Positions 1 through 64,000 of a DNA stretch of 64,000 bases are shown here, piece after piece. Position 1 is the first letter of the stretch. The number at the start of each line of letters is the position of its first letter. This DNA is from Betaproteobacteria bacterium (GTDB taxonomy: Bacteria; Pseudomonadota; Gammaproteobacteria; Burkholderiales; Casimicrobiaceae): positions 372,001 to 436,000 of the forward strand of contig BOKS01000001.1 of assembly GCA_016861105.1 (NCBI GenBank). Direction: 5' to 3'. The position numbers and the translations under genes were made by a program. The notes beneath the pieces are model-generated. The model saw only the letters and a list, made by a program, of their open reading frames with translations. It did no database searches and was not told the origin of the DNA.

Positions 1-32
1 TCAACGACTATCGCGCGATTCTCGTCCTGTAG
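1..32 (+). CDS. C-terminal tail of an unidentified upstream gene (partial)
   Basis: The third plus-strand frame is open from the window edge and ends with a TAG at 30-32, encoding only NDYRAILVL. Its stop lies 1 bp from the stop of the convergent E1 gene, as expected for two real genes meeting tail to tail. Too little remains to name a product. If real, it shows that no aceF follows the E1 gene on the same strand. Confidence 0.35.
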   Translation, partial: NDYRAILVL

Positions 33-33
33 A

Positions 34-2868
<2,835 letters not shown>

Positions 2869-2885
2869 GGTCGTCTCCTCGCGGC

Positions 2886-2928
2886 CATTATCGCGCCGGG
2901 AACGTGGTGCCGCGGCGGCGCGATAATG
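2886..2928. promoter_or_regulatory. 13-bp inverted repeat in the aceE/pyrC divergent promoter region
   Basis: CATTATCGCGCCG at 2886-2898 is matched by its exact reverse complement at 2916-2928, with 17 bp between. Each arm contains GATAAT reading outward, a plausible -10 hexamer, so the dyad may hold two divergent promoters. No convincing -35 is visible. The right-hand GATAAT ends 6 bp before the pyrC ATG and pyrC has no SD, so a leaderless or nearly leaderless pyrC transcript is possible. Confidence 0.45.
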
Positions 2929-2933
2929 CACGC

Positions 2934-3989
2934 ATGACCGCCGACACGCTGACGATCACCCGTCCCGACGACTGGCACTTGCACCTGCGCGACGGCGCGG
3001 CGATGGCCGACGTGCTGCCTTACACCGCGAAGCAGTTCGCGCGCGCGATCGTGATGCCGAACCTGAAACCTCCGGTCACGACCGTCGCGCTGGCGGCTGC
3101 GTATCGCGAACGCATCCTGCGCGCGCTGCCCGCCGGGCCCGCCTTCGAGCCGCTGATGACGCTCTACCTGACCGACAACACGCCGGCCGACGAGATCCGC
3201 CGCGCGAAGGAAAGCGGCTTCGTGCACGGCGTCAAGCTCTATCCGGCCGGCGCGACGACCCACTCCGATGCCGGCGTCACGAGCCTCGCCAAATGCGCGC
3301 GCGCGCTCGAGGCGATGCAGGCGGTCGACCTGCCGCTGCTGGTGCACGGCGAAGTCACGCACGCGCACGTCGACGTGTTCGACCGCGAACAGGTGTTCAT
3401 CGACGAGGTGCTGGAGCCGCTGCGGCGCGACTTTCCGCAACTGCGCGTCGTCTTCGAGCACATCACGACGCAGCAGGCGGTGGACTATGTGCTGGAGGCG
3501 CGGGGCCGTATCGGCGCCACCATCACAGCGCACCATCTGCTCTACAACCGCAACGCGATCTTCCTGACGCCCGAAGGCCGCGCGGGCGTGCGGCCGCACT
3601 ACTACTGCCTGCCGGTGCTCAAGCGCGAGCCGCACCGGCAGGCGCTGCTGCGCGCAGCGACCTCGGGCAACCCGCGCTTCTTCCTCGGCACCGACAGCGC
3701 ACCGCACCCGAAAGGCGACAAGGAGAACGCGTGCGGCTGCGCGGGCTGCTTCACCGCGGCGAGCGCGCTCGAGATGTACGCGATGGCGTTCGAACAGGCC
3801 GGCGCACTCGACAAGCTGGAAGCGTTCGCGAGCTTCCACGGACCGGACTTCTACGGACTGCCGCGCAACCGGTCGAAGGTGACGCTCGAACGGCGCGCGT
3901 GGACCGTGCCGAACGAACTGAAGTTCGGCGATGCGACGATCGTTCCGCTCGCCGCCGGCGAAGCGCTGCCGTGGAAAGTCACGACGTAA
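2934..3989 (+). CDS. pyrC: Dihydroorotase, homodimeric type
   Basis: Dihydroorotase cyclises N-carbamoyl-aspartate to dihydroorotate in pyrimidine synthesis, in the cytoplasm. The 351-residue product matches E. coli PyrC in length (348). The binuclear zinc site is intact: HxH at H15 and H17, the lysine to be carboxylated K101 in VKLYPAG, H138 in LVHGE, H176 in FEHITT and the catalytic D254 in GTDSAPH. The ATG at 2934 is favoured by alignment to the family, since translation proceeds straight into the HLHLRDG barrel start. No SD is visible before it. The 3' end overlaps the next gene by 19 bp. Confidence 0.96.
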   Translation: MTADTLTITRPDDWHLHLRDGAAMADVLPYTAKQFARAIVMPNLKPPVTTVALAAAYRERILRALPAGPAFEPLMTLYLTDNTPADEIRRAKESGFVHGVKLYPAGATTHSDAGVTSLAKCARALEAMQAVDLPLLVHGEVTHAHVDVFDREQVFIDEVLEPLRRDFPQLRVVFEHITTQQAVDYVLEARGRIGATITAHHLLYNRNAIFLTPEGRAGVRPHYYCLPVLKREPHRQALLRAATSGNPRFFLGTDSAPHPKGDKENACGCAGCFTAASALEMYAMAFEQAGALDKLEAFASFHGPDFYGLPRNRSKVTLERRAWTVPNELKFGDATIVPLAAGEALPWKVTT

Positions 3990-4771
3990 GGGCGTTGCCT
4001 GCGCTGGACTGGTCGGCGCCGTGGTTTGCGCCGATCGTCCGCCGGCGCGCGCTGCTCGATGCGGCCGACTGGCGCGCGGCGTTGAGCGAAGCTGCGCGCG
4101 AGCGCGGCGTCGTTTCCGGTCGCGGCCGGCCGATCGTTTTCGCCGGCGGCGACGACGCCGGCGACACGCCGTACGAGCTGCACATCGCGGCGACCGGCCG
4201 CGTGCCGACGCGCGCCAACCTGCACGATGCCTTCAACGCGCTGATCTGGCTGGCGTATCCGCGCGCGAAGGCAGCCCTGAACCGGCGCCAGGCCGAGGAG
4301 ATCGAGGCGCGCGGGATCGGCGGAACGCGCGGCCCCGTGCGCGACGCTGCCACGCTGATCGACGAAAGCGGACTGCTGTTCGTAAGCGACGACGCCGAGG
4401 TCTTCGCCGCGCTCGCCCGGCACGACTGGCGGCGGCTGCTGGTCGACTGGCGCGAGCGCTGGGGCAGGGACATCGTCGCGTGCGCGTTCGGCCACGCGTT
4501 GCTCGAAAAGCTCGCCGGCCCGTTCAAGTCGATCACCGCGTGCGTCGTGCCGGTTCCGCTGCGCGGCGATCGCGACGAAGCAGCCGCGCGCTTCATCGAA
4601 CGCGCCGACCTCGCGCCGCCGCTGCTCGCGCACCTGCCGGTGCTCGGCATTCCGGGCTGGTGGCCCGCGAACGAAGCGCCGTCGTTCTACGACGATGCAC
4701 GGGTCTTCCGCCCGAGATCGTCGGGCGTTGGCCGTCGGCCGCCGGCCGCGAACCGTCGCGCACCGGTTTGA
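3971..4771 (+). CDS. DUF3025 family protein
   Basis: The 266-residue cytoplasmic protein has the hallmarks of DUF3025: the HDAFNALIWLAYP segment, a DESG motif, and the GIPGWWP.N...FYDD ending. No biochemical role is established for this family to my knowledge. The GTG at 3971 lies inside pyrC, so the genes are translationally coupled. This pyrC-DUF3025 pairing is common in Burkholderiales, which supports both the annotation and the taxonomic guess. A later start is possible, but the segment around LPALDWSAPWF is already family-like. Confidence 0.85.
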   Translation: MESHDVRALPALDWSAPWFAPIVRRRALLDAADWRAALSEAARERGVVSGRGRPIVFAGGDDAGDTPYELHIAATGRVPTRANLHDAFNALIWLAYPRAKAALNRRQAEEIEARGIGGTRGPVRDAATLIDESGLLFVSDDAEVFAALARHDWRRLLVDWRERWGRDIVACAFGHALLEKLAGPFKSITACVVPVPLRGDRDEAAARFIERADLAPPLLAHLPVLGIPGWWPANEAPSFYDDARVFRPRSSGVGRRPPAANRRAPV

Positions 4772-4773
4772 AC

Positions 4774-4787
4774 GCAATCCGCAATCC
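4774..4787. repeat. Two copies of the GCAATCC heptamer
   Basis: GCAATCC occurs twice in tandem at 4774-4780 and 4781-4787, filling the 19-bp gap between the DUF3025 stop and the otnK ATG. It is the same unit as in the flagellar junction elements, here without an opposite arm. It leaves no SD before otnK. Confidence 0.8.
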
Positions 4788-4790
4788 GCC

Positions 4791-6047
4791 ATGCTCCTGG
4801 GCTGCATCGCCGACGATTTCACCGGCGCCTCCGATCTGGCCAACACGCTGACGCGCGAGGGCATGCGCACGGTGCAGTCGATCGGCGTGCCGGCGGCCGA
4901 CGTGCGGATCGATGCCGACGCGGTGGTCGTCGCGCTGAAGACGCGCTCGATCGAGCCGCAGGACGCGGTCGCGCAGTCGCTCGCCGCGTACGCATGGCTC
5001 AGGCGCGCCGGCTGCACCCAGTTCCTGTTCAAGATCTGCTCGACCTTCGATTCGACGCCGAGAGGCAACATCGGTCCGGTCGGCGCCGCGCTGCGGCTTG
5101 CGGTGCACGCGGACGAGGCCGAGGCGTGCGTACCGGTGTGCCCGGCGTTTCCGGCCAACGGCCGCACCGTCTATCGCGGCCACCTGTTCGTCGGCGACAG
5201 TCTGCTGAACGAAAGCGGCATGCAGTCGCATCCGCTGAACCCGATGACCGACGCGAACCTCGTGCGCGTGCTGCAGGCGCAGACGAGCGAGCGCGTCGGG
5301 CTCGTGGCCTTCGACGTCGTGCGGCGCGGTCCGGGTCCGATTGCCGCGGCGCTGAAGGCGCTCGGCGCCGGCGGCTACGGCTTCGCCATCGTCGACGCGC
5401 TCGACGACTCCGACCTGCGCGCGCTCGGGGAAGCGCTGGCCGAGGTTCCGCTGGCGATCGGCGGCTCGGGCATCGCGCTCGGTCTGCCGGAGAACTTCCG
5501 TCGCGCGGGACGGCTCGCCGAGCACGCGCCGTTCGCGGTCAAGGTCGACGGGCCTTGCGTGCTGCTTGCGGGTTCGTGCTCGGGCGCGACGCGCGCGCAG
5601 ATCGCCGACTACCGGGCGCACGGCCCGGTGCTCGAACTCGACCCCGCGCGCGTGACCGGCGACGCGGCGTATCTGCACGAGGTCGCTGCGTTCTGCATCG
5701 CGCAGTACGCGCCGGCGCTGGTCGCGAGTTCGGCCGAGCCCGAACGGGTGGCCGCGGTGCGCGGCCGCTTCGGCGACGGCGTTTCCGCGAAGATCGAGCA
5801 GTTTTTCGGGGCGCTGGCAGCGGAGCTCGCGCGGCGCGGCGTGCGCCGTTTCGTCGTCGCCGGCGGCGAAACCTCGGGCGCGGTTGTCAATGCGCTCGGC
5901 CTCGCGCAGCTTCATATCGGCGCGGAGATCGATCCGGGCGTGCCGGCGCTGTTCGCGCGGCGCGACGGTGCCTGGTGCGCGCTCGCCCTAAAATCCGGCA
6001 ACTTCGGCGCGCGCGATTTCTTCGCCAAGGCGCAGCGATTCGTATAG
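4791..6047 (+). CDS. otnK: 3-oxo-tetronate kinase (four-carbon acid sugar kinase)
   Basis: OtnK phosphorylates 3-oxo-tetronates to 3-oxo-tetronate 4-phosphates, a step in D-erythronate/D-threonate breakdown. The 418-residue product has the family start (LLGCIADDFTGASDLAN) with substrate-binding N-terminal domain motifs such as KICSTFDSTPRGNIGP, and the nucleotide-binding C-terminal domain with VVAGGETSGAVV. Length matches the family (about 420). The next gene encodes the dehydrogenase that would supply the oxidised substrate, which supports this activity over related threonate kinases. The matching aldolase (otnC) and isomerase (otnI) genes are not in the window. The start codon directly follows two GCAATCC heptamers, with no SD. 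Confidence 0.88.
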   Translation: MLLGCIADDFTGASDLANTLTREGMRTVQSIGVPAADVRIDADAVVVALKTRSIEPQDAVAQSLAAYAWLRRAGCTQFLFKICSTFDSTPRGNIGPVGAALRLAVHADEAEACVPVCPAFPANGRTVYRGHLFVGDSLLNESGMQSHPLNPMTDANLVRVLQAQTSERVGLVAFDVVRRGPGPIAAALKALGAGGYGFAIVDALDDSDLRALGEALAEVPLAIGGSGIALGLPENFRRAGRLAEHAPFAVKVDGPCVLLAGSCSGATRAQIADYRAHGPVLELDPARVTGDAAYLHEVAAFCIAQYAPALVASSAEPERVAAVRGRFGDGVSAKIEQFFGALAAELARRGVRRFVVAGGETSGAVVNALGLAQLHIGAEIDPGVPALFARRDGAWCALALKSGNFGARDFFAKAQRFV

Positions 6048-6055
6048 GTCCATCG

Positions 6056-7033
6056 ATGAAGATCGTCGTCACCGGCGGCACCGGATTCCTGGGACAGCTT
6101 CTGATCCGCGCGTTGCTCGAGCGCGGGCGCCTTTCGCGCGCCGACGGCACCGAAGCCGGGATCGAGCAGATCGTTTCGGTCGACCAGGCGCAGCCGGGCA
6201 GGCTGATCGTCGACGACCGGGTCGGCTACGTCGTCGGCGACATCGGCGCGCCGCACTTCCTGTCGCACGTGCTCGCCGCCGATACCGACAGCGTGTTCCA
6301 TCTCGCTGCGGTGGTCAGCGGCGCGGCCGAGGCCGATTTCGACCTGGGCATGCGCGTGAACCTCGACGGCACGCGCGCGCTGCTCGACGCCTGCCGCGTC
6401 CAGAAGCGCACGCCGCGCGTGGTGTTCGCCAGTTCCGTCGCAGTCTTCGGCGGTCCGTTGCCGGCGGTCGTCACCGACGAAACGACGCCGACGCCGCAGT
6501 CGAGCTACGGCGCGCAGAAGCTGGTCGGCGAACTGCTGGTCGGCGACTATTCGCGCAAGGGTTTCGTCGACGGGCGCGCGGTGCGCCTGCCGACGATCGT
6601 CGTGCGGCCGGGCAAGCCGAACGCGGCGGCGTCGAGCTTCGCGAGCGGCATCATCCGCGAGCCGCTGGCGGGCGAAACGGCGATCTGCCCGGTCGAGCCG
6701 GACACGGCGATGTGGCTGCTGTCGCCCGACGCGGCGATCCGCAACCTGATCCACGCGCACGAACTGCCGGCCGACGCGTGGGGCAGCCGGCGCGCGCTGA
6801 ACCTGCCGGGGCTCACGCTCACCGTGCGCGAGATGATCGAGGCGCTGCGCGCGGTCGGCGGCGACGCCGCGGTCGAGCGCATCCAGTGGCAGCCCGACGA
6901 GCGCATTCGCGCGATCGTCCGCACCTGGCCCGCGCGCTTCGATACGCGCCGCGCCGACGCGCTGGGCTTCGTCCGCGACGCGGACTTCGTCGAGGTCGTG
7001 CGCGCCTACGCGCGGACGTACGCCGGAGGCTGA
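6056..7033 (+). CDS. denD: D-erythronate dehydrogenase
   Basis: DenD is an NAD-dependent short-chain/epimerase-type enzyme that oxidises D-erythronate to 2-oxo-tetronate. The 325-residue product begins with the Rossmann loop GGTGFLG, has the FASSVAVFGG strand, the catalytic YGAQK (Tyr-x-x-x-Lys) and the RLPTIVVRPGKPN segment typical of this subfamily. It starts 8 bp after otnK, so the two are almost certainly cotranscribed. The SDR family is certain. The exact substrate rests on resemblance and on the kinase neighbour. Confidence 0.85.
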   Translation: MKIVVTGGTGFLGQLLIRALLERGRLSRADGTEAGIEQIVSVDQAQPGRLIVDDRVGYVVGDIGAPHFLSHVLAADTDSVFHLAAVVSGAAEADFDLGMRVNLDGTRALLDACRVQKRTPRVVFASSVAVFGGPLPAVVTDETTPTPQSSYGAQKLVGELLVGDYSRKGFVDGRAVRLPTIVVRPGKPNAAASSFASGIIREPLAGETAICPVEPDTAMWLLSPDAAIRNLIHAHELPADAWGSRRALNLPGLTLTVREMIEALRAVGGDAAVERIQWQPDERIRAIVRTWPARFDTRRADALGFVRDADFVEVVRAYARTYAGG

Positions 7034-7153
7034 AACGGCGAAGCGACCGGCGCCGCGCAAAGCGCCATCCGGCCGACCGGAGCCTGCTGCGGCGGCGGTG
7101 TAAGCTGGCACCGTCGGTGACGCTCATCGCACCGTCGAAAAGGAGGTCACCGA

Positions 7154-7309
7154 GTGGCGAAACCGAACTACCAGTACGAAAAGCGCCAACGCGAGCTGGC
7201 GAAGAAGCGCAAGCAGGAAGAAAAACGCCAGCGCAAGGCCGCGAAGGCGGAACCCGTCGCCCCGCCCGAGCCGCCGCCGCAACCGGCCGAAGACAAGTCC
7301 GCACCCTGA
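7154..7309 (+). CDS. Small highly charged conserved protein (51 aa)
   Basis: A 52-codon gene starting with GTG at 7154 behind a near-perfect SD (AAGGAGGT, 7139-7146). The N-terminal half is dominated by Lys, Arg, Glu and Gln (KRQRELAKKRKQEEKRQRK) and likely forms a helix; the tail is Pro-rich and acidic. Small proteins beginning MAKPNY..EKRQRELAKK are, from memory, widespread in betaproteobacteria with no assigned function. The strong SD is the best evidence that it is translated. Confidence 0.75.
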   Translation: MAKPNYQYEKRQRELAKKRKQEEKRQRKAAKAEPVAPPEPPPQPAEDKSAP

Positions 7310-7370
7310 ACCCCCGCGCGGCGGCAGCGGTTTCGTCCGAACCGGTCCCGCCCGCGCAGCATCGCCACGC

Positions 7371-7988
7371 ATGTACCGCGGCGAACGGCTGAACGGTCTT
7401 ACGCACCTCGCCGGCATCGCTTTCGCCGGCGTCGCGACGGTCGTGCTGATCACGCTCGCTGCGCGCGCGGGCGATCCCTGGAAGATCACGAGCTTCGGCA
7501 TCTTCGGCGCGATGCTGATCGCGCTGTACTCGATTTCCACGCTGTACCACAGCCTGCGCGGACGCGCGAAGGCCGTGCTGCGCAAACTCGATCACTGCGC
7601 GATCTACCTGCTGATCGCGGGCACCTACACGCCGTTCACGCTGGTGACGCTGCGCGGTCCGCTCGGCTGGACGCTGTTCGGGCTGGTCTGGGCGCTGGCG
7701 CTCGCCGGCATCGTGCAGGAGCTGTGGTTCGCGCGCGGGGCGCGCGTCGCCTCGCTGGTCCTGTATCTGCTGATGGGCTGGCTCGGCCTCGCCGCCGCGG
7801 TTCCGCTGGTGCGCGAGATCGGCTGGTCCGGCTTCGCCTGGGTCGCGGCGGGCGGCGTGCTCTACACGGGGGGCCTCGTGTTCTACGCGAACGACGAAAG
7901 CTGGCGCCACGCGCACGGCATCTGGCACCTGTTCGTGCTCGCGGGCAGCGCGAGCCACTTCGTCGCACTGCTGCTGTTCGTCGCCTGA
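7371..7988 (+). CDS. Hemolysin III / PAQR-like family membrane protein
   Basis: The 205-residue product has about seven hydrophobic segments and the conserved metal-site signatures of the HlyIII/YqfA family: STLYHS near residue 60, DHCAIYLLIAGTYTPF near 85-100, and HGIWHLFVLAGSASHF at the C-terminus, which supply the His and Asp ligands expected of a membrane hydrolase fold. The physiological role of bacterial members is unsettled; the hemolysin name is historical. It ends 15 bp before the convergent ThDP-enzyme gene. Confidence 0.9.
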   Translation: MYRGERLNGLTHLAGIAFAGVATVVLITLAARAGDPWKITSFGIFGAMLIALYSISTLYHSLRGRAKAVLRKLDHCAIYLLIAGTYTPFTLVTLRGPLGWTLFGLVWALALAGIVQELWFARGARVASLVLYLLMGWLGLAAAVPLVREIGWSGFAWVAAGGVLYTGGLVFYANDESWRHAHGIWHLFVLAGSASHFVALLLFVA

Positions 7989-8003
7989 GCGGTTTCCGCG
8001 CGA

Positions 8004-9698
8004 TCAGCGCAACTGCGCGGTCGACCGGATCGCCGAAATCGTGGCGTTCGGCGTGATCACCTCGGGATCGCAGCGCAGCTCGATCAGCGCGGGCAGCCGC
8101 TTTTCGCGCGTGTACGCGAGCGCCTTGTCGAGCGCGGGCGCGAAGGCATCGGTCGTTTCGACCACCGCGCCGAATCCGCCGTAGGCCTGCGCGAGCAGCG
8201 CGAAATGCGGGCTGCCGAGCGCGGTGCCGTGCACGCGCGCCGGAAACTCGCGCTCCTGGTGCATGCGGATCGTGCCGTACATGCCGTTGTTGAAGACGAG
8301 CACGAGCGGCGCGGCCCGGTACTGCGCGGCGGTGGCCAGCTCCTGCCCCGTCATCAGGAAGTCGCCGTCGCCGGCGAAGCACACGACCGTGCGCTCGGGG
8401 GCGGCGATCTTCGCGGCGACCGCGGCGGGAACCCCGTAGCCCATGCTGCCCGCGGTCGGCGCGAGCTGCGTGCGCATCGGCCCGTAGCGCCAGAAGCGAT
8501 GCGCCCAGGTCGCGAAGTTGCCGGCGCCGTTGGTGACGATCGCGTCCTCCGGCAGCGCGCGCTTGAGGCTCTCGACGATCTGCCACAGGTCGAGCTTCGG
8601 CACGAGCTGCGAGTACACCGGCGGGCGCGCCTGCCATGCCTCGTACTCGGCGCGCGCCTGCGCGACGGTCTCCGCCCACGGCGGGTTTTCGATCGGCACC
8701 ATCATCGCCAGCCGTGCGGCGAACTGCGGCATGCCGGAGCAGATCGCGAGCTTGGGCTGATAGACGCGGCCCAGCTCTTCGATGCCCTGGTGCACGTGAA
8801 CGAGCGCCTGCTTCGGTTGCGGCGCCTCCAGCAGCGTGTAGCCGCCGGTGGTCATCTCGCCGAGCCGCGGGCCGATCGCGATCACCAGATCGGCGTCCTT
8901 GATGCGCTGTGCGAGCTTCGGGTTGATCGCGATGCCGATGTCGCCGACGTAGTTCGGATGGCGGTTGTCGAACAGATCCTGGTAGCGGAACGCGCAGGCC
9001 ACCGGCAGCCGGTTGGCTTCGGCAAAGCGGCGCAGGTTGTCGCACGCGGCCGGCGTCCAGCCCGGGCCGCCGAGCAGCACGAGCGGGCGTTGCGCGGCGC
9101 CGAGCAGTTGCCGGAGCGCGGCCATCTGCGTGTCGCTCGGTGCGGCCTGCACCGGCTGATGGCAGGCGGCGTCGGCGACCTCCGCCGTCTGCGTCTGCAT
9201 GTCCTCGGGCAGCGCGAGCACGACCGGACCCGGTCGGCCGCTGGTCGCGGTCTGGAACGCGCGCGCGACGAATTCGGGGATGCGATCCGCGCGGTCGATC
9301 TGCGCGACCCATTTGGCCATCTGGCCGAACATCCGGCGGTAGTCGATCTCCTGGAACGCTTCGCGCTCGGCGAAGTCGCTGCCCACCTGGCCGATGAAAA
9401 GAACGATCGGCGTGGAGTCCTGGAACGCCGTGTGCACGCCGATCGATGCGTTGGTCGCGCCCGGCCCGCGCGTGACGAAGGCCACGCCGGGTTGCCCCGT
9501 GAGCTTGGCGTAGGCGTCGGCCATGAAAGTCGAACCGGATTCGTGCCGGTTGACGACGAGCTTGATGCGGTCGCGCGCGTCATACAGCGCGTCGAGCACT
9601 GCGAGATAGCTTTCGCCGGGAACGCAGAAGGCGTGATTGACGCCCTGGAGCAGAAGCTGGTCGACGAGCAGGCGGGCGCCGGTGCGCAGATGGCTCAT
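8004..9698 (-). CDS. ThDP-dependent enzyme, acetolactate synthase large-subunit-like
   Basis: The 564-residue protein has the three-domain layout of the acetolactate synthase/oxalyl-CoA decarboxylase/benzoylformate decarboxylase superfamily. The activating glutamate is E29 in CVPGES, a central NAD/FAD-fold domain follows, and the C-terminal ThDP/Mg site has GDGDFLMTGQEL and NNGMYGTIRMHQE. No small regulatory subunit gene lies beside it, so biosynthetic IlvB is unlikely. The ATG at 9698 aligns with the family start (HLRTGARLLVDQL); the longer frame adds an unlikely leader. The substrate cannot be told from sequence. Confidence 0.85.
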   Translation of the reverse strand: MSHLRTGARLLVDQLLLQGVNHAFCVPGESYLAVLDALYDARDRIKLVVNRHESGSTFMADAYAKLTGQPGVAFVTRGPGATNASIGVHTAFQDSTPIVLFIGQVGSDFAEREAFQEIDYRRMFGQMAKWVAQIDRADRIPEFVARAFQTATSGRPGPVVLALPEDMQTQTAEVADAACHQPVQAAPSDTQMAALRQLLGAAQRPLVLLGGPGWTPAACDNLRRFAEANRLPVACAFRYQDLFDNRHPNYVGDIGIAINPKLAQRIKDADLVIAIGPRLGEMTTGGYTLLEAPQPKQALVHVHQGIEELGRVYQPKLAICSGMPQFAARLAMMVPIENPPWAETVAQARAEYEAWQARPPVYSQLVPKLDLWQIVESLKRALPEDAIVTNGAGNFATWAHRFWRYGPMRTQLAPTAGSMGYGVPAAVAAKIAAPERTVVCFAGDGDFLMTGQELATAAQYRAAPLVLVFNNGMYGTIRMHQEREFPARVHGTALGSPHFALLAQAYGGFGAVVETTDAFAPALDKALAYTREKRLPALIELRCDPEVITPNATISAIRSTAQLR

Positions 9699-9791
9699 GA
9701 AGCGACGAGCGAAAGAGGAAGAAGGCGGCAGTGTAGCGGCAGCGCCTCGCACCGATCACAATCACGGGCGCCGTTTCCGCGCGAATCGGGA

Positions 9792-12011
9792 ATGAATCTG
9801 AAGCGCCTCGCCGCCATCTTGTTTGCCACGCTGCTCGCGACGCCCGCTGCGTGGCCGAGAGCGGCCGCGCCGACCGAAGGCGCCGCCCCGCGCGAGCGCC
9901 CGCGCATCGGGCTCGTGCTGTCCGGCGGCGGCGCGCGGGGCTTCGCGCATATCGGCGTGCTGAAGGTGTTGCAGGAGCTGCGCGTGCCGGTCGATGCGGT
10001 CGCCGCCACGAGCATGGGCGCGATCGTGGGCGGCGGCTATGCGGCCGGTTATTCGCCGCGGCAACTCGAGGAGCTCGCTCGCAGCACCGACTGGAACAAC
10101 ATCTTCTCGCTGCGCGCGCCGCGCGAATCGCTGCACTTCCGCCGCAAGGAGGACGACTACAAGAACCTGTCGAACGTCGAGTTCGGCATCAAGGAGGACG
10201 GGCTGACGCTGCCGCGCGGAGCGGTCGGCAGCCAGAACCTGGGGCTATTCCTGCGCGCGCTCGGCGGGCCGGTCAAGGAGATCAACGATCTCGCGCGGCT
10301 GCCGATCCCGTTCGCGGCGGCGGCGACCGACTTGGCGACCGGAAAGCTGGTCGTTCTGCAAAAGAACGTCTCGCTGTCCACCGCGATGCGCGCGTCGATG
10401 TCGGTGCCCGCGGCGTTCGCGCCCGTGGAGGTCGAAGGCCGGCCGCTGGTCGACGGCGGGCTGGTGCGCAATCTGCCGGTCGATCTTGCCCGGCAGATGG
10501 GTGTGGATCGCGTGATCGCGGTCAACGTCGGCAGGCCCTTGCTGCCGAAGGAGCAGTTGACCAGCGTGCTCGCCGTCAGCGAGCAGGTGATCAACATCCT
10601 GACCGAGCAGAACGTCGAGCGCAGCTTGGCCGAGCTGGGGCCCGACGACATCCTGATCACGCCCGATCTCGCGGCCTTCGGCCCCGGCGACTTCGCGCGC
10701 AACGAGGCGATCGTCGCCGCCGGCGAAGCGGCCGCGCGCCGGCTCGCGGACCGGCTCGCGTCGCTCGCGCTCGACGCGGCCGCGTACGCCGCGTTCGAGG
10801 AGCGGCGCACGCAGCTCGTGCGCGAGGACCGGCCCGTCGCGGTGACCGACGTGCAGGTGGCCGGACTGCGCATCGTGAACCCGGAGGCGATCCGCCGCGA
10901 GATCGACGTGCCGCTCGACAAGCCGCTCGCGACCGCAGAGATCGACCGCGCGGTGCAGGAGGTGTTCGGCCGCGGCGACTTCGAGTCCGTCAGCTACAGC
11001 CTGGTCGACGACGGCCCGCGCCGCACGCTGATCGTCACGCCCTACGAGAAGTCCTGGGGCTACAACGCGCTGCGCGTCGGCGGCAACCTGCAGACCGACT
11101 TCGACACCGACAGCACGTTCAACCTGCTGATCGCGCACACGTGGAGCTGGCTCAACCGCTACGGCGCCGAGTGGCGCAACGAGCTGCAGATCGGCGATAC
11201 GCAGCGGCTGCTCACCGAGCTGTACCAGCCGCTCGCGCCGGGCAGCCGCTGGTTCGTGCTGCCGCGGCTCGCGGCGCAGCGCGAGGACTTCGATCTGTTC
11301 GTCGGGGCCGAGCCGCTCGCGCGCTTCCGCAACTCGACCGCGCGCGCCGACCTCGCGGTCGGCCTTGCGCTGCCGCGGCTCGGATCGCTGCGCGTCGGCG
11401 TCGGCCGCGCGCAGATCGAAACGACGCGGCTGATCGGCCCGCCCGTGCTGCCGGCGGCGCGCAGCCTGGTCACCGCCGGCGGCGCCGAGCTGAGGCTCGA
11501 CACGCTCGACACGGTCAACTATCCGCGGCGCGGTCTCTTCGCGAACCTCGCCTACCTGCGCTACAACGTCGCGGCCGGCAGCGCGCAGGCGCGCGACGCG
11601 TGGTCGGTCGAGGCGCTGAAGCCGATGACCTTCGGCCGTTACACCGTGGCGCTCGCGGCGCGCGGCGGCGTGGCCGCGCAGGAAGGCGCGTTCCGGCTGG
11701 GCGGGTTGTTCAACCTGTCGGGCACCCCGACCGGCCAGTTGAGCGGCGCGCGCTTCGCCCTGGTGCGCGCGCAGGCCTACCGCAACATCTCGGATGCGTT
11801 CGGCGACATCGCGATGCCCGTCTACGTCGGCTTCTCGCTCGAAGCGGGCGACGCGATCGCGCGCCGGCAGACGCTGCGCTGGTCGGACTTCGCGCACGCG
11901 GGTTCGCTGTTCTTCGGTGCGGAATCCCTCGTCGGCCCGGTGTACTTCGCGCTCGGCCGCACGTTCGGGGGTTCGAGCGCGATCTACTTCTACTGGGGCC
12001 GGCCGCAGTGA
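9792..12011 (+). CDS. Patatin-like phospholipase with POTRA and beta-barrel (type Vd autotransporter, PlpD-like)
   Basis: The 739-residue protein has a signal peptide (about 1-26) and a patatin phospholipase domain with the oxyanion loop SGGGARGFAHIGV, nucleophile S74 in ATSMGA and catalytic D221 in VDGGL. A POTRA-like segment follows (about 355-430, VTDVQVAGLRIVNPEAI...). The C-terminal half of amphipathic strands forms an outer-membrane barrel. This order and length match Pseudomonas PlpD, the type Vd secretion prototype. The expected role is display or release of a lipase at the cell surface. The gene is divergent from the ThDP enzyme with a 93-bp gap. Confidence 0.88.
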   Translation: MNLKRLAAILFATLLATPAAWPRAAAPTEGAAPRERPRIGLVLSGGGARGFAHIGVLKVLQELRVPVDAVAATSMGAIVGGGYAAGYSPRQLEELARSTDWNNIFSLRAPRESLHFRRKEDDYKNLSNVEFGIKEDGLTLPRGAVGSQNLGLFLRALGGPVKEINDLARLPIPFAAAATDLATGKLVVLQKNVSLSTAMRASMSVPAAFAPVEVEGRPLVDGGLVRNLPVDLARQMGVDRVIAVNVGRPLLPKEQLTSVLAVSEQVINILTEQNVERSLAELGPDDILITPDLAAFGPGDFARNEAIVAAGEAAARRLADRLASLALDAAAYAAFEERRTQLVREDRPVAVTDVQVAGLRIVNPEAIRREIDVPLDKPLATAEIDRAVQEVFGRGDFESVSYSLVDDGPRRTLIVTPYEKSWGYNALRVGGNLQTDFDTDSTFNLLIAHTWSWLNRYGAEWRNELQIGDTQRLLTELYQPLAPGSRWFVLPRLAAQREDFDLFVGAEPLARFRNSTARADLAVGLALPRLGSLRVGVGRAQIETTRLIGPPVLPAARSLVTAGGAELRLDTLDTVNYPRRGLFANLAYLRYNVAAGSAQARDAWSVEALKPMTFGRYTVALAARGGVAAQEGAFRLGGLFNLSGTPTGQLSGARFALVRAQAYRNISDAFGDIAMPVYVGFSLEAGDAIARRQTLRWSDFAHAGSLFFGAESLVGPVYFALGRTFGGSSAIYFYWGRPQ

Positions 12012-12023
12012 GGTGTGGGCGAT

Positions 12024-12695
12024 TCAGCGACCGCGCGGCGGCAGGTAGAGATCCTGCCGGTAGGTCAGCACGACGTTCGGGCGGAAGATGACGAGCGCGG
12101 AGAAGATCATGCCGCTGGCGAGCGCCTCGCCCCAGGCGAGCAGCAGCGCGTAGCCGATCGCTTCGCCGACCTGCGCCGCCGCGGACGGCGCCGCGACGGC
12201 AGCCGCGACGAGCAGTTGCGCGACGCTGGTCGCCGCCGTCGTCGCGAGCACGACGAACAGACCGTTGCCGATGATGAACACGAAGAGATTCTTCGGCAGG
12301 CGCGCTTCGATCCGTCGCTGCAGTGCCGTGGCCATCCAGGCCGGAAACGCGGCGAACAGCAGACCGTTCAGACCGAAGTTGCTCCAGGCGCCGCCGGTGA
12401 ACGCTGCGTGGACCGCCAGCGCCGCGACGAGCCCGAGGATCGCCCGCGCGCGGCCGAACAGCAGCGAGAAGAGCGCCACGCCGAGCAGCCCAAACTGCAC
12501 GCCCTGCGCCGACCTGACCGGCAGCGACCACAGGAACGAGACGCAGACGATTCCCGCGAGCCAGGCGTGCTGCGCGGCGCCGTCCGGCAGAAAGCGCCCG
12601 CGCACGCTGACGAGCCCCCACAACGCGATCGGCGCGAACAGCACGGCCGCGAGCCATGCGAACTGCCCTCCGACCGGCGTGTGCAGCAGCGCCAT
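12024..12695 (-). CDS. CbiM-like (energy-coupling-factor permease family) membrane protein
   Basis: The 223-residue integral membrane protein has six or seven hydrophobic segments, an N-terminal His near residue 5 (MALLHTPVG) and the NGLLFAAFPAW region that recall CbiM-type substrate-binding components of cobalt/nickel ECF transporters. The C-terminus YRQDLYLP is typical of the proteobacterial subgroup. No cbiN, cbiO or cbiQ genes are nearby, so transport, if any, would depend on distant partners. It may equally be a divergent paralogue with another role. Confidence 0.6.
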   Translation of the reverse strand: MALLHTPVGGQFAWLAAVLFAPIALWGLVSVRGRFLPDGAAQHAWLAGIVCVSFLWSLPVRSAQGVQFGLLGVALFSLLFGRARAILGLVAALAVHAAFTGGAWSNFGLNGLLFAAFPAWMATALQRRIEARLPKNLFVFIIGNGLFVVLATTAATSVAQLLVAAAVAAPSAAAQVGEAIGYALLLAWGEALASGMIFSALVIFRPNVVLTYRQDLYLPPRGR

Positions 12696-12711
12696 GCGGG
12701 CAGTCTAGCGT

Positions 12712-12857
12712 TCGGATTGCGGATCGCCGATTGCGGATTGGGCACGGCGCGGGCCCGCACGGTTGCCGGCAGGTGCGGCAGGCCGCGACGGGAGTTGCGT
12801 AGATGTCGTCGGCAGGCTGCGCTCGACGCAATCCTCAATCCGCAATCCGCAATCCGA
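12712..12857. repeat. Inverted GGATTGC-array element, permease/fliR junction
   Basis: The left arm (12713-12740) holds GGATTGC and variants (GGATCGC, GATTGCGGATT). The right arm (12827-12857) holds four GCAATCC-type copies in opposite orientation. The ~85-bp middle is GC-rich and unlike either gene. The arms can pair into a long stem on either strand. The element ends 1 bp before the fliR stop codon. Confidence 0.8.
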
Positions 12858-12858
12858 G

Positions 12859-13626
12859 TCAGTTCACCCAAGCGCCGACGCCGCGTTCGAGCGCGGCGCG
12901 CAGCGGGGCTTCGACGTAGGGCAGCAGCAGGAACAGCACGGCCAGGCCGACCAGCAGCGTCAGCGGGAAGCCCACGGCGAAGATGTTCAGTTGCGGCGCG
13001 ATCCGCGCGAGCACGCCCAGCACGACGTTGGTGAGCAGCATCACCGCGAGGAAGGGCAGCGCGATCGCAAGTCCGATGGCGAACATCTCGGCGCCGAAAC
13101 GCACGACGCGCTCGAAGGTCAGCGGCATCGCGAACTCGCCGCCCGACAGCGGGAACAGCCGGAAGCTTTCGGCGAGCGCATGGATCAGCAGCAGGTGGCC
13201 GTCGATCGCGACGAACATCAGCAGCGCGAGCAGCGACATGAAGCTCGCCACCGGCGTCTGCGCCTGCCCGGTCGCCGGGTTGAAGAAGCCGGCGAACGAA
13301 AGCCCCATCTGCAGGCCGATCAGCTCGCCCGCGATCTCGAGCGCGGCGAGTATCACGCGCACGGTGAAGCCGATGATCAGCCCGATCAGGATGTTCTGCA
13401 CGAGCAACGCGAAGCCCGGCGCAGTCATCACGTCGGTGATCGGCGGCGAAGGGACCACCGGCATCAGCACGACCGCCACCGCGAGCCCGAGCCCGACCTT
13501 GATCCGCACCGGGATCGCGCGGTGCGCGAGCAGCGGTGCGGCGGCGAACAGCGCCAGCACCCGCACCAGCGGCCAGAACACCGCGCCGTACCAGGCGGCG
13601 AGCTGCTCGGAGGTAAAGGTGATCAC
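12859..13626 (-). CDS. fliR: Flagellar export gate protein FliR
   Basis: FliR is part of the membrane gate (FliPQR) of the flagellar type III export apparatus. The 255-residue product has six hydrophobic segments and family motifs FTSEQLAAW at the start, GFTVRVILAALEIAGELIGLQMGLSFA in the centre (split here by eye) and NIFAVGFPLT near the end. The GTG at 13626 matches the usual FliR start (ITFTS). It sits directly beside four GGATTGC copies, which leave no recognisable SD. It is the last gene of the fliF-to-fliR operon. Confidence 0.93.
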   Translation of the reverse strand: MITFTSEQLAAWYGAVFWPLVRVLALFAAAPLLAHRAIPVRIKVGLGLAVAVVLMPVVPSPPITDVMTAPGFALLVQNILIGLIIGFTVRVILAALEIAGELIGLQMGLSFAGFFNPATGQAQTPVASFMSLLALLMFVAIDGHLLLIHALAESFRLFPLSGGEFAMPLTFERVVRFGAEMFAIGLAIALPFLAVMLLTNVVLGVLARIAPQLNIFAVGFPLTLLVGLAVLFLLLPYVEAPLRAALERGVGAWVN

Positions 13627-13630
13627 GACG

Positions 13631-13760
13631 GGATTGCGGATTGCGGATTGCGGATTGCGCCGACCTCGGTGCGCGCAGATGATTTGCAAGGTGCACCGGT
13701 ATTGAACCGCGCCATGCGCAATCCGCAATCCGAAGCAACGAACAGCGCAATCCGCAATCC
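13631..13760. repeat. Inverted GGATTGC-array element, fliR/fliQ junction
   Basis: Four perfect tandem GGATTGC units fill 13631-13658. Two pairs of GCAATCC units lie at 13718-13731 and 13747-13760. The inner part (13659-13746) is about 80% identical by eye to the inner part of the element between flhA and flhF at 47630-47730, in the same orientation on the plus strand although the flanking genes run in opposite directions. Confidence 0.85.
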
Positions 13761-13770
13761 GAGCATCGCC

Positions 13771-14040
13771 TCAGCCGATCGCCGTGGGGATGGACTCGAA
13801 CAGCCGCCGCACGTAGTCGACGTAGTAGGTGATGATCCAGGGGCCGGCGATGACCAGCGCGGCCAGGATCGCGACGAGCTTCGGGATGAACGACAGCGTC
13901 ATCTCGTTGATCTGCGTGGCCGCCTGCAGGATCGACACGATCAGCCCGACGACCAGCGCCGCGATCAGCATCGGTGCGGAGATCATCAGCATCACGTACA
14001 GCGCCTGCTGGCCGAGGGTGATGACGGATTGGGGATTCAT
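13771..14040 (-). CDS. fliQ: Flagellar export gate protein FliQ
   Basis: The 89-residue protein has the two long hydrophobic helices of FliQ, with signatures LGQQALYVMLMISAPML, VGLIVSILQAATQINE and the C-terminal IITYYVDYVRRLFE. It assembles with FliP and FliR into the export gate. It begins MNPQS, where relatives tend to begin MTPES; the DNA for these codons resembles the GCAATCC repeat, but the change is conservative. Spacing to fliP is 36 bp, with no heptamer element. Confidence 0.94.
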   Translation of the reverse strand: MNPQSVITLGQQALYVMLMISAPMLIAALVVGLIVSILQAATQINEMTLSFIPKLVAILAALVIAGPWIITYYVDYVRRLFESIPTAIG

Positions 14041-14076
14041 GGTCGCGAAGGATCGGCGAACGAACGAGGTGCGGTC

Positions 14077-14916
14077 TCAGATCTGGAACGAGGCGACGAG
14101 CGAACCGATCAGCAGGTTCCAGCCGTCGGCGAGCACGAACAGCATCAGCTTGAAGGGGAGCGCGATCAGCACCGGCGACAGCATCATCATGCCCATCGAC
14201 ATCAGCACGCTGGCGACGACCATGTCGATGATCAGGAACGGGATGAACACCATGAAGCCGATCTGGAACGCGGTCTTCAGCTCCGACGTGACGAAGGCGG
14301 GGATCACGACGCGCAGCGGCAGCTTGTCGGGACTGTCGGCGCCTTCGACGCGGCCCATGCGCGTGAACAGCTCCAGGTCGTTGGCGCGCGTGTGCTTGAG
14401 CATGAAGTCCTTCATCGGCGCCGACCCGGTCGCGAGCGCCTGCTCGAAGTTCACCTTCTGGTCGCGGTAGGGCACGTACGCGCTGTCGTGGATGCGGTCG
14501 AAGGTCGGGCCCATCACGAAGAAGGTCAGGAACAGCGCCAGCCCGATCAGCACCTGGTTCGGCGGCGTGGTCTGCGTGCCGAGCGCCATCCGCAGCAGGG
14601 ACAGCACGATGATGATGCGCGTGAAGCTCGTCATCATCAGCAGCACCGCCGGCAGGAAGGTCAGCAGCGCAAAGAACAGCAGCGTCTGCACCGGTACCGA
14701 GTACGTCGTGCCGCCGCCGGCGCCCGGCGCGGCGGTGACCTGGATCGGGCTGATCTGGGCGACGGCGGGGTGGCTCAGTGCCAGCAGGAGCAGCAGTGCG
14801 GGGAGCCAGAGGAATCCTCCCCGGCCCCCCCTTTTCAAAGGGGGAAGTGACGGCGGGCCGCAGACCAACCCCCCTCGCATAAAGGGGGGCAGGGGGGATT
14901 TCGATCGTGCCTTCAC
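14077..14916 (-). CDS. fliP: Flagellar export gate protein FliP with a repeat-encoded N-terminal extension
   Basis: The 279-residue product contains the full FliP core: [20 protein letters not shown], the [19 protein letters not shown] helix, [14 protein letters not shown] and the C-terminal pair of membrane segments. FliP has a cleaved signal peptide, here [18 protein letters not shown]. About 34 extra residues rich in Pro, Gly, Arg and Lys lie between the start and that peptide, encoded by the palindromic repeat at 14815-14905. The GTG at 14916 is chosen because it overlaps the fliO stop (GTGA), implying coupling. An ATG 12 codons later, inside the repeat, is the alternative. Confidence 0.92.
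14815..14905. repeat. Palindromic repeat inside the 5' end of fliP
   Basis: Two hairpins built from runs of C and G: CCCCCTTTTCAAAGGGGG at about 14825-14842 and CCCCCCT...AGGGGGG at about 14871-14888. A related pair occurs at 17505-17600 between fliL and fliK, so this is a dispersed family. In fliP it is translated as a basic, proline-rich leader ahead of the signal peptide. Confidence 0.7.
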
Positions 14917-15317
14917 TTCTGCACTCTTGCCATCAGCGAGGCGAACGATGTCGCCGAGCCGCTCAGCGCGCTCGCATCGCCTTTGGGCAGCGTGCCGACG
15001 CGGCTGATGCTCGCGGCCGTGACGCCGAGCAGCAGCCAGCGTTCGCCGGCTTCGACGACGACGATGCGTTCACGCGGACCCAGAGGAAGCTGTGCGACGA
15101 CGCGCAGCCCTGCGGTGCCGGCCGGCTGCGCGCCGCCGAGCCGCTTGAGCAGCCACATCGCCACCGGGATCAGCGCCAGGACGAAGACGAGCGCGACGAC
15201 CATCGGCACCAGCGAGGGGCCTTCGGCCGGTGCCTGCGCATAGGCCGGCGCGCTCGCGAGCGCCAACGCCGCGAAGACGCCCCGGACGTCGTTCGTCGGC
15301 CGACGGCCGACGATCAT
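14913..15317 (-). CDS. fliO: Flagellar biosynthesis protein FliO
   Basis: FliO is a small membrane protein that stabilises FliP while the export gate assembles. The 134-residue product has a hydrophobic N-terminal segment (about 13-27), one strong transmembrane helix ([21 protein letters not shown], given as a single segment at about 37-57) followed by a KRLGG motif and a cytoplasmic domain with [17 protein letters not shown]. Start and stop overlap the neighbours: its ATG shares bases with the fliN stop and its stop with the fliP start. Confidence 0.88.
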
Positions 15318-15736
15318 TTATGCAGCCTCCGCATCCGCTCGCTCGGCGTGACGATGTCGGTGAGTCGGATGCCGAACTTCTCGTTGACGACGACGACTTC
15401 GCCCTGTGCGATCAGGCAGCCGTTGACCAGCACGTCCATCGGCTCGCCGGCGAGCGCGTCCAGCTCGATCACCGAGCCCTGCGCGAGCTGCAGGATGTGC
15501 TTGATCGGAATCTTCGTGCGTCCCAGCTCGACGGTCAGATTGACCGGGATGTCGAGGATCAGGTCGATGTCCTGCGCGCCCTCGGGCGTGCTGCCGCCGC
15601 CGGGCGTCAGCCGCTGGAAGATGTTGGCGGGCTGCGCGGCGTCGACCGTCATCGCGCCGTCGGCCGCCTTCTGTTCGGCGAGCGCCGCGGCCCAGTCGTC
15701 GCCTGCGCCCTGTGCGGGGTCGAGTTGATCGCTCAT
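15314..15736 (-). CDS. fliN: Flagellar motor switch protein FliN
   Basis: FliN forms the lower C-ring with FliM and helps deliver export cargo and bind CheY-P. The 140-residue product has a variable, acidic first half and a C-terminal SpoA domain (about 62-138) with DIPVNLTVELGRTKIPIK, GSVIELDALAGEPMDVLVN and GEVVVVNEKFGIRLT. The ATG at 15736 overlaps the fliM stop codon (TGATG), so translation is coupled. Confidence 0.95.
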   Translation of the reverse strand: MSDQLDPAQGAGDDWAAALAEQKAADGAMTVDAAQPANIFQRLTPGGGSTPEGAQDIDLILDIPVNLTVELGRTKIPIKHILQLAQGSVIELDALAGEPMDVLVNGCLIAQGEVVVVNEKFGIRLTDIVTPSERMRRLHK

Positions 15737-16740
15737 CAGTCGGTCCCTTCGACGGATCGCCCGTCGGTGTAGTGCGAGTACTTCAGCAGCTTCTCGATGC
15801 GGATCGCGGTGTGGCCGTTGACCGCGCCGAAGCGGCACTCCATCACCGGCACGCCGTCGACGTGCGCATGGATCAGCTCCTTCAGCGGCAGCTCGACGAA
15901 ATCGCCGACGCGCAGCTTCATCAGATCGCCGACGGTCAGCGTCGTGCGCGCCAGCTCCGCGGTCAGTTCGACGTCGGCCGACTGCACCTGCTGTGTCAGC
16001 ATCCGCACCCAGCGGCGGTCGGGTTCGTGCGCGTCGCCCTGCACGGTCGAGTACAGGATGTCGCGGATCGGTTCGAGCGTGGAGTAGGGGAAGCAGATGT
16101 GCACTTCGCCGCTCTGCTCGCCGACTTCGATGTTGAAGGTCGTGGTGACGACGATCTCCGACGGCGTGGCGACGTTGGCGAACTGCGTGTGCATCTCCGA
16201 GCGCAGGTGCTGGAAGTTGAACCTGAACAGCCCGGTCCATGCCTTGGTGTACTCGGCGAGCGCCACGTCCACCAGCCGCTGGATGATGCGGCTTTCGGTC
16301 GGCGAAAAGTCGCGCCCCTCGATGCGCGCGTGCAGCTTGCCGGTGCCGCCGAACAGCGTGTCGATCACCGCGAACACCAGGTTCGGGTCGAAGATCACGA
16401 GCGCGTTGCCGCGCAGCGGCGCAGTCGACACGATGTTGATGTTGGTCGGCACGACGATGTCGCGCAGGAAGGCCGAATACTTGATCACGCGCACCGGACC
16501 GACCGAGATCTCCGGGCTGCGGCGCATGAAGTTGAACAGGCCGATGCGCAGGTTGCGGGCGAAGCGCTCGTTGATGATCTCGAGCGTGGGCATGCGCCCG
16601 CGGACGATGCGCTCCTGGCTCGCGATGTCGTAATCGCGGATGCCGCCGCCGCCTTCTTCGCGTTCGAGCTTCTGCGACTCGCCCGTGACGCCCTCGAGCA
16701 GCGCGTCGACTTCGTCCTGCGAGAGAAAGTGGTCAGCCAT
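15736..16740 (-). CDS. fliM: Flagellar motor switch protein FliM
   Basis: FliM joins FliG to FliN in the C-ring and is the docking site for phosphorylated CheY. The 334-residue protein begins with the CheY-binding peptide (HFLSQDEVDALLEGV). The middle domain contains the FliG-contacting GGTG motif (DTLFGGTGKLHARIEGRDFS, given as one segment), and a SpoA domain ends the protein. The ATG at 16740 follows a short heptamer element; only a weak GCGGA lies at SD distance. Confidence 0.96.
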   Translation of the reverse strand: MADHFLSQDEVDALLEGVTGESQKLEREEGGGGIRDYDIASQERIVRGRMPTLEIINERFARNLRIGLFNFMRRSPEISVGPVRVIKYSAFLRDIVVPTNINIVSTAPLRGNALVIFDPNLVFAVIDTLFGGTGKLHARIEGRDFSPTESRIIQRLVDVALAEYTKAWTGLFRFNFQHLRSEMHTQFANVATPSEIVVTTTFNIEVGEQSGEVHICFPYSTLEPIRDILYSTVQGDAHEPDRRWVRMLTQQVQSADVELTAELARTTLTVGDLMKLRVGDFVELPLKELIHAHVDGVPVMECRFGAVNGHTAIRIEKLLKYSHYTDGRSVEGTD

Positions 16741-16752
16741 TCGTCCGCCGTT

Positions 16753-16812
16753 CGGATTGCGGATTGCGCAGTGCGCTGTCGGCGTGATCCGCGATCCGCG
16801 ATCCGCAGTCCG
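16753..16812. repeat. Compact inverted GGATTGC-array element, fliM/fliL junction
   Basis: Two GGATTGC copies (16754-16767) face four degenerate inverse copies (GCGATCC, GCAGTCC) at 16787-16812, with about 20 bp between. It makes up almost the whole 72-bp fliL-fliM gap and could fold as one hairpin in the operon mRNA. Confidence 0.75.
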
Positions 16813-17310
16813 TCATTGGATGATCAGGTGCGTGAAGTTCACCGCCTCGACGCCCTTTTCGGCGGGGGTGCGCTCGAGCGGCTTGTTGGCGGCGGCGATG
16901 ATCTCCTGCGCGAGCTTTTCCTTGGCTTCGCGCGTGGCGAGATCGGCCGCCTTCTTCGAGCTGAGCAGCAGCAGGATCTCGCTGCGCACGGCGGGCATCA
17001 TGTTCTTCAGCACCTCGCCGGCGGCCGTGTCCCTCATCTCCGCAACGAGCTTGACCTGCATGAAGCGGTCGTTGTCCTCGTCGCGCAGATTGACCGTGAA
17101 GGACTCGAGATCGACGAAGACCGGCGTCTTCTTCGGTTGGCCCTTCTGCTCCGCTGCCTGTGGCGCGTCCTTTTTGCCGATCAGCAGATAGGCCGCGGCG
17201 CCGCCGCCGGCAGCCAGCAGCGTCGCGCCCACGCCGACGACCAGCAGCAGCTTGGACTTGCTCTTCTTCGGGGCCTTGGCTTCTTCGGCCTTGGCGTCCT
17301 TTTCGGCCAT
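16813..17310 (-). CDS. fliL: Flagellar basal body-associated protein FliL
   Basis: FliL is a single-pass inner-membrane protein that surrounds or supports stator units. The 165-residue protein has a Lys/Ala-rich cytoplasmic tail, one transmembrane helix (about 20-44) and a periplasmic stomatin-like domain with FVDLESFTVNLRDEDNDRFM and VRSEILLLLSSKKAADLATREG-like residues, ending THLIIQ. It lies just downstream of a strong FliA promoter match, so fliL may head a separate transcription unit fliL-M-N-O-P-Q-R inside the larger operon. Confidence 0.95.
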   Translation of the reverse strand: MAEKDAKAEEAKAPKKSKSKLLLVVGVGATLLAAGGGAAAYLLIGKKDAPQAAEQKGQPKKTPVFVDLESFTVNLRDEDNDRFMQVKLVAEMRDTAAGEVLKNMMPAVRSEILLLLSSKKAADLATREAKEKLAQEIIAAANKPLERTPAEKGVEAVNFTHLIIQ

Positions 17311-17365
17311 CGCGAACTCCGTGTCGAATCCACATCACGCACGTCGACCGCCGAAGCGGGCGACG

Positions 17366-17393
17366 TTATCGGCACGATTATTCGAGGGCTTGA
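17366..17393 (-). promoter_or_regulatory. Predicted FliA (sigma-28) promoter for fliL
   Basis: On the minus strand TCAAGCCC, 12 bp, then GCCGATAA, an exact -10 match to the sigma-28 consensus (TAAAGTTT-N11-GCCGATAA). It lies about 55 bp before the fliL ATG. The same TCAAG-type -35 recurs in the other predicted FliA promoters of the window. Confidence 0.7.
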
Positions 17394-17435
17394 GGGGGCG
17401 CGATCCCGCGATAAACGGCGGGAATCGGGAGGGCG

Positions 17436-17652
17436 GATCTGGGATTGCGGAGCGCGGATTGCGTCTCACGGACTGCTGAGGTTCCCCGCACAAGGCGGCG
17501 CCTCTTCCCCCTTTCGTAAAGGGGGACCGAGGGGGATCTCAGAACGTCGCCAAGCGCAAGCTCCCCAAGTCCCCGCTGCCCTCCCTTTCAAAGGAGGGCG
17601 CGAGTGCGCTGCATCGCTGCCGCATCCTCGCGCAATCCGCAATCCGCGCTCG
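17436..17652. repeat. Inverted GGATTGC-array element with nested palindromes, fliL/fliK junction
   Basis: GGATTGC-type copies at 17441-17462 face GCAATCC copies at 17633-17647. Between them lie two C-run/G-run hairpins (about 17505-17535 and 17578-17600) of the family also found in fliP. With the FliA promoter region this fills the 351-bp fliK-fliL gap; I see no gene here. Confidence 0.75.
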
Positions 17653-17661
17653 GCCGTCCGA

Positions 17662-18852
17662 TCAAACGACCACGTCGATCAGCCGGTCCGGATGCGCAGG
17701 CCGCGCCGGGCGCAGCAGATCGGGCGCGACGTTGACGCTGCCGATGGCGCGCATTTGATCGCGCGAGCCACGCTGCGAGCGCGCGAAGTCGCGCCGGGCG
17801 TGATCGCCGACCTGGGCGTCCGCCAGTTGCAGTCCGCTGCCGGCGAACATCTCGCGCAGGCGCGGCAGCGCATCTTCGATCGCCGCGCGTGTCGTCGCGT
17901 GCGCGGCGCTGAAGAATAGTTGCGCTTCCTGTCCGCGCAATTCGATCGCCACCGACAGCGGGCCGAGATCGGCCGGCGTCAGCGCGATCTCCGCGCTCTG
18001 CACGCGCTGGCCGGCGAGGAAAACGACGCGGCTGGCGAGATCCTCGCCGAAGCCCGGATGCAGCACCGGCGTGGCGATCTTCGCGTGAGCGATCGAATAC
18101 GTCTGCGGCGCATGCGGCGCGACCGCGGGCGCAACGTTGTTCTGCGCACCGGCGGTCTCCGCGCGCAGGGTGGACTGCGCGCTCGCCGGCATCGGCTCGA
18201 AACGCCGATCGGCCGGTTCGCCGGCGCGTTCGGCTGCCACGTCCTTCGACAAGCGCGGGGCGCTGCCTGCCGATGCGGCGACTGCACTGTGCTCGGCCGC
18301 GTCCGCCTGGGCGGCATGGGCCGCGACGGGTGCGGCGCGCGGTGCGGCACGCGGCGGTTTTGCCGCATCCTCGGGCGGCGCATCGGGATTCGCCGCAGGG
18401 GCATTCGCGGCGGCCGGTGCCGGCTGCATTCTGTCGTTTGCCGGCGCCGGCGGCGGGGAGGCCGGGGCCGCCTCGACGCTCGACGGCGGGTCGGTGCGGG
18501 CTGCGGTGTCTGCCGGTACGGCCCCGGTGCTCACGGGTACGGCCGGTGCAAACTGAGGCAGAAGGGAAGTCGCCGCATCCGCGGTTGCGTCGACGCCGAC
18601 ATCGGACGCGCCGCTTGAGTCCGTCGCGGCCGGCGCGGGTGTCGACGTTCCCTCGTCGCGCGATGGCTGCGCGTCGTCCTTGGCCGGCGCTTCGCGGCCC
18701 CGCGTTGCCGCGGCATCCCGGCACGCAACGCGCGCCATCACGCGGTCGAAGTCGGCGGCGGGATCTTCCGTGCCGCGGGTCTGCGCCGCGCGCGAGCCGC
18801 TCGCGTTGGCCTGGCGCGCTGCCTGCAACGCGGCGATGTTCAGATCGTTCAT
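17662..18852 (-). CDS. fliK: Flagellar hook-length control protein FliK
   Basis: FliK is the secreted ruler that ends hook growth and switches export specificity at FlhB. The 396-residue protein has a long, disordered Ala/Pro-rich region (about 30-260) and the C-terminal Flg_hook domain (about 268-360) with EIALTPADLGPLSVAIEL and the LREMFAGSGLQLADAQV helix. The ATG at 18852 opens a plausible export signal region. Length is in the usual range. Identification rests on the C-terminal domain and on gene order. Confidence 0.93.
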   Translation of the reverse strand: MNDLNIAALQAARQANASGSRAAQTRGTEDPAADFDRVMARVACRDAAATRGREAPAKDDAQPSRDEGTSTPAPAATDSSGASDVGVDATADAATSLLPQFAPAVPVSTGAVPADTAARTDPPSSVEAAPASPPPAPANDRMQPAPAAANAPAANPDAPPEDAAKPPRAAPRAAPVAAHAAQADAAEHSAVAASAGSAPRLSKDVAAERAGEPADRRFEPMPASAQSTLRAETAGAQNNVAPAVAPHAPQTYSIAHAKIATPVLHPGFGEDLASRVVFLAGQRVQSAEIALTPADLGPLSVAIELRGQEAQLFFSAAHATTRAAIEDALPRLREMFAGSGLQLADAQVGDHARRDFARSQRGSRDQMRAIGSVNVAPDLLRPARPAHPDRLIDVVV

Positions 18853-18865
18853 GTGCTTCCCCGGA

Positions 18866-19318
18866 TCACCATTCGGACGGAGCGAGCGGCCTTGCGCGAC
18901 CCGACTGCGCCAGCTCGTCCTGCGTTTTCTGTTCGCGCCGCGCGAGCAGTTGGCGCGCGTCCGCGAGCCGCCGCTCGGCGAGCGCCTGCATGCTCTTCAC
19001 GCGCTTCTGCATCTGCTGCAGCTCCTCGTCGGCCGCGGCCAGCGCAGCCGTGCGCCGCTGCACCTCGAGCCGCTGCGCCTCGATCGCCTGCTGCAGCTTG
19101 GCCGTGAAGGCGCGCAGGTTGTTCTGCGCCGCCATGTCGACGCCCTGCGTCAGCGTCGACTGCGCGCGCCGCTCGTAGTCGCGCGCGTAGCCGCGCAGCA
19201 CTTCGAGCTGCGCCTGCGCCTGCGCGAGGCTCGCCGCCGCCTGCGCGCGCCGCGCCGCCGCCGCGTCGCGCGACGTGACGGCCAGTTCGATCAGCATGGC
19301 GAGGTTGGCGTTATGCAT
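18866..19318 (-). CDS. fliJ: Flagellar export chaperone/stalk protein FliJ
   Basis: FliJ is the coiled-coil stalk of the FliI ATPase ring and escorts cargo chaperones. The 150-residue product is almost entirely helical, with Ala/Gln/Arg-rich heptads from about 10 to 135, as expected. It is placed between fliI and fliK, 13 bp from fliK. Its ATG (19318) abuts the next heptamer element, so no SD is visible. Confidence 0.9.
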   Translation of the reverse strand: MHNANLAMLIELAVTSRDAAAARRAQAAASLAQAQAQLEVLRGYARDYERRAQSTLTQGVDMAAQNNLRAFTAKLQQAIEAQRLEVQRRTAALAAADEELQQMQKRVKSMQALAERRLADARQLLARREQKTQDELAQSGRARPLAPSEW

Positions 19319-19319
19319 G

Positions 19320-19478
19320 CGGATTCGGATTGCGGATTGCGGATTGCGTCCGGCAGGGAATCGAGCGCGTCACTCCCGCGCAGGCGGAAATCCGGTGTCT
19401 GCTCAATGCACTGCGAGCTCTGCGTACTCGCGGGCATGACAGCCGTTCGCGCATCGCAATCCGCAATCCGCAATCCGA
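19320..19478. repeat. Inverted GGATTGC-array element, fliJ/fliI junction
   Basis: Left arm GGATTCG plus three GGATTGC copies at 19321-19347, right arm three GCAATCC copies at 19455-19475. The loop contains a segment like the common CCCGCGCAGGCGGAAA palindromic repeat (19373-19391). It occupies the whole fliI-fliJ gap. Confidence 0.8.
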
Positions 19479-19480
19479 AG

Positions 19481-20953
19481 TCACGACACTTCCACCGTGC
19501 TGAGCAGCGCCGCCAGCCGGCCGTGCGCCTCCGCGAGCGAAGAGGCCTCGTTCATCGACTGCTGCAGGAAAGCCTCCATCCGCGGGTAGGCCGCGATCGC
19601 CGCGTCGAGCAGGCGGTCGTTGCCGGGTACGTAGGCCCCTACCGATAGCAAGTCGCGGTTGCGCGCGAAGCGGGAATAAAGACCCTTGAAGCGGCGCGCC
19701 AGCTCGATTTGGTCGGGACCGACGATCGAGGTCATCACGCGCGAAATCGAAGCTTCGACGTCGATCGCCGGATAGTGGCCGGCGTCGGCGAGCGGCCGCG
19801 ACAGCACGATGTGGCCGTCGAGGATCGCGCGCGCCGAATCCGCGACCGGGTCCTGCGGATCGTCGCCTTCGGTGAGCACCGTGTAGAAGGCAGTGATCGA
19901 GCCCTGGCCGGCGGCCGCGTTGCCCGCGCGCTCGACGAGCTGCGGCAGCTTGGCGAACACCGACGGCGGATAGCCCTTGGTCGCCGGCGGTTCGCCGATC
20001 GCCAGCGCGATCTCGCGTGCGGCCATCGCGTAGCGCGTCAGCGAATCGAGCAGCAGCAGCACCTGTTTGCCCTGGTCGCGGTAGTGCTCGGCGATCGCGG
20101 TTGCATACGCGGCGCCCTGCATCCGCAGCAGCGGCGGCGTGTCGGCGGGTGCGGCGACGACGACCGCGCGGCGCAAGCCCTGCGGGCCGAGGATGTCCTC
20201 GATGAACTCCTTGACCTCGCGGCCGCGTTCGCCGATCAACCCGACGACGGTCACGTCCGCGCTCGTGTACTTGGCCATCATGCCCAGCAGTACGCTCTTG
20301 CCCACCCCGGAGCCGGCGAACAGCCCCATGCGCTGTCCGCGGCCGACGGTCGCGAGCGCGTTGATCGCGCGCACGCCCACGTCGAGCGGATCCCGCACCG
20401 GCTCGCGCTCCATCGCGTTGATCGGCCGGCGCGCGAGCGGCTGCAGCTCGGCGCCTTCGAGCGCACCGAGCTTGTCGAGCGGGCGCCCGTTCGGATCGAC
20501 GACGCGGCCGAGCAGCGCTTCGCCCATCGGCAGATGGCGCGTGCGGTCCTCGGCGCGCCGGCGCGGGTGGTTGTTGCGGTGAAGCTGCGGGCGCGCTGCC
20601 GCCGATTCGTGCGGCACGACCATCGCGCCCGGCCGCAGCCCGTACGGATCGGTCGCCGGCATCAGGAACAGCCGCTCGCCGTTGAAGCCGACCACTTCCG
20701 CGTCGACGCGCAGCGTCGCGTCCTGCAGCACGATCACCTGCGCGCCGACCGGAAGCTTGAGCCCCACCGCTTCCATCACGAGCCCCGCGACGCGCGTCAG
20801 CCGCCCGCGCACCTCGATCGGGCTGGCCGCCGCCGCGATCGCGCGCGACTGCGCGAGGAAGCGGAGGAAGGGCGCCCGCTCGGATTGCGGATCGCGCTCG
20901 GATTGCGGATTGCGGATTGCGGATTGAGCTGGTTGCACGGCGCGGAGGCTCAC
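19481..20953 (-). CDS. fliI: Flagellum-specific ATPase FliI with repeat-encoded N-terminus
   Basis: FliI is the hexameric ATPase that energises substrate release at the export gate. The P-loop is [15 protein letters not shown]; the Walker B strand is [20 protein letters not shown], and the C-terminal domain with [10 protein letters not shown] is complete. The start is uncertain. The native N-terminus ([14 protein letters not shown]) is preceded by codons made of GCAATCC repeats that read [17 protein letters not shown], with no ATG. GTG at 20953 (490 aa) or at 20938 (485 aa) are the available starts, neither with a clear SD. Both lie just after the fliH stop (20977). Confidence 0.93.
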
Positions 20954-21051
20954 GCGGTTGGTGACGACATTGGCAATCAGTTGCCGCTGCGCGGCGCGTC
21001 GTCCGGCGTGCCGTGGTCGGCGCGATCCGCAATCCGCGATCCGCGATCCGC
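20879..21051. repeat. Inverted GGATTGC-array element spanning the fliH 3' end and fliI 5' end
   Basis: Left arm: six GGATTGC-type copies at 20881-20926, translated as the FliI leader. Right arm: four inverse copies (GCGATCC/GCAATCC) at 21023-21050, translated as the FliH tail. The fliH stop and the fliI start lie in the loop, so both proteins now use repeat-derived codons. Confidence 0.85.
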
Positions 21052-21720
21052 CTCCGCGCCTTCGATCGGCGGCAGCTCGTCGGCGTCGACACCGAGCGCA
21101 CCGAGCGCGCGGCGCCAGCGGGTGGCGAGCGTGGCGTCGACTTCGCTCTGCGCGGTCTCGACGCGGCAGCCCCCGCGCGCGATCGACGCGTCGGGCACGA
21201 AGCGGCAGCCCTGGTAGAGCCCGTCGGTGTCGAGATCGGCCTGGATCAGCCACAGGTCGTCGGGGTGCAGATGCACGCGCGGATGCGTCTGCTCGTCGAT
21301 GATCGCGCTGACCGCCTCGCGCACGACCGGCAGCACCGCGTCGCGCTGGATTTCGATCTCGCGGCGCACGACCTGGCGCGCGATCTCGATCGCGAGATCG
21401 AGCACGGCATCGGCCGCGTCCGACTCCAGTTCGGCGAAGCGCCCGCGCAGCTCGTTCAGCACGCGCTCGAGCTGGCGCCCGTGCTGCACCTTCTGCCGCT
21501 GCGCCTCCTGCCGGCCTTCGTGGAAACCCTGCTGGCGGCCGCGCTCGAATGCGCGCCGCTCGCGCTCGCTCATCATCGACGTGGCCGCGCCGCTCGTCGC
21601 GCCGTTGCCGCGCAGCGGCGACTTGCCCGCACCGCCCAGTGGCTGGAACTCCCAGCTCGCCACGTCGCCGACGTGCTCCTTGGGAATGAAACGGCCGAAG
21701 TTCTTTTCGGGGGCGCCCAT
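20977..21720 (-). CDS. fliH: Flagellar assembly protein FliH
   Basis: FliH binds FliI and docks it at the C-ring while restraining ATPase activity. The 247-residue protein has a central [18 protein letters not shown] heptad region and the C-terminal domain with [19 protein letters not shown] and [18 protein letters not shown], typical of the FliH/YscL family. The final 26 residues or so, after PPIEGAEA, come from the heptamer element and replace or extend the native end. The ATG at 21720 follows repeat DNA without an SD. Confidence 0.92.
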
Positions 21721-21731
21721 TAGTTCGCGTC

Positions 21732-21895
21732 TCGGATTGCGGATTGCGGATTGCGCAAGAACCCTCTTACTTCGTCGCTTCGAGGGAAGCGAGAGACTGT
21801 GACCTTCGCAAGCGGCGATTCATCGCTGGGTTCGGAGTGGCATGCGTCGGGCGTGCACGCAATCCGCGATCCGCAATCCGCAGTCCGCAATCCGA
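21732..21895. repeat. Inverted GGATTGC-array element, fliH/fliG junction
   Basis: Three GGATTGC copies at 21734-21754 face five inverse copies at 21859-21894. The 100-bp centre has no resemblance to fliG or fliH. It ends 2 bp before the fliG stop. Confidence 0.8.
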
Positions 21896-21896
21896 A

Positions 21897-22892
21897 TCAC
21901 ACATACTCATCGTCCCCCCCGCTGCCCAACTGGATCTGCCCTTCGTCGGCGAGGCGGCGGACGATCTTCAGGATCTCGCGCTGCTCGGCTTCGACCTCGG
22001 ACAGGCGCACGGGGCCCTTGGCTTCGAGATCCTCGCGCAGCATCTCGGCGGCGCGGTTCGACATGTTCTTGAAGATCTTCTCGCGCAGCGCCGGATCGGC
22101 GCCCTTCAGCGCGACGATCAGCGATTCGCTCTGCACCTCGCGCAGCAGAAGCTGGATCGCGCGGTCGTCCAGGTCCATCAGGTTCTCGAACACGAACATC
22201 TGGTCGAGGATCCTCTGCGCGAGGTCCGGATCGTGTTCGCGGATCGACTCGACCGCAGCCGTTTCCAACTGGCTGCCGAGGAAGTTGAGGATCTCCGCGG
22301 TCGCCTTGGTGCCGCCGAGCGTGGCCTTCTTCAGTTTCTCGCCGCCCGCCAGCACCTTCGACAGCACTTCGTTCAGCTCCTGCAGCGCCTGCGGCTGGAT
22401 GCCGTCGAGCGTGGCGATTCGCAGCAGCACGTCGTTGCGCATGCGCTCGGGCAGGCTCTTCAGCACCTCCGAGGCATGATCGCGCTCGAGGTGCACGAGG
22501 ATCGAGGCGACGATCTGCGGGTGCTCGTTCTTCAGCAGCTCGGCGATCGAGCCGGGGTCCATCCACTTCAGGCTTTCGATGCCGGAGACGTCGCGTCCCT
22601 GCAGGATGCGGTCGAGCAGCATGCCCGCCTTCTCGTCGCCGAGCGCGCGCTTGAGCACTTGGCTGATGAAGGCGTCGGTGTCGCCGACGAGCGAGTACTG
22701 CTCGTCCTTCGCCTTGTTGAAGTTCCGGAGCACCTGGTCGACGCGCTCGCGCGGCACGGTCTTCAGCCGCGCCATCGTCTCGCCGAGCTTCTGCACCTCT
22801 TTCGGCGACAGGTACTTGAAGACCTCGGCAGCCTGCTCCTCGCCGACGGTCATCAGCAGGATCGCGGCCTGTTCGAGTCCGGCGTCGTCCAT
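21897..22892 (-). CDS. fliG: Flagellar motor switch protein FliG
   Basis: FliG links the MS ring to the C-ring and is the face that stators push against. The 331-residue product contains the EHPQ motif (LKNEHPQIVASILVHL), the Gly-Gly flexible linker region (VLAGGEKLKKATLGG) and the C-terminal charged torque helix with VFENLMDLDDRAIQLLLREV. Length equals the standard FliG (331). Confidence 0.97.
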   Translation of the reverse strand: MDDAGLEQAAILLMTVGEEQAAEVFKYLSPKEVQKLGETMARLKTVPRERVDQVLRNFNKAKDEQYSLVGDTDAFISQVLKRALGDEKAGMLLDRILQGRDVSGIESLKWMDPGSIAELLKNEHPQIVASILVHLERDHASEVLKSLPERMRNDVLLRIATLDGIQPQALQELNEVLSKVLAGGEKLKKATLGGTKATAEILNFLGSQLETAAVESIREHDPDLAQRILDQMFVFENLMDLDDRAIQLLLREVQSESLIVALKGADPALREKIFKNMSNRAAEMLREDLEAKGPVRLSEVEAEQREILKIVRRLADEGQIQLGSGGDDEYV

Positions 22893-22901
22893 GGCTAGCG
22901 C

Positions 22902-23054
22902 TCGGATCGCGGACTGCGGATCGCGGATCGCGTTGTTCGCAGTCTGCGGGGGACGTCCCCCCAGATTCGGTTACGGCACGCGGAGATTGCGTAGAAGCGC
23001 CCAGACGCGCGCAGTGGGCGGCGCGCAATCCGCGATCCGCAATGCGCAATCCGA
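22902..23054. repeat. Inverted GGATTGC-array element, fliG/fliF junction
   Basis: The left arm is mostly the GGATCGC/GGACTGC variant (22903-22931); the right arm has GCAATCC and GCGATCC copies (23024-23052). A GGGGGACGTCCCCCC palindrome lies at 22948-22962 in the loop. It fills the 166-bp gap. Confidence 0.75.
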
Positions 23055-23058
23055 AGAA

Positions 23059-24693
23059 TCACGCTTTCCCCTCGTTCCCCACCCACGCCTTGACGACGTT
23101 GGCCACCGTGGCGGGATCGTTCTTGGCGAGCTGGCGCACCTGCTCGAGCGGAGAGACGTTCGCTTCGCCGGGCGATCCGTTCATCGCGAGCTGCGCGGGC
23201 TGCGGCGGCGCCTCCAGCGACGCTCTTTCCTGTGCGGCGGCGAACGCGCGCAGCGCGGGCCGTACGACGCCGAACACGACGATCATCGCCAGCACGAGGA
23301 ACAGCAGCGCCTTGCCGGTCTCCTTCGCCAGCGCGATCGCGTCCGGATGCTTCCAGAACGGCGGCGCCTCGGGCGGCGCGCCGACCTCAGGCTGGCTGAA
23401 CGGTGCGTTGACGACGTTCAGCGAATCGCCGCGCTGTGCGTTGAAGCCCATTGCTTCGCGCACGAGCGCCTGCACGTTCTGGATCTCCTTTTCGGAGAGC
23501 GGGGTCGGCTGCGCCGCCGCGCCGCCCGCCGCGGGCGCCATCCGGAAGTTGACGACCACCGCTGCCGTGAGCCGGCGGATCTGCCCGCTGCCGGTCCTCG
23601 TATGGCGAACGTTCTTGTCGACTTCGAAATTGGTCACCGCTTCGCGCCGCGTGCTGTTGCCCGCCGCCGCGGCGGCGGCGTTCGGGTTCAGCGGCGCCGC
23701 CTGACCGTTGATCGGCGCGGTCGGCGGCACGGGCGGCTGGTTCGACAACGCACCCGGCACGCCGCCCGCGGCGGCCGGTCCTGGCTGCGAGCTTTCGATC
23801 GTCGACTGGCTGCGTACGGTCGCCGCATCGGCCGCCTGGTTCGGCTTGTACGTTTCGGCCATCTGCTCGACCTGCGAGAAGTCCACGTCGGCGGTGACCT
23901 GCGCGCGCACATTGCCGCGGCCGACGATGGGTTCCAGGATGTCCTCGATGCGCTTGATCGTGTTCGCTTCGATCTGGGCGACGTAGTCGAGCTGCGCGGC
24001 GTCGAGCGCTGCACCGTTGCCGCCGCGCTCGGAAGCGAGCAGATTGCCGTGCTGGTCGACGACCGACACGTTCTTCGTCGCCAGCTCCGGCACGCTCGAA
24101 GAGACGAGGTGCACGATGCCGGCGATCTGCTGGCGGTCGAGCGCCTTGCCCGGATGCAACTGCAGCAGCACCGACGCCGTCGGCGGCTGCTTGTCGCGCA
24201 GGAAACCCGACTGTTTGGGCAACGCCAGATGCACGCGCGCGCTGGCCACCGGCGCGAGCGTCTGGATCGAGCGCGCCAGTTCGCCTTCGAGTCCCCGTTG
24301 GTAGTTGACCTGTTCCTGGAACTGGGTGACGCCGAACTTCTGCGTCTCCATGATCTCGAAGCCGACGATCGAGCCCTTCGGCAGTCCCTGCGACGCGAGC
24401 TTCAGCCGCGCCTCGTGCACGCGCTCGGCGGGCACCAGGATCGTTCCGCCGTCGCCGTTGCGGAACGGGATGTTCATCTGCGCCAGCTGCGCGATGATCG
24501 CGCCCCCGTCGCGGTCCGAGAGATTCGTGAACAGCACCCGGTAGTTCGGGGTCGCGCTCCACAGCCAGACGCTGCCGACGACTGCAGCGAGCGCGGCCAG
24601 GCCCAGCGCCAGCATGCCCTTCGTGCGCGGCGACAGGCGCGCGAAACCACCCGCCGCCTGGCCCGTGCTCGGTACCACCGCCCTGTTGTCCAT
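23059..24693 (-). CDS. fliF: Flagellar MS-ring protein FliF
   Basis: FliF builds the MS ring in the inner membrane, the foundation of the basal body. The 544-residue product has a first transmembrane helix near 27-46, the ring-building motifs NYRVLFTNLSDRDGGAII and ARVHLALPKQSGF, a Pro/Ala-rich variable loop (about 300-345), a second transmembrane helix near 448-468 and a short cytoplasmic FliG-binding tail. It is the first gene of the operon, divergent from fliE. Confidence 0.96.
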   Translation of the reverse strand: MDNRAVVPSTGQAAGGFARLSPRTKGMLALGLAALAAVVGSVWLWSATPNYRVLFTNLSDRDGGAIIAQLAQMNIPFRNGDGGTILVPAERVHEARLKLASQGLPKGSIVGFEIMETQKFGVTQFQEQVNYQRGLEGELARSIQTLAPVASARVHLALPKQSGFLRDKQPPTASVLLQLHPGKALDRQQIAGIVHLVSSSVPELATKNVSVVDQHGNLLASERGGNGAALDAAQLDYVAQIEANTIKRIEDILEPIVGRGNVRAQVTADVDFSQVEQMAETYKPNQAADAATVRSQSTIESSQPGPAAAGGVPGALSNQPPVPPTAPINGQAAPLNPNAAAAAAGNSTRREAVTNFEVDKNVRHTRTGSGQIRRLTAAVVVNFRMAPAAGGAAAQPTPLSEKEIQNVQALVREAMGFNAQRGDSLNVVNAPFSQPEVGAPPEAPPFWKHPDAIALAKETGKALLFLVLAMIVVFGVVRPALRAFAAAQERASLEAPPQPAQLAMNGSPGEANVSPLEQVRQLAKNDPATVANVVKAWVGNEGKA

Positions 24694-24734
24694 CGCCTTC
24701 TTTGTGTTCGTACGAGGCCGCTCGTGGCGACCGC

Positions 24735-24761
24735 TCGCCGGCGATTATTCGGGCGACTTTA
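24735..24761 (-). promoter_or_regulatory. Candidate FliA (sigma-28) promoter for fliF
   Basis: On the minus strand TAAAGTCG, 11 bp, then GCCGGCGA. The -35 is close to consensus and the spacing is exact, but the -10 keeps only GCCG and the final A. It would start transcription about 35 bp before fliF. FlhDC-dependent control is expected for fliF from enteric models; no FlhDC box could be defined. Confidence 0.4.
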
Positions 24762-24949
24762 GGGCGCGAAAGAGCGGATAAGCCGAGGAAATCGGCGACG
24801 CTTCGGAGCCCCCGTCAGGCAACTTCCTACAAGTCCGGACCCGTCCCAAATGCCGTCGCATTCCGGTGGAATTCGGACGACAACGAAGTGCGCGCTCGCG
24901 TTAAGGTCGGCGCCAAACACCAGCAACGGGACCACGGGGCGCGGGAACG

Positions 24950-25261
24950 ATGGAAATCAAGTCGATCAACTCGCAGATCGCGCAGGCGGTCGCGGCGCTG
25001 AAGCCACCGGCCGCCGCCGTCAAGCCGCAGGAAAGCGGCTTCGACTTCGTCGCTTCGCTCGACTCGGCGCTGAAGTCGGTGAGCCGCAACCAGCAGACCT
25101 CGGCCGAACTGCAGCGCCAGTTCCAGCTCGAGAACCCGAACGTCAGCCTCGAGGAGACGATGATCGCGATGAACAAGTCGCAGATCTCGTTCTCCGCGGC
25201 GGTGCAGGTCCGCAACCGGCTGGTGCAGGCCTACGAACAGATCATGAACATGCCGGTGTAG
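24950..25261 (+). CDS. fliE: Flagellar hook-basal body protein FliE
   Basis: FliE is the adaptor between the MS ring and the rod and the first exported rod-side protein. The 103-residue product has the expected ending with SLEETMIAMNKSQISFSAAVQVRNR and LVQAYEQIMNMPV. It is transcribed away from fliF across a 256-bp intergenic region, the usual betaproteobacterial layout. Confidence 0.96.
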   Translation: MEIKSINSQIAQAVAALKPPAAAVKPQESGFDFVASLDSALKSVSRNQQTSAELQRQFQLENPNVSLEETMIAMNKSQISFSAAVQVRNRLVQAYEQIMNMPV

Positions 25262-25279
25262 GACGGCACGCGGCACAAT

Positions 25280-25305
25280 GTCGCCTCGGATTTTTGGGAG
25301 GCGAC
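25280..25305 (+). promoter_or_regulatory. Hairpin that masks the SD of the aldo/keto reductase gene
   Basis: GTCGCCTC (25280-25287) pairs perfectly with GAGGCGAC (25298-25305) over a 10-nt loop. The right arm contains the GGGAGG SD and ends directly before the ATG at 25306, so the folded mRNA would hide the ribosome site. No T-tract follows, so it is not a terminator. Confidence 0.45.
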
Positions 25306-26334
25306 ATGGACTACGTGAACCTCGGCGCGTCGGGACTGAAGGTCTCGCGCATCGCGCTCGGCATGATGACCTTCGGTACGCCCGAATGGCGGCCGTGGGT
25401 GATCGAGGAGGACGCCGCGCGACCGATCGTGCGGCGCGCGGTCGAGCTGGGCGTCAACCTGTTCGACACGGCCGACATGTATTCGGCGGGGCGCTCGGAG
25501 GAGATCACCGGGCGGCTGCTGCGCGAATTCGCGCGGCGCGACGAGATCGTGATCGCGACCAAGGTGTACTTCCCCGTCGATCTCGCGTTCAAGGGCGGCA
25601 ACGTGCCGGGACCAAAGCCCGAGCGGCGGCCGAACATGAGCGGGCTCTCGCGCAAGCGCATCTTCGCGGCGATCGACGCGAGCCTCGCGCGGCTCGGCAC
25701 CGACTACGTGGATCTGTACCAGATCCATCGCTTCGACCCCGACACGCCGGTCGAGGAGACGATGGAGGCGCTGCACGACGTCGTGCGCGCCGGCAAGGCG
25801 CGCTACCTCGGCGCCTCGAGCATGTGGGCCTGGCAGTTCGCCAAGATGCAGCACGTCGCCGAGCGGCACGGCTGGACGAAGTTCGTGTCGATGCAGAACC
25901 ACTACAACCTCGTCTACCGCGAAGAGGAGCGCGAGATGATCCCGCTGTGCCGCGACCAGGGCGTCGGCCTGCTGCCGTGGAGCCCGCTCGCGCGCGGCTT
26001 TCTCGCGGGCAACCGGGCGAAGGACGACGCGACCGCGGGTGCGACCGCGCGCGCGAAGACCGACGAGATCGCGCTGAAGTTCTACTACCAGGAGGGCGAC
26101 TTCGCGATCGTCGAGGCGCTTTCGGCACTGGCCAAGGTGCGCGGCGTCAGCAACGCGGTCCTCGCCTACGCCTGGCTCGCGAGCCGACCCGGCGTGACCG
26201 CGCCGATCGTCGGCGCGAGCAAGCTATGGCAACTCGAGGAAGCGGTGCGCGCGCTCGACGTGAGACTGAGCGCGGAAGAGGTCGCGCAGCTCGAAGCGCC
26301 GTATCGGCCGCATCCGGTGTTGGGGCACGCTTGA
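25306..26334 (+). CDS. Aldo/keto reductase
   Basis: A 342-residue NADPH-type aldo/keto reductase. The catalytic tetrad is present: D54 and Y59 in FDTADMYS, K86 in ATKVYF and H141 in YQIHRFD. The GLLPWSPLARGFLAG and IVGASKLWQLEEA segments bind the cofactor phosphate. The subfamily resembles YajO/IolS-like oxidoreductases with unknown natural substrates. It is unrelated to motility and sits between fliE and the convergent cheZ. A good SD (GGGAGG) is present but may be hidden in a hairpin. Confidence 0.92.
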   Translation: MDYVNLGASGLKVSRIALGMMTFGTPEWRPWVIEEDAARPIVRRAVELGVNLFDTADMYSAGRSEEITGRLLREFARRDEIVIATKVYFPVDLAFKGGNVPGPKPERRPNMSGLSRKRIFAAIDASLARLGTDYVDLYQIHRFDPDTPVEETMEALHDVVRAGKARYLGASSMWAWQFAKMQHVAERHGWTKFVSMQNHYNLVYREEEREMIPLCRDQGVGLLPWSPLARGFLAGNRAKDDATAGATARAKTDEIALKFYYQEGDFAIVEALSALAKVRGVSNAVLAYAWLASRPGVTAPIVGASKLWQLEEAVRALDVRLSAEEVAQLEAPYRPHPVLGHA

Positions 26335-26335
26335 G

Positions 26336-26440
26336 GATCGGGGATTCAGGATTCAGGACTCAGGATCCGGTCGATCTCGGCTTGCACGTCAAGGCCGCGC
26401 AGGAAGGGAGTCTGCCGAATCCCAGATCCTCGATCCTGCT
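26336..26440. repeat. GGATTCA-variant inverted heptamer element, AKR/cheZ junction
   Basis: GGATTCA and GGACTCA copies in tandem with GGATCGG/GGATCC at 26336-26370 face GAATCCC, AGATCCT and CGATCCT at 26418-26436. This is the same design as the GGATTGC elements but with a different heptamer, lying between two convergent genes. Confidence 0.65.
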
Positions 26441-26442
26441 TC

Positions 26443-27255
26443 TCAGAACCCGAGCGACGCGAGCAGGTCGTCGACCTGCGCCTGATCGGTGACGACGTCG
26501 GTGCGTCCCTCGGGATTGACGACGGGGCCGCCGAGCGCCGGAGCGACGTGTGCGGCTTCGACCTTGGCGCGCTGCTCCGGCGGGGTCGTTTCGATCAGCA
26601 GCCGCACGAGCTGCTCCTCCATCGTCTGCGCCAGCGCGACGACCTTGCGAATCACCTGACCGGTGAGGTCGTGGAAGTCCTGCGCCATCATGATGTCGGT
26701 CAGGATGGCGTTGGTGCGGTCCGCCTGCGCTTCGACGCCGGCGAAGAACTCGCAGGTTTCGTCGACGAGTTGCCTGCCCGCCGGCGTTGCGCGCCCAGGG
26801 CCCGCAGCCGCGAAGGTCGCGACCGCCTGCCAGCGGCGATGCAGATCGCCGGCCTGGCGGGTCAGCTCTTCCTGCACGCCGCGGGCGCGGTCGACCGCAT
26901 TGAGCACTTTTTCCGCCGCGTCGCCCGTGACCCGGGCGATGTAGGCGAGCCGGTCGCGCGCGTCGGGCAACTGCTCGCGCGTGCCGAGCAGCTCCTTGTC
27001 GTAACCGAGTTCGCGCAGGGCGTTGTGCAGCGTCCGCGTCAGATGACCGATGCGCTGATGGACCTCTTCGGCCGCCGGCCGTTCGTCGCAGGCAAGCGAT
27101 GGCGCGCCGGTGCCGCCGAGTATCGCCACATCCTTTGCCGGCACGCCCTTGCGGGCGCGCGGTTTGCGGGATCTCTTCGCCTTGCCCGCCGTGCCTTCGA
27201 ATCCGGACGCGTCGCAGTACAGCCCCGCGCCGCCGGACGTATCGCTGCGCTCCAT
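26443..27255 (-). CDS. cheZ: Chemotaxis phosphatase CheZ
   Basis: CheZ removes the phosphate from CheY-P and so ends the tumble signal. The 270-residue product has a basic, low-complexity N-terminus (about 1-55), a long helical hairpin and the catalytic segment DIMMAQDFHDLTGQVIRKV carrying the active-site Asp and Gln. The tail DDLLASLGF is the CheY-docking peptide. It follows cheY by 9 bp behind an AAGGAG SD. Confidence 0.95.
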   Translation of the reverse strand: MERSDTSGGAGLYCDASGFEGTAGKAKRSRKPRARKGVPAKDVAILGGTGAPSLACDERPAAEEVHQRIGHLTRTLHNALRELGYDKELLGTREQLPDARDRLAYIARVTGDAAEKVLNAVDRARGVQEELTRQAGDLHRRWQAVATFAAAGPGRATPAGRQLVDETCEFFAGVEAQADRTNAILTDIMMAQDFHDLTGQVIRKVVALAQTMEEQLVRLLIETTPPEQRAKVEAAHVAPALGGPVVNPEGRTDVVTDQAQVDDLLASLGF

Positions 27256-27264
27256 CGCGCTCCT

Positions 27265-27648
27265 TTACTGGTTCTTCTGCAGGATCTTCTGCACTTTTTC
27301 TTCGAGCGTGGCCTTCGTGAAGGGCTTGACGATGTAACCGCTGGCGCCGCCCTGGGCGGCGGCGACGATGTCCTCCTTCTTTGCTTCGGCGGTGACCATC
27401 AGCACCGGGATCGACTTCAGCGTGTCGTCGGCGCGGATGTTCTTCAGCAGCTCGAAACCGTTCATGTTCGGCATGTTGATGTCGGACACGACGAAATCGA
27501 ACTTGCTTGAGCGCAGCATCGCCAGCGCGATCGAACCGTCTTCGGCTTCCTCGGCGTTGTTGAAGCCGATCTCCTTCAGCAGATTGCGCACGATGCGCCG
27601 CATCGTCGAGAAGTCGTCGACGATGAGGAAACGCGGATCAGCTCCCAT
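27265..27648 (-). CDS. cheY: Chemotaxis response regulator CheY
   Basis: CheY-P binds FliM and FliN and reverses motor rotation. The 127-residue single receiver domain has the acidic pair D11/D12, phosphorylation site D56 in VVSDINMP, the switch Thr in MVTAEAK and K108 in YIVKPF. The ATG at 27648 has an AGGAG SD; the longer frame has none. Length matches E. coli CheY closely. Confidence 0.97.
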
Positions 27649-27768
27649 ATTCACTCCTGCGTGCTGCGCGCCGCGCGCAACGGACGCGGCGCTTTGCGAC
27701 AGTCTGCCGGCGGCGCGCATCCGCCGATCGGATGAAAAGGCCCGCGCTTTGCCGCAGTACTTGGACCG

Positions 27769-28776
27769 TCAATTGGCGGCCGCCGGTGCCGTCACCGCAC
27801 CCGCCGCCAGCGGTGTAGCCGGCGCTGCGGCCGACGGCATCGGATCGACTTCCGGCTCGGGCGGCAGTGCGTCCTTGACGTCCTCGACGGTTCCTGCCTC
27901 GAGTTCGCCGCCGGCGCGGTTGAGGCGGTCCTCGGCGAGCTTGTTCAGCACGATGATCGAGATGCGGCGGTTCAGCGGACTGCGCGGCTCGTCCTTGACC
28001 AGCAGGCTCGAGTCGGCGAGCCCCACCACGCGGACGATCTTCGAGGGCTCCATGCCGCCGGCGATGAGCTCGCGGCGCGACGCGTTGGCGCGGTCGCTCG
28101 ACAGCTCCCAGTTCGAATAGAAGCGGTCGCCGCCGGCGTAGGGCGCGCCGTCGGTGTGGCCCGACAGGGCGACCTTGTTGTCGACCTCGTTAAGCACCTT
28201 GCCGATCTCGTGCAGGATCTCGCGCATGTACGGCTGCACGCGCGACGACCCGAGCTCGAACATCGGGCGATTGAAGTCGTCGACGATCTGGATGCGCAGC
28301 CCGTCGGGCGTGATCTCGACGCGGACCTGGTGGCGGAATTCGGAAAGCTTGGCGTTGGCGAGGATGGCTGCGTCGACGCGCTGCTTCAGTCGTCCCATGC
28401 GTTCCTTTTCGATCTTTTCGAGTTCCTGGCGAAGCTGGTGCGGAGAGCGCTTCTTCGTGTCGTTGTCGCCGTTCTTGACCTGACCGACCGACGCGGTCAG
28501 GTTCGGGCCGCCGCCCTGGATGACGGTGGTCGCGTCGCCCGCGCCGGAGCCGCCCGACAGCGCGACCTTCAGCGGCGACTGGAAGTACTCGGCGATGCCC
28601 TTCAGATCGCCCTGAGTGGTCGAGCCGAGCAGCCACATCAGCAGGAAGAAGGCCATCATCGCGGTCACGAAGTCGGCGTAGGCGATCTTCCACACGGCCG
28701 AATGGCCGCCGTGCCCACCCTTCTTGATGCGCTTGATGACGATCGTCGATTTGGTTTTTTCGCCGGGGGCGGCCAT
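27769..28776 (-). CDS. motB: Flagellar stator protein MotB
   Basis: MotB anchors the stator to peptidoglycan and carries the proton-binding aspartate. The 335-residue product has one transmembrane helix with D35 in YADFVTAMMAFFLLMW, a plug/linker region and a C-terminal OmpA-like domain with LSGHTDGAPYAGGD and NWELSSDRANASRREL. The Ala/Pro-rich tail after about 300 is variable. The ATG at 28776 fits the usual MotB start; the frame continues upstream only through heptamer repeats. Confidence 0.96.
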   Translation of the reverse strand: MAAPGEKTKSTIVIKRIKKGGHGGHSAVWKIAYADFVTAMMAFFLLMWLLGSTTQGDLKGIAEYFQSPLKVALSGGSGAGDATTVIQGGGPNLTASVGQVKNGDNDTKKRSPHQLRQELEKIEKERMGRLKQRVDAAILANAKLSEFRHQVRVEITPDGLRIQIVDDFNRPMFELGSSRVQPYMREILHEIGKVLNEVDNKVALSGHTDGAPYAGGDRFYSNWELSSDRANASRRELIAGGMEPSKIVRVVGLADSSLLVKDEPRSPLNRRISIIVLNKLAEDRLNRAGGELEAGTVEDVKDALPPEPEVDPMPSAAAPATPLAAGAVTAPAAAN

Positions 28777-28780
28777 CTTC

Positions 28781-28968
28781 TCGGATTGCGGATTGCGTTC
28801 AGATTCGGACTGCGGATTGCGGATTGCGGATTGCGTCGTTCGCAAGACGGCGAACTCCCTGTGCGAACAGGCGGCCGTTCAGGCTCCGACCGAAAGCGGC
28901 TGGGTTCCCGCCTGCGCGGGAACGACGGCAGTCTGCGAATCGCAATCCGCAATCCGCAATCCGCGATC
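28781..28968. repeat. Inverted GGATTGC-array element, motB/motA junction
   Basis: The left arm has two copies at 28783-28796 and further copies to 28833; the right arm has three GCAATCC units and a GCGATCC at 28941-28968. The loop holds the palindrome TTCCCGCCTGCGCGGGAA at 28907-28924, a repeat widespread in proteobacteria. The 198-bp gap between two genes that are normally overlapping or adjacent is almost all element. Confidence 0.82.
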
Positions 28969-28974
28969 CTTCAC

Positions 28975-29835
28975 TCATCGTTTCTGCTTCACGTGCTTCT
29001 CCAGCTCGGTGAAGCTGGGGCGCTCGGTCGAGTACAGGACCTTGCGGCCGAATTCGACGGCCACCGCCGGCGCGTAGCCCTGCAGGCTCGCCAGCAGCGT
29101 GGCCTTTACGCATTGCAGCTCCTTGGTCGCCTCGTCGGCCTTCTGCTCGAGCAGCGCGGCCAGCGGACTGACAAAACCGTACGAAAGCAGGATGCCGAGG
29201 AAGGTGCCGACCAGCGCGCCCGCGATCATCGCGCCGAGCTCAGACGGCGGCTTGCCGACCGAGGCCATCGTTTTCACCACGCCGAGCACCGCCGCGACGA
29301 TGCCGAATGCGGGCAGGCCGTCGCCGACCTTCTGTATCGCGTGCGCCGGTACCATTGCTTCGTGGTGGTGCGTGTCGATCTCCTGGTCCATCAGGTTCTC
29401 GATCTCGAGCGGATTCATGTTGCCGCTGACCATCATCCGCAGGTAGTCGCAGATGAACTCGACCAGGTGGTGATCGTTGCCGACGACCGGATGCTTCTGG
29501 AACAGCGGGCTCTTGTGCGGGTCGTCGATGTCGGACTCGATCGCCATCATCCCTTCCTTGCGCACCTTCGACAGGATGTCGTACAGAAGGGCCATCAGCG
29601 CCATGTAGCGCGCCTTCGTGTACTTCGAGCCCTGCAGCAGCTTGGGCAGCGCCTTGATCGTGGCGTTGACCGTTTTGTTCGAGTTGCCGACGAAAAACGC
29701 GCCGAGCGCGGCGCCGGCGATGATCACCATCTCGATCGGCGCGGCGGTCGCGAGGATGCCGAACTTGCCGCCGGCGAGCGCATAGCCGCCGAAGACGGCC
29801 GTGAGCACGACGACGTAACCGATGATGACGAACAT
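28975..29835 (-). CDS. motA: Flagellar stator protein MotA
   Basis: MotA forms the proton channel ring with MotB and pushes on FliG. The 286-residue protein has four transmembrane helices, the large cytoplasmic loop with charged residues, and the conserved segments HAIQKVGDGLPAFGIVAAVL and GTFLGILLSYGFVSPLA. It is the first gene of motA-motB-cheY-cheZ and lies behind a predicted FliA promoter. Length matches E. coli MotA (295). Confidence 0.96.
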   Translation of the reverse strand: MFVIIGYVVVLTAVFGGYALAGGKFGILATAAPIEMVIIAGAALGAFFVGNSNKTVNATIKALPKLLQGSKYTKARYMALMALLYDILSKVRKEGMMAIESDIDDPHKSPLFQKHPVVGNDHHLVEFICDYLRMMVSGNMNPLEIENLMDQEIDTHHHEAMVPAHAIQKVGDGLPAFGIVAAVLGVVKTMASVGKPPSELGAMIAGALVGTFLGILLSYGFVSPLAALLEQKADEATKELQCVKATLLASLQGYAPAVAVEFGRKVLYSTERPSFTELEKHVKQKR

Positions 29836-29930
29836 TCCCCGACTGCCCTCTGGATTCGCGTGGTTCGCGCAGGGCGTCCGGCCGTGTTTTCCACAAGGTC
29901 CGCCCGCCCCGGTCCTTACCGCTGACAGCT

Positions 29931-29958
29931 GTTTCGGCAGTGCTGCGGCAAGACTTGA
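29931..29958 (-). promoter_or_regulatory. Predicted FliA (sigma-28) promoter for motA
   Basis: On the minus strand TCAAGTCT, 12 bp, then GCCGAAAC, about 95 bp before the motA ATG. FliA control of the mot-che unit is standard in enterics and expected here. Confidence 0.6.
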
Positions 29959-30012
29959 AATGGATGAGGAAACGGTGGCTTTTTTTGGCGGGCGGTCTGG
30001 CGCGACGCTGCG

Positions 30013-30123
30013 CCCTTCGTCCCGAGCCATTCGACCGCACGCAGAACGGTCTCGACGAAGGGGACTCGTGCAGCCGGTCGCGGTCGCGCGCCGTTCGCGC
30101 TTCGACGGGCTCGGCACGAACGG
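30013..30123. repeat. Two dispersed palindromic repeats between motA and flhC
   Basis: CCCTTCGTC (30013-30021) pairs with GACGAAGGG (30055-30063), and CCGTTCG (30091-30097) pairs with CGAACGG (30117-30123). The segments resemble common proteobacterial REP sequences built around TTCGAC...GTCGAA. The 543 bp between motA and flhC contain no credible gene: only the motA promoter, these repeats and the flhC terminator. Confidence 0.6.
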
Positions 30124-30281
30124 AATCCGGCGAGGCGAATCTTCGTTAGCGCGCCTGCCGCATCGTCCGTTCGGCCGGCGCTGCGTGCAGCTTTAGTCTG
30201 GGCGCGCAGTGGCGACCGGCGCGGCGAGTTTCGGCGATAGAAACCGCCGCGCCGGCGCTCTGCACCAGGCGGGCGGCTGCG

Positions 30282-30309
30282 GGAAAAGAAAGCCCGGCCG
30301 AAGCCGGGC
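30282..30309 (-). terminator. Intrinsic terminator of flhDC
   Basis: On the minus strand GCCCGGC, loop TTCG, GCCGGGC, then a T-rich tract (TTTCTTTTC). It lies 70 bp after the flhC stop. The UUCG tetraloop and GC stem make it a strong rho-independent terminator. Confidence 0.85.
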
Positions 30310-30378
30310 AAAGGTCGGAGGAGAAAACCAGGAGGAGCCGCTGTTTTTGGCCGGTCGAGCGGCGCGACCGCATTCGGA

Positions 30379-30921
30379 TCAGTGAACCGCTTCTTCGCCG
30401 CGCACGCTGCCCTTGCCCTTGCCGGCGCGCGCCGGCGGCTCGCACAGCCCGCAGACGTAGTTCTTCGTCAGCTCGAAGGTGTGCGTGACGAACTTGCCGC
30501 CGCACTTGCAGCACGGCGTCAGCGTCACCATGCCGGCGTCGACGAACTTGACCAGGCGCCACGCGCGCGTGACCGACAGCAGCGGATCGAGGCTCTGCGC
30601 GCGGATCTGCTCGAGGTACAGCTCGTAGGCCTTGATGATCGCGTCGATCTCCTCGAGCTCGGTCGTCTTGTTCAGGTACTCGTAGATGTTCAGGAACAAC
30701 GACGAGTGGATGTTCGGCTGCCAGGTCATGAACCAGTCGGTCGAGAACGGCAGCATGCCGCGCGCCGGCGACTCGCCCTGGACTTCCTTGTACAGCCGCA
30801 GCAGCCGCTCGTACGACAGGTCGGTTTCGGACTCCAGCACCTGCAGGCGGGCGCCGAGCTTGATCAGCGCGATCGCGCGCTGGATCTGCTTGCTTTCGGT
30901 GACGATGCTCTTGATACGCAT
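30379..30921 (-). CDS. flhC: Flagellar master regulator FlhC
   Basis: FlhC pairs with FlhD as FlhD4C2, the transcription activator at the top of the flagellar hierarchy. The 180-residue product has the helical core (QIQRAIALIKLGARLQVLES) and the zinc site with cysteines in CCKCGGKF and CGLC. The ATG at 30921 has a GGGGAG SD. The gene follows flhD by 28 bp and ends before a strong terminator. FlhDC in a betaproteobacterium with FlhF and no FleQ fits Burkholderiales. Confidence 0.97.
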   Translation of the reverse strand: MRIKSIVTESKQIQRAIALIKLGARLQVLESETDLSYERLLRLYKEVQGESPARGMLPFSTDWFMTWQPNIHSSLFLNIYEYLNKTTELEEIDAIIKAYELYLEQIRAQSLDPLLSVTRAWRLVKFVDAGMVTLTPCCKCGGKFVTHTFELTKNYVCGLCEPPARAGKGKGSVRGEEAVH

Positions 30922-30949
30922 AGTGATCTCCCCGGATTGCTGAGTCCGA

Positions 30950-31297
30950 TTAGCTGACCGAGGCAATCTGTCCGGCCATGACGATGTTGGCGTGCAGCCC
31001 GGCGACCGCGCCGGTGCCGGTGGCCTTGGCCTTCGAATGGCTGGTCAGCAGGTTCCACACCATGTCGTCGTCGAAACGGAAGCGGCAGATGAGTTGGTTC
31101 GCGCCGGCGATCTTCATCAGTTGCGACGGCGTCAGCTGATCGACGATGTTGGCGACCTCTTCCGAGATGCCGAGCCGGTACATCGCCTGCGCCTTGTCGG
31201 CGCGGATCATGTGCTGGGCGAGCACCAGATAGGCGAGGTTGACCTCGCGCACTTCCTCCAGCAGTTGTTCGTTGACGGTCGGATTGCTGTTGCTCAT
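30950..31297 (-). CDS. flhD: Flagellar master regulator FlhD
   Basis: The 115-residue product is a helical FlhD with EVNLAYLVLAQHMIRADKAQAMYRLGIS and QLTPSQLMKIAGANQLICRFRFDD-type segments, which form the dimer and the FlhC interface. The ATG at 31297 has an AGGAGG SD. It heads the flhDC operon; the 900 bp before it hold a dyad at 31429-31447 and an oppositely oriented predicted small RNA. Confidence 0.97.
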   Translation of the reverse strand: MSNSNPTVNEQLLEEVREVNLAYLVLAQHMIRADKAQAMYRLGISEEVANIVDQLTPSQLMKIAGANQLICRFRFDDDMVWNLLTSHSKAKATGTGAVAGLHANIVMAGQIASVS

Positions 31298-31428
31298 TGC
31301 TGCCTCCTGATGAGTGGGTGTTGCGATCACCCGAATTGCGCTGCGAAGTGAGGCCATTGTGTGGAAGCGCCGAATTCCCATGAATCAGGCGCCTTCCATA
31401 AGCCCTGTCGGATCGCCGCACGGCGCCG

Positions 31429-31447
31429 TGTAGGACGGATTCCTACA
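31429..31447. promoter_or_regulatory. Perfect dyad TGTAGGA-N5-TCCTACA upstream of flhDC
   Basis: Two 7-bp arms with a 5-bp centre, 132 bp before the flhD ATG, form an operator-like palindrome. The TAGGA...TCCTA form recalls sites of dimeric LuxR/FixJ-type response regulators such as RcsB, which controls flhDC in enterics. The regulator here is unknown. Confidence 0.5.
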
Positions 31448-31532
31448 TCGCCTGCCGGGGCGGGTCGCGGGGCGGAGGCCACCGATTCGCGAACAGCGAA
31501 TCGCAGCAGGGGCTGCACCGCTGCGTCCGGGC

Positions 31533-31559
31533 TCAAGTTCGTCGCGTGCGCGCCGAAAC
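31533..31559 (+). promoter_or_regulatory. Predicted FliA (sigma-28) promoter in the flhD-fliC gap, with no gene behind it
   Basis: TCAAGTTC, 11 bp, GCCGAAAC. The -35 and spacing fit the consensus and the -10 is identical to the one predicted before motA. The next annotated gene on this strand, fliC, has its own better promoter at 32066, and a strong terminator intervenes at 31699-31737. Confidence 0.6.
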
Positions 31560-31565
31560 TGCCGG

Positions 31566-31737
31566 ATGTGTGGTCGCGCAATCGACACGTGAGCCGGTGA
31601 AGGGTTGCGTGCCGGCGGCACGGAGCGCCGAGCGGAAGGCCGGTGCTCCAACACACGCGAATTCGAACTGACGCTGCACCGGTTTCCTCCCCCGCCCTGC
31701 GCGCCGCAGCGACTTCGGTCCTCGGCGCGCTTTTTTT
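31566..31737 (+). ncRNA. Predicted FliA-dependent small RNA
   Basis: The stretch is bounded by a sigma-28 promoter match (31533-31559) and an intrinsic terminator (31699-31737), giving a transcript of about 170 nt whose exact start is inferred. It contains short hairpins such as GTGCC-GGC-GGCAC (about 31612-31622) and GGAGC...GCTCC (about 31621-31649), then an unpaired pyrimidine stretch TTTCCTCCCCC just before the terminator, an arrangement typical of Hfq-dependent base-pairing RNAs. Its pyrimidine tract is complementary to purine-rich SDs. An 8-codon ATG frame at 31566 is the only small ORF near the start. E. coli has sigma-28-dependent sRNAs, but none of known sequence relation. Confidence 0.5.
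31699..31737 (+). terminator. Strong intrinsic terminator with UUCG tetraloop
   Basis: GCGCGCCG (31699-31706) pairs with CGGCGCGC (31723-31730); inside the loop GAC-TTCG-GTC forms a further stem. Seven T follow. No protein gene lies upstream on this strand for kilobases, so the terminator most simply ends a small RNA. Confidence 0.85.
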
Positions 31738-32065
31738 GGTGATGCGACCGGCGCGGCCGAGAGCAACGTGGGCGCGCTGCGCGGGCGGGTTCGGATCTTC
31801 TTCAGCCCGCACGAAGAGCGCGACGATCGCGGCAACCTTCAGGGCGCGGGCGCAAAGCCTCCCCGTCCGCCAGCGCTTCGACACGCCGAGAGTCGCGCAT
31901 CGATGCGTACCCGCAGCGACGATTCCGGTGTCCAACGACAGCAGAGGTCACGCGCATCGACGGCTGTGCATCGGCAACCGCGGCGCGCCTCGAATTGCGC
32001 CTCGATCGCCGCGCTTCTCGTCCACTCCATCCCTTGACTTCGGTAGACCGCGAAGCTGCGTTGCC
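31738..32065. other. Gene-free stretch before the fliC promoter
   Basis: About 330 bp in which I see no credible ORF, SD, promoter or repeat. Open frames here have no family resemblance. It may contain regulatory sites for fliC or flhDC that cannot be recognised by eye. Confidence 0.5.
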
Positions 32066-32093
32066 TAAAGTTCGACGAAGCCCCCACCGATAA
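32066..32093 (+). promoter_or_regulatory. FliA (sigma-28) promoter of fliC
   Basis: TAAAGTTC, 12 bp, ACCGATAA, close to the sigma-28 consensus in both boxes. Transcription should start near 32100, giving a leader of about 125 nt before the fliC ATG. Confidence 0.85.
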
Positions 32094-32224
32094 GCAACCT
32101 AGCGCGGCGCAGTCGACCGCGTGACTGCGGAAGCCTTCGAGAAGAAGTGCAGCCGCTTGGGCAAAGGTGAAAGCGCCGACTGTCGAAGCGGCTGCTTTTC
32201 GAGAAACCAGGAAAGGAGCTTGTC

Positions 32225-33031
32225 ATGCCTCAAGTCATCAATACCAATCTGATGTCGCTGAATGCGCAGCGCAACCTGAACACGTCGCAGGTCGCGATGG
32301 CCACCGCCGTGCAGCGGCTGTCGTCGGGCCTGCGCGTCAACAGCGCGAAGGACGACGCAGCGGGTCTCGCAATCGCCGAGCGGATCAACGCGCAGGTGCG
32401 CGGCATGAACGTCGCGATGCGCAACGCCGCCGACGGCATCTCGCTCGCGCAGACGGCCGAAGGTGCGCTGGGCGCGATCGGCAACAACCTGCAGCGCATG
32501 CGCGAACTGGCGGTGCAGGCCGCGAACGCCACGTCGTCGGGCGATCTGACCGCTCTGAACTCCGAGTATCAGCAGCTCGTCAGCGAAAACACGCGCTTGA
32601 TCAACGTGACCTCGTTCAACGGCCAGGCGTTGCTGTCGGGCGCGGCGACGCTGACCTTCCAGGTCGGCGCGGGCACGACGTCCAACGACCGCATCGACGT
32701 CACGGTGTCGTCGTTGTCGATCACGTCGGGCGACCTGACTTCGACGACCAACGCGCAGACGGCGATTGCCAACATGGACACGGCGTTGAACACGGTCAAC
32801 AGCCTGCGCGCCACGTTCGGCGCGACGCAGTCGCGCTTCGAGGCGGTGATCAGCGGCCTGCAGGTCTCGGCGGAAAATGCCGCAGCGTCGCGCAGCCGGA
32901 TCATGGATGCGGACTACGCGGCCGAAACCGCCGCGCTGACCCGCGCGCAGATCCTGCAGCAGGCCGGCACAGCGATGCTGGCGCAGGCGAACGCGATGCC
33001 GCAGAACGTGCTGTCGCTGCTGCGCGGCTAA
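32225..33031 (+). CDS. fliC: Flagellin FliC
   Basis: The filament subunit, exported through the FliPQR gate and chaperoned by FliS. The 268-residue protein is short, with the conserved D0/D1 N-terminal part ([20 protein letters not shown], then [20 protein letters not shown]) and C-terminal part ([20 protein letters not shown]...[12 protein letters not shown]). The central variable domain is only about 80 residues and rich in Ser and Thr, which would be the likely glycosylation sites. The SD is AAAGGAG. The gene is monocistronic, ending at a clear terminator. Confidence 0.97.
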
Positions 33032-33073
33032 ACCGATATCCGACCCCGACGACCTCGGGGCCTGGAAGGGGAA

Positions 33074-33099
33074 GGGGGCTCGCACGAGCCCCCTTTTTT
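33074..33099 (+). terminator. Intrinsic terminator of fliC
   Basis: GGGGGCTC (33074-33081), loop GCAC, GAGCCCCC (33086-33093), then six T. It isolates fliC from flaG. Confidence 0.92.
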
Positions 33100-33110
33100 C
33101 GTCGGTGCCA

Positions 33111-33138
33111 TCAAGTTGCGGCGCCCGCGTGCCGAATA
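33111..33138 (+). promoter_or_regulatory. Predicted FliA (sigma-28) promoter of flaG-fliD
   Basis: TCAAGTTG, 12 bp, GCCGAATA, placed just after the fliC terminator and 50 bp before flaG. The position fits a late-class promoter for the capping genes. Confidence 0.6.
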
Positions 33139-33187
33139 GAGCAGCGAAGAAGGGTCAATCCCGCCGACGTCAGACGGAGGTCGCGCG

Positions 33188-33562
33188 ATGAACATCGATC
33201 AGGTTGACCGCGCAGTTCCTGCGCGCACGGCGCCCGCCGCCGGGCCGGCGCGCGCCGTCACCCGGCCCACTGCCGCAGCGGACGCACAAACCGCGCGGGA
33301 AGCTGCCGCACGCGCCGCTGCCGACCGCGCAGCGAGCGAACAGGTGCGCCGGGCAATGGCGGAAGCCAACCGCCAGCTTGCCCAAAAAGGCCGCGAATTG
33401 ACGTTCGAATTCGACGAAGACGCGGGGCGCGTGATCGTTAAATTGGTCGATACACGGACCCGCGAAGTGTTGCGGCAGATCCCGTCCGAAGAAGCGCTCG
33501 CGATCGCGCGTGCGCTGCAGGACGATACGGGCGCCGGCGCGCTGCTGCGTGCCGACGCCTGA
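33188..33562 (+). CDS. flaG: Flagellar protein FlaG
   Basis: The 124-residue protein has an Ala/Arg-rich disordered first half and a C-terminal FlaG domain (about 68-112) with LTFEFDEDAGRVIVKLVDTR and EVLRQIPSEEALAIAR. FlaG proteins influence filament length and lie before fliD in many genomes, as here (59 bp apart). The start at 33188 is supported by a GGAGG-type SD (33176-33180). Confidence 0.92.
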   Translation: MNIDQVDRAVPARTAPAAGPARAVTRPTAAADAQTAREAAARAAADRAASEQVRRAMAEANRQLAQKGRELTFEFDEDAGRVIVKLVDTRTREVLRQIPSEEALAIARALQDDTGAGALLRADA

Positions 33563-33621
33563 CGCGGACAGATGCGACGAGGCCGGCGCACGCGCGCCAC
33601 GCGGAAGGGAAGAACGCACTC

Positions 33622-35004
33622 ATGGCGACAAGCGGAATCAGCGGCGGCGCGATCGACGTCGGCGCACTGGTCTCGCAGTTGATGACGATCGAGCGCAAAC
33701 CGCTCGTCCAGCTTCAGCAGCGCGAGACGCAGATCCAGTCGAGACTCACCGCGCTCGGGCGCGTCAAGAGCGCGCTCGACGCGCTCAAGACCGCGGCCGA
33801 CGCGCTGCGGCAGGCCGGCACCTTCAGCGCGTCGAAGGCAACCGCGAGCGGCGACGGCGCGACCGCCGCCGTCAGCGGAACGCCGCAACTGGGCAGCTAT
33901 GCCGTGTCGGTTACCCAGCTTGCGCGAGGACAGTCCAACGCTTCGGCAGCATTCGCCAGCGCGACAGCCGACGTCGGCAGCGGCACGTTGACCTTGCGCA
34001 GCGCGGACGGCACGACGGTGCTTGCGACGATCAACGTCGGTGACACCGGAACAGGAACGCTGACGGAAATCCGCGACGAGATCAACGCCGCCAACATCGG
34101 CGTGCGCGCTTCGCTCGTCAACGACGGCGGGCAGACGCGGCTCGTGCTGAACTCCAAGCAGACCGGTGCCGCCAACGGCTTCCAGGTCGAGGTCGACGCC
34201 GGCCTCGCGGCGGTGGCGTTCACGCAGAACCAGGCGGCGCAGGATGCGCAATTCAGCATCAACGGACTGGCGCTCACGTCGTCGTCGAACACGGTCAAGG
34301 ACGCCGTCGAGGGCCTGACGCTGACGCTCGCGAAGGCGCCGCCGGCCGGTTCGCCGCCGGGAACCACCGTCGATGCCGAGATCACCGTCGCGCAGGACGC
34401 CGACGCTGTCAAGAAATCGGTCGACGACTTCGTCAAGGCGTACAACGAGGTCGAGAAGCTGATCGCCGAGCTGACCAAGTACGACCCGAACACCAAGACC
34501 GCGGCGGTCCTCAACGGCGAGTCGCTGCTGCGCCAGGTTCAGAGCGGCGTGCGTTCGATCGTGCGCGCAACGATGACCGCGGCCCCAGGCGACTACGCGC
34601 GGCTGTCGGAAGTCGGGCTCGAGATCCAGCGCGACGGCACCCTGAAGCTCAACGAGAAGAAGTTCGGCGACGCGCTGGCCGCCGACAGCGCCAAGGTGAC
34701 GCGCCTGTTCGCCGCGACTTCGACCGTCGAGGCGGAGCAGGGCTTCGCGGTGCGGCTGCGTGCACAGATCGACGCGATCGCCGGCGTCGACGGCTCGCTG
34801 AAGGCGCGCGAGGACGGACTGCGCGCCTCGATCCGCACGCTCGACCAGCAGCAGGAGCGGCTCGAGGCGCGCCTGTCGATGATCGAAAAGCGCCTGATCG
34901 CGCAGTACAGCAAGCTCGACGCGCTGCTGTCGACGCGGCAGAACCAGTCCAACGCGCTCGCAAACGCGCTGGCCGGGCTGCCGGGCCTTCGGGAGGACGG
35001 TTGA
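33622..35004 (+). CDS. fliD: Flagellar filament cap protein FliD
   Basis: FliD forms the cap under which flagellin is added. The 460-residue product has the N-terminal segment SGISGGAIDVGALVSQLMTIERKP, a variable middle and a helical C-terminus (about 395-450) with RLEARLSMIEKRLIAQYSKLDALLS that drives assembly. The expected length is 450-480. It is probably cotranscribed with flaG. Confidence 0.95.
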   Translation: MATSGISGGAIDVGALVSQLMTIERKPLVQLQQRETQIQSRLTALGRVKSALDALKTAADALRQAGTFSASKATASGDGATAAVSGTPQLGSYAVSVTQLARGQSNASAAFASATADVGSGTLTLRSADGTTVLATINVGDTGTGTLTEIRDEINAANIGVRASLVNDGGQTRLVLNSKQTGAANGFQVEVDAGLAAVAFTQNQAAQDAQFSINGLALTSSSNTVKDAVEGLTLTLAKAPPAGSPPGTTVDAEITVAQDADAVKKSVDDFVKAYNEVEKLIAELTKYDPNTKTAAVLNGESLLRQVQSGVRSIVRATMTAAPGDYARLSEVGLEIQRDGTLKLNEKKFGDALAADSAKVTRLFAATSTVEAEQGFAVRLRAQIDAIAGVDGSLKAREDGLRASIRTLDQQQERLEARLSMIEKRLIAQYSKLDALLSTRQNQSNALANALAGLPGLREDG

Positions 35005-35040
35005 CCGTCGCGCCCTCGCCGATTGGGCGCCAGTTCGAAT

Positions 35041-35067
35041 TCAACTGCAGCGCACCGGCACCGATAA
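35041..35067 (+). promoter_or_regulatory. Predicted FliA (sigma-28) promoter of the fliS operon
   Basis: TCAACTGC, 11 bp, ACCGATAA, the same -10 as fliC. It lies 35 bp before the fliS ATG and 37 bp after fliD, giving fliS-fliT-fliK-like-flhX-ycgR their own promoter. Confidence 0.6.
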
Positions 35068-35101
35068 GAGGAGGAGCAGGTTCGATCTGCAGGAGGAGTG
35101 A

Positions 35102-35623
35102 ATGAGCGGTTTTGGGGCCAAAGCGTACGAACGCGTGAGCGTCGACAGCGGCGTGACCGGCGCGAACCCGCATCGGCTCGTACTGATGCTGTTCGACGGT
35201 GCGCTCGAGGCGATCAAGCTCGCCGAGCAGCACGTCGCTGCCGGCCGGATCGCCGACAAGGGGCAGGCCATCGGCAAGGCCGTGCGCATCGTCGAAGAGG
35301 GATTGAAGGCGAGCCTCGACCAGGACGCCGGCGGCCCGCTCGCGCGCCAGCTCGCGGCGCTCTACGACTATGCAAGTCTGCGCCTGCTGCAGGCGCATCT
35401 GCGCAACGACGACAAGGCGCTCGACGACGTCGCCCGCCTGCTCGCGGACCTGCGCGAAGCCTGGGCGCGAATCGGTGAGCGCGCGCCGGCCGCCGTGCCC
35501 AAAGCCGCCGCGAACGCTGCTGGCTCGCCGCCGCCGACCGTCGGCGTCGCGGCGCCGCCCGCGGCGCGCTTCTTCGACGATGCGAGCACCGGCCCGGTGC
35601 GCCGCGTCGTCGTCACCGCCTGA
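35102..35623 (+). CDS. fliS: Flagellin export chaperone FliS
   Basis: FliS holds flagellin unfolded in the cytoplasm before export. The 173-residue protein has the family core AYERVSVDSGVTGANPHRLVLMLFDGALEAI and the helical bundle to about residue 125. The remaining 45 residues are an Ala/Pro-rich extension beyond the usual length (about 130-140). The leader has two purine-rich GAGGAG stretches. Confidence 0.94.
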   Translation: MSGFGAKAYERVSVDSGVTGANPHRLVLMLFDGALEAIKLAEQHVAAGRIADKGQAIGKAVRIVEEGLKASLDQDAGGPLARQLAALYDYASLRLLQAHLRNDDKALDDVARLLADLREAWARIGERAPAAVPKAAANAAGSPPPTVGVAAPPAARFFDDASTGPVRRVVVTA

Positions 35624-35648
35624 GTCCGATGCGAGGAGAGCTTTGCAC

Positions 35649-36005
35649 ATGCCTCCACCGGACGACGGCCGGGTCCTCAGGGTGCGCGCGCCCGGCGGCG
35701 CGCCGCGGCTGATCCAGCGCTACGAAGCGATCGCGCAAGCGAGCCGAAGGATGCTTTCCGCCGCGCGCAGCGAGGACTGGGACGAAGTGGCGCGCCTCGA
35801 GGATCGCTGCCGCGACCTGATCGCCGAGCTGAAGGCGGCGCACCGGACGGAGCGCCTGGGCGCGTCCGAACAACGCCGGCGCATCGAGCTGTTGCGCGGC
35901 ATCCTCGCCGACGACGCCGAGATCCGCGCGCGCGCCGAGCCGTGGCTGCGCCAGCTCGAACGCCTGATTCACGCGCCGCGCGGGGCGCACCGCGTTCGGC
36001 CCTGA
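35649..36005 (+). CDS. fliT: Flagellar chaperone FliT
   Basis: The 118-residue helical protein in the fliT position contains LIQRYEAIAQASRRMLSAARSEDWDEVARLEDRCRDLIAEL-like helices (quoted in part: SEDWDEVARLEDRC), the pattern shared by FliT proteins, which chaperone FliD and in enterics also restrain FlhDC. Sequence conservation in this family is low, so gene order carries much of the weight. Confidence 0.82.
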   Translation: MPPPDDGRVLRVRAPGGAPRLIQRYEAIAQASRRMLSAARSEDWDEVARLEDRCRDLIAELKAAHRTERLGASEQRRRIELLRGILADDAEIRARAEPWLRQLERLIHAPRGAHRVRP

Positions 36006-36018
36006 GATCGATCGCGCG

Positions 36019-37128
36019 ATGGACCTCGGAACCATCGCCTCCGTCGCCCGTCGCGTCGGCCCCGCGAATGACGTGCGCGCGGGCGTCGAACGAATCGTGC
36101 TGAATCTGCGCGCCATGCTGCCGCTGCTCGAAGGGCAGGGGCGGCTGGCCGCGGCGTCGAGCCGACTGGTCGCCGACCTGCGCGCTATCGCGGCCTCGGG
36201 CGACGAGGCGATCCTCGTGCTGCCGCCGGGCGCGGGCGCCGCGAGGATCGAGGTCGGCATGCGGCAGCTCGCGATTCCCGCGACCTTGCGCGATGCACTG
36301 CTCGCGCTGATCGGCACGCGCGCCCCGGATCAAGTCCGGGGTCAATCGACGCCGCTCGCCGCGCCGGCGCCGGGCGCCGCACCCGCTGCATCGATCGAGG
36401 CGGCTGCCGCCGCGCGCGCGTGGGCCGTGAGCGCGCAAGCGTCCGCGTCCGCGGCGGTCGCGTTGGCCGGATCGGGAGCCGCGCGCGCAGTCGGGCGTTC
36501 GATCGAAGGCGACCGCGCGCCCGCCGCCGTGAGCTTCTCGCAGCCGCTGGTCGCGGCGCCGGAGCCGACGGCACCCGTGCGCGCGATCGCCGAGCGCTTG
36601 CGCTCGACGCTGGAGCGCAGCGGATTGTTCTTCGAGTCGCACCTCGCGCAATGGGCGCGCGGCGAGCGTCCGGACGAGGCGATCGCGCAGGAACTCCTGC
36701 ATGTCCGGCCCGGGGACGGGCAGATCGCGCCCGCGGCTCGCGTCGCCGCGCAGCTTCAGGCGCTGCAACAGCAGACCGTCGTCCTGCAAGGGCCGGCGTG
36801 GTTGGGACAACCGGCGACGATCGAGATCGCGCGCGAGCGCGCAGGGGCCGAACATCCCGCAGCCGACGACGGCGCGTCGGCGGTGTTCAACGCGACGCTG
36901 ACGCTCGATCTGCCGCGGCTCGGAAAACTGGTTGCGCGTCTGCGGCTATCGGGCGAGACGATCGCCGCGGCCTTCGAGTCCGCGCGAGCGGATACGCTGG
37001 CCGCAGCCCTGCCCGAGTTCCACGCGAGCCTCGAGGCGCACGGCCTGACGCCGGTGCTGCTGCAGGCGCTCGAACCCGGCATGACGACGCCGTCGACCGG
37101 CGCGCGCGCGTCGCAGGATCGCGCATGA
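36019..37128 (+). CDS. FliK-like flagellar hook-length control domain protein
   Basis: The 369-residue protein has an Ala-rich N-terminal two thirds and a C-terminal region (about 285-360) with FNATLTLDLPRLGKLVARLRL and LAAALPEFHASLEAHGLTPV that resembles the FliK Flg_hook fold. A second FliK-type protein next to fliT and flhX occurs in several Burkholderiales. The role is unproven; a helper in export switching is plausible because it overlaps the FlhB-domain gene. A small CCCCGGA/TCCGGGG repeat lies in its coding sequence. Confidence 0.7.
   Translation: MDLGTIASVARRVGPANDVRAGVERIVLNLRAMLPLLEGQGRLAAASSRLVADLRAIAASGDEAILVLPPGAGAARIEVGMRQLAIPATLRDALLALIGTRAPDQVRGQSTPLAAPAPGAAPAASIEAAAAARAWAVSAQASASAAVALAGSGAARAVGRSIEGDRAPAAVSFSQPLVAAPEPTAPVRAIAERLRSTLERSGLFFESHLAQWARGERPDEAIAQELLHVRPGDGQIAPAARVAAQLQALQQQTVVLQGPAWLGQPATIEIARERAGAEHPAADDGASAVFNATLTLDLPRLGKLVARLRLSGETIAAAFESARADTLAAALPEFHASLEAHGLTPVLLQALEPGMTTPSTGARASQDRA
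36323..36341. repeat. Short palindromic repeat inside the fliK-like gene
   Basis: CCCCGGA, loop TCAAG, TCCGGGG. The same core is a common proteobacterial REP. It is translated in frame as about ten residues (APDQVRGQST) in a disordered region. Confidence 0.55.
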
Positions 37129-37421
37129 ATTCGCCGACGCCGAATCCGGACCGCCGCGCCGCCGCGCTCAGCTACGAACCGAGCGCCGCGCAGGCCGGAC
37201 GCGCACCGCGGCTCGTCGCTAAAGGGCAGGGCTTCGTTGCCGATGAAATCATCGAGCGCGCGCGCGCCGCGGGCGTGCCGGTGCACGAATCGCGCGAGCT
37301 GGTGTCGCTGCTGCTGCAGCTCGACCTCGATGCGCACATCCCGCCGGCGCTGTACGTGGCCGTGGCCGAAGTGCTGGCCTGGGTCTACCGGCTCGAGCGG
37401 CGCGCCGCGCCGGAAGCGTAG
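37125..37421 (+). CDS. FlhB C-terminal domain paralogue (FhlB/FlhX)
   Basis: The 98-residue protein corresponds to the cytoplasmic part of FlhB/YscU (ALSYEPSAAQAGRAPRLVAKGQGFVADEIIERARAAGVPVHE is the matching region; key piece GVPVHESRELVSLLLQ). It has no membrane helices, and the NPTH autocleavage motif is absent. Such FlhX proteins can replace the FlhB C-terminal fragment in Salmonella-type systems. Its ATG overlaps the stop of the FliK-like gene, so the two are made together. Confidence 0.85.
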   Translation: MNSPTPNPDRRAAALSYEPSAAQAGRAPRLVAKGQGFVADEIIERARAAGVPVHESRELVSLLLQLDLDAHIPPALYVAVAEVLAWVYRLERRAAPEA

Positions 37422-37443
37422 CGCCATCGAAAGGAAGCAGATC

Positions 37444-38208
37444 GTGGGCATGACCTCGCCTTTCCCCGAACCCGAATCGCCGGAACTCGAGCGATTCGCC
37501 GTCTACTCGAAGGTCGAAATCGCAGCGATGCTGCGCCAGTTGCGCGACGAAGGCGTGCTGGTCACGGCGTACTTCGACCAGGGACCCGGCTTCGTCGTCA
37601 CCGCGCTGCTCGATGTCAACGAGGGCTTCGAGGAGGTGATCTTCGACAGCGCTTCGGACGAACTGGCGCAGAAGCGGCTGCTCGCGTCCAAGCAGATCGT
37701 CTTCGTCGGTTTTCTCGACAACGTCAAGCTGCAGTTCACTGCGCGCATCGCCGAGGCGACCAGCTTCGAGAACAAGCCGGCCTTCCGCGTGCCGCTGCCC
37801 GACCAGTTGCTGCGGCTGCAGCGGCGCGACTTCTTCCGGGTGCGTCCGCCGCTGTCGAAACCGGCGACGTGTCTCGTGCCGTACGGCGAGGACTCGAAGC
37901 AATACGAATCGCTGCGCGTGCTCGACATCAGCGTCGGTGGACTGGCGGTGCTGACCTACCCGGAGAAGTTCGAGCTGCCGACCGGCAAGGTCGTCGAAAA
38001 CTGCTTCCTCGATCTGCCCGGCGTCGGTTCGGTGTCCGTGAGCCTGAACGTGCGCCACATCGACCAGGTGCCGCGCGACGAACGCGCGCGCCGCTGCGGC
38101 TGCGAATTCGTCGACATGGCGCCGCAGGCGCACGTGATGCTGCAGCGTTACGTCAACAAGATCGACGCCGAGAACCGCAAGGTCGCGGGCGGGAAGCGGG
38201 CGGCTTGA
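37444..38208 (+). CDS. ycgR: Flagellar brake protein YcgR (PilZ domain)
   Basis: YcgR binds c-di-GMP through its PilZ domain and then slows the motor at MotA/FliG. The 254-residue product has the N-terminal YcgR domain (about 15-115) and a PilZ domain with RRDFFRVRP and DISVGGLAV, the two c-di-GMP contacts. The GTG at 37444 is preferred over the ATG at 37450 because the AAGGAAG SD is at ideal distance. It is the last gene of the fliS operon. Confidence 0.92.
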   Translation: MGMTSPFPEPESPELERFAVYSKVEIAAMLRQLRDEGVLVTAYFDQGPGFVVTALLDVNEGFEEVIFDSASDELAQKRLLASKQIVFVGFLDNVKLQFTARIAEATSFENKPAFRVPLPDQLLRLQRRDFFRVRPPLSKPATCLVPYGEDSKQYESLRVLDISVGGLAVLTYPEKFELPTGKVVENCFLDLPGVGSVSVSLNVRHIDQVPRDERARRCGCEFVDMAPQAHVMLQRYVNKIDAENRKVAGGKRAA

Positions 38209-38266
38209 CGGCGGAAGACGTCGCCCCGCACCGCGGTCTGGTGCGCGCTCGGGCGCGAGTGCGGCC

Positions 38267-39748
38267 CTAGGCGCCGCGCCGAGCGATTCCCCAGACGACG
38301 ACGGGGAACCGCCGATCGTTCGACAGATCGTCGCCGGGCCGGTATGCGGCCCATTCCGACAGGTTCGCGACGACGCAATCCCGGTTGCCCCACGACCGCG
38401 TTTCGACATCGACGAAACCGCAGTCCTCCAGGAACGCCCGCAGACCGTCTGCAGTCCAGCGCCACAGGTCGAGCGGTTCCGGGTGAAACCGGATCAGGAA
38501 CGGCGTCGTGACGAGGAAGTGTCCGCCCGGCCTCAACATCCGCAGGACATTGGCGGCGGCGCGGGCGGGATGGCGCAGATGCTCGAAGACCTGTTCGGCG
38601 ACGATCAGGTCGAAGGACCGCGCCAGGACGTCGCGACAGATGTCGAAGTCCGGATAGCCCACGTTCGTGTAGGAGCGGAAGGCGGGCTGCCGCCATGCAG
38701 CGCCGGATATCTCGAGCACGTCGAGCCGCTCGACCGGCAGCGCCGCGATCGCGTCGTGCGTGGCTTGGTTCATCACGATCCGGCACCAGTGGTTTGCCGC
38801 ATCCGCCCGCATCGGTGCCGCCGCTGCGACCGACCCGCGCGAGGCCGTTTCCGGCCGAACGTCCGCGCGCGACGACGCGACGGACGACATCGGTGTCGCT
38901 CGCGGTGTACGCGCTGCGGGCACCGGGTCGAGTGCGCCCGCCCGATGATCGCTGAGCACGAAGCCGTTGACCAGCAGCGGGTGATAGACGTCGAACAAGG
39001 TCGCCTCGCGCAGCGCGGCGAACTCGTGTCTCCGCTCATCGGCGACGAACAGAAAGCAGTTCTGCGCGTACCACGGTTCCACTGCCGGATCCGTCCAGAC
39101 GTTGGGGCGGAACGCGTCGAGGCACACGTAGCCGTTCCTGCGGAACTGCTCGATCCAGAAGGCATGCGGGCGGCAGTTGATGTGACCGTCGCCCGGTTGT
39201 CGCGGCAACGCCGCGCCGAACAGCACGACGTCGCTGGCGCGGCACAGATCGCGAACGAACGACGCGCTGCGTTCCGGCAACAGATGTTCCGCAACCTCGA
39301 CGCTGATCGCCAGGTCGAAGGGCTCCGTGACCTCGATCGACTGGTTCAGATCAACGGGGAAATAGGCCGCTTCCGGGAAGCGCTCCGGATGGTCCAGCGC
39401 CCAAGGGCCCTCGAATCCGGCCAACTGCGTTGCGCCGAGCTCGTACGCCGCACGCAGCCACGTTCCGAGTCCCGCGCCGAAGTCGCACACCCGCGCAAAC
39501 GCGCAATGCTCCCGCAGGATGGACAAGATGCGGCGAGCGGACGCCAGCGAACCGGCGTGCTGCTCGTCGTAGAAGTCCGTCGCGTACAGGTCCGGCACGC
39601 GCTGCGCTAGCGAGATCAGATCCGGGTCGCGCGGACTCGCGACCAACGCGGACTTCAGCAGCGCGCGCGCACCGCTCATGTCGTTGCCTTCGATCTTCGT
39701 CGCGATCGCGCGGGCCGTGTCCGAATCGGCCAATGATGTCGTGTTCAT
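38267..39748 (-). CDS. Tandem SAM-dependent methyltransferase
   Basis: The 493-residue protein contains two class I methyltransferase domains. The N-terminal one (about 85-215) has the SAM-binding strand VCDFGAGLGTW and the VEVAEHLLPE segment. The C-terminal one (about 340-480) has LDVLEISG, FDLIVAEQVFEHLRHPARA and MLRPGGHFLVTTPF. A Ser/Arg/Ala-rich linker joins them. It lies next to the large glycosyltransferase gene and after the fliC region, so methylation of a flagellar glycan or of flagellin is the natural guess; nothing proves it. The SD is AGGAG. Confidence 0.8.
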   Translation of the reverse strand: MNTTSLADSDTARAIATKIEGNDMSGARALLKSALVASPRDPDLISLAQRVPDLYATDFYDEQHAGSLASARRILSILREHCAFARVCDFGAGLGTWLRAAYELGATQLAGFEGPWALDHPERFPEAAYFPVDLNQSIEVTEPFDLAISVEVAEHLLPERSASFVRDLCRASDVVLFGAALPRQPGDGHINCRPHAFWIEQFRRNGYVCLDAFRPNVWTDPAVEPWYAQNCFLFVADERRHEFAALREATLFDVYHPLLVNGFVLSDHRAGALDPVPAARTPRATPMSSVASSRADVRPETASRGSVAAAAPMRADAANHWCRIVMNQATHDAIAALPVERLDVLEISGAAWRQPAFRSYTNVGYPDFDICRDVLARSFDLIVAEQVFEHLRHPARAAANVLRMLRPGGHFLVTTPFLIRFHPEPLDLWRWTADGLRAFLEDCGFVDVETRSWGNRDCVVANLSEWAAYRPGDDLSNDRRFPVVVWGIARRGA

Positions 39749-39811
39749 GCCTCGATGCTCCTGTTTGATCGGCGGTCGCCCGGCGCTCGATTCGACGCCG
39801 CGGCGATCCGA

Positions 39812-42800
39812 CTAGGCGGGTGCAATCGGCGCGCCGATCAGCCGATCGACGATGCCGCCGGCTTCGGCTCTTGCGGACTTCCACCACTCGATGGCCGACG
39901 TCGGGTCGACATTCGGCTTGGCGTACGCAGGGGGTTCTTCACCGGCCAGGCGGAACAAGGACGCCCACGTGCACAGATAGTTGACCGTCACCCGGTTGAT
40001 CCGAACGGAGCGCAGCCCCTCCGATCGCAGCGTGGCCGCGTAGACCCGATCGCCGATGCCGGCGAGCGGCCGCGGCATCGTCGCCCAGCGGGCGATCGTG
40101 TGAAAAGCGCCGCGGAGGAGGAACAGGCAGCTCGTGTCGACATGGCCGTCCCGATCGTCCTCGTCCGCTTTGACGGGGAGGACGGATCCGTCCATGCGCA
40201 CGAAGCGCCGCCGCGCGACCACGTAGTCGGGTCGGGATCCGTCGAACGCGCTGGCGACACATGCGGCGACGTGGTCCTGCTCCAACCAGTTGTCGGCATC
40301 GAGGAAGCAGACCGCGTCGAAACCTTCGCTGACCGCGAGCAGGCCTCCGATGGCGCGCGGCGTATTGCCGAAGTCCGCATGTGCATGGTCGAGCCGCAGG
40401 TGTCGCACACCCGCGCCGTCGAGCCACGGTTGCGCGAAACCGTCGGCAACGACGAAGTGGGTGGCTCCGTAGGTTTGAGCGCGAACCGAGTCGATGCAAC
40501 GCTCGATCAGCCGCCGGTCTTCCTTGTAATAGGGCGTGACGACGGCGACCTTGAGCGGCCGGTCTTCGCGCTCGGCGGGGCAGGCGTGTCCCAGTCGCTG
40601 AGCGGCCCACGGCGATATCGTGCACGTCGGCGGCGGGGTGGCCGGTGCAACGAGCGGCGCGGGCGGGAGGTTGTCGGCGGCGACGCCGGCGGCCCCCGCC
40701 GGCAGCGGCGCAAGCCGGACACCTTCGGCGCGCAGTGTGTCGCCGACGAACTTGTCTTCGTACAGCTCGCCGTCGATCTCGGATGGAAAGCGCAGCGTGG
40801 CGAGAGCGAAGGCGCGCAGCGCGGCCGCGGACAGGTAGTAGAAGGGCCCATTGGCCCACGTCCCGCGAAACCTCTTGCCGTACGGCGTCCGGTTCAGCAC
40901 CGCATCGCGGCACTTGTTCCAGTGCCAGGTGCGATCATGGTCGGGGGAACCCACCTCGAACCCGGCGTAGTCGACGGCCCCTCCGATCAGCGCCCGCACA
41001 TTGTCGACGAAGCGCGTGCCGTCGGTGATCTCCAGATCGTCGTCGATCTTGAATACCGCACATCCGTGGCGCTCGTACGCATGGACGAACGCTGCACGGA
41101 CTTTCTTGGGCAGCGACTCGTAATCGTCGGGCGCGTCGACTTCCACGAGGTCGGTGTGTGCCGGAACGTCGGCGCCGCGCCCGACCACAAGCCGCAAGGG
41201 AAGGGCGTTCAGCGCCGACAGCTTCGCGTGCAGCCGGAGCGCCCGCTCGAAGTACTTCTCGCAGGTGATGATCAATCCGATCGCGCCCGGGCGCGCGGGT
41301 TCGCGGCACAGCCTCAGGGCCGACTCGTAGGCGGTTTGCAGGGACGCGTCGTACGGACGCAGGCTCAACGCTGTTCGCAGCCTCACGAGCTCGCGGTCGA
41401 CCGGGCTGCCGGGCGAGGCTGTGGCCGCCGGAGCCCTGCGTTCGCTTCGGATGTGCGGCGCCTCGGCGCCGGCGTTGTCGCGGCCCGCGTCGTCGCGGAT
41501 CACGGCGCGGTTGGGGCCGCGTTGTTCCGGCGGCAGATGATCCGCCGGCAGCCCGCTGCGCCACCGCTCGAACATCCGTTCGTACAGCGCCTCCAGATTC
41601 CGCGCGTAGCGTTCGCTGTCGAAGAGCGCGCAGGTGCTGCGCCGGCTCCTGAGCTTCTCTTTCAGCGCCGCGAGCGCCGATGGCTCCTGCGCGAGGCGCA
41701 GAGCGATCGACGCGTATTCCTCGAGCGAAGCGGCGATGAGCTCGGACAGCTCCGCCGCGTGCAGCAGGCTCGCCGCGACCCGCGACGCGAACGTTTCGCC
41801 GGGACAGGTCACCACCGGAACGCCCGCCCACAGCGCGTCGCTCGCGGTGGTGTGCGCGTTGTACGGCAGCGTGTCGAGCACGAGGTCGGCGTTGGCAAGC
41901 CGCGCGAGGTGCTGCGCGAGCGGCAGCTTGGGCGCGAAGATCAGGCGCTCCGGGCCGACGCCGCGCGCGCGCGCTTCGGCGCGCAGCCTGTCCTTCGCCT
42001 GCAGGTTGGCGTCGAGCAGCCACAGCACGCTGCCGTCGACCTTGGCGAGCAGCCGGCACCAGAGATCGAACATCGCCGGCGTGATCTTGTAGGTGTTGTT
42101 GAAGCAGCAGAACACGAAGCCGCGGTCGGGCAGACCGCATTCGGCTCGCGTGACGGCCGGACCGATCGGGCGCTTGCGATCGTTGGGCTGATAGCAGTCG
42201 GGCAGGTAAGCGAACTTCTCCGTGTAGTCGCTCGCCGCTTCGGGCGGCGTGACGACCGGATCGGTCACGATGTAGTCGATCAGCGGCGTACCCAGGGTGC
42301 CGGGATGCCCGAGGAAGTTCACTTGGATCGGCGCAGCGCTAAAGCCGAGCACTTCGGGCCGACTGCCGTAGGTGTAGCCCTTCAGGTCGACGAGGATGTC
42401 GATACCGTCGGCGCGGATGCGCTCGGTCATGGCCGGCACCGTCGCTTCGCGCAGCTCGACGAAGTGCTCGGCCGCGGCCTCGATGCGTCGGCGCATCGGC
42501 GAGCGATCGTCCGGGCCGTACGAGTACAGGAAGATCTCGAAACGGTCGCGGTCGTGCAACTCGAGCACGTGCGCCAGCAGGTAGCTCGTCGCGTGCTCGT
42601 AGAAGTCGTTCGACAGATACCCGATCCGTATGCGGCCGGGCCGACGCTCGGCGGGTGTCCCGCGCGGCAGCGCCCGCGGAGTGCCGATGTGCACGCACGC
42701 GAACGCGGAAGCGGACCGCAGATGCTCGGCCGCCGTCGCGCCGGGGATCGACAAATGCGTGAATGCGACCGGCTGTTGCTCCGGATGCGCGGCCTGCGCG

Positions 42801-43444
42801 GCCGCGAGTCCGCGTAGATCCGCGTCGAGTTGCTCCCAGTGGCAAGCGTGCATCGACTGGTGCACGAGCGCTGACCACGCGTAGACGTTGCCCGGCTCGA
42901 GAGTGACGACGGTGCGGAAACACTCGGCGGCGAGCAGCGGCGCGCCGAGGCGCGCGAAGGCGTTGCCGAGGCCCATGTGCGCGGGGATGCAGTCGGGCTT
43001 GCGCCGCAGCGCTTCCATGAACTTTTCGGTCGCTTCCCGGAATTGCTCGGCTTGCAGCAGCGCCAAGCCGGCCTCCAGAAAGACGTTCGCGGCATTGTCC
43101 GTAGCACGAGCGGGGGCCGATGGCACTTGTGCCGTCCGTCCCTGCATCGAGAGCACGTCCGCCAACATGCGTTGCGCAAGCTCGGAACGCGGATCGAGTT
43201 CGAGCGCGCGCCGCGCCGCGCGCTCCGCGGCTGCGGCGTCACCCTGCTTGCGCCGCGCCTGCGCGAGATTCAGCCAGAACAGCGGATCCTTCGGGGAACG
43301 CTCGATCGCTGCCTCGAACGCCAACGCGGCGCCGTCCCAGCGACCCTGCTGCATCAGGGCCAGACCCTGCTGATACTTCTTCTCCGCCTTCGGTACGACC
43401 TTGGACGGTCGGTGCGCAGCCCCCGCCGCGATGCTGTTCCGCAT
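39812..43444 (-). CDS. TPR protein with three glycosyltransferase modules (GT41 + GT31-like + GT2)
   Basis: A single 1210-residue frame. Residues 23-195 are TPR repeats. Residues 271-635 are a SPINDLY/O-GlcNAc-transferase-type GT41 domain with SNDFYEHATSYLL (H284), APIQVNFLGHPGT and DTLPYNAHTTASDALWAG. Residues 720-915 resemble a GT31-type transferase with the metal motif VFKIDDDLEI (D801-D803) and YEDKFVGDTL. Residues 964-1170 are a GT2 family domain with VAVVTPYYKED and FLDADN (1048-1051). It lies beside flagellin and a methyltransferase, so stepwise glycosylation of FliC is likely. GT41 proteins modify flagellins in other bacteria; this fusion I do not recognise. Confidence 0.85.
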   Translation of the reverse strand: MRNSIAAGAAHRPSKVVPKAEKKYQQGLALMQQGRWDGAALAFEAAIERSPKDPLFWLNLAQARRKQGDAAAAERAARRALELDPRSELAQRMLADVLSMQGRTAQVPSAPARATDNAANVFLEAGLALLQAEQFREATEKFMEALRRKPDCIPAHMGLGNAFARLGAPLLAAECFRTVVTLEPGNVYAWSALVHQSMHACHWEQLDADLRGLAAAQAAHPEQQPVAFTHLSIPGATAAEHLRSASAFACVHIGTPRALPRGTPAERRPGRIRIGYLSNDFYEHATSYLLAHVLELHDRDRFEIFLYSYGPDDRSPMRRRIEAAAEHFVELREATVPAMTERIRADGIDILVDLKGYTYGSRPEVLGFSAAPIQVNFLGHPGTLGTPLIDYIVTDPVVTPPEAASDYTEKFAYLPDCYQPNDRKRPIGPAVTRAECGLPDRGFVFCCFNNTYKITPAMFDLWCRLLAKVDGSVLWLLDANLQAKDRLRAEARARGVGPERLIFAPKLPLAQHLARLANADLVLDTLPYNAHTTASDALWAGVPVVTCPGETFASRVAASLLHAAELSELIAASLEEYASIALRLAQEPSALAALKEKLRSRRSTCALFDSERYARNLEALYERMFERWRSGLPADHLPPEQRGPNRAVIRDDAGRDNAGAEAPHIRSERRAPAATASPGSPVDRELVRLRTALSLRPYDASLQTAYESALRLCREPARPGAIGLIITCEKYFERALRLHAKLSALNALPLRLVVGRGADVPAHTDLVEVDAPDDYESLPKKVRAAFVHAYERHGCAVFKIDDDLEITDGTRFVDNVRALIGGAVDYAGFEVGSPDHDRTWHWNKCRDAVLNRTPYGKRFRGTWANGPFYYLSAAALRAFALATLRFPSEIDGELYEDKFVGDTLRAEGVRLAPLPAGAAGVAADNLPPAPLVAPATPPPTCTISPWAAQRLGHACPAEREDRPLKVAVVTPYYKEDRRLIERCIDSVRAQTYGATHFVVADGFAQPWLDGAGVRHLRLDHAHADFGNTPRAIGGLLAVSEGFDAVCFLDADNWLEQDHVAACVASAFDGSRPDYVVARRRFVRMDGSVLPVKADEDDRDGHVDTSCLFLLRGAFHTIARWATMPRPLAGIGDRVYAATLRSEGLRSVRINRVTVNYLCTWASLFRLAGEEPPAYAKPNVDPTSAIEWWKSARAEAGGIVDRLIGAPIAPA

Positions 43445-43518
43445 GTGAATTCGTCGTTGAGCCGGCCGCAGCCGGCGAATGCGGCGACTCTATTCGGCGC
43501 GGCGCTACGGAGACGAAC

Positions 43519-43559
43519 CAAAAAGGAAAAGCAATCGCGCCCAATTCGGGTGCGATTGC
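43519..43559 (-). terminator. Intrinsic terminator of the unknown FliA-regulon gene
   Basis: On the minus strand GCAATCGC, a 13-nt loop that can itself pair, GCGATTGC, then TTTTCCTTTTT. It lies 60 bp after the stop at 43618 and separates that gene from the glycosyltransferase gene. Confidence 0.82.
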
Positions 43560-43617
43560 GGGCCGGCCCGGCGTTCAGACGGACTCGGCGTTCAGCGGTT
43601 CAGCGCGGTCGGCTCGA

Positions 43618-44073
43618 TCAGATCTCGCTCGGAAAATCCGGCTCGGCCGCATCTTGCGACTGACCGCCGTACGGATACATCTCGGCCCACGCCTGCGCGT
43701 ATTGGGCGCCGGTGCCGATCCAGGCGACGGTGCCAACCGACAGCGCCGCCGTATACAACGCGGCGACGCGCTCGCCGAAGTTCTCGTCGCAGCGGATCCG
43801 CGCCGCGGACAGCAGGTGCAGATGGCCTTCGACGTAGCGGCGTTCGACGACGCGCATGCCCTTCGCGTAAGGCAGCAGGGACTCGGGCAGTCCGGCGATG
43901 CCGCGGCTGCCGTTGCGCGTGCGCGCGGAGGTGTCCTCGAACCAGACGAAGAGCTCCGTGGGACGCACCCGTGCGGGGGCGGACTGCGCCGAGTCGGCCG
44001 GTTGATGCATTTGCTCGGCGAGCGGGCGCGTGGCGAATTCGGCCAGTTGCTTGACGAGTTCGAGGCGGGTCAT
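43618..44073 (-). CDS. Uncharacterised protein, predicted member of the FliA regulon
   Basis: A 151-residue protein I do not recognise. It starts with a helical, soluble segment (MTRLELVKQLAEFATRPL), has a Pro/Ala-rich break near 25-38, a charged middle (ELFVWFEDTSARTRNG) and a more hydrophobic segment near 107-128 (VAALYTAALSVGTVAWIG), ending acidic. There is no signal peptide. The ATG at 44073 has a GGGGAG SD. A FliA promoter match 47 bp upstream and its own terminator make it a stand-alone late flagellar gene. Function is open. Confidence 0.75.
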   Translation of the reverse strand: MTRLELVKQLAEFATRPLAEQMHQPADSAQSAPARVRPTELFVWFEDTSARTRNGSRGIAGLPESLLPYAKGMRVVERRYVEGHLHLLSAARIRCDENFGERVAALYTAALSVGTVAWIGTGAQYAQAWAEMYPYGGQSQDAAEPDFPSEI

Positions 44074-44119
44074 GCCGTGCTCCCCGGTGCGTTGCACCCG
44101 TCGATGGGCGTTGTCCGGG

Positions 44120-44146
44120 GAATCGGCGGCGGCATGCGGGGCTTGA
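44120..44146 (-). promoter_or_regulatory. Predicted FliA (sigma-28) promoter of the unknown gene at 43618
   Basis: On the minus strand TCAAGCCC, 11 bp, GCCGATTC. The -35 is identical to the fliL promoter and the -10 matches at six of eight. It is divergent from the flhB promoter, 90 bp away. Confidence 0.6.
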
Positions 44147-44237
44147 GCGCCGCACGCCGGGCGGAGCGCAATTGAATGGTGATCGGCGGCCAATTCGCGA
44201 GTTGAAGGCCGCATCGCACCGACGCGCGGGTCCACCC

Positions 44238-44264
44238 TAAAGTAGCGTGCGCGGCGGCCGATAT
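44238..44264 (+). promoter_or_regulatory. Predicted FliA (sigma-28) promoter of flhB
   Basis: TAAAGTAG, 11 bp, GCCGATAT, one of the best sigma-28 matches in the window, 85 bp before the flhB ATG. Its presence on an export gene that is also needed early suggests a second, FliA-dependent boost of flhBAFG-fliA. Confidence 0.7.
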
Positions 44265-44348
44265 TTAACGATTAAGCCGAGGTGCGGCTCCGAATAATGG
44301 CGGCGACGCTCGCGCGTTCGCCCGTCCCGTTTGGGGGCGGCCGCAACC

Positions 44349-45503
44349 ATGGCCGATTCGGAACAGTCCGCACAGGAACGCAACCTACCGCCGTCAGCCA
44401 AGCGGCTGGAGGATGCGCGTCGCGAAGGCCAGGTGCCGCGCTCGCGCTACCTGGCGCATCTATTGGTACTGGGCGGCGCGGGAGGACTGTTCTTCGCGCT
44501 CGCCGCGCCGATGCTCGCCGCCGGGCGCAGCGTCGTGACACGCGGGCTCAGCTTCGACGCCACGCTCGCGACCGACGCCTCGCGCATGACGCAGCGGCTC
44601 GCCGAGCTGGCGGCGGCCGGCCTGCTCGCCGTGCTGCCTTTCATCGCGGCGATGCTGCTCGCCGCGCTCGCCGCACCGCTCGCGGTCGGCGGTTGGAACT
44701 TCGCGCCGCAGGCCGCGGCGCCGAAGTTCGAACGTCTCAGCCCGATCAAGGGCCTCGGCCGCATGTTCTCGCTGCCCGCGCTGATGGAGCTCGCCAAGGT
44801 CATGCTGGTCGCGCTGCTGCTCGGTCTCGTGGGTGCGTGGTACGTGACGAGCCACCTCGACCGCTTCGCGGGGCTCGCAGGCGAAAGCCTGCCCGAGGCG
44901 CTCGCGCATTTCGGCTGGCTCGCCCTGACCGCCTTTGCGCTGCTGGCCGCGACGCTCGCGGTGGCCAGCGCCATCGACGTGCCGTTCCAGCTCTTCCACC
45001 ATCACAAGCAACTGAAGATGACGCTGCAGGAAGCGCGGCAGGAAGAGAAGGAGACGCAAGGCGATCCGCACATCAAGGCGCGCATCCGCAGCGCGCAGCG
45101 CGAGATGGCGCGCAAACGGATGATGGCCGCGGTGCCGAAGGCCGATGTCGTCGTCACCAACCCGACGCACTTCGCGGTCGCGCTGAAGTACGTCGAGGGC
45201 CGCAGCCGCGCGCCGCTCGTCGTCGCCAAGGGCGCGGATGCGGTCGCCGAGCGCATCAAGGAGCTGGCGCGCGAGAACGAGGTGCCGCAGCTCGAAGCGC
45301 CGCCGCTGGCGCGCGCGCTCTACCGCCACGTCGAGATCGGCGCCGAAATCCCCGCCGCGCTCTACACCGCCGTCGCGCAGGTGCTCGCCTACGTCTATCA
45401 GTTGAAGCGCTACGCCGCCGGCGCCGCCCCGCGCCCGGTCGAACCGCGCGATATCGAGGTGCCGGACGGCATGGATCCGTGGGCGCCTAGAGCCGTCGCA
45501 TGA
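44349..45503 (+). CDS. flhB: Flagellar export switch protein FlhB
   Basis: FlhB is the membrane protein whose autocleavage switches export from hook to filament substrates. The 384-residue product has four transmembrane helices, the PTPKRLEDARREGQV-like start (PPSAKRLEDARREGQVPRS) and the cleavage motif NPTH at 271-274 followed by FAVALKY. The ATG at 44349 is chosen over a weak start 18 bp earlier. The end overlaps flhA (ATGA). Confidence 0.97.
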   Translation: MADSEQSAQERNLPPSAKRLEDARREGQVPRSRYLAHLLVLGGAGGLFFALAAPMLAAGRSVVTRGLSFDATLATDASRMTQRLAELAAAGLLAVLPFIAAMLLAALAAPLAVGGWNFAPQAAAPKFERLSPIKGLGRMFSLPALMELAKVMLVALLLGLVGAWYVTSHLDRFAGLAGESLPEALAHFGWLALTAFALLAATLAVASAIDVPFQLFHHHKQLKMTLQEARQEEKETQGDPHIKARIRSAQREMARKRMMAAVPKADVVVTNPTHFAVALKYVEGRSRAPLVVAKGADAVAERIKELARENEVPQLEAPPLARALYRHVEIGAEIPAALYTAVAQVLAYVYQLKRYAAGAAPRPVEPRDIEVPDGMDPWAPRAVA

Positions 45504-47584
45504 ACGCCATCCTGAATCATCCCGCCTTGCGCGCCGTCCCCTGGCAGGCGCTCGCGGTGCCGTTGCTGGTCTTCATGGTGCTCGCCATGATGATCGTGCC
45601 GCTCCCGCCCTTCCTGCTCGACCTGCTGTTCACGTTCAACATCGCGCTCGGGCTGATCGTGCTGATGGTGGCGGTGTACACGAAGAAGCCGCTGGAGTTC
45701 GCGGCCTTCCCGATCGTGCTGCTGCTGACCACGCTGCTGCGGCTGTCGCTGAACGTCGCCTCGACCCGCGTCGTGCTGACCGAAGGGCACACGGGGCCCG
45801 ACGCGGCCGGCAAGGTGATCGAGGCGTTCGGCCATTTCGTGATCGGCGGCAACTTCGCCGTCGGGCTGATCGTCTTCGCGATCCTGGTCGTCATCAACTT
45901 CGTCGTCGTCACCAAGGGCGCGGGCCGCATCGCCGAAGTCGCAGCGCGCTTCACGCTCGACGCGATGCCGGGCAAGCAGATGGCGATCGACGCGGATCTG
46001 AACGCCGGCATCATCGACGACAAGGAAGCCAAGCGCCGCCGCGCCGAGATCGCGCAGGAAGCGGACTTCTACGGCGCGATGGACGGCGCCTCGAAGTTCG
46101 TCCGCGGCGACGCGATCGCCGGCATCCTGATCCTGTTCATCAACGTGATCGGCGGGCTCGCGATCGGCACGCTGCAGCACGACCTGCCGCTCGCGGCGGC
46201 GGTCAACAACTACGTGCTGCTGTCGATCGGCGACGGTCTGGTCGCGCAGATTCCGGCGCTGGTGATCTCGATCGCGGCAGGCCTGATCGTCTCGCGCGTC
46301 GGCAAGGAAGACGCCGACATGGGCACCCAAATGCTCGGCCAGATGTTCTCGACGCCGCGCGTGCTCGGCATCACCGCGACGATCCTCGCGGTCCTCGGCG
46401 TGATTCCCGGCATGCCGTGGTTCGTCTTCCTGCTGCTTGCCGCCGCCTGCGGTTACGCGGCGTGGTGGCTCGCGCAGCGGGCCCGGCAGGTCGAGGCGCT
46501 GGCGACGCGGGCCGCACCGGCCGAACCGGCGCCGTCGCAGGACGCGTCGTGGGAAGACATCGTTCCGGTTGACGTGCTGGGGCTCGAAGTCGGCTATCGG
46601 CTGATCCCGCTCGTCGACAAGGGCCAGGACGGCGAACTGCTCAAGCGCATCAAGGCGATCCGCAAGAAGTTCGCGCAGGACATCGGCTTCCTGCCGCCGC
46701 CGGTGCACATCCGCGACAACCTCGAGCTGAAGCCTTCCGCGTACCGCGTGCTGCTCAAGGGCGTGGTCATCGGCGAAGGCGAGGGTTTCAACGGCATGCT
46801 GCTCGCGATCAATCCGGGCGGCATCGCGCAGAGCGTGCCTGGCACGCCGACCAGGGACCCCGCGTTCGGCCTGCCGGCGATCTGGATCGAGCCGCGCACG
46901 CGCGACGCCGCGCAGGTGCTCGGCTACACCGTGGTCGATTGCGCGACCGTCATCGCGACGCACATCAACCACCTGCTGCTGTCGCACGCCGGCCAGTTGC
47001 TCGGCCGTCAGGAAGTTCAGGCGCTGATCGACCACATCGGCAAGTTCGCGCCGAAGCTGATCGACGACGTCGTGCCGAAGTTGATCCCCCTGTCGACGCT
47101 GCAGCGCGTGCTGCAGAACCTGCTCGACGAGGGCGTACCGATCCGCGACATGCGCACGATCGTCGAGACGCTCGCCGACGCCGCGCAACGCACGACCGAT
47201 GCGCTCGAGCTGACCGCGCAGGTGCGCGGCGCGCTGCGCGCTTCGATCGCGCAGACGCTGTTCGGAACGACGCGCGAGCTGTCGGTGATCGCGCTCGACC
47301 CGGAACTGGAGAAGGTGCTCGTGCAGTCGGTCAGCGGCAACGGCAACGACGCGCCCGCGATCGAGCCGGGTCTGGTCGATCTGATCCAGCGCGGCGCCGC
47401 GCAGGCGGCGCAGCGGCAGGAAGACATGGGACTGGCGCCGACGCTGCTCGTGCCGGACCGCTTGCGCGTTCCGCTTGCGCGGCTGTTGAAACGCGCCGCA
47501 CCTCGGCTGCGCGTGCTCGGCCACGCCGAGGTGCCCGAGATCAGCACGATCCGCGTCAGCACGGTGCTGGGAGGCGCGGGGTGA
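45500..47584 (+). CDS. flhA: Flagellar export channel protein FlhA
   Basis: FlhA forms the nonameric export platform and proton-driven motor. The 694-residue product has eight transmembrane helices in the first 340 residues, the FHIPEP-like signature region LRLSLNVASTRVVLTEGH and FVRGDAIAGILILFINVIGG, and a C-terminal cytoplasmic chaperone-docking domain. Length matches the family (about 690-700). It is translationally coupled to flhB. Confidence 0.97.
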   Translation: MNAILNHPALRAVPWQALAVPLLVFMVLAMMIVPLPPFLLDLLFTFNIALGLIVLMVAVYTKKPLEFAAFPIVLLLTTLLRLSLNVASTRVVLTEGHTGPDAAGKVIEAFGHFVIGGNFAVGLIVFAILVVINFVVVTKGAGRIAEVAARFTLDAMPGKQMAIDADLNAGIIDDKEAKRRRAEIAQEADFYGAMDGASKFVRGDAIAGILILFINVIGGLAIGTLQHDLPLAAAVNNYVLLSIGDGLVAQIPALVISIAAGLIVSRVGKEDADMGTQMLGQMFSTPRVLGITATILAVLGVIPGMPWFVFLLLAAACGYAAWWLAQRARQVEALATRAAPAEPAPSQDASWEDIVPVDVLGLEVGYRLIPLVDKGQDGELLKRIKAIRKKFAQDIGFLPPPVHIRDNLELKPSAYRVLLKGVVIGEGEGFNGMLLAINPGGIAQSVPGTPTRDPAFGLPAIWIEPRTRDAAQVLGYTVVDCATVIATHINHLLLSHAGQLLGRQEVQALIDHIGKFAPKLIDDVVPKLIPLSTLQRVLQNLLDEGVPIRDMRTIVETLADAAQRTTDALELTAQVRGALRASIAQTLFGTTRELSVIALDPELEKVLVQSVSGNGNDAPAIEPGLVDLIQRGAAQAAQRQEDMGLAPTLLVPDRLRVPLARLLKRAAPRLRVLGHAEVPEISTIRVSTVLGGAG

Positions 47585-47587
47585 GGT

Positions 47588-47736
47588 TCGGATTGCTGTT
47601 CGCTGCTTCGGATTGCGTTGCTTCGGATTGCGCTGACCTCAGCACGCGGAGATGACCTGTAAAGGGTGCACCGGCATTCAACCGCGCCATGCGCAATCCG
47701 CAATCCTAAGCAACGAACAACAATCCGCAGTCCGAG
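47588..47736. repeat. Inverted GGATTGC-array element, flhA/flhF junction
   Basis: Three spaced GGATTGC copies at 47590-47631 face GCAATCC copies at 47692-47705 and CAATCCGCAGTCC at 47721-47733. The inner 100 bp match the fliR/fliQ element at 13655-13760 at roughly 80% by eye, including the ACCGCGCCATGCGC and AAGCAACGAACA blocks. Confidence 0.85.
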
Positions 47737-47759
47737 CCGCGAACTAGTAGGGGAGTGCA

Positions 47760-49649
47760 ATGACCATCAAACGCTACCTGGCCGCCACCGCGCGCGAGGC
47801 GATGCGCGACGTTCGGCGCGATCTGGGCGACGAGGCCGTCATCCTGTCGAACAAGCGCGTCGGCCGGCAGGTCGAGATCCTCGCGGCGGCGCCGGACGCG
47901 ATGGAGGCGCTCGTCGAGCGCAGCGCACCGCGGACGCCGGCGAGCCGCAGTGCCGTGCGCGCCGAAACGGCACCGATCGTCGCCGAGTCGTTCCAGGAGT
48001 TCATCCGGCGCCAGAGCCAGTCGCGTTCCCCGACCGCGCCGACGACGATCCATCGCCCGGCCGCCCCCGCGCGCGCCGGCGGCGTGCAGATGTACAACGA
48101 CGTGGCCGCCGAACTGCCCGACGACGGCGCCCCGTACGAAAGCGCCTGGTCGAGCACGCAGTGGGGACCCGCCGCCGACGATCTGCCACTGCCGCGCGCC
48201 GCGACCAACGCGACAGTCGCGCTGCAGCCGCAGTTCGAGGCCCACCTGCCCAGCACGCAGACAACACATTCCGCGCCCGCACAGGTGAATGGCGCAGCGC
48301 AGACTTCGCCGGCGGTTTTCCGCCGCCGCCCCGCGCGCAGCGTTCCGGCGAACGCCGTGCCGATGCCGGTGGCGCGCCCGCAGGCGCCCGCTGCGCCGCC
48401 GGCGCAGGCGGCGACTGTGCAAGCCGCCGCGACGGCAGCGCCGATTGCGCCGGCCGCCCACGCGCCTGCCATCAATCCGGCCGCCGCAGCGCCCGCTGCC
48501 GCACCGACGACGGTCGGCCCGCCGATCGTCGTCGCGCCAACGCCCGTCGCACCGTCATCGGCCGCGACCCAGGCGCCACCACTCGCCCCCGCGCAACCCG
48601 AACCGACGCAGTCCGCAGTCCGCGATCCGCAATCCGATTCAGCGCAATCCGCAATCCGCGATCCGCGATCCGACTCGGCGCCATCCGACCCGCGGCTCGT
48701 CGCCGAGCTGCAGGCGATGCGCGCGCTGCTGCAGGATCAGCTCGCGTCGCTGTCGTCGAGCGTGGCGGCAGTCGACGCGCAACGCCGCAACCCGCTGCAG
48801 GTGAAACTGATGACGCGGCTGCTGACGGCCGGCTTTTCGCCGGAGCTTGCGCGCTGCGTGGCGTCGAACGCGCCTGCCGTTGTCGAAGGCGAACAGGCGG
48901 AGACCTGGCTGCAGGACGTGCTTGCGCACAACCTGAAGTGCGTCGGCGAGGCGGACGGCATCGTCGAACGCGGCGGCGTCTACGCGCTGGTCGGACCGAC
49001 CGGTGTGGGCAAGACGACGACGGTGGCCAAGCTCGCGGCGCGCTACGCGATCAGGCACGGCACTTCCACCCTCGGTCTGATCACGCTCGACTCGTATCGG
49101 GTCGGCGCGCACGAGCAGCTTCGCACCTACGGCCGCATCCTCGGCACGCCCGTGCATCTGGCGCAGGACGGCGCCACGCTGCGCGAACTGCTCGCCTCGA
49201 TGCAGGGCAAGCGGCTCGTGCTGATCGATACCTGCGGCATTTCGCAGCGCGACGAACGGCTGGCGGAGATGATGAACGCGCTCGCGACCGCCGGCACGCC
49301 GGCCCGGCCGGTTGCGCGCGTGCTGCTGCTCAACAGCGCATCGCACGCCGAAACGATCGAGGACGTCGCGCGCGCCTGGCGCGCGCACGAGGCGGCCGGC
49401 GCGGTCCTGACCAAGCTCGACGAGGCCGCGCGCATCGGCGGCGCGCTCGACGCGCTGCTGCGCTACAAGCTCGCATTGTTCGGGTTGACCAACGGGCAAC
49501 GCGTGCCGGAGGACTGGCATCTCGGCAATGGGCGGCTGCTGGCGCATCTGAGCCTGAAGCCCGCTTCGCGGCTTTTTGCGCTGGCGGAGAACGAAGGCGC
49601 CCTGCTCGCGCAGACCGCGGCCGCCGCGCGGAGCGCGGCGCATGCGTGA
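47760..49649 (+). CDS. flhF: Flagellar SRP-like GTPase FlhF
   Basis: FlhF is an SRP-family GTPase that marks the site and number of flagella. The 629-residue product has the B domain at the start (KRYLAATAREAMRDVRRDLG), a very long Ala/Pro-rich linker (about 70-310), and NG domains with the P-loop VGPTGVGKTT at 411-420, DTCG and TKLDEAARIGG. Heptamer repeats are translated in the linker (about 284-306, QSAVRDPQSDSAQSAIRDP). The SD is GGGGAG. It overlaps flhG by 8 bp. Confidence 0.95.
   Translation: MTIKRYLAATAREAMRDVRRDLGDEAVILSNKRVGRQVEILAAAPDAMEALVERSAPRTPASRSAVRAETAPIVAESFQEFIRRQSQSRSPTAPTTIHRPAAPARAGGVQMYNDVAAELPDDGAPYESAWSSTQWGPAADDLPLPRAATNATVALQPQFEAHLPSTQTTHSAPAQVNGAAQTSPAVFRRRPARSVPANAVPMPVARPQAPAAPPAQAATVQAAATAAPIAPAAHAPAINPAAAAPAAAPTTVGPPIVVAPTPVAPSSAATQAPPLAPAQPEPTQSAVRDPQSDSAQSAIRDPRSDSAPSDPRLVAELQAMRALLQDQLASLSSSVAAVDAQRRNPLQVKLMTRLLTAGFSPELARCVASNAPAVVEGEQAETWLQDVLAHNLKCVGEADGIVERGGVYALVGPTGVGKTTTVAKLAARYAIRHGTSTLGLITLDSYRVGAHEQLRTYGRILGTPVHLAQDGATLRELLASMQGKRLVLIDTCGISQRDERLAEMMNALATAGTPARPVARVLLLNSASHAETIEDVARAWRAHEAAGAVLTKLDEAARIGGALDALLRYKLALFGLTNGQRVPEDWHLGNGRLLAHLSLKPASRLFALAENEGALLAQTAAAARSAAHA
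48609..48676. repeat. GCAATCC/GCGATCC heptamer array inside flhF
   Basis: Seven or eight copies of the heptamer and its variants, all in the GCAATCC orientation, lie in frame in the disordered linker. There is no opposite arm. Confidence 0.8.
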
Positions 49650-50406
49650 CGTCGTCGGCCGACACCCGACCGACGATCAGGCCGCCGGCCTGCGCCGGCT
49701 GTTCGCGCGACCGTCGCTGCGCGTGTTGCCGGTGCTCGTGCCGGCGCCGCGCTGCCCGCATCGCAACGCGTGGCTCGCGCGGCTTGCCCGGGCCTTTGCC
49801 GCGGCAGGCGAGCGCACCCTCGTGCTCGACGCTTCGCGCGCGCAGCTTGCGACGACCTTCGGGCTGAAGGCGCGCTTCGATCTGCTGCACGCGCTGCGCG
49901 GCGAGTGCGAGGTCGCGCAGGCGCGGCTGGCAATCGACCCCGGGCTCGCCCTGTTGCCGGCCGTGCGCGCATTCGACGACGCCGTGCAGCGCAACGCGGT
50001 GCTGGCCGAGTTGATCGCCGGCGAAGTCGCACCTGCCGAAGGATTCGATCTCGCGATCGCGCTGCTCGCCGTGCCGCACGTTGCGCTGCTGGCCGAGGTC
50101 CCGGGCGAGATCGCGGTGCCGGTCGCGCCGAACGCGCGCGACGTCGCAGCCGCGCTCGAGGCCGTGCGCCAGTGCGGACAGCGCGCGGACATCGCGGGAT
50201 TTCGGTGGCTTTTTTTGGGTATGGACGAAGCGGCAGCCGCTACGCTGGCTCGTCGATTGGCAGCGACCGCGCAGACGTGGACCGCCGCGCCCCTGCGCTA
50301 CGGCGCCGCGGCACGCGGCGCGCGCGATGCCGCGCGCATCGTGCACGCCGCCGCGGGCTGGAACGCGGCGCGGGTCGAGCTGCCCGAACGAGAGAGGATG
50401 TCTTGA
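49642..50406 (+). CDS. flhG: FlhG-like protein lacking the Walker A motif
   Basis: The 254-residue product occupies the flhG (MinD-like flagellar number control) position between flhF and fliA and has a similar alpha/beta pattern (VLPVLVPAPRCPHRNAWLARL, TLVLDASRAQLATTFGL). The expected KGGxGKT ATP-binding loop is missing: the first strand runs into PAPRCPHRN instead. ATP-driven cycling is therefore unlikely. Degenerate FlhG/FleN homologues occur in Burkholderiales, as far as I recall. The alternative is an unrelated protein at this locus, but the fold-level resemblance favours FlhG ancestry. Confidence 0.65.
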   Translation: MRDVVGRHPTDDQAAGLRRLFARPSLRVLPVLVPAPRCPHRNAWLARLARAFAAAGERTLVLDASRAQLATTFGLKARFDLLHALRGECEVAQARLAIDPGLALLPAVRAFDDAVQRNAVLAELIAGEVAPAEGFDLAIALLAVPHVALLAEVPGEIAVPVAPNARDVAAALEAVRQCGQRADIAGFRWLFLGMDEAAAATLARRLAATAQTWTAAPLRYGAAARGARDAARIVHAAAGWNAARVELPERERMS

Positions 50407-51134
50407 AGAGCGACGCCTTCGTGTACAGCGCACGCGGCACCGTCGAGCGCGGGGCCTACGTCAAGCAGTACGCGCCGCTGGTGCGCCGGCTCGCGCACCA
50501 GATGATCGCGCGGCTGCCGGCCAACGTCGAACTCGACGACATGATCCAGGCCGGCATGATGGGCCTGATGGACGCGATCGGCCGCTTCGAGGAGGCGCAG
50601 GGCACGCAGTTCGAGGTGTACGCCGCCAGCCGCATCCGCGGCGCGATGCTCGACGAGCTGCGCGCCAACGACTGGCTGCCGCGCTCGGCGCGCAAGAGCC
50701 AGCGCGACATCGAAAGCGCGATCCACCGCCTGGAAGGCAAGCTCAAGCGCGCGCCGACCGAAACCGAGATCGCCAAGGAGATCGGCATCCCGGTCGCCGA
50801 GTACCAGGAGATGCTCAACGAAGCGCGCGGCGCACAGCTCATCTACTTCGAGGACATCGGCCGCGCCGACGACGACGAGGACTACCTGGAGCGGCACATC
50901 GCCGACGAAGGCGCCGACCCCGGCGACATCCTGCGCGACAAGCGCTTCCGTACCGCGCTGGTCGCCGCGATCGAAGAACTTCCCGAACGCGAGAAGCAGT
51001 TGATGAGCATGTACTACGAACAGGACCTGAATCTGCGCGAGATCGGCGCCGTGATGGGCGTCACCGAATCGCGCGTGTGCCAGCTGCACAGCCAGGCCGT
51101 TGCGCGCTTGCGCGCCAAGCTTAAGCAGTGGTGA
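50403..51134 (+). CDS. fliA: Flagellar sigma factor FliA (sigma-28)
   Basis: FliA directs RNA polymerase to late flagellar promoters. The 243-residue product has region 2 ([38 protein letters not shown]), region 3 ([24 protein letters not shown]) and region 4 with the helix-turn-helix [20 protein letters not shown]. The start is TTG at 50403: it overlaps the flhG stop and has an AGAGAGGA SD. A GTG six codons later is the alternative. Its targets can be seen as sigma-28 matches across the window. Confidence 0.96.
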
Positions 51135-51138
51135 GTGT

Positions 51139-51169
51139 CGCAATCCGCAATCCGCGATCCGCAATCCGA
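51139..51169. repeat. GCAATCC heptamer array, fliA/chemoreceptor junction
   Basis: Four copies (GCAATCC, GCAATCC, GCGATCC, GCAATCC) in one orientation make up most of the 43-bp gap. No opposite arm is present and no SD remains before the next ATG. Confidence 0.8.
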
Positions 51170-51177
51170 ACGACACC

Positions 51178-52524
51178 ATGATCCTGAACTTCGCACGCAA
51201 GCAGAAAGCGCCGCAGCCGGAGCCGCAACGCGAGCAGGCCGGCGCACCCGACTACTCGGCGATCATCAAGGACCTCGCGCACCGCGCCGCGGGCATGGGC
51301 AAGGAGGCCGCCGAGCTGTTCGGCGTGCTCGAAGACGTCACGGCGGTGACCCGGCGGCAGGACGAGGCCTTCAAGCAGGTCGCGGGCGACGTCCGGCAGA
51401 TGGTCGACGCCAACCGCGCGATCGCCGCCGCGACGACGACGAGCCGCGACTCGGCCAAGCTCGCGCGCGCGGCCGTCGAACGCGTGGCCAACGACGTGGG
51501 CGGCGCGGTCGATTCGCTGCGCGAGGTCGCGCGCGCCGCGGCAGAGATCACGCAGATCGCGCTGCAGACGCGGCTCGTGGCGTTCAACGCCTCGGTCGAG
51601 GCCAAACGCGCCGGCGAAGCCGGACGCGGCTTCGCGGTCGTCGCCGACGCGGTCAAGGACCTCGCGCAGAAGGTCGAGCTGTCGAGCAAGCAGATCGCCG
51701 GCACCGTCAAGCAGCTCGACGAGCGCATCGGCGAGCTCGCCCGCAACATCCGCGACAAGGAGTCGCGCAGCGGTCGGGAGACGTTCAACAGCGCGTTCTC
51801 GCGCGTCGAACAGGCGGTGCACGACATCGCCGCCGCCGCCGAGCAGAACGAGCGTTCGTGCCAGACGGCGCTCGAGTCGGTCGGCCGGCTCGCCGCCGAA
51901 GTGCACGACACCGCGCGTTCGGTCGACGGCGCCAAGAGCCGCGCGCGGCACTTCCTCGCCACCAGCGAACAGTTGATCGAACTCGCGGCCGACTGCGGCG
52001 CGGAGACCGAGGACTCGCCGTTCATCGCGAAAGTGATGGAAACGGCCGCCGAGATCGCGCGCCTGTTCGAGGACGCGCTGGTCGAGGGGCAGTTGACCGA
52101 GGCGGACCTCTTCGACGACAAGTACCAGCCGATTGCCGGCACGAACCCGCAGCAGTTCACGACGCGTTTCCTTTCGTTCACCGACCGCGTGCTGCCGCCG
52201 ATCCAGGAGCCGCTGCTGGAGTTCTCCAACAAGGTCGTGTTCTGCGCAGCGGTCGACCGCAACGGCTATCTGCCGACGCACAATCTCAAGTTCTCCAGGC
52301 CGCAGGGGGCCGACCCGGTGTGGAACGCGGCCAACTGCCGCAACCGCCGGATCTTCAACGACCGCACGGGACTGGCCGCCGGGCGCAACACGCGCAAGTT
52401 CCTGCTGCAGACCTATCGCCGCGACATGGGCGGCGGCCGCTACGTGCTGATGAAGGACCTGTCGGCGCCGATCGTGGTCAACGGCCGGCACTGGGGCGGA
52501 CTGCGCATGGGTTATCAGTTCTGA
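51178..52524 (+). CDS. Soluble methyl-accepting chemotaxis protein
   Basis: The 448-residue protein has no transmembrane helix. Its MCP signalling hairpin carries [22 protein letters not shown] and [15 protein letters not shown], the CheA/CheW-contacting tip. The C-terminal 150 residues ([20 protein letters not shown]..., [21 protein letters not shown]) look like a small-molecule sensing domain of PAS/Cache type. It presumably senses a cytoplasmic signal. The ATG at 51178 directly follows GCAATCC repeats. Confidence 0.85.
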
Positions 52525-52538
52525 CGGCGCCGGGCCCT

Positions 52539-52565
52539 TCAGAAACCGCGCCGGGCGGCCGATGA
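52539..52565 (+). promoter_or_regulatory. Weak candidate FliA promoter of the membrane chemoreceptor gene
   Basis: TCAGAAAC, 11 bp, GCCGATGA, 57 bp before the ATG at 52622. The -10 is good (seven of eight) but the -35 is poor. Confidence 0.3.
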
Positions 52566-52621
52566 CCGTCTGCGGGCGCACCGGCCCGAAGCAGCGAGAA
52601 CGAGCCGAGGAGGGACGCGCA

Positions 52622-54361
52622 ATGCGCAGTTTGTTCGAACGGATTCGCCGCTACGACTCGGTCGGCGCGCGGCTGGCGGCCGGCTTCGGCGTCGTGCTGC
52701 TGGTCACGCTCGCGATGGCGGCGGCCTCGGCGATGCTGCTCGGCGGCATCGCCCGCGACAACGCCGAGGCCGCGCGCCGCGCCGCGCGGCTGAACGAGGC
52801 CTCGCGCTGGCACGGGCTCGTCCAGATGAACCTCGAGCGCGCGTTGACCGCCACGCGGCTCGAAGCGGCGATCGCCGCGGGCGCGCCGCAGGCCGCGCTC
52901 GCGCCGGCGCAGGCGCGGCTCGCGCAGGAGATGGCCGACGCGGCGAACGCTTCGACCGAGTTGCAGAGGCAGCTCGAACGCGATCTGGACGACGCCCGAC
53001 TGCTGAAGCTGATCGCGGAAGTGGCCGCCGCGCGGCAGCGTTTCGTCGCGCTGCGTCAGAAAATCCACGACGATCTGCAAATGGGGGAAGGCGCGGCGCG
53101 CATTGACGCCGAGCTGGCGCCCGCGGCACGCGCGATGCTCGACGCCCTGCAGGTGCTCGGCGACGAGATCGGCAAACAGACGATGGCGACGTATGCGCGC
53201 GTCGATGCGGCCGCGCGCAGCGGCCTGCTGCTGCTCGCCGTCGGCGTGTGCGCCGGCATCGCACTGTCGGCGGCGATCGCATGGCGGCTGCTGCGCGGCA
53301 TCCGCCGGCCGCTCGCTGCCGCGGTGGCGCTGGCGGAGCGCACGGCGGCGGGCGATCTGCGCGAGGACGCGGCGATCGATCCGCGCAACGACGAGCTGGG
53401 CAGGCTGCTCGAGCAGGTCGTGCGGATGCGCGCCAGGCTGCGCGAAATGCTCGCCGGGATCGGCGCCGCAAGCGAGGCGATCCGCAGCGCGACCACCGAA
53501 ATCGCGCACGGCAACCAGGACCTGTCCAGCCGCACCGAGCAGCAGGCGAGCAATCTGCAGCAGACGGCCGCTTCGATCGAGCAGCTCACCGGCACGGTCA
53601 AGCACAACGCCGACGCCGCGCGCCAGGCCAATCAGCTCGCTGCCGCCGCCAGCGAGGTGGCCGAACGCGGCGGCGCGGTCGTCGGCCAGGTGGTGGCCAC
53701 CATGGACGGCATCACCGCCGCCAGCCGCAAGATCGCCGACATCATCTCGGTGATCGACGGCATCGCCTTCCAGACCAACATCCTGGCGCTCAACGCCGCG
53801 GTGGAGGCCGCCCGCGCCGGCGAGCAGGGCCGCGGCTTTGCGGTGGTGGCCGGCGAAGTCCGAAATCTGGCCCAGCGCAGCGCGCAGGCCGCGCGCGAGA
53901 TCAAGAGCCTGATCAACGACAGCGTCGAGCAGGTCGAAGCCGGATCCAAGCAGGTCTCGGAAGCCGGGCGCACGATGGACGACATCGTGGTGCAGGTGAA
54001 GAGGGTGACGGATCTGATCGGGGAGATCACCAGTGCGACGCTGGAGCAGAGTTCGGGCATCGGGCAGGTCAACCAGGCGGTGAACCAGCTCGATCAGATG
54101 ACGCAGCAGAACGCGGCGCTGGTCGAGCAGAGTGCGGCGGCGGCCGAAAGCCTGCGCGAGCAGGCCGACAGGCTGGCCGAAGCGGTGGCGATCTTCAAGC
54201 TGAGCCGGCAAGAAACGCGCGCAACGATCGAGCGAGCGCAGGCGTCGAGCCGGACGCGAGGGGCTGCGCCCATGGCCAAGACGGCCGCGCCGAAGCCCGT
54301 CCCGAGCAGGGTCGAGGGGCCGCTGCCCAAGCGCGAAGGCGGCGACTGGGAAGAGTTCTGA
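52622..54361 (+). CDS. Methyl-accepting chemotaxis protein (Tsr/Tar type) with CheR-tethering tail
   Basis: The 579-residue receptor has an N-terminal transmembrane helix (about 22-42), a periplasmic four-helix ligand domain, a second transmembrane helix (about 200-221), a HAMP domain and a signalling hairpin with [20 protein letters not shown] and [18 protein letters not shown]. The extreme C-terminus DWEEF matches the xWxxF pentapeptide that docks CheR and CheB, whose genes follow. A palindromic repeat is translated near the end (about 559-568, [10 protein letters not shown]). The SD is GAGGAGG. Confidence 0.95.
54296..54325. repeat. Dispersed repeat translated near the chemoreceptor C-terminus
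   Basis: The segment CCCGTCCCGAGCAGGGTCG is a common proteobacterial repeat core, here read in frame as PVPSRVEG in the flexible arm that connects the signalling domain to the DWEEF tail. Confidence 0.45.
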
Positions 54362-54421
54362 TGCCGGTGCCGCCCGCGCGCCGGCAGCGCGCGCGTCCTC
54401 GCCGTTGCGGAGAACGCGGCG

Positions 54422-55306
54422 ATGGGCGCCCGTGACGCGCTCGGCGAAGCGCTGCTTGCGTCGCTGACCGCGGACGGCGCGATCCGCGAGTACGCGTTCG
54501 CGCCGCAGGATTTCGAGCGCGTGCGCCGGCTCATCTACGCCCGCGCCGGCATCCACCTGAACGATACGAAGCGCAACATGGTCTACAGCCGGCTGTCGCG
54601 CCGGCTGCGCGCGCTCGGCATCGATTCGTTCGGTGTGTATCTCGAGCGTCTCGAACACGATCCTGCTTTCACCGCGCAGGAGCAGCAGCTCTTCATCAAC
54701 GCGCTGACGACGAATCTCACGTCGTTCTTCCGGGAGCCGCATCACTTCCCGCTGCTCGCGGACTTCCTGCGCACGCGCGGCGACGGCGCGCGGCTGTGGT
54801 GCGCGGCGGCGTCGACCGGCGAAGAGCCCTATTCGATCGCGATGACGATGATCGAGGCGCTCGGCGAGGGCACCTCGGCGCGACTGCTCGCCACCGACAT
54901 CGACACGCACGTGCTCGCGACCGGCCGCGCCGGCGTCTACCGGCTCGACTCGGCGCAGCAGTGCGGCGAGCCGCGGCTGCGGCGCTTCTTCCTGCGCGGA
55001 CGCGGATCCAACGAGGGCATGGTGCGCCTGCGGCCGGAGGTCGCGCGGCTCGTCGAGTTCGCGCCGCTGAACCTGCTCGACGAGACCTGGCCGGCGCTGC
55101 GCGGCTTCGCGCCGCTCGTCGACGCCGTGTTCTGCCGCAACGTGATGATCTACTTCGACAAGCCGACGCAGCGCCGCGTGCTCGCGCGCATCGCGCAGGT
55201 GCTCAGGCCCGGCGGACTGCTGTTCGTCGGCCATTCCGAGAACTTCACGGATTGCCGCGAATGGTTCGCGTTGCGCGGCAAGACGGTGTACGAAAGGCTC
55301 CGATGA
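54422..55306 (+). CDS. cheR: Chemotaxis methyltransferase CheR
   Basis: CheR adds methyl groups from SAM to receptor glutamates. The 294-residue product has the N-terminal helical domain ([20 protein letters not shown]), [13 protein letters not shown], the SAM motif [17 protein letters not shown] and [17 protein letters not shown]. It follows the tethered receptor and overlaps cheD. Confidence 0.97.
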
Positions 55307-55923
55307 GCGGGCCGCGGTTCAGCGGGGTTCCGGGCGAAGCGCGCACGGTGCTGTACGAGCGCGACTTCGGCCGCAACGCCGTGAAAGTCCTGCCCGGCGA
55401 GTTCTTCGTCTCCGACGAGGACATCGTGATCACGACCGTGCTCGGCTCCTGCGTGGCGGCGTGCATCTGGGACCGTCATGCGGGCGTCGGCGGCATGAAC
55501 CACTTCATGCTGCCGGGCGGAGAAGTCGGCACCCGGGACGCGGACCCGATCGGGTTGGCGGGCCGCTACGGCGTGTTCGCGATGGAACAGCTGATCAACG
55601 AGCTGATCAAGCGCGGCGGCCGCAAGGCGAACTTCGAGGCCAAGGTCTTCGGCGGTGGCCAGGTCCTGCGCAACATGACGAGCATCAACATCGGCGAACG
55701 CAACGCGCAGTTCGTGGAGCAGTTCCTGCGCACCGAGGGCATCCGCATCGGCGCGCGCGATCTGCTCGACGTGCACCCGCGCCGCGTGGCGTTTTTCCCG
55801 GCCACCGGACGCGCGCTGTGCAAGAAGCTCGCGCAGGCCGACGCCTCGCTGGTGGCCGCCGAGCAGCAGTACAACGCCAAGCTCTCGGCCGCGCGCGTCG
55901 GCGGCGACGTCGAACTGTTCTGA
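55303..55923 (+). CDS. cheD: Chemoreceptor glutamine deamidase CheD
   Basis: CheD deamidates receptor glutamines and in many bacteria tunes CheC or receptor activity. The 206-residue product has the catalytic Cys in [13 protein letters not shown], the His in [11 protein letters not shown], and [22 protein letters not shown]. The ATG overlaps the cheR stop. Length fits the betaproteobacterial subgroup. Confidence 0.96.
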
Positions 55924-55930
55924 GAGCGCG

Positions 55931-57010
55931 ATGACCAAGACGCGCGTGCTCATCATCGACGACTCGGCGCTGGTTCGCAGCCTGCTGACCGAGATCATCA
56001 ACCGCGAGCCGGACATGGAGGCGATCGGCGCCGCGCCCGATCCGCTGGCCGCGCGCGAGATGATCCGCGCGTCGAACCCGGACGTGCTGACGCTCGACGT
56101 CGAGATGCCCAAGATGGACGGGCTCGACTTCCTCGAGCGGCTGATGCGGCTACGGCCGATGCCGGTCGTGATGGTGTCGACGCTGACCGAACGCGGCGCG
56201 GAGGTGACGCTGCGCGCGCTCGAGCTGGGCGCGGTCGACTTCGTCGCGAAGCCCAGGATCGGTATCGCGAGCGGCATGCAGGAACTCGCGCGCGACATCA
56301 CCGATCGCATCCGTGCCGCCGCGCAGGCGAAGCTGCACCGGCGTGCGGGCGCGCCGCAAGCGTCGGCGCCGGAAGGGCAGGCCAAGGCGCGGCCGGCGAG
56401 CTACTCGCGGCTGTCGACCGAGAAGCTGATCGCGATCGGCGCCTCGACCGGCGGCACCGAAGCGATCCGCGAAGTGCTGACGCGCCTGCCCGCCGACTGT
56501 CCCGCGGTGCTGATCACGCAGCATATGCCGCCGGGTTTCACCAGGAGTTTCGCGCAGCGGCTCGACTCGTTGTGCCGGATCACCGTCAGCGAGGCTGAAG
56601 ACGGCGAGCGCGTGCTGCCCGGTCACGCGTACGTCGCGCCGGGCGGCCGCCATATGCGGCTGGCGCGCAGCGGGTCGAACTACGTCGTCGCCATCGACGA
56701 CGGTGAACCGGTCAATCGCCATCGTCCCTCGGTCGACGTGCTGTTCCGCTCGGTCGCGGCCAACGCCGGTCGCAACGCGCTGGGCGTGATGCTGACCGGC
56801 ATGGGCAAGGACGGCGCGGTCGCGATGCTCGAGATGAAGCGCGCCGGCAGCTTCACGATCGCGCAGGACGAGGCGAGCTGCGTCGTCTTCGGTATGCCGA
56901 AGGAGGCGATCGCGCTCGGCGCGGTCGACGAAGTACTGCCCGTCACCCGTATCGCCGAACGCCTGCAGGATCGGCTCGCCGAGTTCGGAGCCGTGGCGCA
57001 CCGGGTCTGA
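55931..57010 (+). CDS. cheB: Chemotaxis methylesterase/response regulator CheB
   Basis: CheB removes receptor methyl groups when phosphorylated by CheA. The 359-residue product has a receiver domain with D56 in LTLDVEMP, a linker near 110-160, and the esterase domain with nucleophile S172 in IGASTGG, H198 in TQHMPPGF and the aspartate in MLTGMGKDG. It lies 7 bp after cheD and ends just before the rnpB promoter. Confidence 0.97.
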
Positions 57011-57019
57011 TGCGCCGGC

Positions 57020-57048
57020 TTGCTGCCGGGCGCGTTCATCCCTACATT
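57020..57048 (+). promoter_or_regulatory. Sigma-70 promoter of rnpB
   Basis: TTGCTG, 17 bp, TACATT. Position +1 would fall at the 5' end of the RNase P RNA (about 57056). Confidence 0.65.
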
Positions 57049-57055
57049 CGGCACT

Positions 57056-57364
57056 GCAAAGCCCGCCGGGCGATCGCCGGCAGCCTCGTCTGCCGGAGGA
57101 AAGTCCGGACTCCGCAGAGCGGCGTAGCAGGTAACACCTGTCCACCGTGAGGTGAGGATCAGAGCAACAGAGACGAGCCGATTCAGTTCGGGTGAAACGG
57201 GCAATCTCTACGCGGAGCAACACCAAGTAGGCGACCGACGACCTTGCTCGGGTAGGTCGCGGGTAGGTGGCTCGAGCCAGTCAGCGATGGCGGGCCCAGA
57301 GGAATGATCGCCACACGGCGCAACCTGCGCCGTGCACAGAATCCGGCTTATAGGCGGGCTTTGC
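57056..57364 (+). ncRNA. rnpB: RNase P RNA (bacterial class A)
   Basis: The catalytic RNA of RNase P, which cuts tRNA 5' leaders. The conserved core is plain: GAGGAAAGTCCGGACTCC near 57098, the AGAGCAACAGAGA region, and the 3' half with CAGAATCCGGCTTATAG. The terminal helix P1 pairs GCAAAGCCCGCC (57056-57067) with GGCGGGCTTTGC (57353-57364), which sets both ends. rnpB before mraZ is a familiar betaproteobacterial arrangement. The mature length is short but all landmarks are present. Confidence 0.95.
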
Positions 57365-57562
57365 ACTTCTTCCGCGTCCCGCACGCATCGAATGTGCAGC
57401 GCACCTCACTGAACGGGCGCGGATGTGGCGCCGGTTCTTTGTAACGTTCGACTTTCACTTCGTTCGCTATCTCTTTCATTCGCCTACATATTTCCAGCGA
57501 CTGAGCTGGCGGTGCACAGCTCTAAGTCGTTGTCGTCATTGGGAAAACCGCCTCTTATTCCC

Positions 57563-57591
57563 TTGACCCCTCGAGGCGCATGCTCTAGAGT
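57563..57591 (+). promoter_or_regulatory. Sigma-70 promoter of the dcw cluster (mraZ)
   Basis: TTGACC, 17 bp, TAGAGT, directly ahead of the MraZ-type repeats. The 338 bp between rnpB and mraZ contain no gene. Confidence 0.65.
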
Positions 57592-57601
57592 GCCGCGCTA
57601 G

Positions 57602-57626
57602 TGGGATAAAGTGGAAATAAGTGGAT
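57602..57626 (+). promoter_or_regulatory. MraZ operator: three TGGRN repeats at 10-bp spacing
   Basis: TGGGA (57602), TGGAA (57612) and TGGAT (57622) are in exact 10-bp register, on the same face of the helix. MraZ is known to bind TGGGN direct repeats ahead of its own gene, so this is probably its autoregulatory site, just downstream of the promoter. Confidence 0.75.
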
Positions 57627-57702
57627 TAGTTAGCAGTCGCTTGCGCTGAAACCCGGTATTTGGCGCAAGTCTGTGGCGATCCGCGATCACTGCGAGGCGC
57701 GC

Positions 57703-58131
57703 GTGTTCGAGGGGGCAGCGGCACTGACGTTGGACGACAAGGGCAGGCTTTCGATGCCCGCGCGCCATCGCGAAACGCTGGTCGCGCAGTACGAAGGCCG
57801 CGTCACGCTGACCCGCCATCCCGATCGCTGCCTTGTCGTTTATCCCCGCCCCGTGTGGGAAGCCAAGCGCGCCGAGCTTGCGCAGATGCCTTTCGAGGCG
57901 CGCGAATGGGTCCGCATCATCGTCGGCAGCGCGCGCAGCCTGGAGCTGGACAGCGCCGGCCGCGTGCTGATCCCGGCAGAACTGCGCGCGGTTGCGGGAC
58001 TCGAACGCGATGTCGTATTGATCGGGCTCGAGAACCGCCTCGAACTCTGGGACGCCGCGGCGCGCGCCGAGCAGGAAAAGGCCGCGCTCGAGGCCGGCGT
58101 TCCGGACGCGTTCAAGCGCTTCATCTTCTGA
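57703..58131 (+). CDS. mraZ: Transcriptional regulator MraZ
   Basis: MraZ is a ring-shaped DNA-binding regulator of the division/cell-wall cluster. The 142-residue product has two AbrB-like halves, with ALTLDDKGRLSMPARHRE and SARSLELDSAGRVLIPAELR. The GTG at 57703 (giving a FEGAAALTLD start) matches the family and has a GAGG SD; an upstream in-frame GTG at 57673 is less likely. It is the first gene of the dcw cluster. Confidence 0.95.
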   Translation: MFEGAAALTLDDKGRLSMPARHRETLVAQYEGRVTLTRHPDRCLVVYPRPVWEAKRAELAQMPFEAREWVRIIVGSARSLELDSAGRVLIPAELRAVAGLERDVVLIGLENRLELWDAAARAEQEKAALEAGVPDAFKRFIF

Positions 58132-58137
58132 TCGTGG

Positions 58138-59115
58138 ATGCCGTCCCCCTTCACGATCGCTTCACCCGAACACCGCACCGTTCTTCCCGCAGCAGCGGTC
58201 GAAGCACTGGTGACGGACCCCGCGGGCATCTACGTCGACGCGACCTTCGGGCGCGGCGGGCACGCGCGCGCCATCCTCGCGCGGCTGGCGCCGGCCGGCC
58301 GGCTCGTCGCCTTCGATCGCGATACGGCGGCGCAGACGTCGGCCGCAGCGATCGCCGATATGCGCTTCGCTTTCGTCCACGCGCCGTTTTCGCAGTTGCG
58401 CGAGCGACTGCAGGCGCTCGCGATCGCACAGGTGCAGGGCGTCCTGCTCGACCTCGGCGTGTCGTCGCCGCAGATCGACGATCCGCAACGCGGCTTCTCG
58501 CTGCGCGGCGACGGTCCGCTCGACATGCGGATGGACACGACGCACGGCGAAACGGCGGCCCAGTGGCTGGCGCGGGCAACGGTTGAAGAACTGACGCGGG
58601 TGATCCGTGACTATGGGGAAGAACGGTTTGCTGCATCGATTGCAAAGGCGATTGTGGCTCGCCGCGAGGCTGGGCGGCCGATCACCCGCACCGCCGACCT
58701 TGCCGCTGTCGTGGCGAGCGCGATCCCCGTCAAAAGCCGCAAGGACGCGTCCCAGCACGCGGCCACGCGGACTTTTCAGGCTGTACGGATTCACGTCAAT
58801 CAAGAGCTTGAGGAATTGGCGCTAGCGCTCGCACAAACCGTCGAACTGCTCGCGACCGGCGCGCGCCTGGTCGTGATCAGCTTCCATTCGCTCGAGGACC
58901 GGCTCGTGAAGCGGTTCATCGAGGCGCACGCGCATCCGGAGCGGGCGCAGGACCCGCGCCTGCCGTTGCGCGCATCCGAGCTGCCGCCACCGACCCTGCG
59001 CCCGCTCGGCAAGATCGTGCCTGATACCGCCGAGATCGCGGCGAACCCGCGCGCCCGCTCGGCCGTGATGCGGGTGGCCGAACGCACGGCCGCACCGCTG
59101 CGGAGGTCCGCGTGA
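58138..59115 (+). CDS. rsmH: 16S rRNA (cytosine1402-N4)-methyltransferase RsmH
   Basis: RsmH methylates C1402 of 16S rRNA. The 325-residue product has the SAM loop [39 protein letters not shown] and [13 protein letters not shown], all family signatures. It lies 6 bp after mraZ and overlaps ftsL by 4 bp. Confidence 0.97.
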
Positions 59116-59411
59116 TCCGGCGCGGCGTACTGCTGCTCGTCGCCGCACTGCTCGTCGCGAGCGGCTTGTCGGTGGTCACGGCGCAGCACCGCGCGCGCAG
59201 CCTGTTCGTCGACCTGGAGCGCGCGCAGCAGCAGGCCAAAGCGCTCGAGGCAGAGGGCAACCGGTTGCGCGTCGAACTGGGGCGCGCCTCGCAGCCGGCT
59301 ACGGTCGAGGCGGCCGCGCGCGAGCTGGGTCTGCGCCCCGTCGACGGCGCGCGCACCGTGTTCCTGCCCGCGGCCCCGGGCGCGGCGGCGACGCAGGGAG
59401 CGCCCAAGTGA
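59112..59411 (+). CDS. ftsL: Cell division protein FtsL
   Basis: FtsL is a bitopic divisome protein that works with FtsB and FtsQ and activates FtsWI. The 99-residue product has one transmembrane helix (about 5-24) and a periplasmic coiled coil (about 28-65: [19 protein letters not shown]). The GTG at 59112 overlaps the rsmH stop, and its end overlaps ftsI (GTGA), the usual arrangement. Confidence 0.93.
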
Positions 59412-61237
59412 AGCAGCCCCCCGCCTATCGCAGCGGCGCGGCAAGTCGCGCGTTTGCACCACCTCCGCGTAGCGCCCGCACAGCGCGCAGCGGTGAACGC
59501 GTCGCGTTCAATGCCAACCCCTTGCTGACCGTCAAGCTGCCGCGCTGGCGCTCGATGCTGCTGCTGTTCCTGTTGTTCTGCGCGTTCGCGCTGCTTGCCG
59601 GCCGCGCGTTCTACCTGCAGGGCGGCATCGGTACCGACTTCCTGCAACGGCAGGGCGAAGCGCGCTACGCGCGCACGCTCGAGGTGCCGGCCACGCGCGG
59701 CAAGGTGACCGACCGCAACGGCGTCGTGCTCGCCGCCTCGGTCCCTGCGCGCGCGATCTGGGCGATCCCCGACGACGTCGACCTGTCGTCGCGCGAGCTG
59801 GCGCAGCTTGCGCAATTGCTGGCGATGCCCGTGGCCGAGCTCAAGCGCAAGCTCGCGGCCGAGGACCGCAACTTCGTCTATCTGCGGCGCCAGGTCGAAC
59901 CCGAGGTCGCCGAACGCATCGCCGCGCTGAAGCTCGAAGGGATCCACTCGAGCCGCGAGTTCAAGCGCCACTATCCGGAAGGCCGGACGGCGGCGCACGT
60001 GATCGGCTTCACCGATGTCGAGGACCGCGGGCAGGAAGGGATCGAGCTCGCCCTCGAGTCGACGCTCGCCGGCCGCGCGGGCAGCCGCCGCGTGATCAAG
60101 GATCGGCTCGGGCGCATCGTCGACGACGACTGGCAGCGCATGCCGGTCGACGGCCGCGACGTCGTGCTGTCGATCGACCACCGCATCCAGTACATCGCGT
60201 TTTCGGCGCTGAAGGATGCGATCGAGACCCACCGCGCGAAGGCCGGTGCCGTCGTCGTGCTCGACGTGAAGACCGGCGAGGTGCTCGCGCTCGCGAACTG
60301 GCCGAGCTTCGACCCCAACCGGCGCGACCGCTGGGATGCGGCCACGCTGCGCAATCGCGCGCTGACGGACACCTTCGAGCCCGGCTCGACGTTGAAACCC
60401 TTCTCGATCGCCGCCGCGCTCGACGCCGGGCGCGTATCGCCCGAACTGCGCGTGCAGACCGCGCCGGGGCGCATGACGATCGGCGGCCGCACGATCGGCG
60501 ACGCCCATCCGCACGGCGTGCTGACCGTCGCCGAGGTCGTCGCCAAGTCGAGCAATGTCGGCACCGCCAAGATTGCGCTCGATCTGCCGGCGCAGGCCCT
60601 ATGGGAAACGTACACCGCCGCCGGGTTCGGCCAGGCGCCGAGCCGGGCGAGTGCGGGCTTCAGTGGCGCCGTCGCGGGGCGTCTGCGTCCGTACAAGGCG
60701 TGGCGCCCGATCGAGCAGGCGACGATCGCCTACGGCTACGGCGTTTCGGTGTCGCTGCTGCAGCTCGCGCGCGCCTACACCGTCTTCGCACGCGACGGCG
60801 ACGTCGTGCCGGTGACGATGATCAGGACCGATTCGCCGCCCGCGGGCGTCCAGGTGATCAAACCCGCGACCGCGCGCACGATGCGGCGCATGCTGGAACT
60901 GGCCGTCGGCGACGGGGGCACCGCGCCGGCCGCGCGCATCGCCGGCTACCGCGTCGCCGGCAAGACCGGCACCGCGCGCAAGCTGCAGAACGGGCGCTAC
61001 GTCAACGCGTACGTCGCTTCGTTCGCGGGCTTCGCCCCGGCGTCGGACCCGCGCATCGTCGTCGCGGTGATGATCGACGAGCCGGACGCCGCGCGCGGGC
61101 GCTACTACGGTGGCGATGTCGCAGCGCCGGTGTTCGCGCAGATCGTCGCCGGCGCGCTGCGCACGCTGCAGGTTTCGCCCGACGGTTCGCTCGATCAGCC
61201 GCGGCTGCCGCTGCAGCGGCTTGCCGAGGCCATGTGA
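59408..61237 (+). CDS. ftsI: Septal transpeptidase FtsI (PBP3)
   Basis: FtsI cross-links septal peptidoglycan. The 609-residue product has a cytoplasmic tail, a transmembrane helix at about 50-70, a pedestal domain and the transpeptidase domain with S327 and K330 in GSTLK, SSN at 381-383 and KTGT at 519-522, all intact. The GTG start overlaps ftsL. Confidence 0.97.
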   Translation: MKQPPAYRSGAASRAFAPPPRSARTARSGERVAFNANPLLTVKLPRWRSMLLLFLLFCAFALLAGRAFYLQGGIGTDFLQRQGEARYARTLEVPATRGKVTDRNGVVLAASVPARAIWAIPDDVDLSSRELAQLAQLLAMPVAELKRKLAAEDRNFVYLRRQVEPEVAERIAALKLEGIHSSREFKRHYPEGRTAAHVIGFTDVEDRGQEGIELALESTLAGRAGSRRVIKDRLGRIVDDDWQRMPVDGRDVVLSIDHRIQYIAFSALKDAIETHRAKAGAVVVLDVKTGEVLALANWPSFDPNRRDRWDAATLRNRALTDTFEPGSTLKPFSIAAALDAGRVSPELRVQTAPGRMTIGGRTIGDAHPHGVLTVAEVVAKSSNVGTAKIALDLPAQALWETYTAAGFGQAPSRASAGFSGAVAGRLRPYKAWRPIEQATIAYGYGVSVSLLQLARAYTVFARDGDVVPVTMIRTDSPPAGVQVIKPATARTMRRMLELAVGDGGTAPAARIAGYRVAGKTGTARKLQNGRYVNAYVASFAGFAPASDPRIVVAVMIDEPDAARGRYYGGDVAAPVFAQIVAGALRTLQVSPDGSLDQPRLPLQRLAEAM

Positions 61238-61247
61238 GGCGCAGGCG

Positions 61248-62840
61248 ATGAGCGGACCGCACGCGAGCGTGATGCAGATCGTCGCCTGGCTGCGCGCGAC
61301 GGTACCGTCGGCGCTCGACGGCGCGCACCATCTTCAGCTCGACAGTCGGCGTATCGCGCCGGGCGACGTCTTCGTCGCCGTGCCCGGTGCGGTGCCGGGC
61401 CGCAGCGTCGACGGGCGCGATTACGTGCGCGCGGCTGCGGCGCTCGGCGCGGCCGCCGCGCTCGTCGAAGCGGAAGGCTGGAGGCCGCTCGACATCGACC
61501 TCCCGACGCTGCCGGTGCCGGGGCTGCGGCGGCTCGTCGGTCCTCTCGCCGCGAGCTTCTACGGGCAGCCGAGCGAAAAGCTGCTGGCGATCGGCGTGAC
61601 CGGTACCAACGGCAAGACCTCGTGCACACAGTGGATCGCGCAACTGCTGACGCTCGAAGGCACGCGTTGCGCCGTCATCGGCACGGTCGGCAGCGGGTTC
61701 CCCGGGGCGGTGTTCGCCGGCGCCGCGCTGACGACCCCGGACGCGATCGCCCTGCAGCGCGAAGTGCGCGCGCTGCTCGACGAAGGCGCGCGTGCACTCG
61801 CGATGGAGGTGTCTTCGATCGGGCTCGACCAGGGTCGCGTCGACGGCATGGCCTTCGACATCGCGCTGTTCACGAACCTCACGCGCGACCACCTCGACTA
61901 CCACGGCACGCTCGAGCGCTACGAAGCGGCGAAGGCGCGGCTCTTCGACTGGTCCACGCTGTCGCATACGGTGATCAACCTGGACGATGCAACCGGGCAG
62001 CGCTTCGCCGCGCGGCTGGCGGAGCGCGGCGGGCTGCGCGTCATCGGTTTCACCGCGCAGGATGCGGCCGCACCGGCGCCGCTCGCGCTGCGGCTCGCCG
62101 CGCACGCGGTGCGCGCGACGGCGACCGGCCTGCAGTTCGAGGTCGACGACGGCAGTCGGCGAATCGAGGTCGCGGTGCCGCTGGTCGGCGCGTTCAACGT
62201 CTCCAATCTGCTCGGCGTACTCGGCGTCGCGCTCGCCGCCGGCATCGCGCTCGAGCGCGCCTGCAGCGTGCTGCCGCGGCTCGCGCCGCCGCCCGGACGC
62301 ATGCAGCGCGTCGGCGGCGAGGGCGCGCCGCTCGCGGTCGTCGACTACGCGCACACGCCCGACGCGCTGGCGCAGGCGCTCGTCGCGCTCGCGCCGCTCG
62401 CGCAGGCGCGCGGCGGGCGACTGTGGGTCGTTTTCGGCGCCGGCGGCGACCGCGATCCGGGCAAACGCGCGCCGATGGGCGAAGCGGCGGCGCGGCTCGC
62501 CGATCGGGTCGTGATCACGAGCGACAACCCGCGCACGGAAGCGCCGGAGGCGATCGTCGACGCGATCGCGCGCGGCGTCCCGGCCGATCGCGCAGGGCGC
62601 GTCGAGCGGATCGTCGATCGCGCCGGGGCGATCGCGCACGCGCTGGTGGACGCGGACGACGCCGACGTCGTGCTGATCGCCGGCAAGGGCCACGAGGACT
62701 ACCAGGACATCGGCGGCGCGAAGCGGCCGTTTTCGGACGTCGAGCACGCGCGCGCCGCGCTTGCGCGGCGCGCCTCCTCGGCCTCGCGCACGGACTCCGG
62801 CGGCGGCGCCCGCGGCACGGCGCGGGAGGCGGCGGCATGA
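61248..62840 (+). CDS. murE: UDP-MurNAc-tripeptide synthetase MurE
   Basis: MurE adds the third amino acid to the peptidoglycan stem. The 530-residue product has the ATP loop GVTGTNGKTS (about 116-125), TTPDAI, the carbamylated-Lys region and DNPRTE, the signature for meso-diaminopimelate. The last 25 residues or so (after ALARRA) are a Ser/Gly-rich extension. The end overlaps murF by 4 bp. Confidence 0.96.
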   Translation: MSGPHASVMQIVAWLRATVPSALDGAHHLQLDSRRIAPGDVFVAVPGAVPGRSVDGRDYVRAAAALGAAAALVEAEGWRPLDIDLPTLPVPGLRRLVGPLAASFYGQPSEKLLAIGVTGTNGKTSCTQWIAQLLTLEGTRCAVIGTVGSGFPGAVFAGAALTTPDAIALQREVRALLDEGARALAMEVSSIGLDQGRVDGMAFDIALFTNLTRDHLDYHGTLERYEAAKARLFDWSTLSHTVINLDDATGQRFAARLAERGGLRVIGFTAQDAAAPAPLALRLAAHAVRATATGLQFEVDDGSRRIEVAVPLVGAFNVSNLLGVLGVALAAGIALERACSVLPRLAPPPGRMQRVGGEGAPLAVVDYAHTPDALAQALVALAPLAQARGGRLWVVFGAGGDRDPGKRAPMGEAAARLADRVVITSDNPRTEAPEAIVDAIARGVPADRAGRVERIVDRAGAIAHALVDADDADVVLIAGKGHEDYQDIGGAKRPFSDVEHARAALARRASSASRTDSGGGARGTAREAAA

Positions 62841-64000
62841 TGACCGTGGCCGAACTCGCGCGAGCGCTGCCGCAGTTCGCGCTGCACGGCGACGGCGGCG
62901 TGCGCTTCACGAGCGTGTCGACCGATACGCGCACGGCGCCGGCAGGCTGCGTCTTTTTCGCGTTGCGCGGCGACCGCTTCGACGCGCACGACTTCGTCGC
63001 GCAGGCGGTGGCAGCCGGCGCGGCCGCCGTCGTCGTCGAGCGGCGCGTCGACGTAGTCGTGCCGCAGATCGTCGTTGCCGACGCGCGGCGCGCGCTGGGC
63101 ATCGCCGCGGCGGCGTGGCGCGCGCGCTTCGATGTTCCGCTGATCGCGGTGACCGGCAGCAACGGCAAGACGACCGTGACCCAGATGATCGGTTCGATCC
63201 TCGCGTCCGCCTACGGCGAAGACCGGCGGCTCGCCACGCGCGGCAACCTGAACAACGAGGTCGGCCTGCCGCTGATGCTGTTCGAGCTCGCCGCGCGGCA
63301 TCGCGCCGCGGTGCTCGAACTCGGCATGAACCATCCGGGCGAGATCGCCTACCTCGCGCAACTGGCGAAGCCCACCGTCACCGTGGTCAACAACGCGCAG
63401 CGCGAGCACCAGGAATTCATGGCTTCGGTCGAGGCGACCGCGCACGAAAACGGCGCGGCGATCGCCGCGCTGCCGCCCGAAGGCGTAGCGGTCTTTCCGG
63501 CCGACGATCCGTGCGCGCCGATCTGGCGCACGCTCGCCGGAACGCGACGCGTCATCGATTTCGCGCGCAGCGCCTATGCCGTCGTCACAGCCACCGTCGA
63601 GTCGACTGCCGCGGGCAGTCGGCTTTCGATCGCCACGCCGCAGGGTCTGATCGAAACGTCGATCGGCGTGCCGGGCGCGCACAACGTGCACAACGCGCTC
63701 GCGGCAACGGCCGCGTGCCTCGCGCTCGGCGTGCCGAACGCCGCGATCGCGGCGGGGATCGCCGCGTTCGCGCCGGTCAAGGGCCGCGGCGTCCGACTGT
63801 CGACCGCCAGCGGCGCGGCGCTGATCGACGACACGTACAACGCGAACCCGGACTCGATGCGCGCGGCGATCGACGTGCTCGCCGCGTGCGCTGCGCCGCG
63901 CGTGCTGGTGATCGGCGACATGGGCGAGGTCGGCAGCCAGGGACCGGCGTTCCACCGCGAGATCGGCGCGTACGCGCGCAGCCGCGGCATCGAGACGCTG
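62837..64000 (+). CDS. murF: UDP-MurNAc-tripeptide-D-Ala-D-Ala ligase MurF (cut by window end)
   Basis: MurF adds D-Ala-D-Ala to complete the pentapeptide precursor. The 388 visible codons are open to the window edge. The N-terminal uridine-binding domain has FTSVSTDTRTAPAGCVFFAL, the ATP loop is VTGSNGKTTVTQM, and NLNNEVGLPL, LELGMNHPGEI and DDTYNANPDSM are family signatures. The ATG at 62837 overlaps the murE stop. About 60-80 C-terminal residues are missing. Confidence 0.96.
   Translation, partial: MMTVAELARALPQFALHGDGGVRFTSVSTDTRTAPAGCVFFALRGDRFDAHDFVAQAVAAGAAAVVVERRVDVVVPQIVVADARRALGIAAAAWRARFDVPLIAVTGSNGKTTVTQMIGSILASAYGEDRRLATRGNLNNEVGLPLMLFELAARHRAAVLELGMNHPGEIAYLAQLAKPTVTVVNNAQREHQEFMASVEATAHENGAAIAALPPEGVAVFPADDPCAPIWRTLAGTRRVIDFARSAYAVVTATVESTAAGSRLSIATPQGLIETSIGVPGAHNVHNALAATAACLALGVPNAAIAAGIAAFAPVKGRGVRLSTASGAALIDDTYNANPDSMRAAIDVLAACAAPRVLVIGDMGEVGSQGPAFHREIGAYARSRGIETL

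Follow-up and report, generated by a model that had tools for sequence, protein, structure and literature searches.

A candidate FliA-dependent small RNA in the flhD-fliC gap, predicted to pair with G-rich ribosome-binding sites of flagellar genes

What is transcribed from a flagellar promoter that has no protein gene behind it? In the host assembly (28 contigs, 4.49 Mb) the flagellar cluster lies in the 64-kb stretch of DNA analysed here (64,000 nt, referred to as the window), with flhD and flhC on the minus strand, fliC on the plus strand and, in the divergent gap between them, a putative sRNA gene on the plus strand (Table 1). The original prediction had read this gap as a FliA (sigma-28) promoter match with no protein gene behind it, an unpaired stretch and a GC-rich UUCG hairpin with seven T, giving a transcript near 170 nt. 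Each part of this description held up: the promoter (12 of 15 consensus positions) and the hairpin were both located and recur in relatives, the predicted RNA is 172 nt long and contains no convincing ORF, and in the predicted fold the C-rich tract is more open than the remaining 5' part of the RNA (mean unpaired 0.65 versus 0.38; 0.51-0.98 for the tract across 10 predicted RNAs). An unpaired tract and a terminator with at least six U are the sequence features of Hfq-dependent base-pairing sRNAs, to which the candidate conforms, and an Hfq gene is present in 12 of the 13 genomes searched. Folding stability of the whole RNA is ordinary (z -0.5). A simple terminator scan over 8 kb found 9 terminators (6.4 expected) and omitted the UUCG terminator, probably because its stem is interrupted.

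Table 1. Features of the window that bear on the candidate sRNA and its predicted targets.
Feature	Position	Strand	Basis
Predicted target site, fliE ribosome-binding region CACGGGGCGCGGGAACG	24933..24949	+	duplex -16.6 kcal/mol; G-run
fliE	24950..25261	+	TIGR00205, 80 bits (cut-off 30)
motA	28975..29835	-	TIGR03818, 407 bits
Predicted second target site, motA ribosome-binding region TCGGGGA	29836..29842	-	G-run comparison
C-rich element and terminator, flhC 3' UTR (TTTTCTCCTCCGACC, 30313-30327)	30281..30343	-	R1 match, 22.1 bits
flhC	30379..30921	-	NF009365, 274 bits
flhD	30950..31297	-	NF002783, 127.7 bits; divergent from sRNA
FliA (sigma-28)-type promoter	31533..31559	+	TCAAGTT (31533-31539), N12, GCCGAAAC (31552-31559); 12/15 of consensus
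Predicted sRNA	31566..31737	+	172 nt; start set 6 nt past the -10, end at the T-run
C-rich pairing tract TTTCCTCCCCCGCC / UUUCCUCCCCCGCC	31683..31696	+	with the terminator, most conserved part in 11 instances
Intrinsic terminator	31699..31737	+	hairpin 31699-31730, cUUCGg loop; seven T 31731-31737
Separate FliA promoter of fliC, TAAAGTT-N13-ACCGATAA	32066..32093	+	14/15 of consensus
fliC (flagellin)	32225..33031	+	NCBIfam flagellin models, best 330 bits, under their full-length cut-offs
fliA (sigma-28)	50403..51134	+	NF005413, 303 bits

Other features were seen nearby. On the flhD side of the gap, a palindrome of the type GTAGGA-N-TCCTACA (about 31430-31447; similar in L025, L026, L030, L033 and L035) resembles an RcsB-type box and is a possible regulator site of flhDC. 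Short tandem GCAATCC-like repeats occupy several intergenic stretches (before 4791, 12695 (-), 13626 (-), 19318 (-) and 51178). The flagellar cluster also contains a 1210-aa ORF (39812-43444, minus strand) with TPR repeats and glycosyltransferase domains of family 41 (PF13844) and family 2 (PF00535), perhaps for flagellin glycosylation.

FliA recognizes promoters of the consensus TAAAGTT-N11..13-GCCGATAA. Six sites matching at least 12 of its 15 positions occur in the 64 kb, compared with a mean of 0.25 in 40 Markov simulations; besides the site in the gap, three lie 5' of fliC (32066), flaG (33111) and flhB (44238), one is at 17393 on the minus strand and one is intragenic (37220). A stricter pattern (16 fixed bases, up to three mismatches, spacing 11 only) retrieved 44238 alone and missed the 31533 site. 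Upstream of the element, a promoter scoring at least 11 was found in nine of the ten instances with readable upstream DNA (11-13 in eight relatives; only 9 in L034), against a background of 3.7% among 520 segments of 120 nt drawn at random from other loci. A FliA-type promoter is the mark of sigma-28-dependent flagellar sRNAs and, judged by its sequence, the locus carries one; control of the sRNA by FliA is probable.

Conservation was assessed in FlhD relatives taken from genome contigs, the nearest of which are mostly named Burkholderiales or Burkholderiaceae. Tract and terminator were found upstream of flhD in six (L028, L030-L034) of the 12 closest relatives (L025-L036), all except L034 being among those whose promoter scores 11-13. 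From seven sequences of tract and terminator a covariance model (R1) was built, which gave ten matches at 50-75 bits in the 67 genomes of the relatives' family, namely six model members and four new copies (L123-L126); the next-best matches reached 28 and 24 bits, and none of six flagellar query genes adjoins them. Nine of the ten strong matches adjoin flhD, including three of the four new copies, and the tenth (L126), located where its contig ends, precedes fliC and runs in the same direction. The element sits between flhD and fliC in the window, L028, L123 and L125. L034 and L124 show flhD as its one neighbour, the contig ending on the far side, and L126 shows fliC alone, the contig ending on the near side. 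In L030-L033 it is flanked by flhD and by a gene of the FliT family, with no fliC within reach. The promoter-terminator pair, on whose conservation the original prediction had staked its case, is kept in these relatives, and the covariance search proposed along with it returned strong matches in 10 of the 67 genomes of one family. Each of six relatives searched whole (E <= 1e-4) has a single copy. Among 64 genomes of the window's own family, no copy except the window's scores above 26 bits, and an order-wide search of 399 genomes (E <= 1e-6, strict filters, 12 candidates scored per genome) found no other clear copy; its five other matches (L112-L116, 28-40 bits) have no adjoining match to the six flagellar query genes apart from a stray flhC match (E 0.009) in L113. 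On an FlhDC tree the sRNA is absent at three places (L025-L027; L029; L035-L036), the deciding nodes of which carry 44-73% support. Genome G000 has a second flagellar system on contig C6 (L023, L172), with a second flhD (62% identical), fliC, fliE and flhA, but the assembly has no second strong copy of the sRNA.

What varies among these copies is mostly the 5' part. The predicted RNA measures 65-129 nt in nine relatives and 172 nt in the window, the stretch from predicted start to tract spanning 9 to 117 nt over all of them, and in three instances it shrinks to 65-66 nt, that is, to leader, tract and terminator alone. L032 and L033 have the identical tract and L030 a variant of it, whereas in L028 and L126 its position is shifted. 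In the hairpin stem, five of eight pairs are invariant and none shows two-sided changes, so that there is no covariation support for the hairpin; the stem core scarcely varies, and covariation is therefore uninformative here. When terminator-like hairpins were collected by script in the window and the fetched sRNA-positive contigs, a C tract preceded 11 of 26, and all 11 belong either to the flhD-side element or to a related element in the flhC 3' UTR, some copies of both having been overlooked by the script. The C tract is a specific feature and no general property of terminators. Since promoter, tract and terminator all recur in relatives, the arrangement is not due to chance, and the sRNA-like gene itself is very probably real. 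No Rfam 15 family matches the flhD-side element above threshold: RF02278 (gathering 50) gives nothing up to E 5 and RF00519 (suhB/MmgR, gathering 41) gives 18.8 bits. A literature search covering mainly papers outside subscription found no description of this element.

If the C tract pairs with ribosome-binding sites, as the original prediction proposed for Shine-Dalgarno sequences, candidate targets should carry complementary G-runs. By duplex energy, fliE ranks first of the 56 genes called in the window. Genes were then compared between genomes with and without the sRNA, requiring at least four sRNA-positive and three sRNA-negative orthologues, which left 22 of the 56; fliE is first of the 22 both in duplex energy and in the separation of the two groups. 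All seven sRNA-positive genomes with fliE have a G-run of at least four in its ribosome-binding site: GCGGGGG in five of them, CGAGGGGGA in L126 and CGGGGCGCGGGA in the window. Such a run is missing from all six close sRNA-negative relatives, which are the genomes at the three places of absence on the FlhDC tree. Mean duplex energies calculated with the window's tract are -18.3 kcal/mol in the positive and -8.8 kcal/mol in the negative group, with no overlap. Also in favour of fliE, the FliE of four sRNA-negative genomes is closer to the window's (74-80% identity) than is that of the other six sRNA-positive ones (60-72%). When the site is paired with the tract of its own genome, the longest Watson-Crick helix reaches 8 bp in two genomes, 7 in three, 6 in one and 5 in one. 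Scored by the longest G-run within 25 nt upstream of the start, a measure picked after fliE had been seen, only fliE (7 versus 6 genomes) and motA (6 versus 6) separate the groups fully; two fully separating genes arose in 207 of 20000 label permutations (1.0%) and at least one in 590 (3.0%).

The fliE comparison, drawn from 30 genomes searched, leaves out L030-L033 (fliE not found; the L031 contig was not fetched), G487 (no match), G483, 11 distant genomes and the second fliE copies of G000 and G451. The 14 further starts in G483, the distant genomes and the second copies include a single G-run of four, in G064, which has no sRNA match. The window itself is the weakest case, with five contiguous pairs to fliE, and 15 of its 595 ATG starts, fliE among them, pair equally well or better. 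The G-run of fliE is also partly folded (unpaired 0.20-0.79). The comparative data, which are predictions and not a measurement, favour a partnership between sRNA and fliE; whether fliE is the main target in genomes that have it is a call on which we are almost evenly divided.

For motA, all six sRNA-positive and none of six sRNA-negative genomes have a G-run of at least four in the ribosome-binding site. The helix in the window has five contiguous pairs, or six with a G-U pair; because the helices are short motA is less certain, and from sequence comparison it is possibly a second target. That the G-runs of fliE and motA track the presence of the sRNA speaks for the proposed pairing with Shine-Dalgarno sequences, at genes that the original prediction had not named. 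Of its own candidates, flhC and the gene at 43618 fared less well. G-runs precede six of the 56 window genes, including flhB, flhC, flhF and the gene at 43618. At flhC, a run of at least four is present in the window, L028, L030, L032 and L034 and absent from L033, L123, L124 and L125, and this patchy pattern fails to separate genomes with and without the sRNA; pairing reaches -16.5 kcal/mol in L030 with its own tract (equal to fliA there, among the best read) and is poor in L031 (-4.4), L033 (-9.3), L124 and L125. We rejected flhC as a conserved target; it is a possible one in L030. The gene at 43618 was dropped, GGGGAG being missing in all three sRNA-positive relatives whose start could be read (L030, L032 and L033), as were flhD and fliC, whose pairing is inconsistent across relatives.

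One branch of relatives bears on how exclusive fliE can be. In L030-L033 (genomes G456-G459) searches for FliE and FlhA each returned 0 of 4. Of the 13 other genomes searched, 12 yielded FlhA (in G454 just a fragment), and in G493 it was not found. These four keep flhDC, the sRNA, the FliT gene, a YcgR gene, a 43618 homologue and fliA in one stretch. The sRNA is kept here where no fliE was found, and fliE is therefore not its sole target unless four assemblies miss both genes; other targets likely exist in this branch. Perhaps the four assemblies do miss structural genes, or perhaps the regulators outlived the flagellum. Because FlhA was not found either, we rated fliE lower and a broad range of targets higher.

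The related element in the flhC 3' UTR, which gives R1 matches of 22-36 bits, occurs in the window, L025-L030, L034 and L123-L125, and in four of these (L025, L026, L027, L029) without the flhD-side sRNA. TCCTCCG is invariant across 11 aligned copies, and in L030 both elements contain TTTCCTCCGCATTT. The flhC 3' UTRs of L032, L033, L035 and L036 have plain terminators, and the C-rich element was not seen there. From its position and sequence the element is likely a 3'-UTR-derived sRNA. None of its predicted targets stands out (best z -1.8, flhC), and its Rfam scores are 18.2 bits for RF02278 and 26.7 bits for RF00519. In L013 and L014, CCCTCCTCCTCCC precedes a hairpin in the flhC 3' UTR, a possible further relative of these elements.

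A distinct and highly conserved RNA follows flhC in 13 loci of Rubrivivax/Leptothrix type, recognized by sequence pattern (L038, L040, L043, L049, L052-L054, L056, L059, L060, L066, L068 and L073; L132 is a further locus). It has a FliA-like promoter of 9-12/15 (nine of the 13 reach 11, against the same 3.7% of 520), then GTCTCCTCC with a CUCCUCC tract, and a two-hairpin 3' end. Searched with a model of it (R2), 300 genomes of the order yielded four matches. The strongest, L132 with 69 bits, lies between flhC and motA, and the other three, with 36-43 bits, have no flagellar neighbours. Deep Rfam scans of L049, L052 and L059 returned at best RF02423, with 23.8 of 80 bits, in L049.

How might the flhD-side sRNA act? 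The reading we put forward, tentatively and with a little under half of our confidence, is that a free-standing FliA-driven sRNA beside flhD pairs through its C tract with ribosome-binding sites rich in G, foremost at fliE and probably at motA, likely blocking translation. Once hook-basal bodies are complete and FlgM has been exported, FliA would start the RNA, and with the assistance of Hfq the C tract would cover the fliE ribosome-binding site and repress FliE. FliE helps to start the rod; with less of it, fewer new rods would form and the number of new flagella would be held down. The circuit would be a late-to-early feedback acting on G-rich ribosome-binding sites, in which motA, as a second target, would limit stators. 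According to the sections of PMC10578931 drawn on here, FlgM export frees FliA in E. coli, and the end of flagellum synthesis is less investigated than its start in bacteria. If this reading is true, cells likely cease initiating flagella once the first ones work, through an RNA-based FliA-to-FliE feedback in Betaproteobacteria whose sRNA and target site are present or absent together, and flagellar sRNA families are added that lie below threshold for every Rfam 15 family.

The persistence of the sRNA in L030-L033, where neither fliE nor flhA was found, also suits a broader role, in which a real and FliA-driven sRNA acts as a general anti-Shine-Dalgarno RNA, feeding back on FlhDC or exerting a general effect, with fliE and motA two of many targets. 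The ribosome-binding site of flhC, GGGGAG in the window and GCGGGGGAG in L030, fits such a role, as do the G-runs before other window genes and the many predicted targets of the betaproteobacterial sRNA S17 (PMC11722255, as far as cited here). Yet flhC does not track the sRNA and pairs weakly in L031, L124 and L125, and only fliE and motA separate the genomes among 22 genes; we give this account an appreciable minority of our confidence. Much less probable is that no trans-acting RNA is made and that the transcript is an aborted or insulating leader, whose terminator stops FliA transcription or read-through from reaching the next gene. The window's transcript does point at fliC, which has a stronger FliA promoter of its own, but the C tract is conserved along with the terminator although the preceding 5' part varies over 9-117 nt, 15 other terminators lack such a tract, and the tract co-occurs with a distant site in fliE.

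The likeness of the two elements that flank flhDC, and the sequence that they have in common in L030, could mean that the RNA serves the flhC 3'-UTR element as a partner or sponge, or is a copy of it, and regulates no mRNA. The tracts, however, are alike and not complementary, and tract-to-tract sponging is therefore not expected, shared targets being suggested instead, which makes this account a slim prospect. An 8-codon ATG frame can be read by eye from 31566, but in three instances the tract begins just 9-12 nt after the predicted start, with no ATG in between, and a small protein as the product is scarcely credible. Returning to pairing with ribosome-binding sites, a wider scheme can be drawn that we regard as speculative and rather unlikely. 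Twin anti-Shine-Dalgarno RNAs would frame flhDC, one made with the flhDC message and one fired later by FliA, as a two-stage clock, trimming the synthesis of basal bodies and stators at first and shutting it off later. The same logic would operate in Rubrivivax-type Burkholderiales through a third, FliA-driven RNA after flhC, and L030-L033 would have retained flhDC, fliA and the sRNA for other tasks once the flagellum was lost.

The original prediction had also presented the sRNA as a betaproteobacterial counterpart of the E. coli FliA-dependent sRNAs MotR, FliX, FlgO and UhpU. FliA-type promoter, terminator and conservation agree with this, as does the predicted role within the flagellar cascade; the counterpart relation is by analogy only, since the E. 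coli sRNAs are UTR-derived (PMC10578931, sections cited here) whereas the sRNA here is free-standing, with its own promoter and terminator, and divergent from flhD. MotR and FliX moreover pair inside coding sequences, in contrast to a tract fitted to ribosome-binding sites, and fliE is absent from the main text of that study. Repression of fliE has a precedent in Salmonella SroC, which represses fliE and flhBAE by base pairing; SroC, as presented in the cited part of PMC9438474, is released from the gltIJKL mRNA by RNase E rather than driven by FliA, and its locus is unrelated. Campylobacter jejuni, distant from the window's host, has two sRNAs that are alike by description (PMC11187230, in the passages used): FlmR (CJnc170), a FliA-dependent sRNA of 47 nt that, when overexpressed, shortens the flagella and reduces motility, and FlmE (CJnc230), which carries a putative anti-Shine-Dalgarno motif but, unlike the sRNA here, is RpoN-dependent, processed from the flgE mRNA and represses flgM and Cj1387c. 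In Betaproteobacteria, the 'toxic sRNA' S17/bdhR1 (RF02278) differs in its locus near coq7 and in its sigma-A promoter with RNase E processing, and is similar in build, with about 70 nt, a single-stranded 5' part rich in C and U, and a terminator; as for the sRNA here, it is predicted to pair at places where this would disrupt ribosome binding (PMC11722255, same part).
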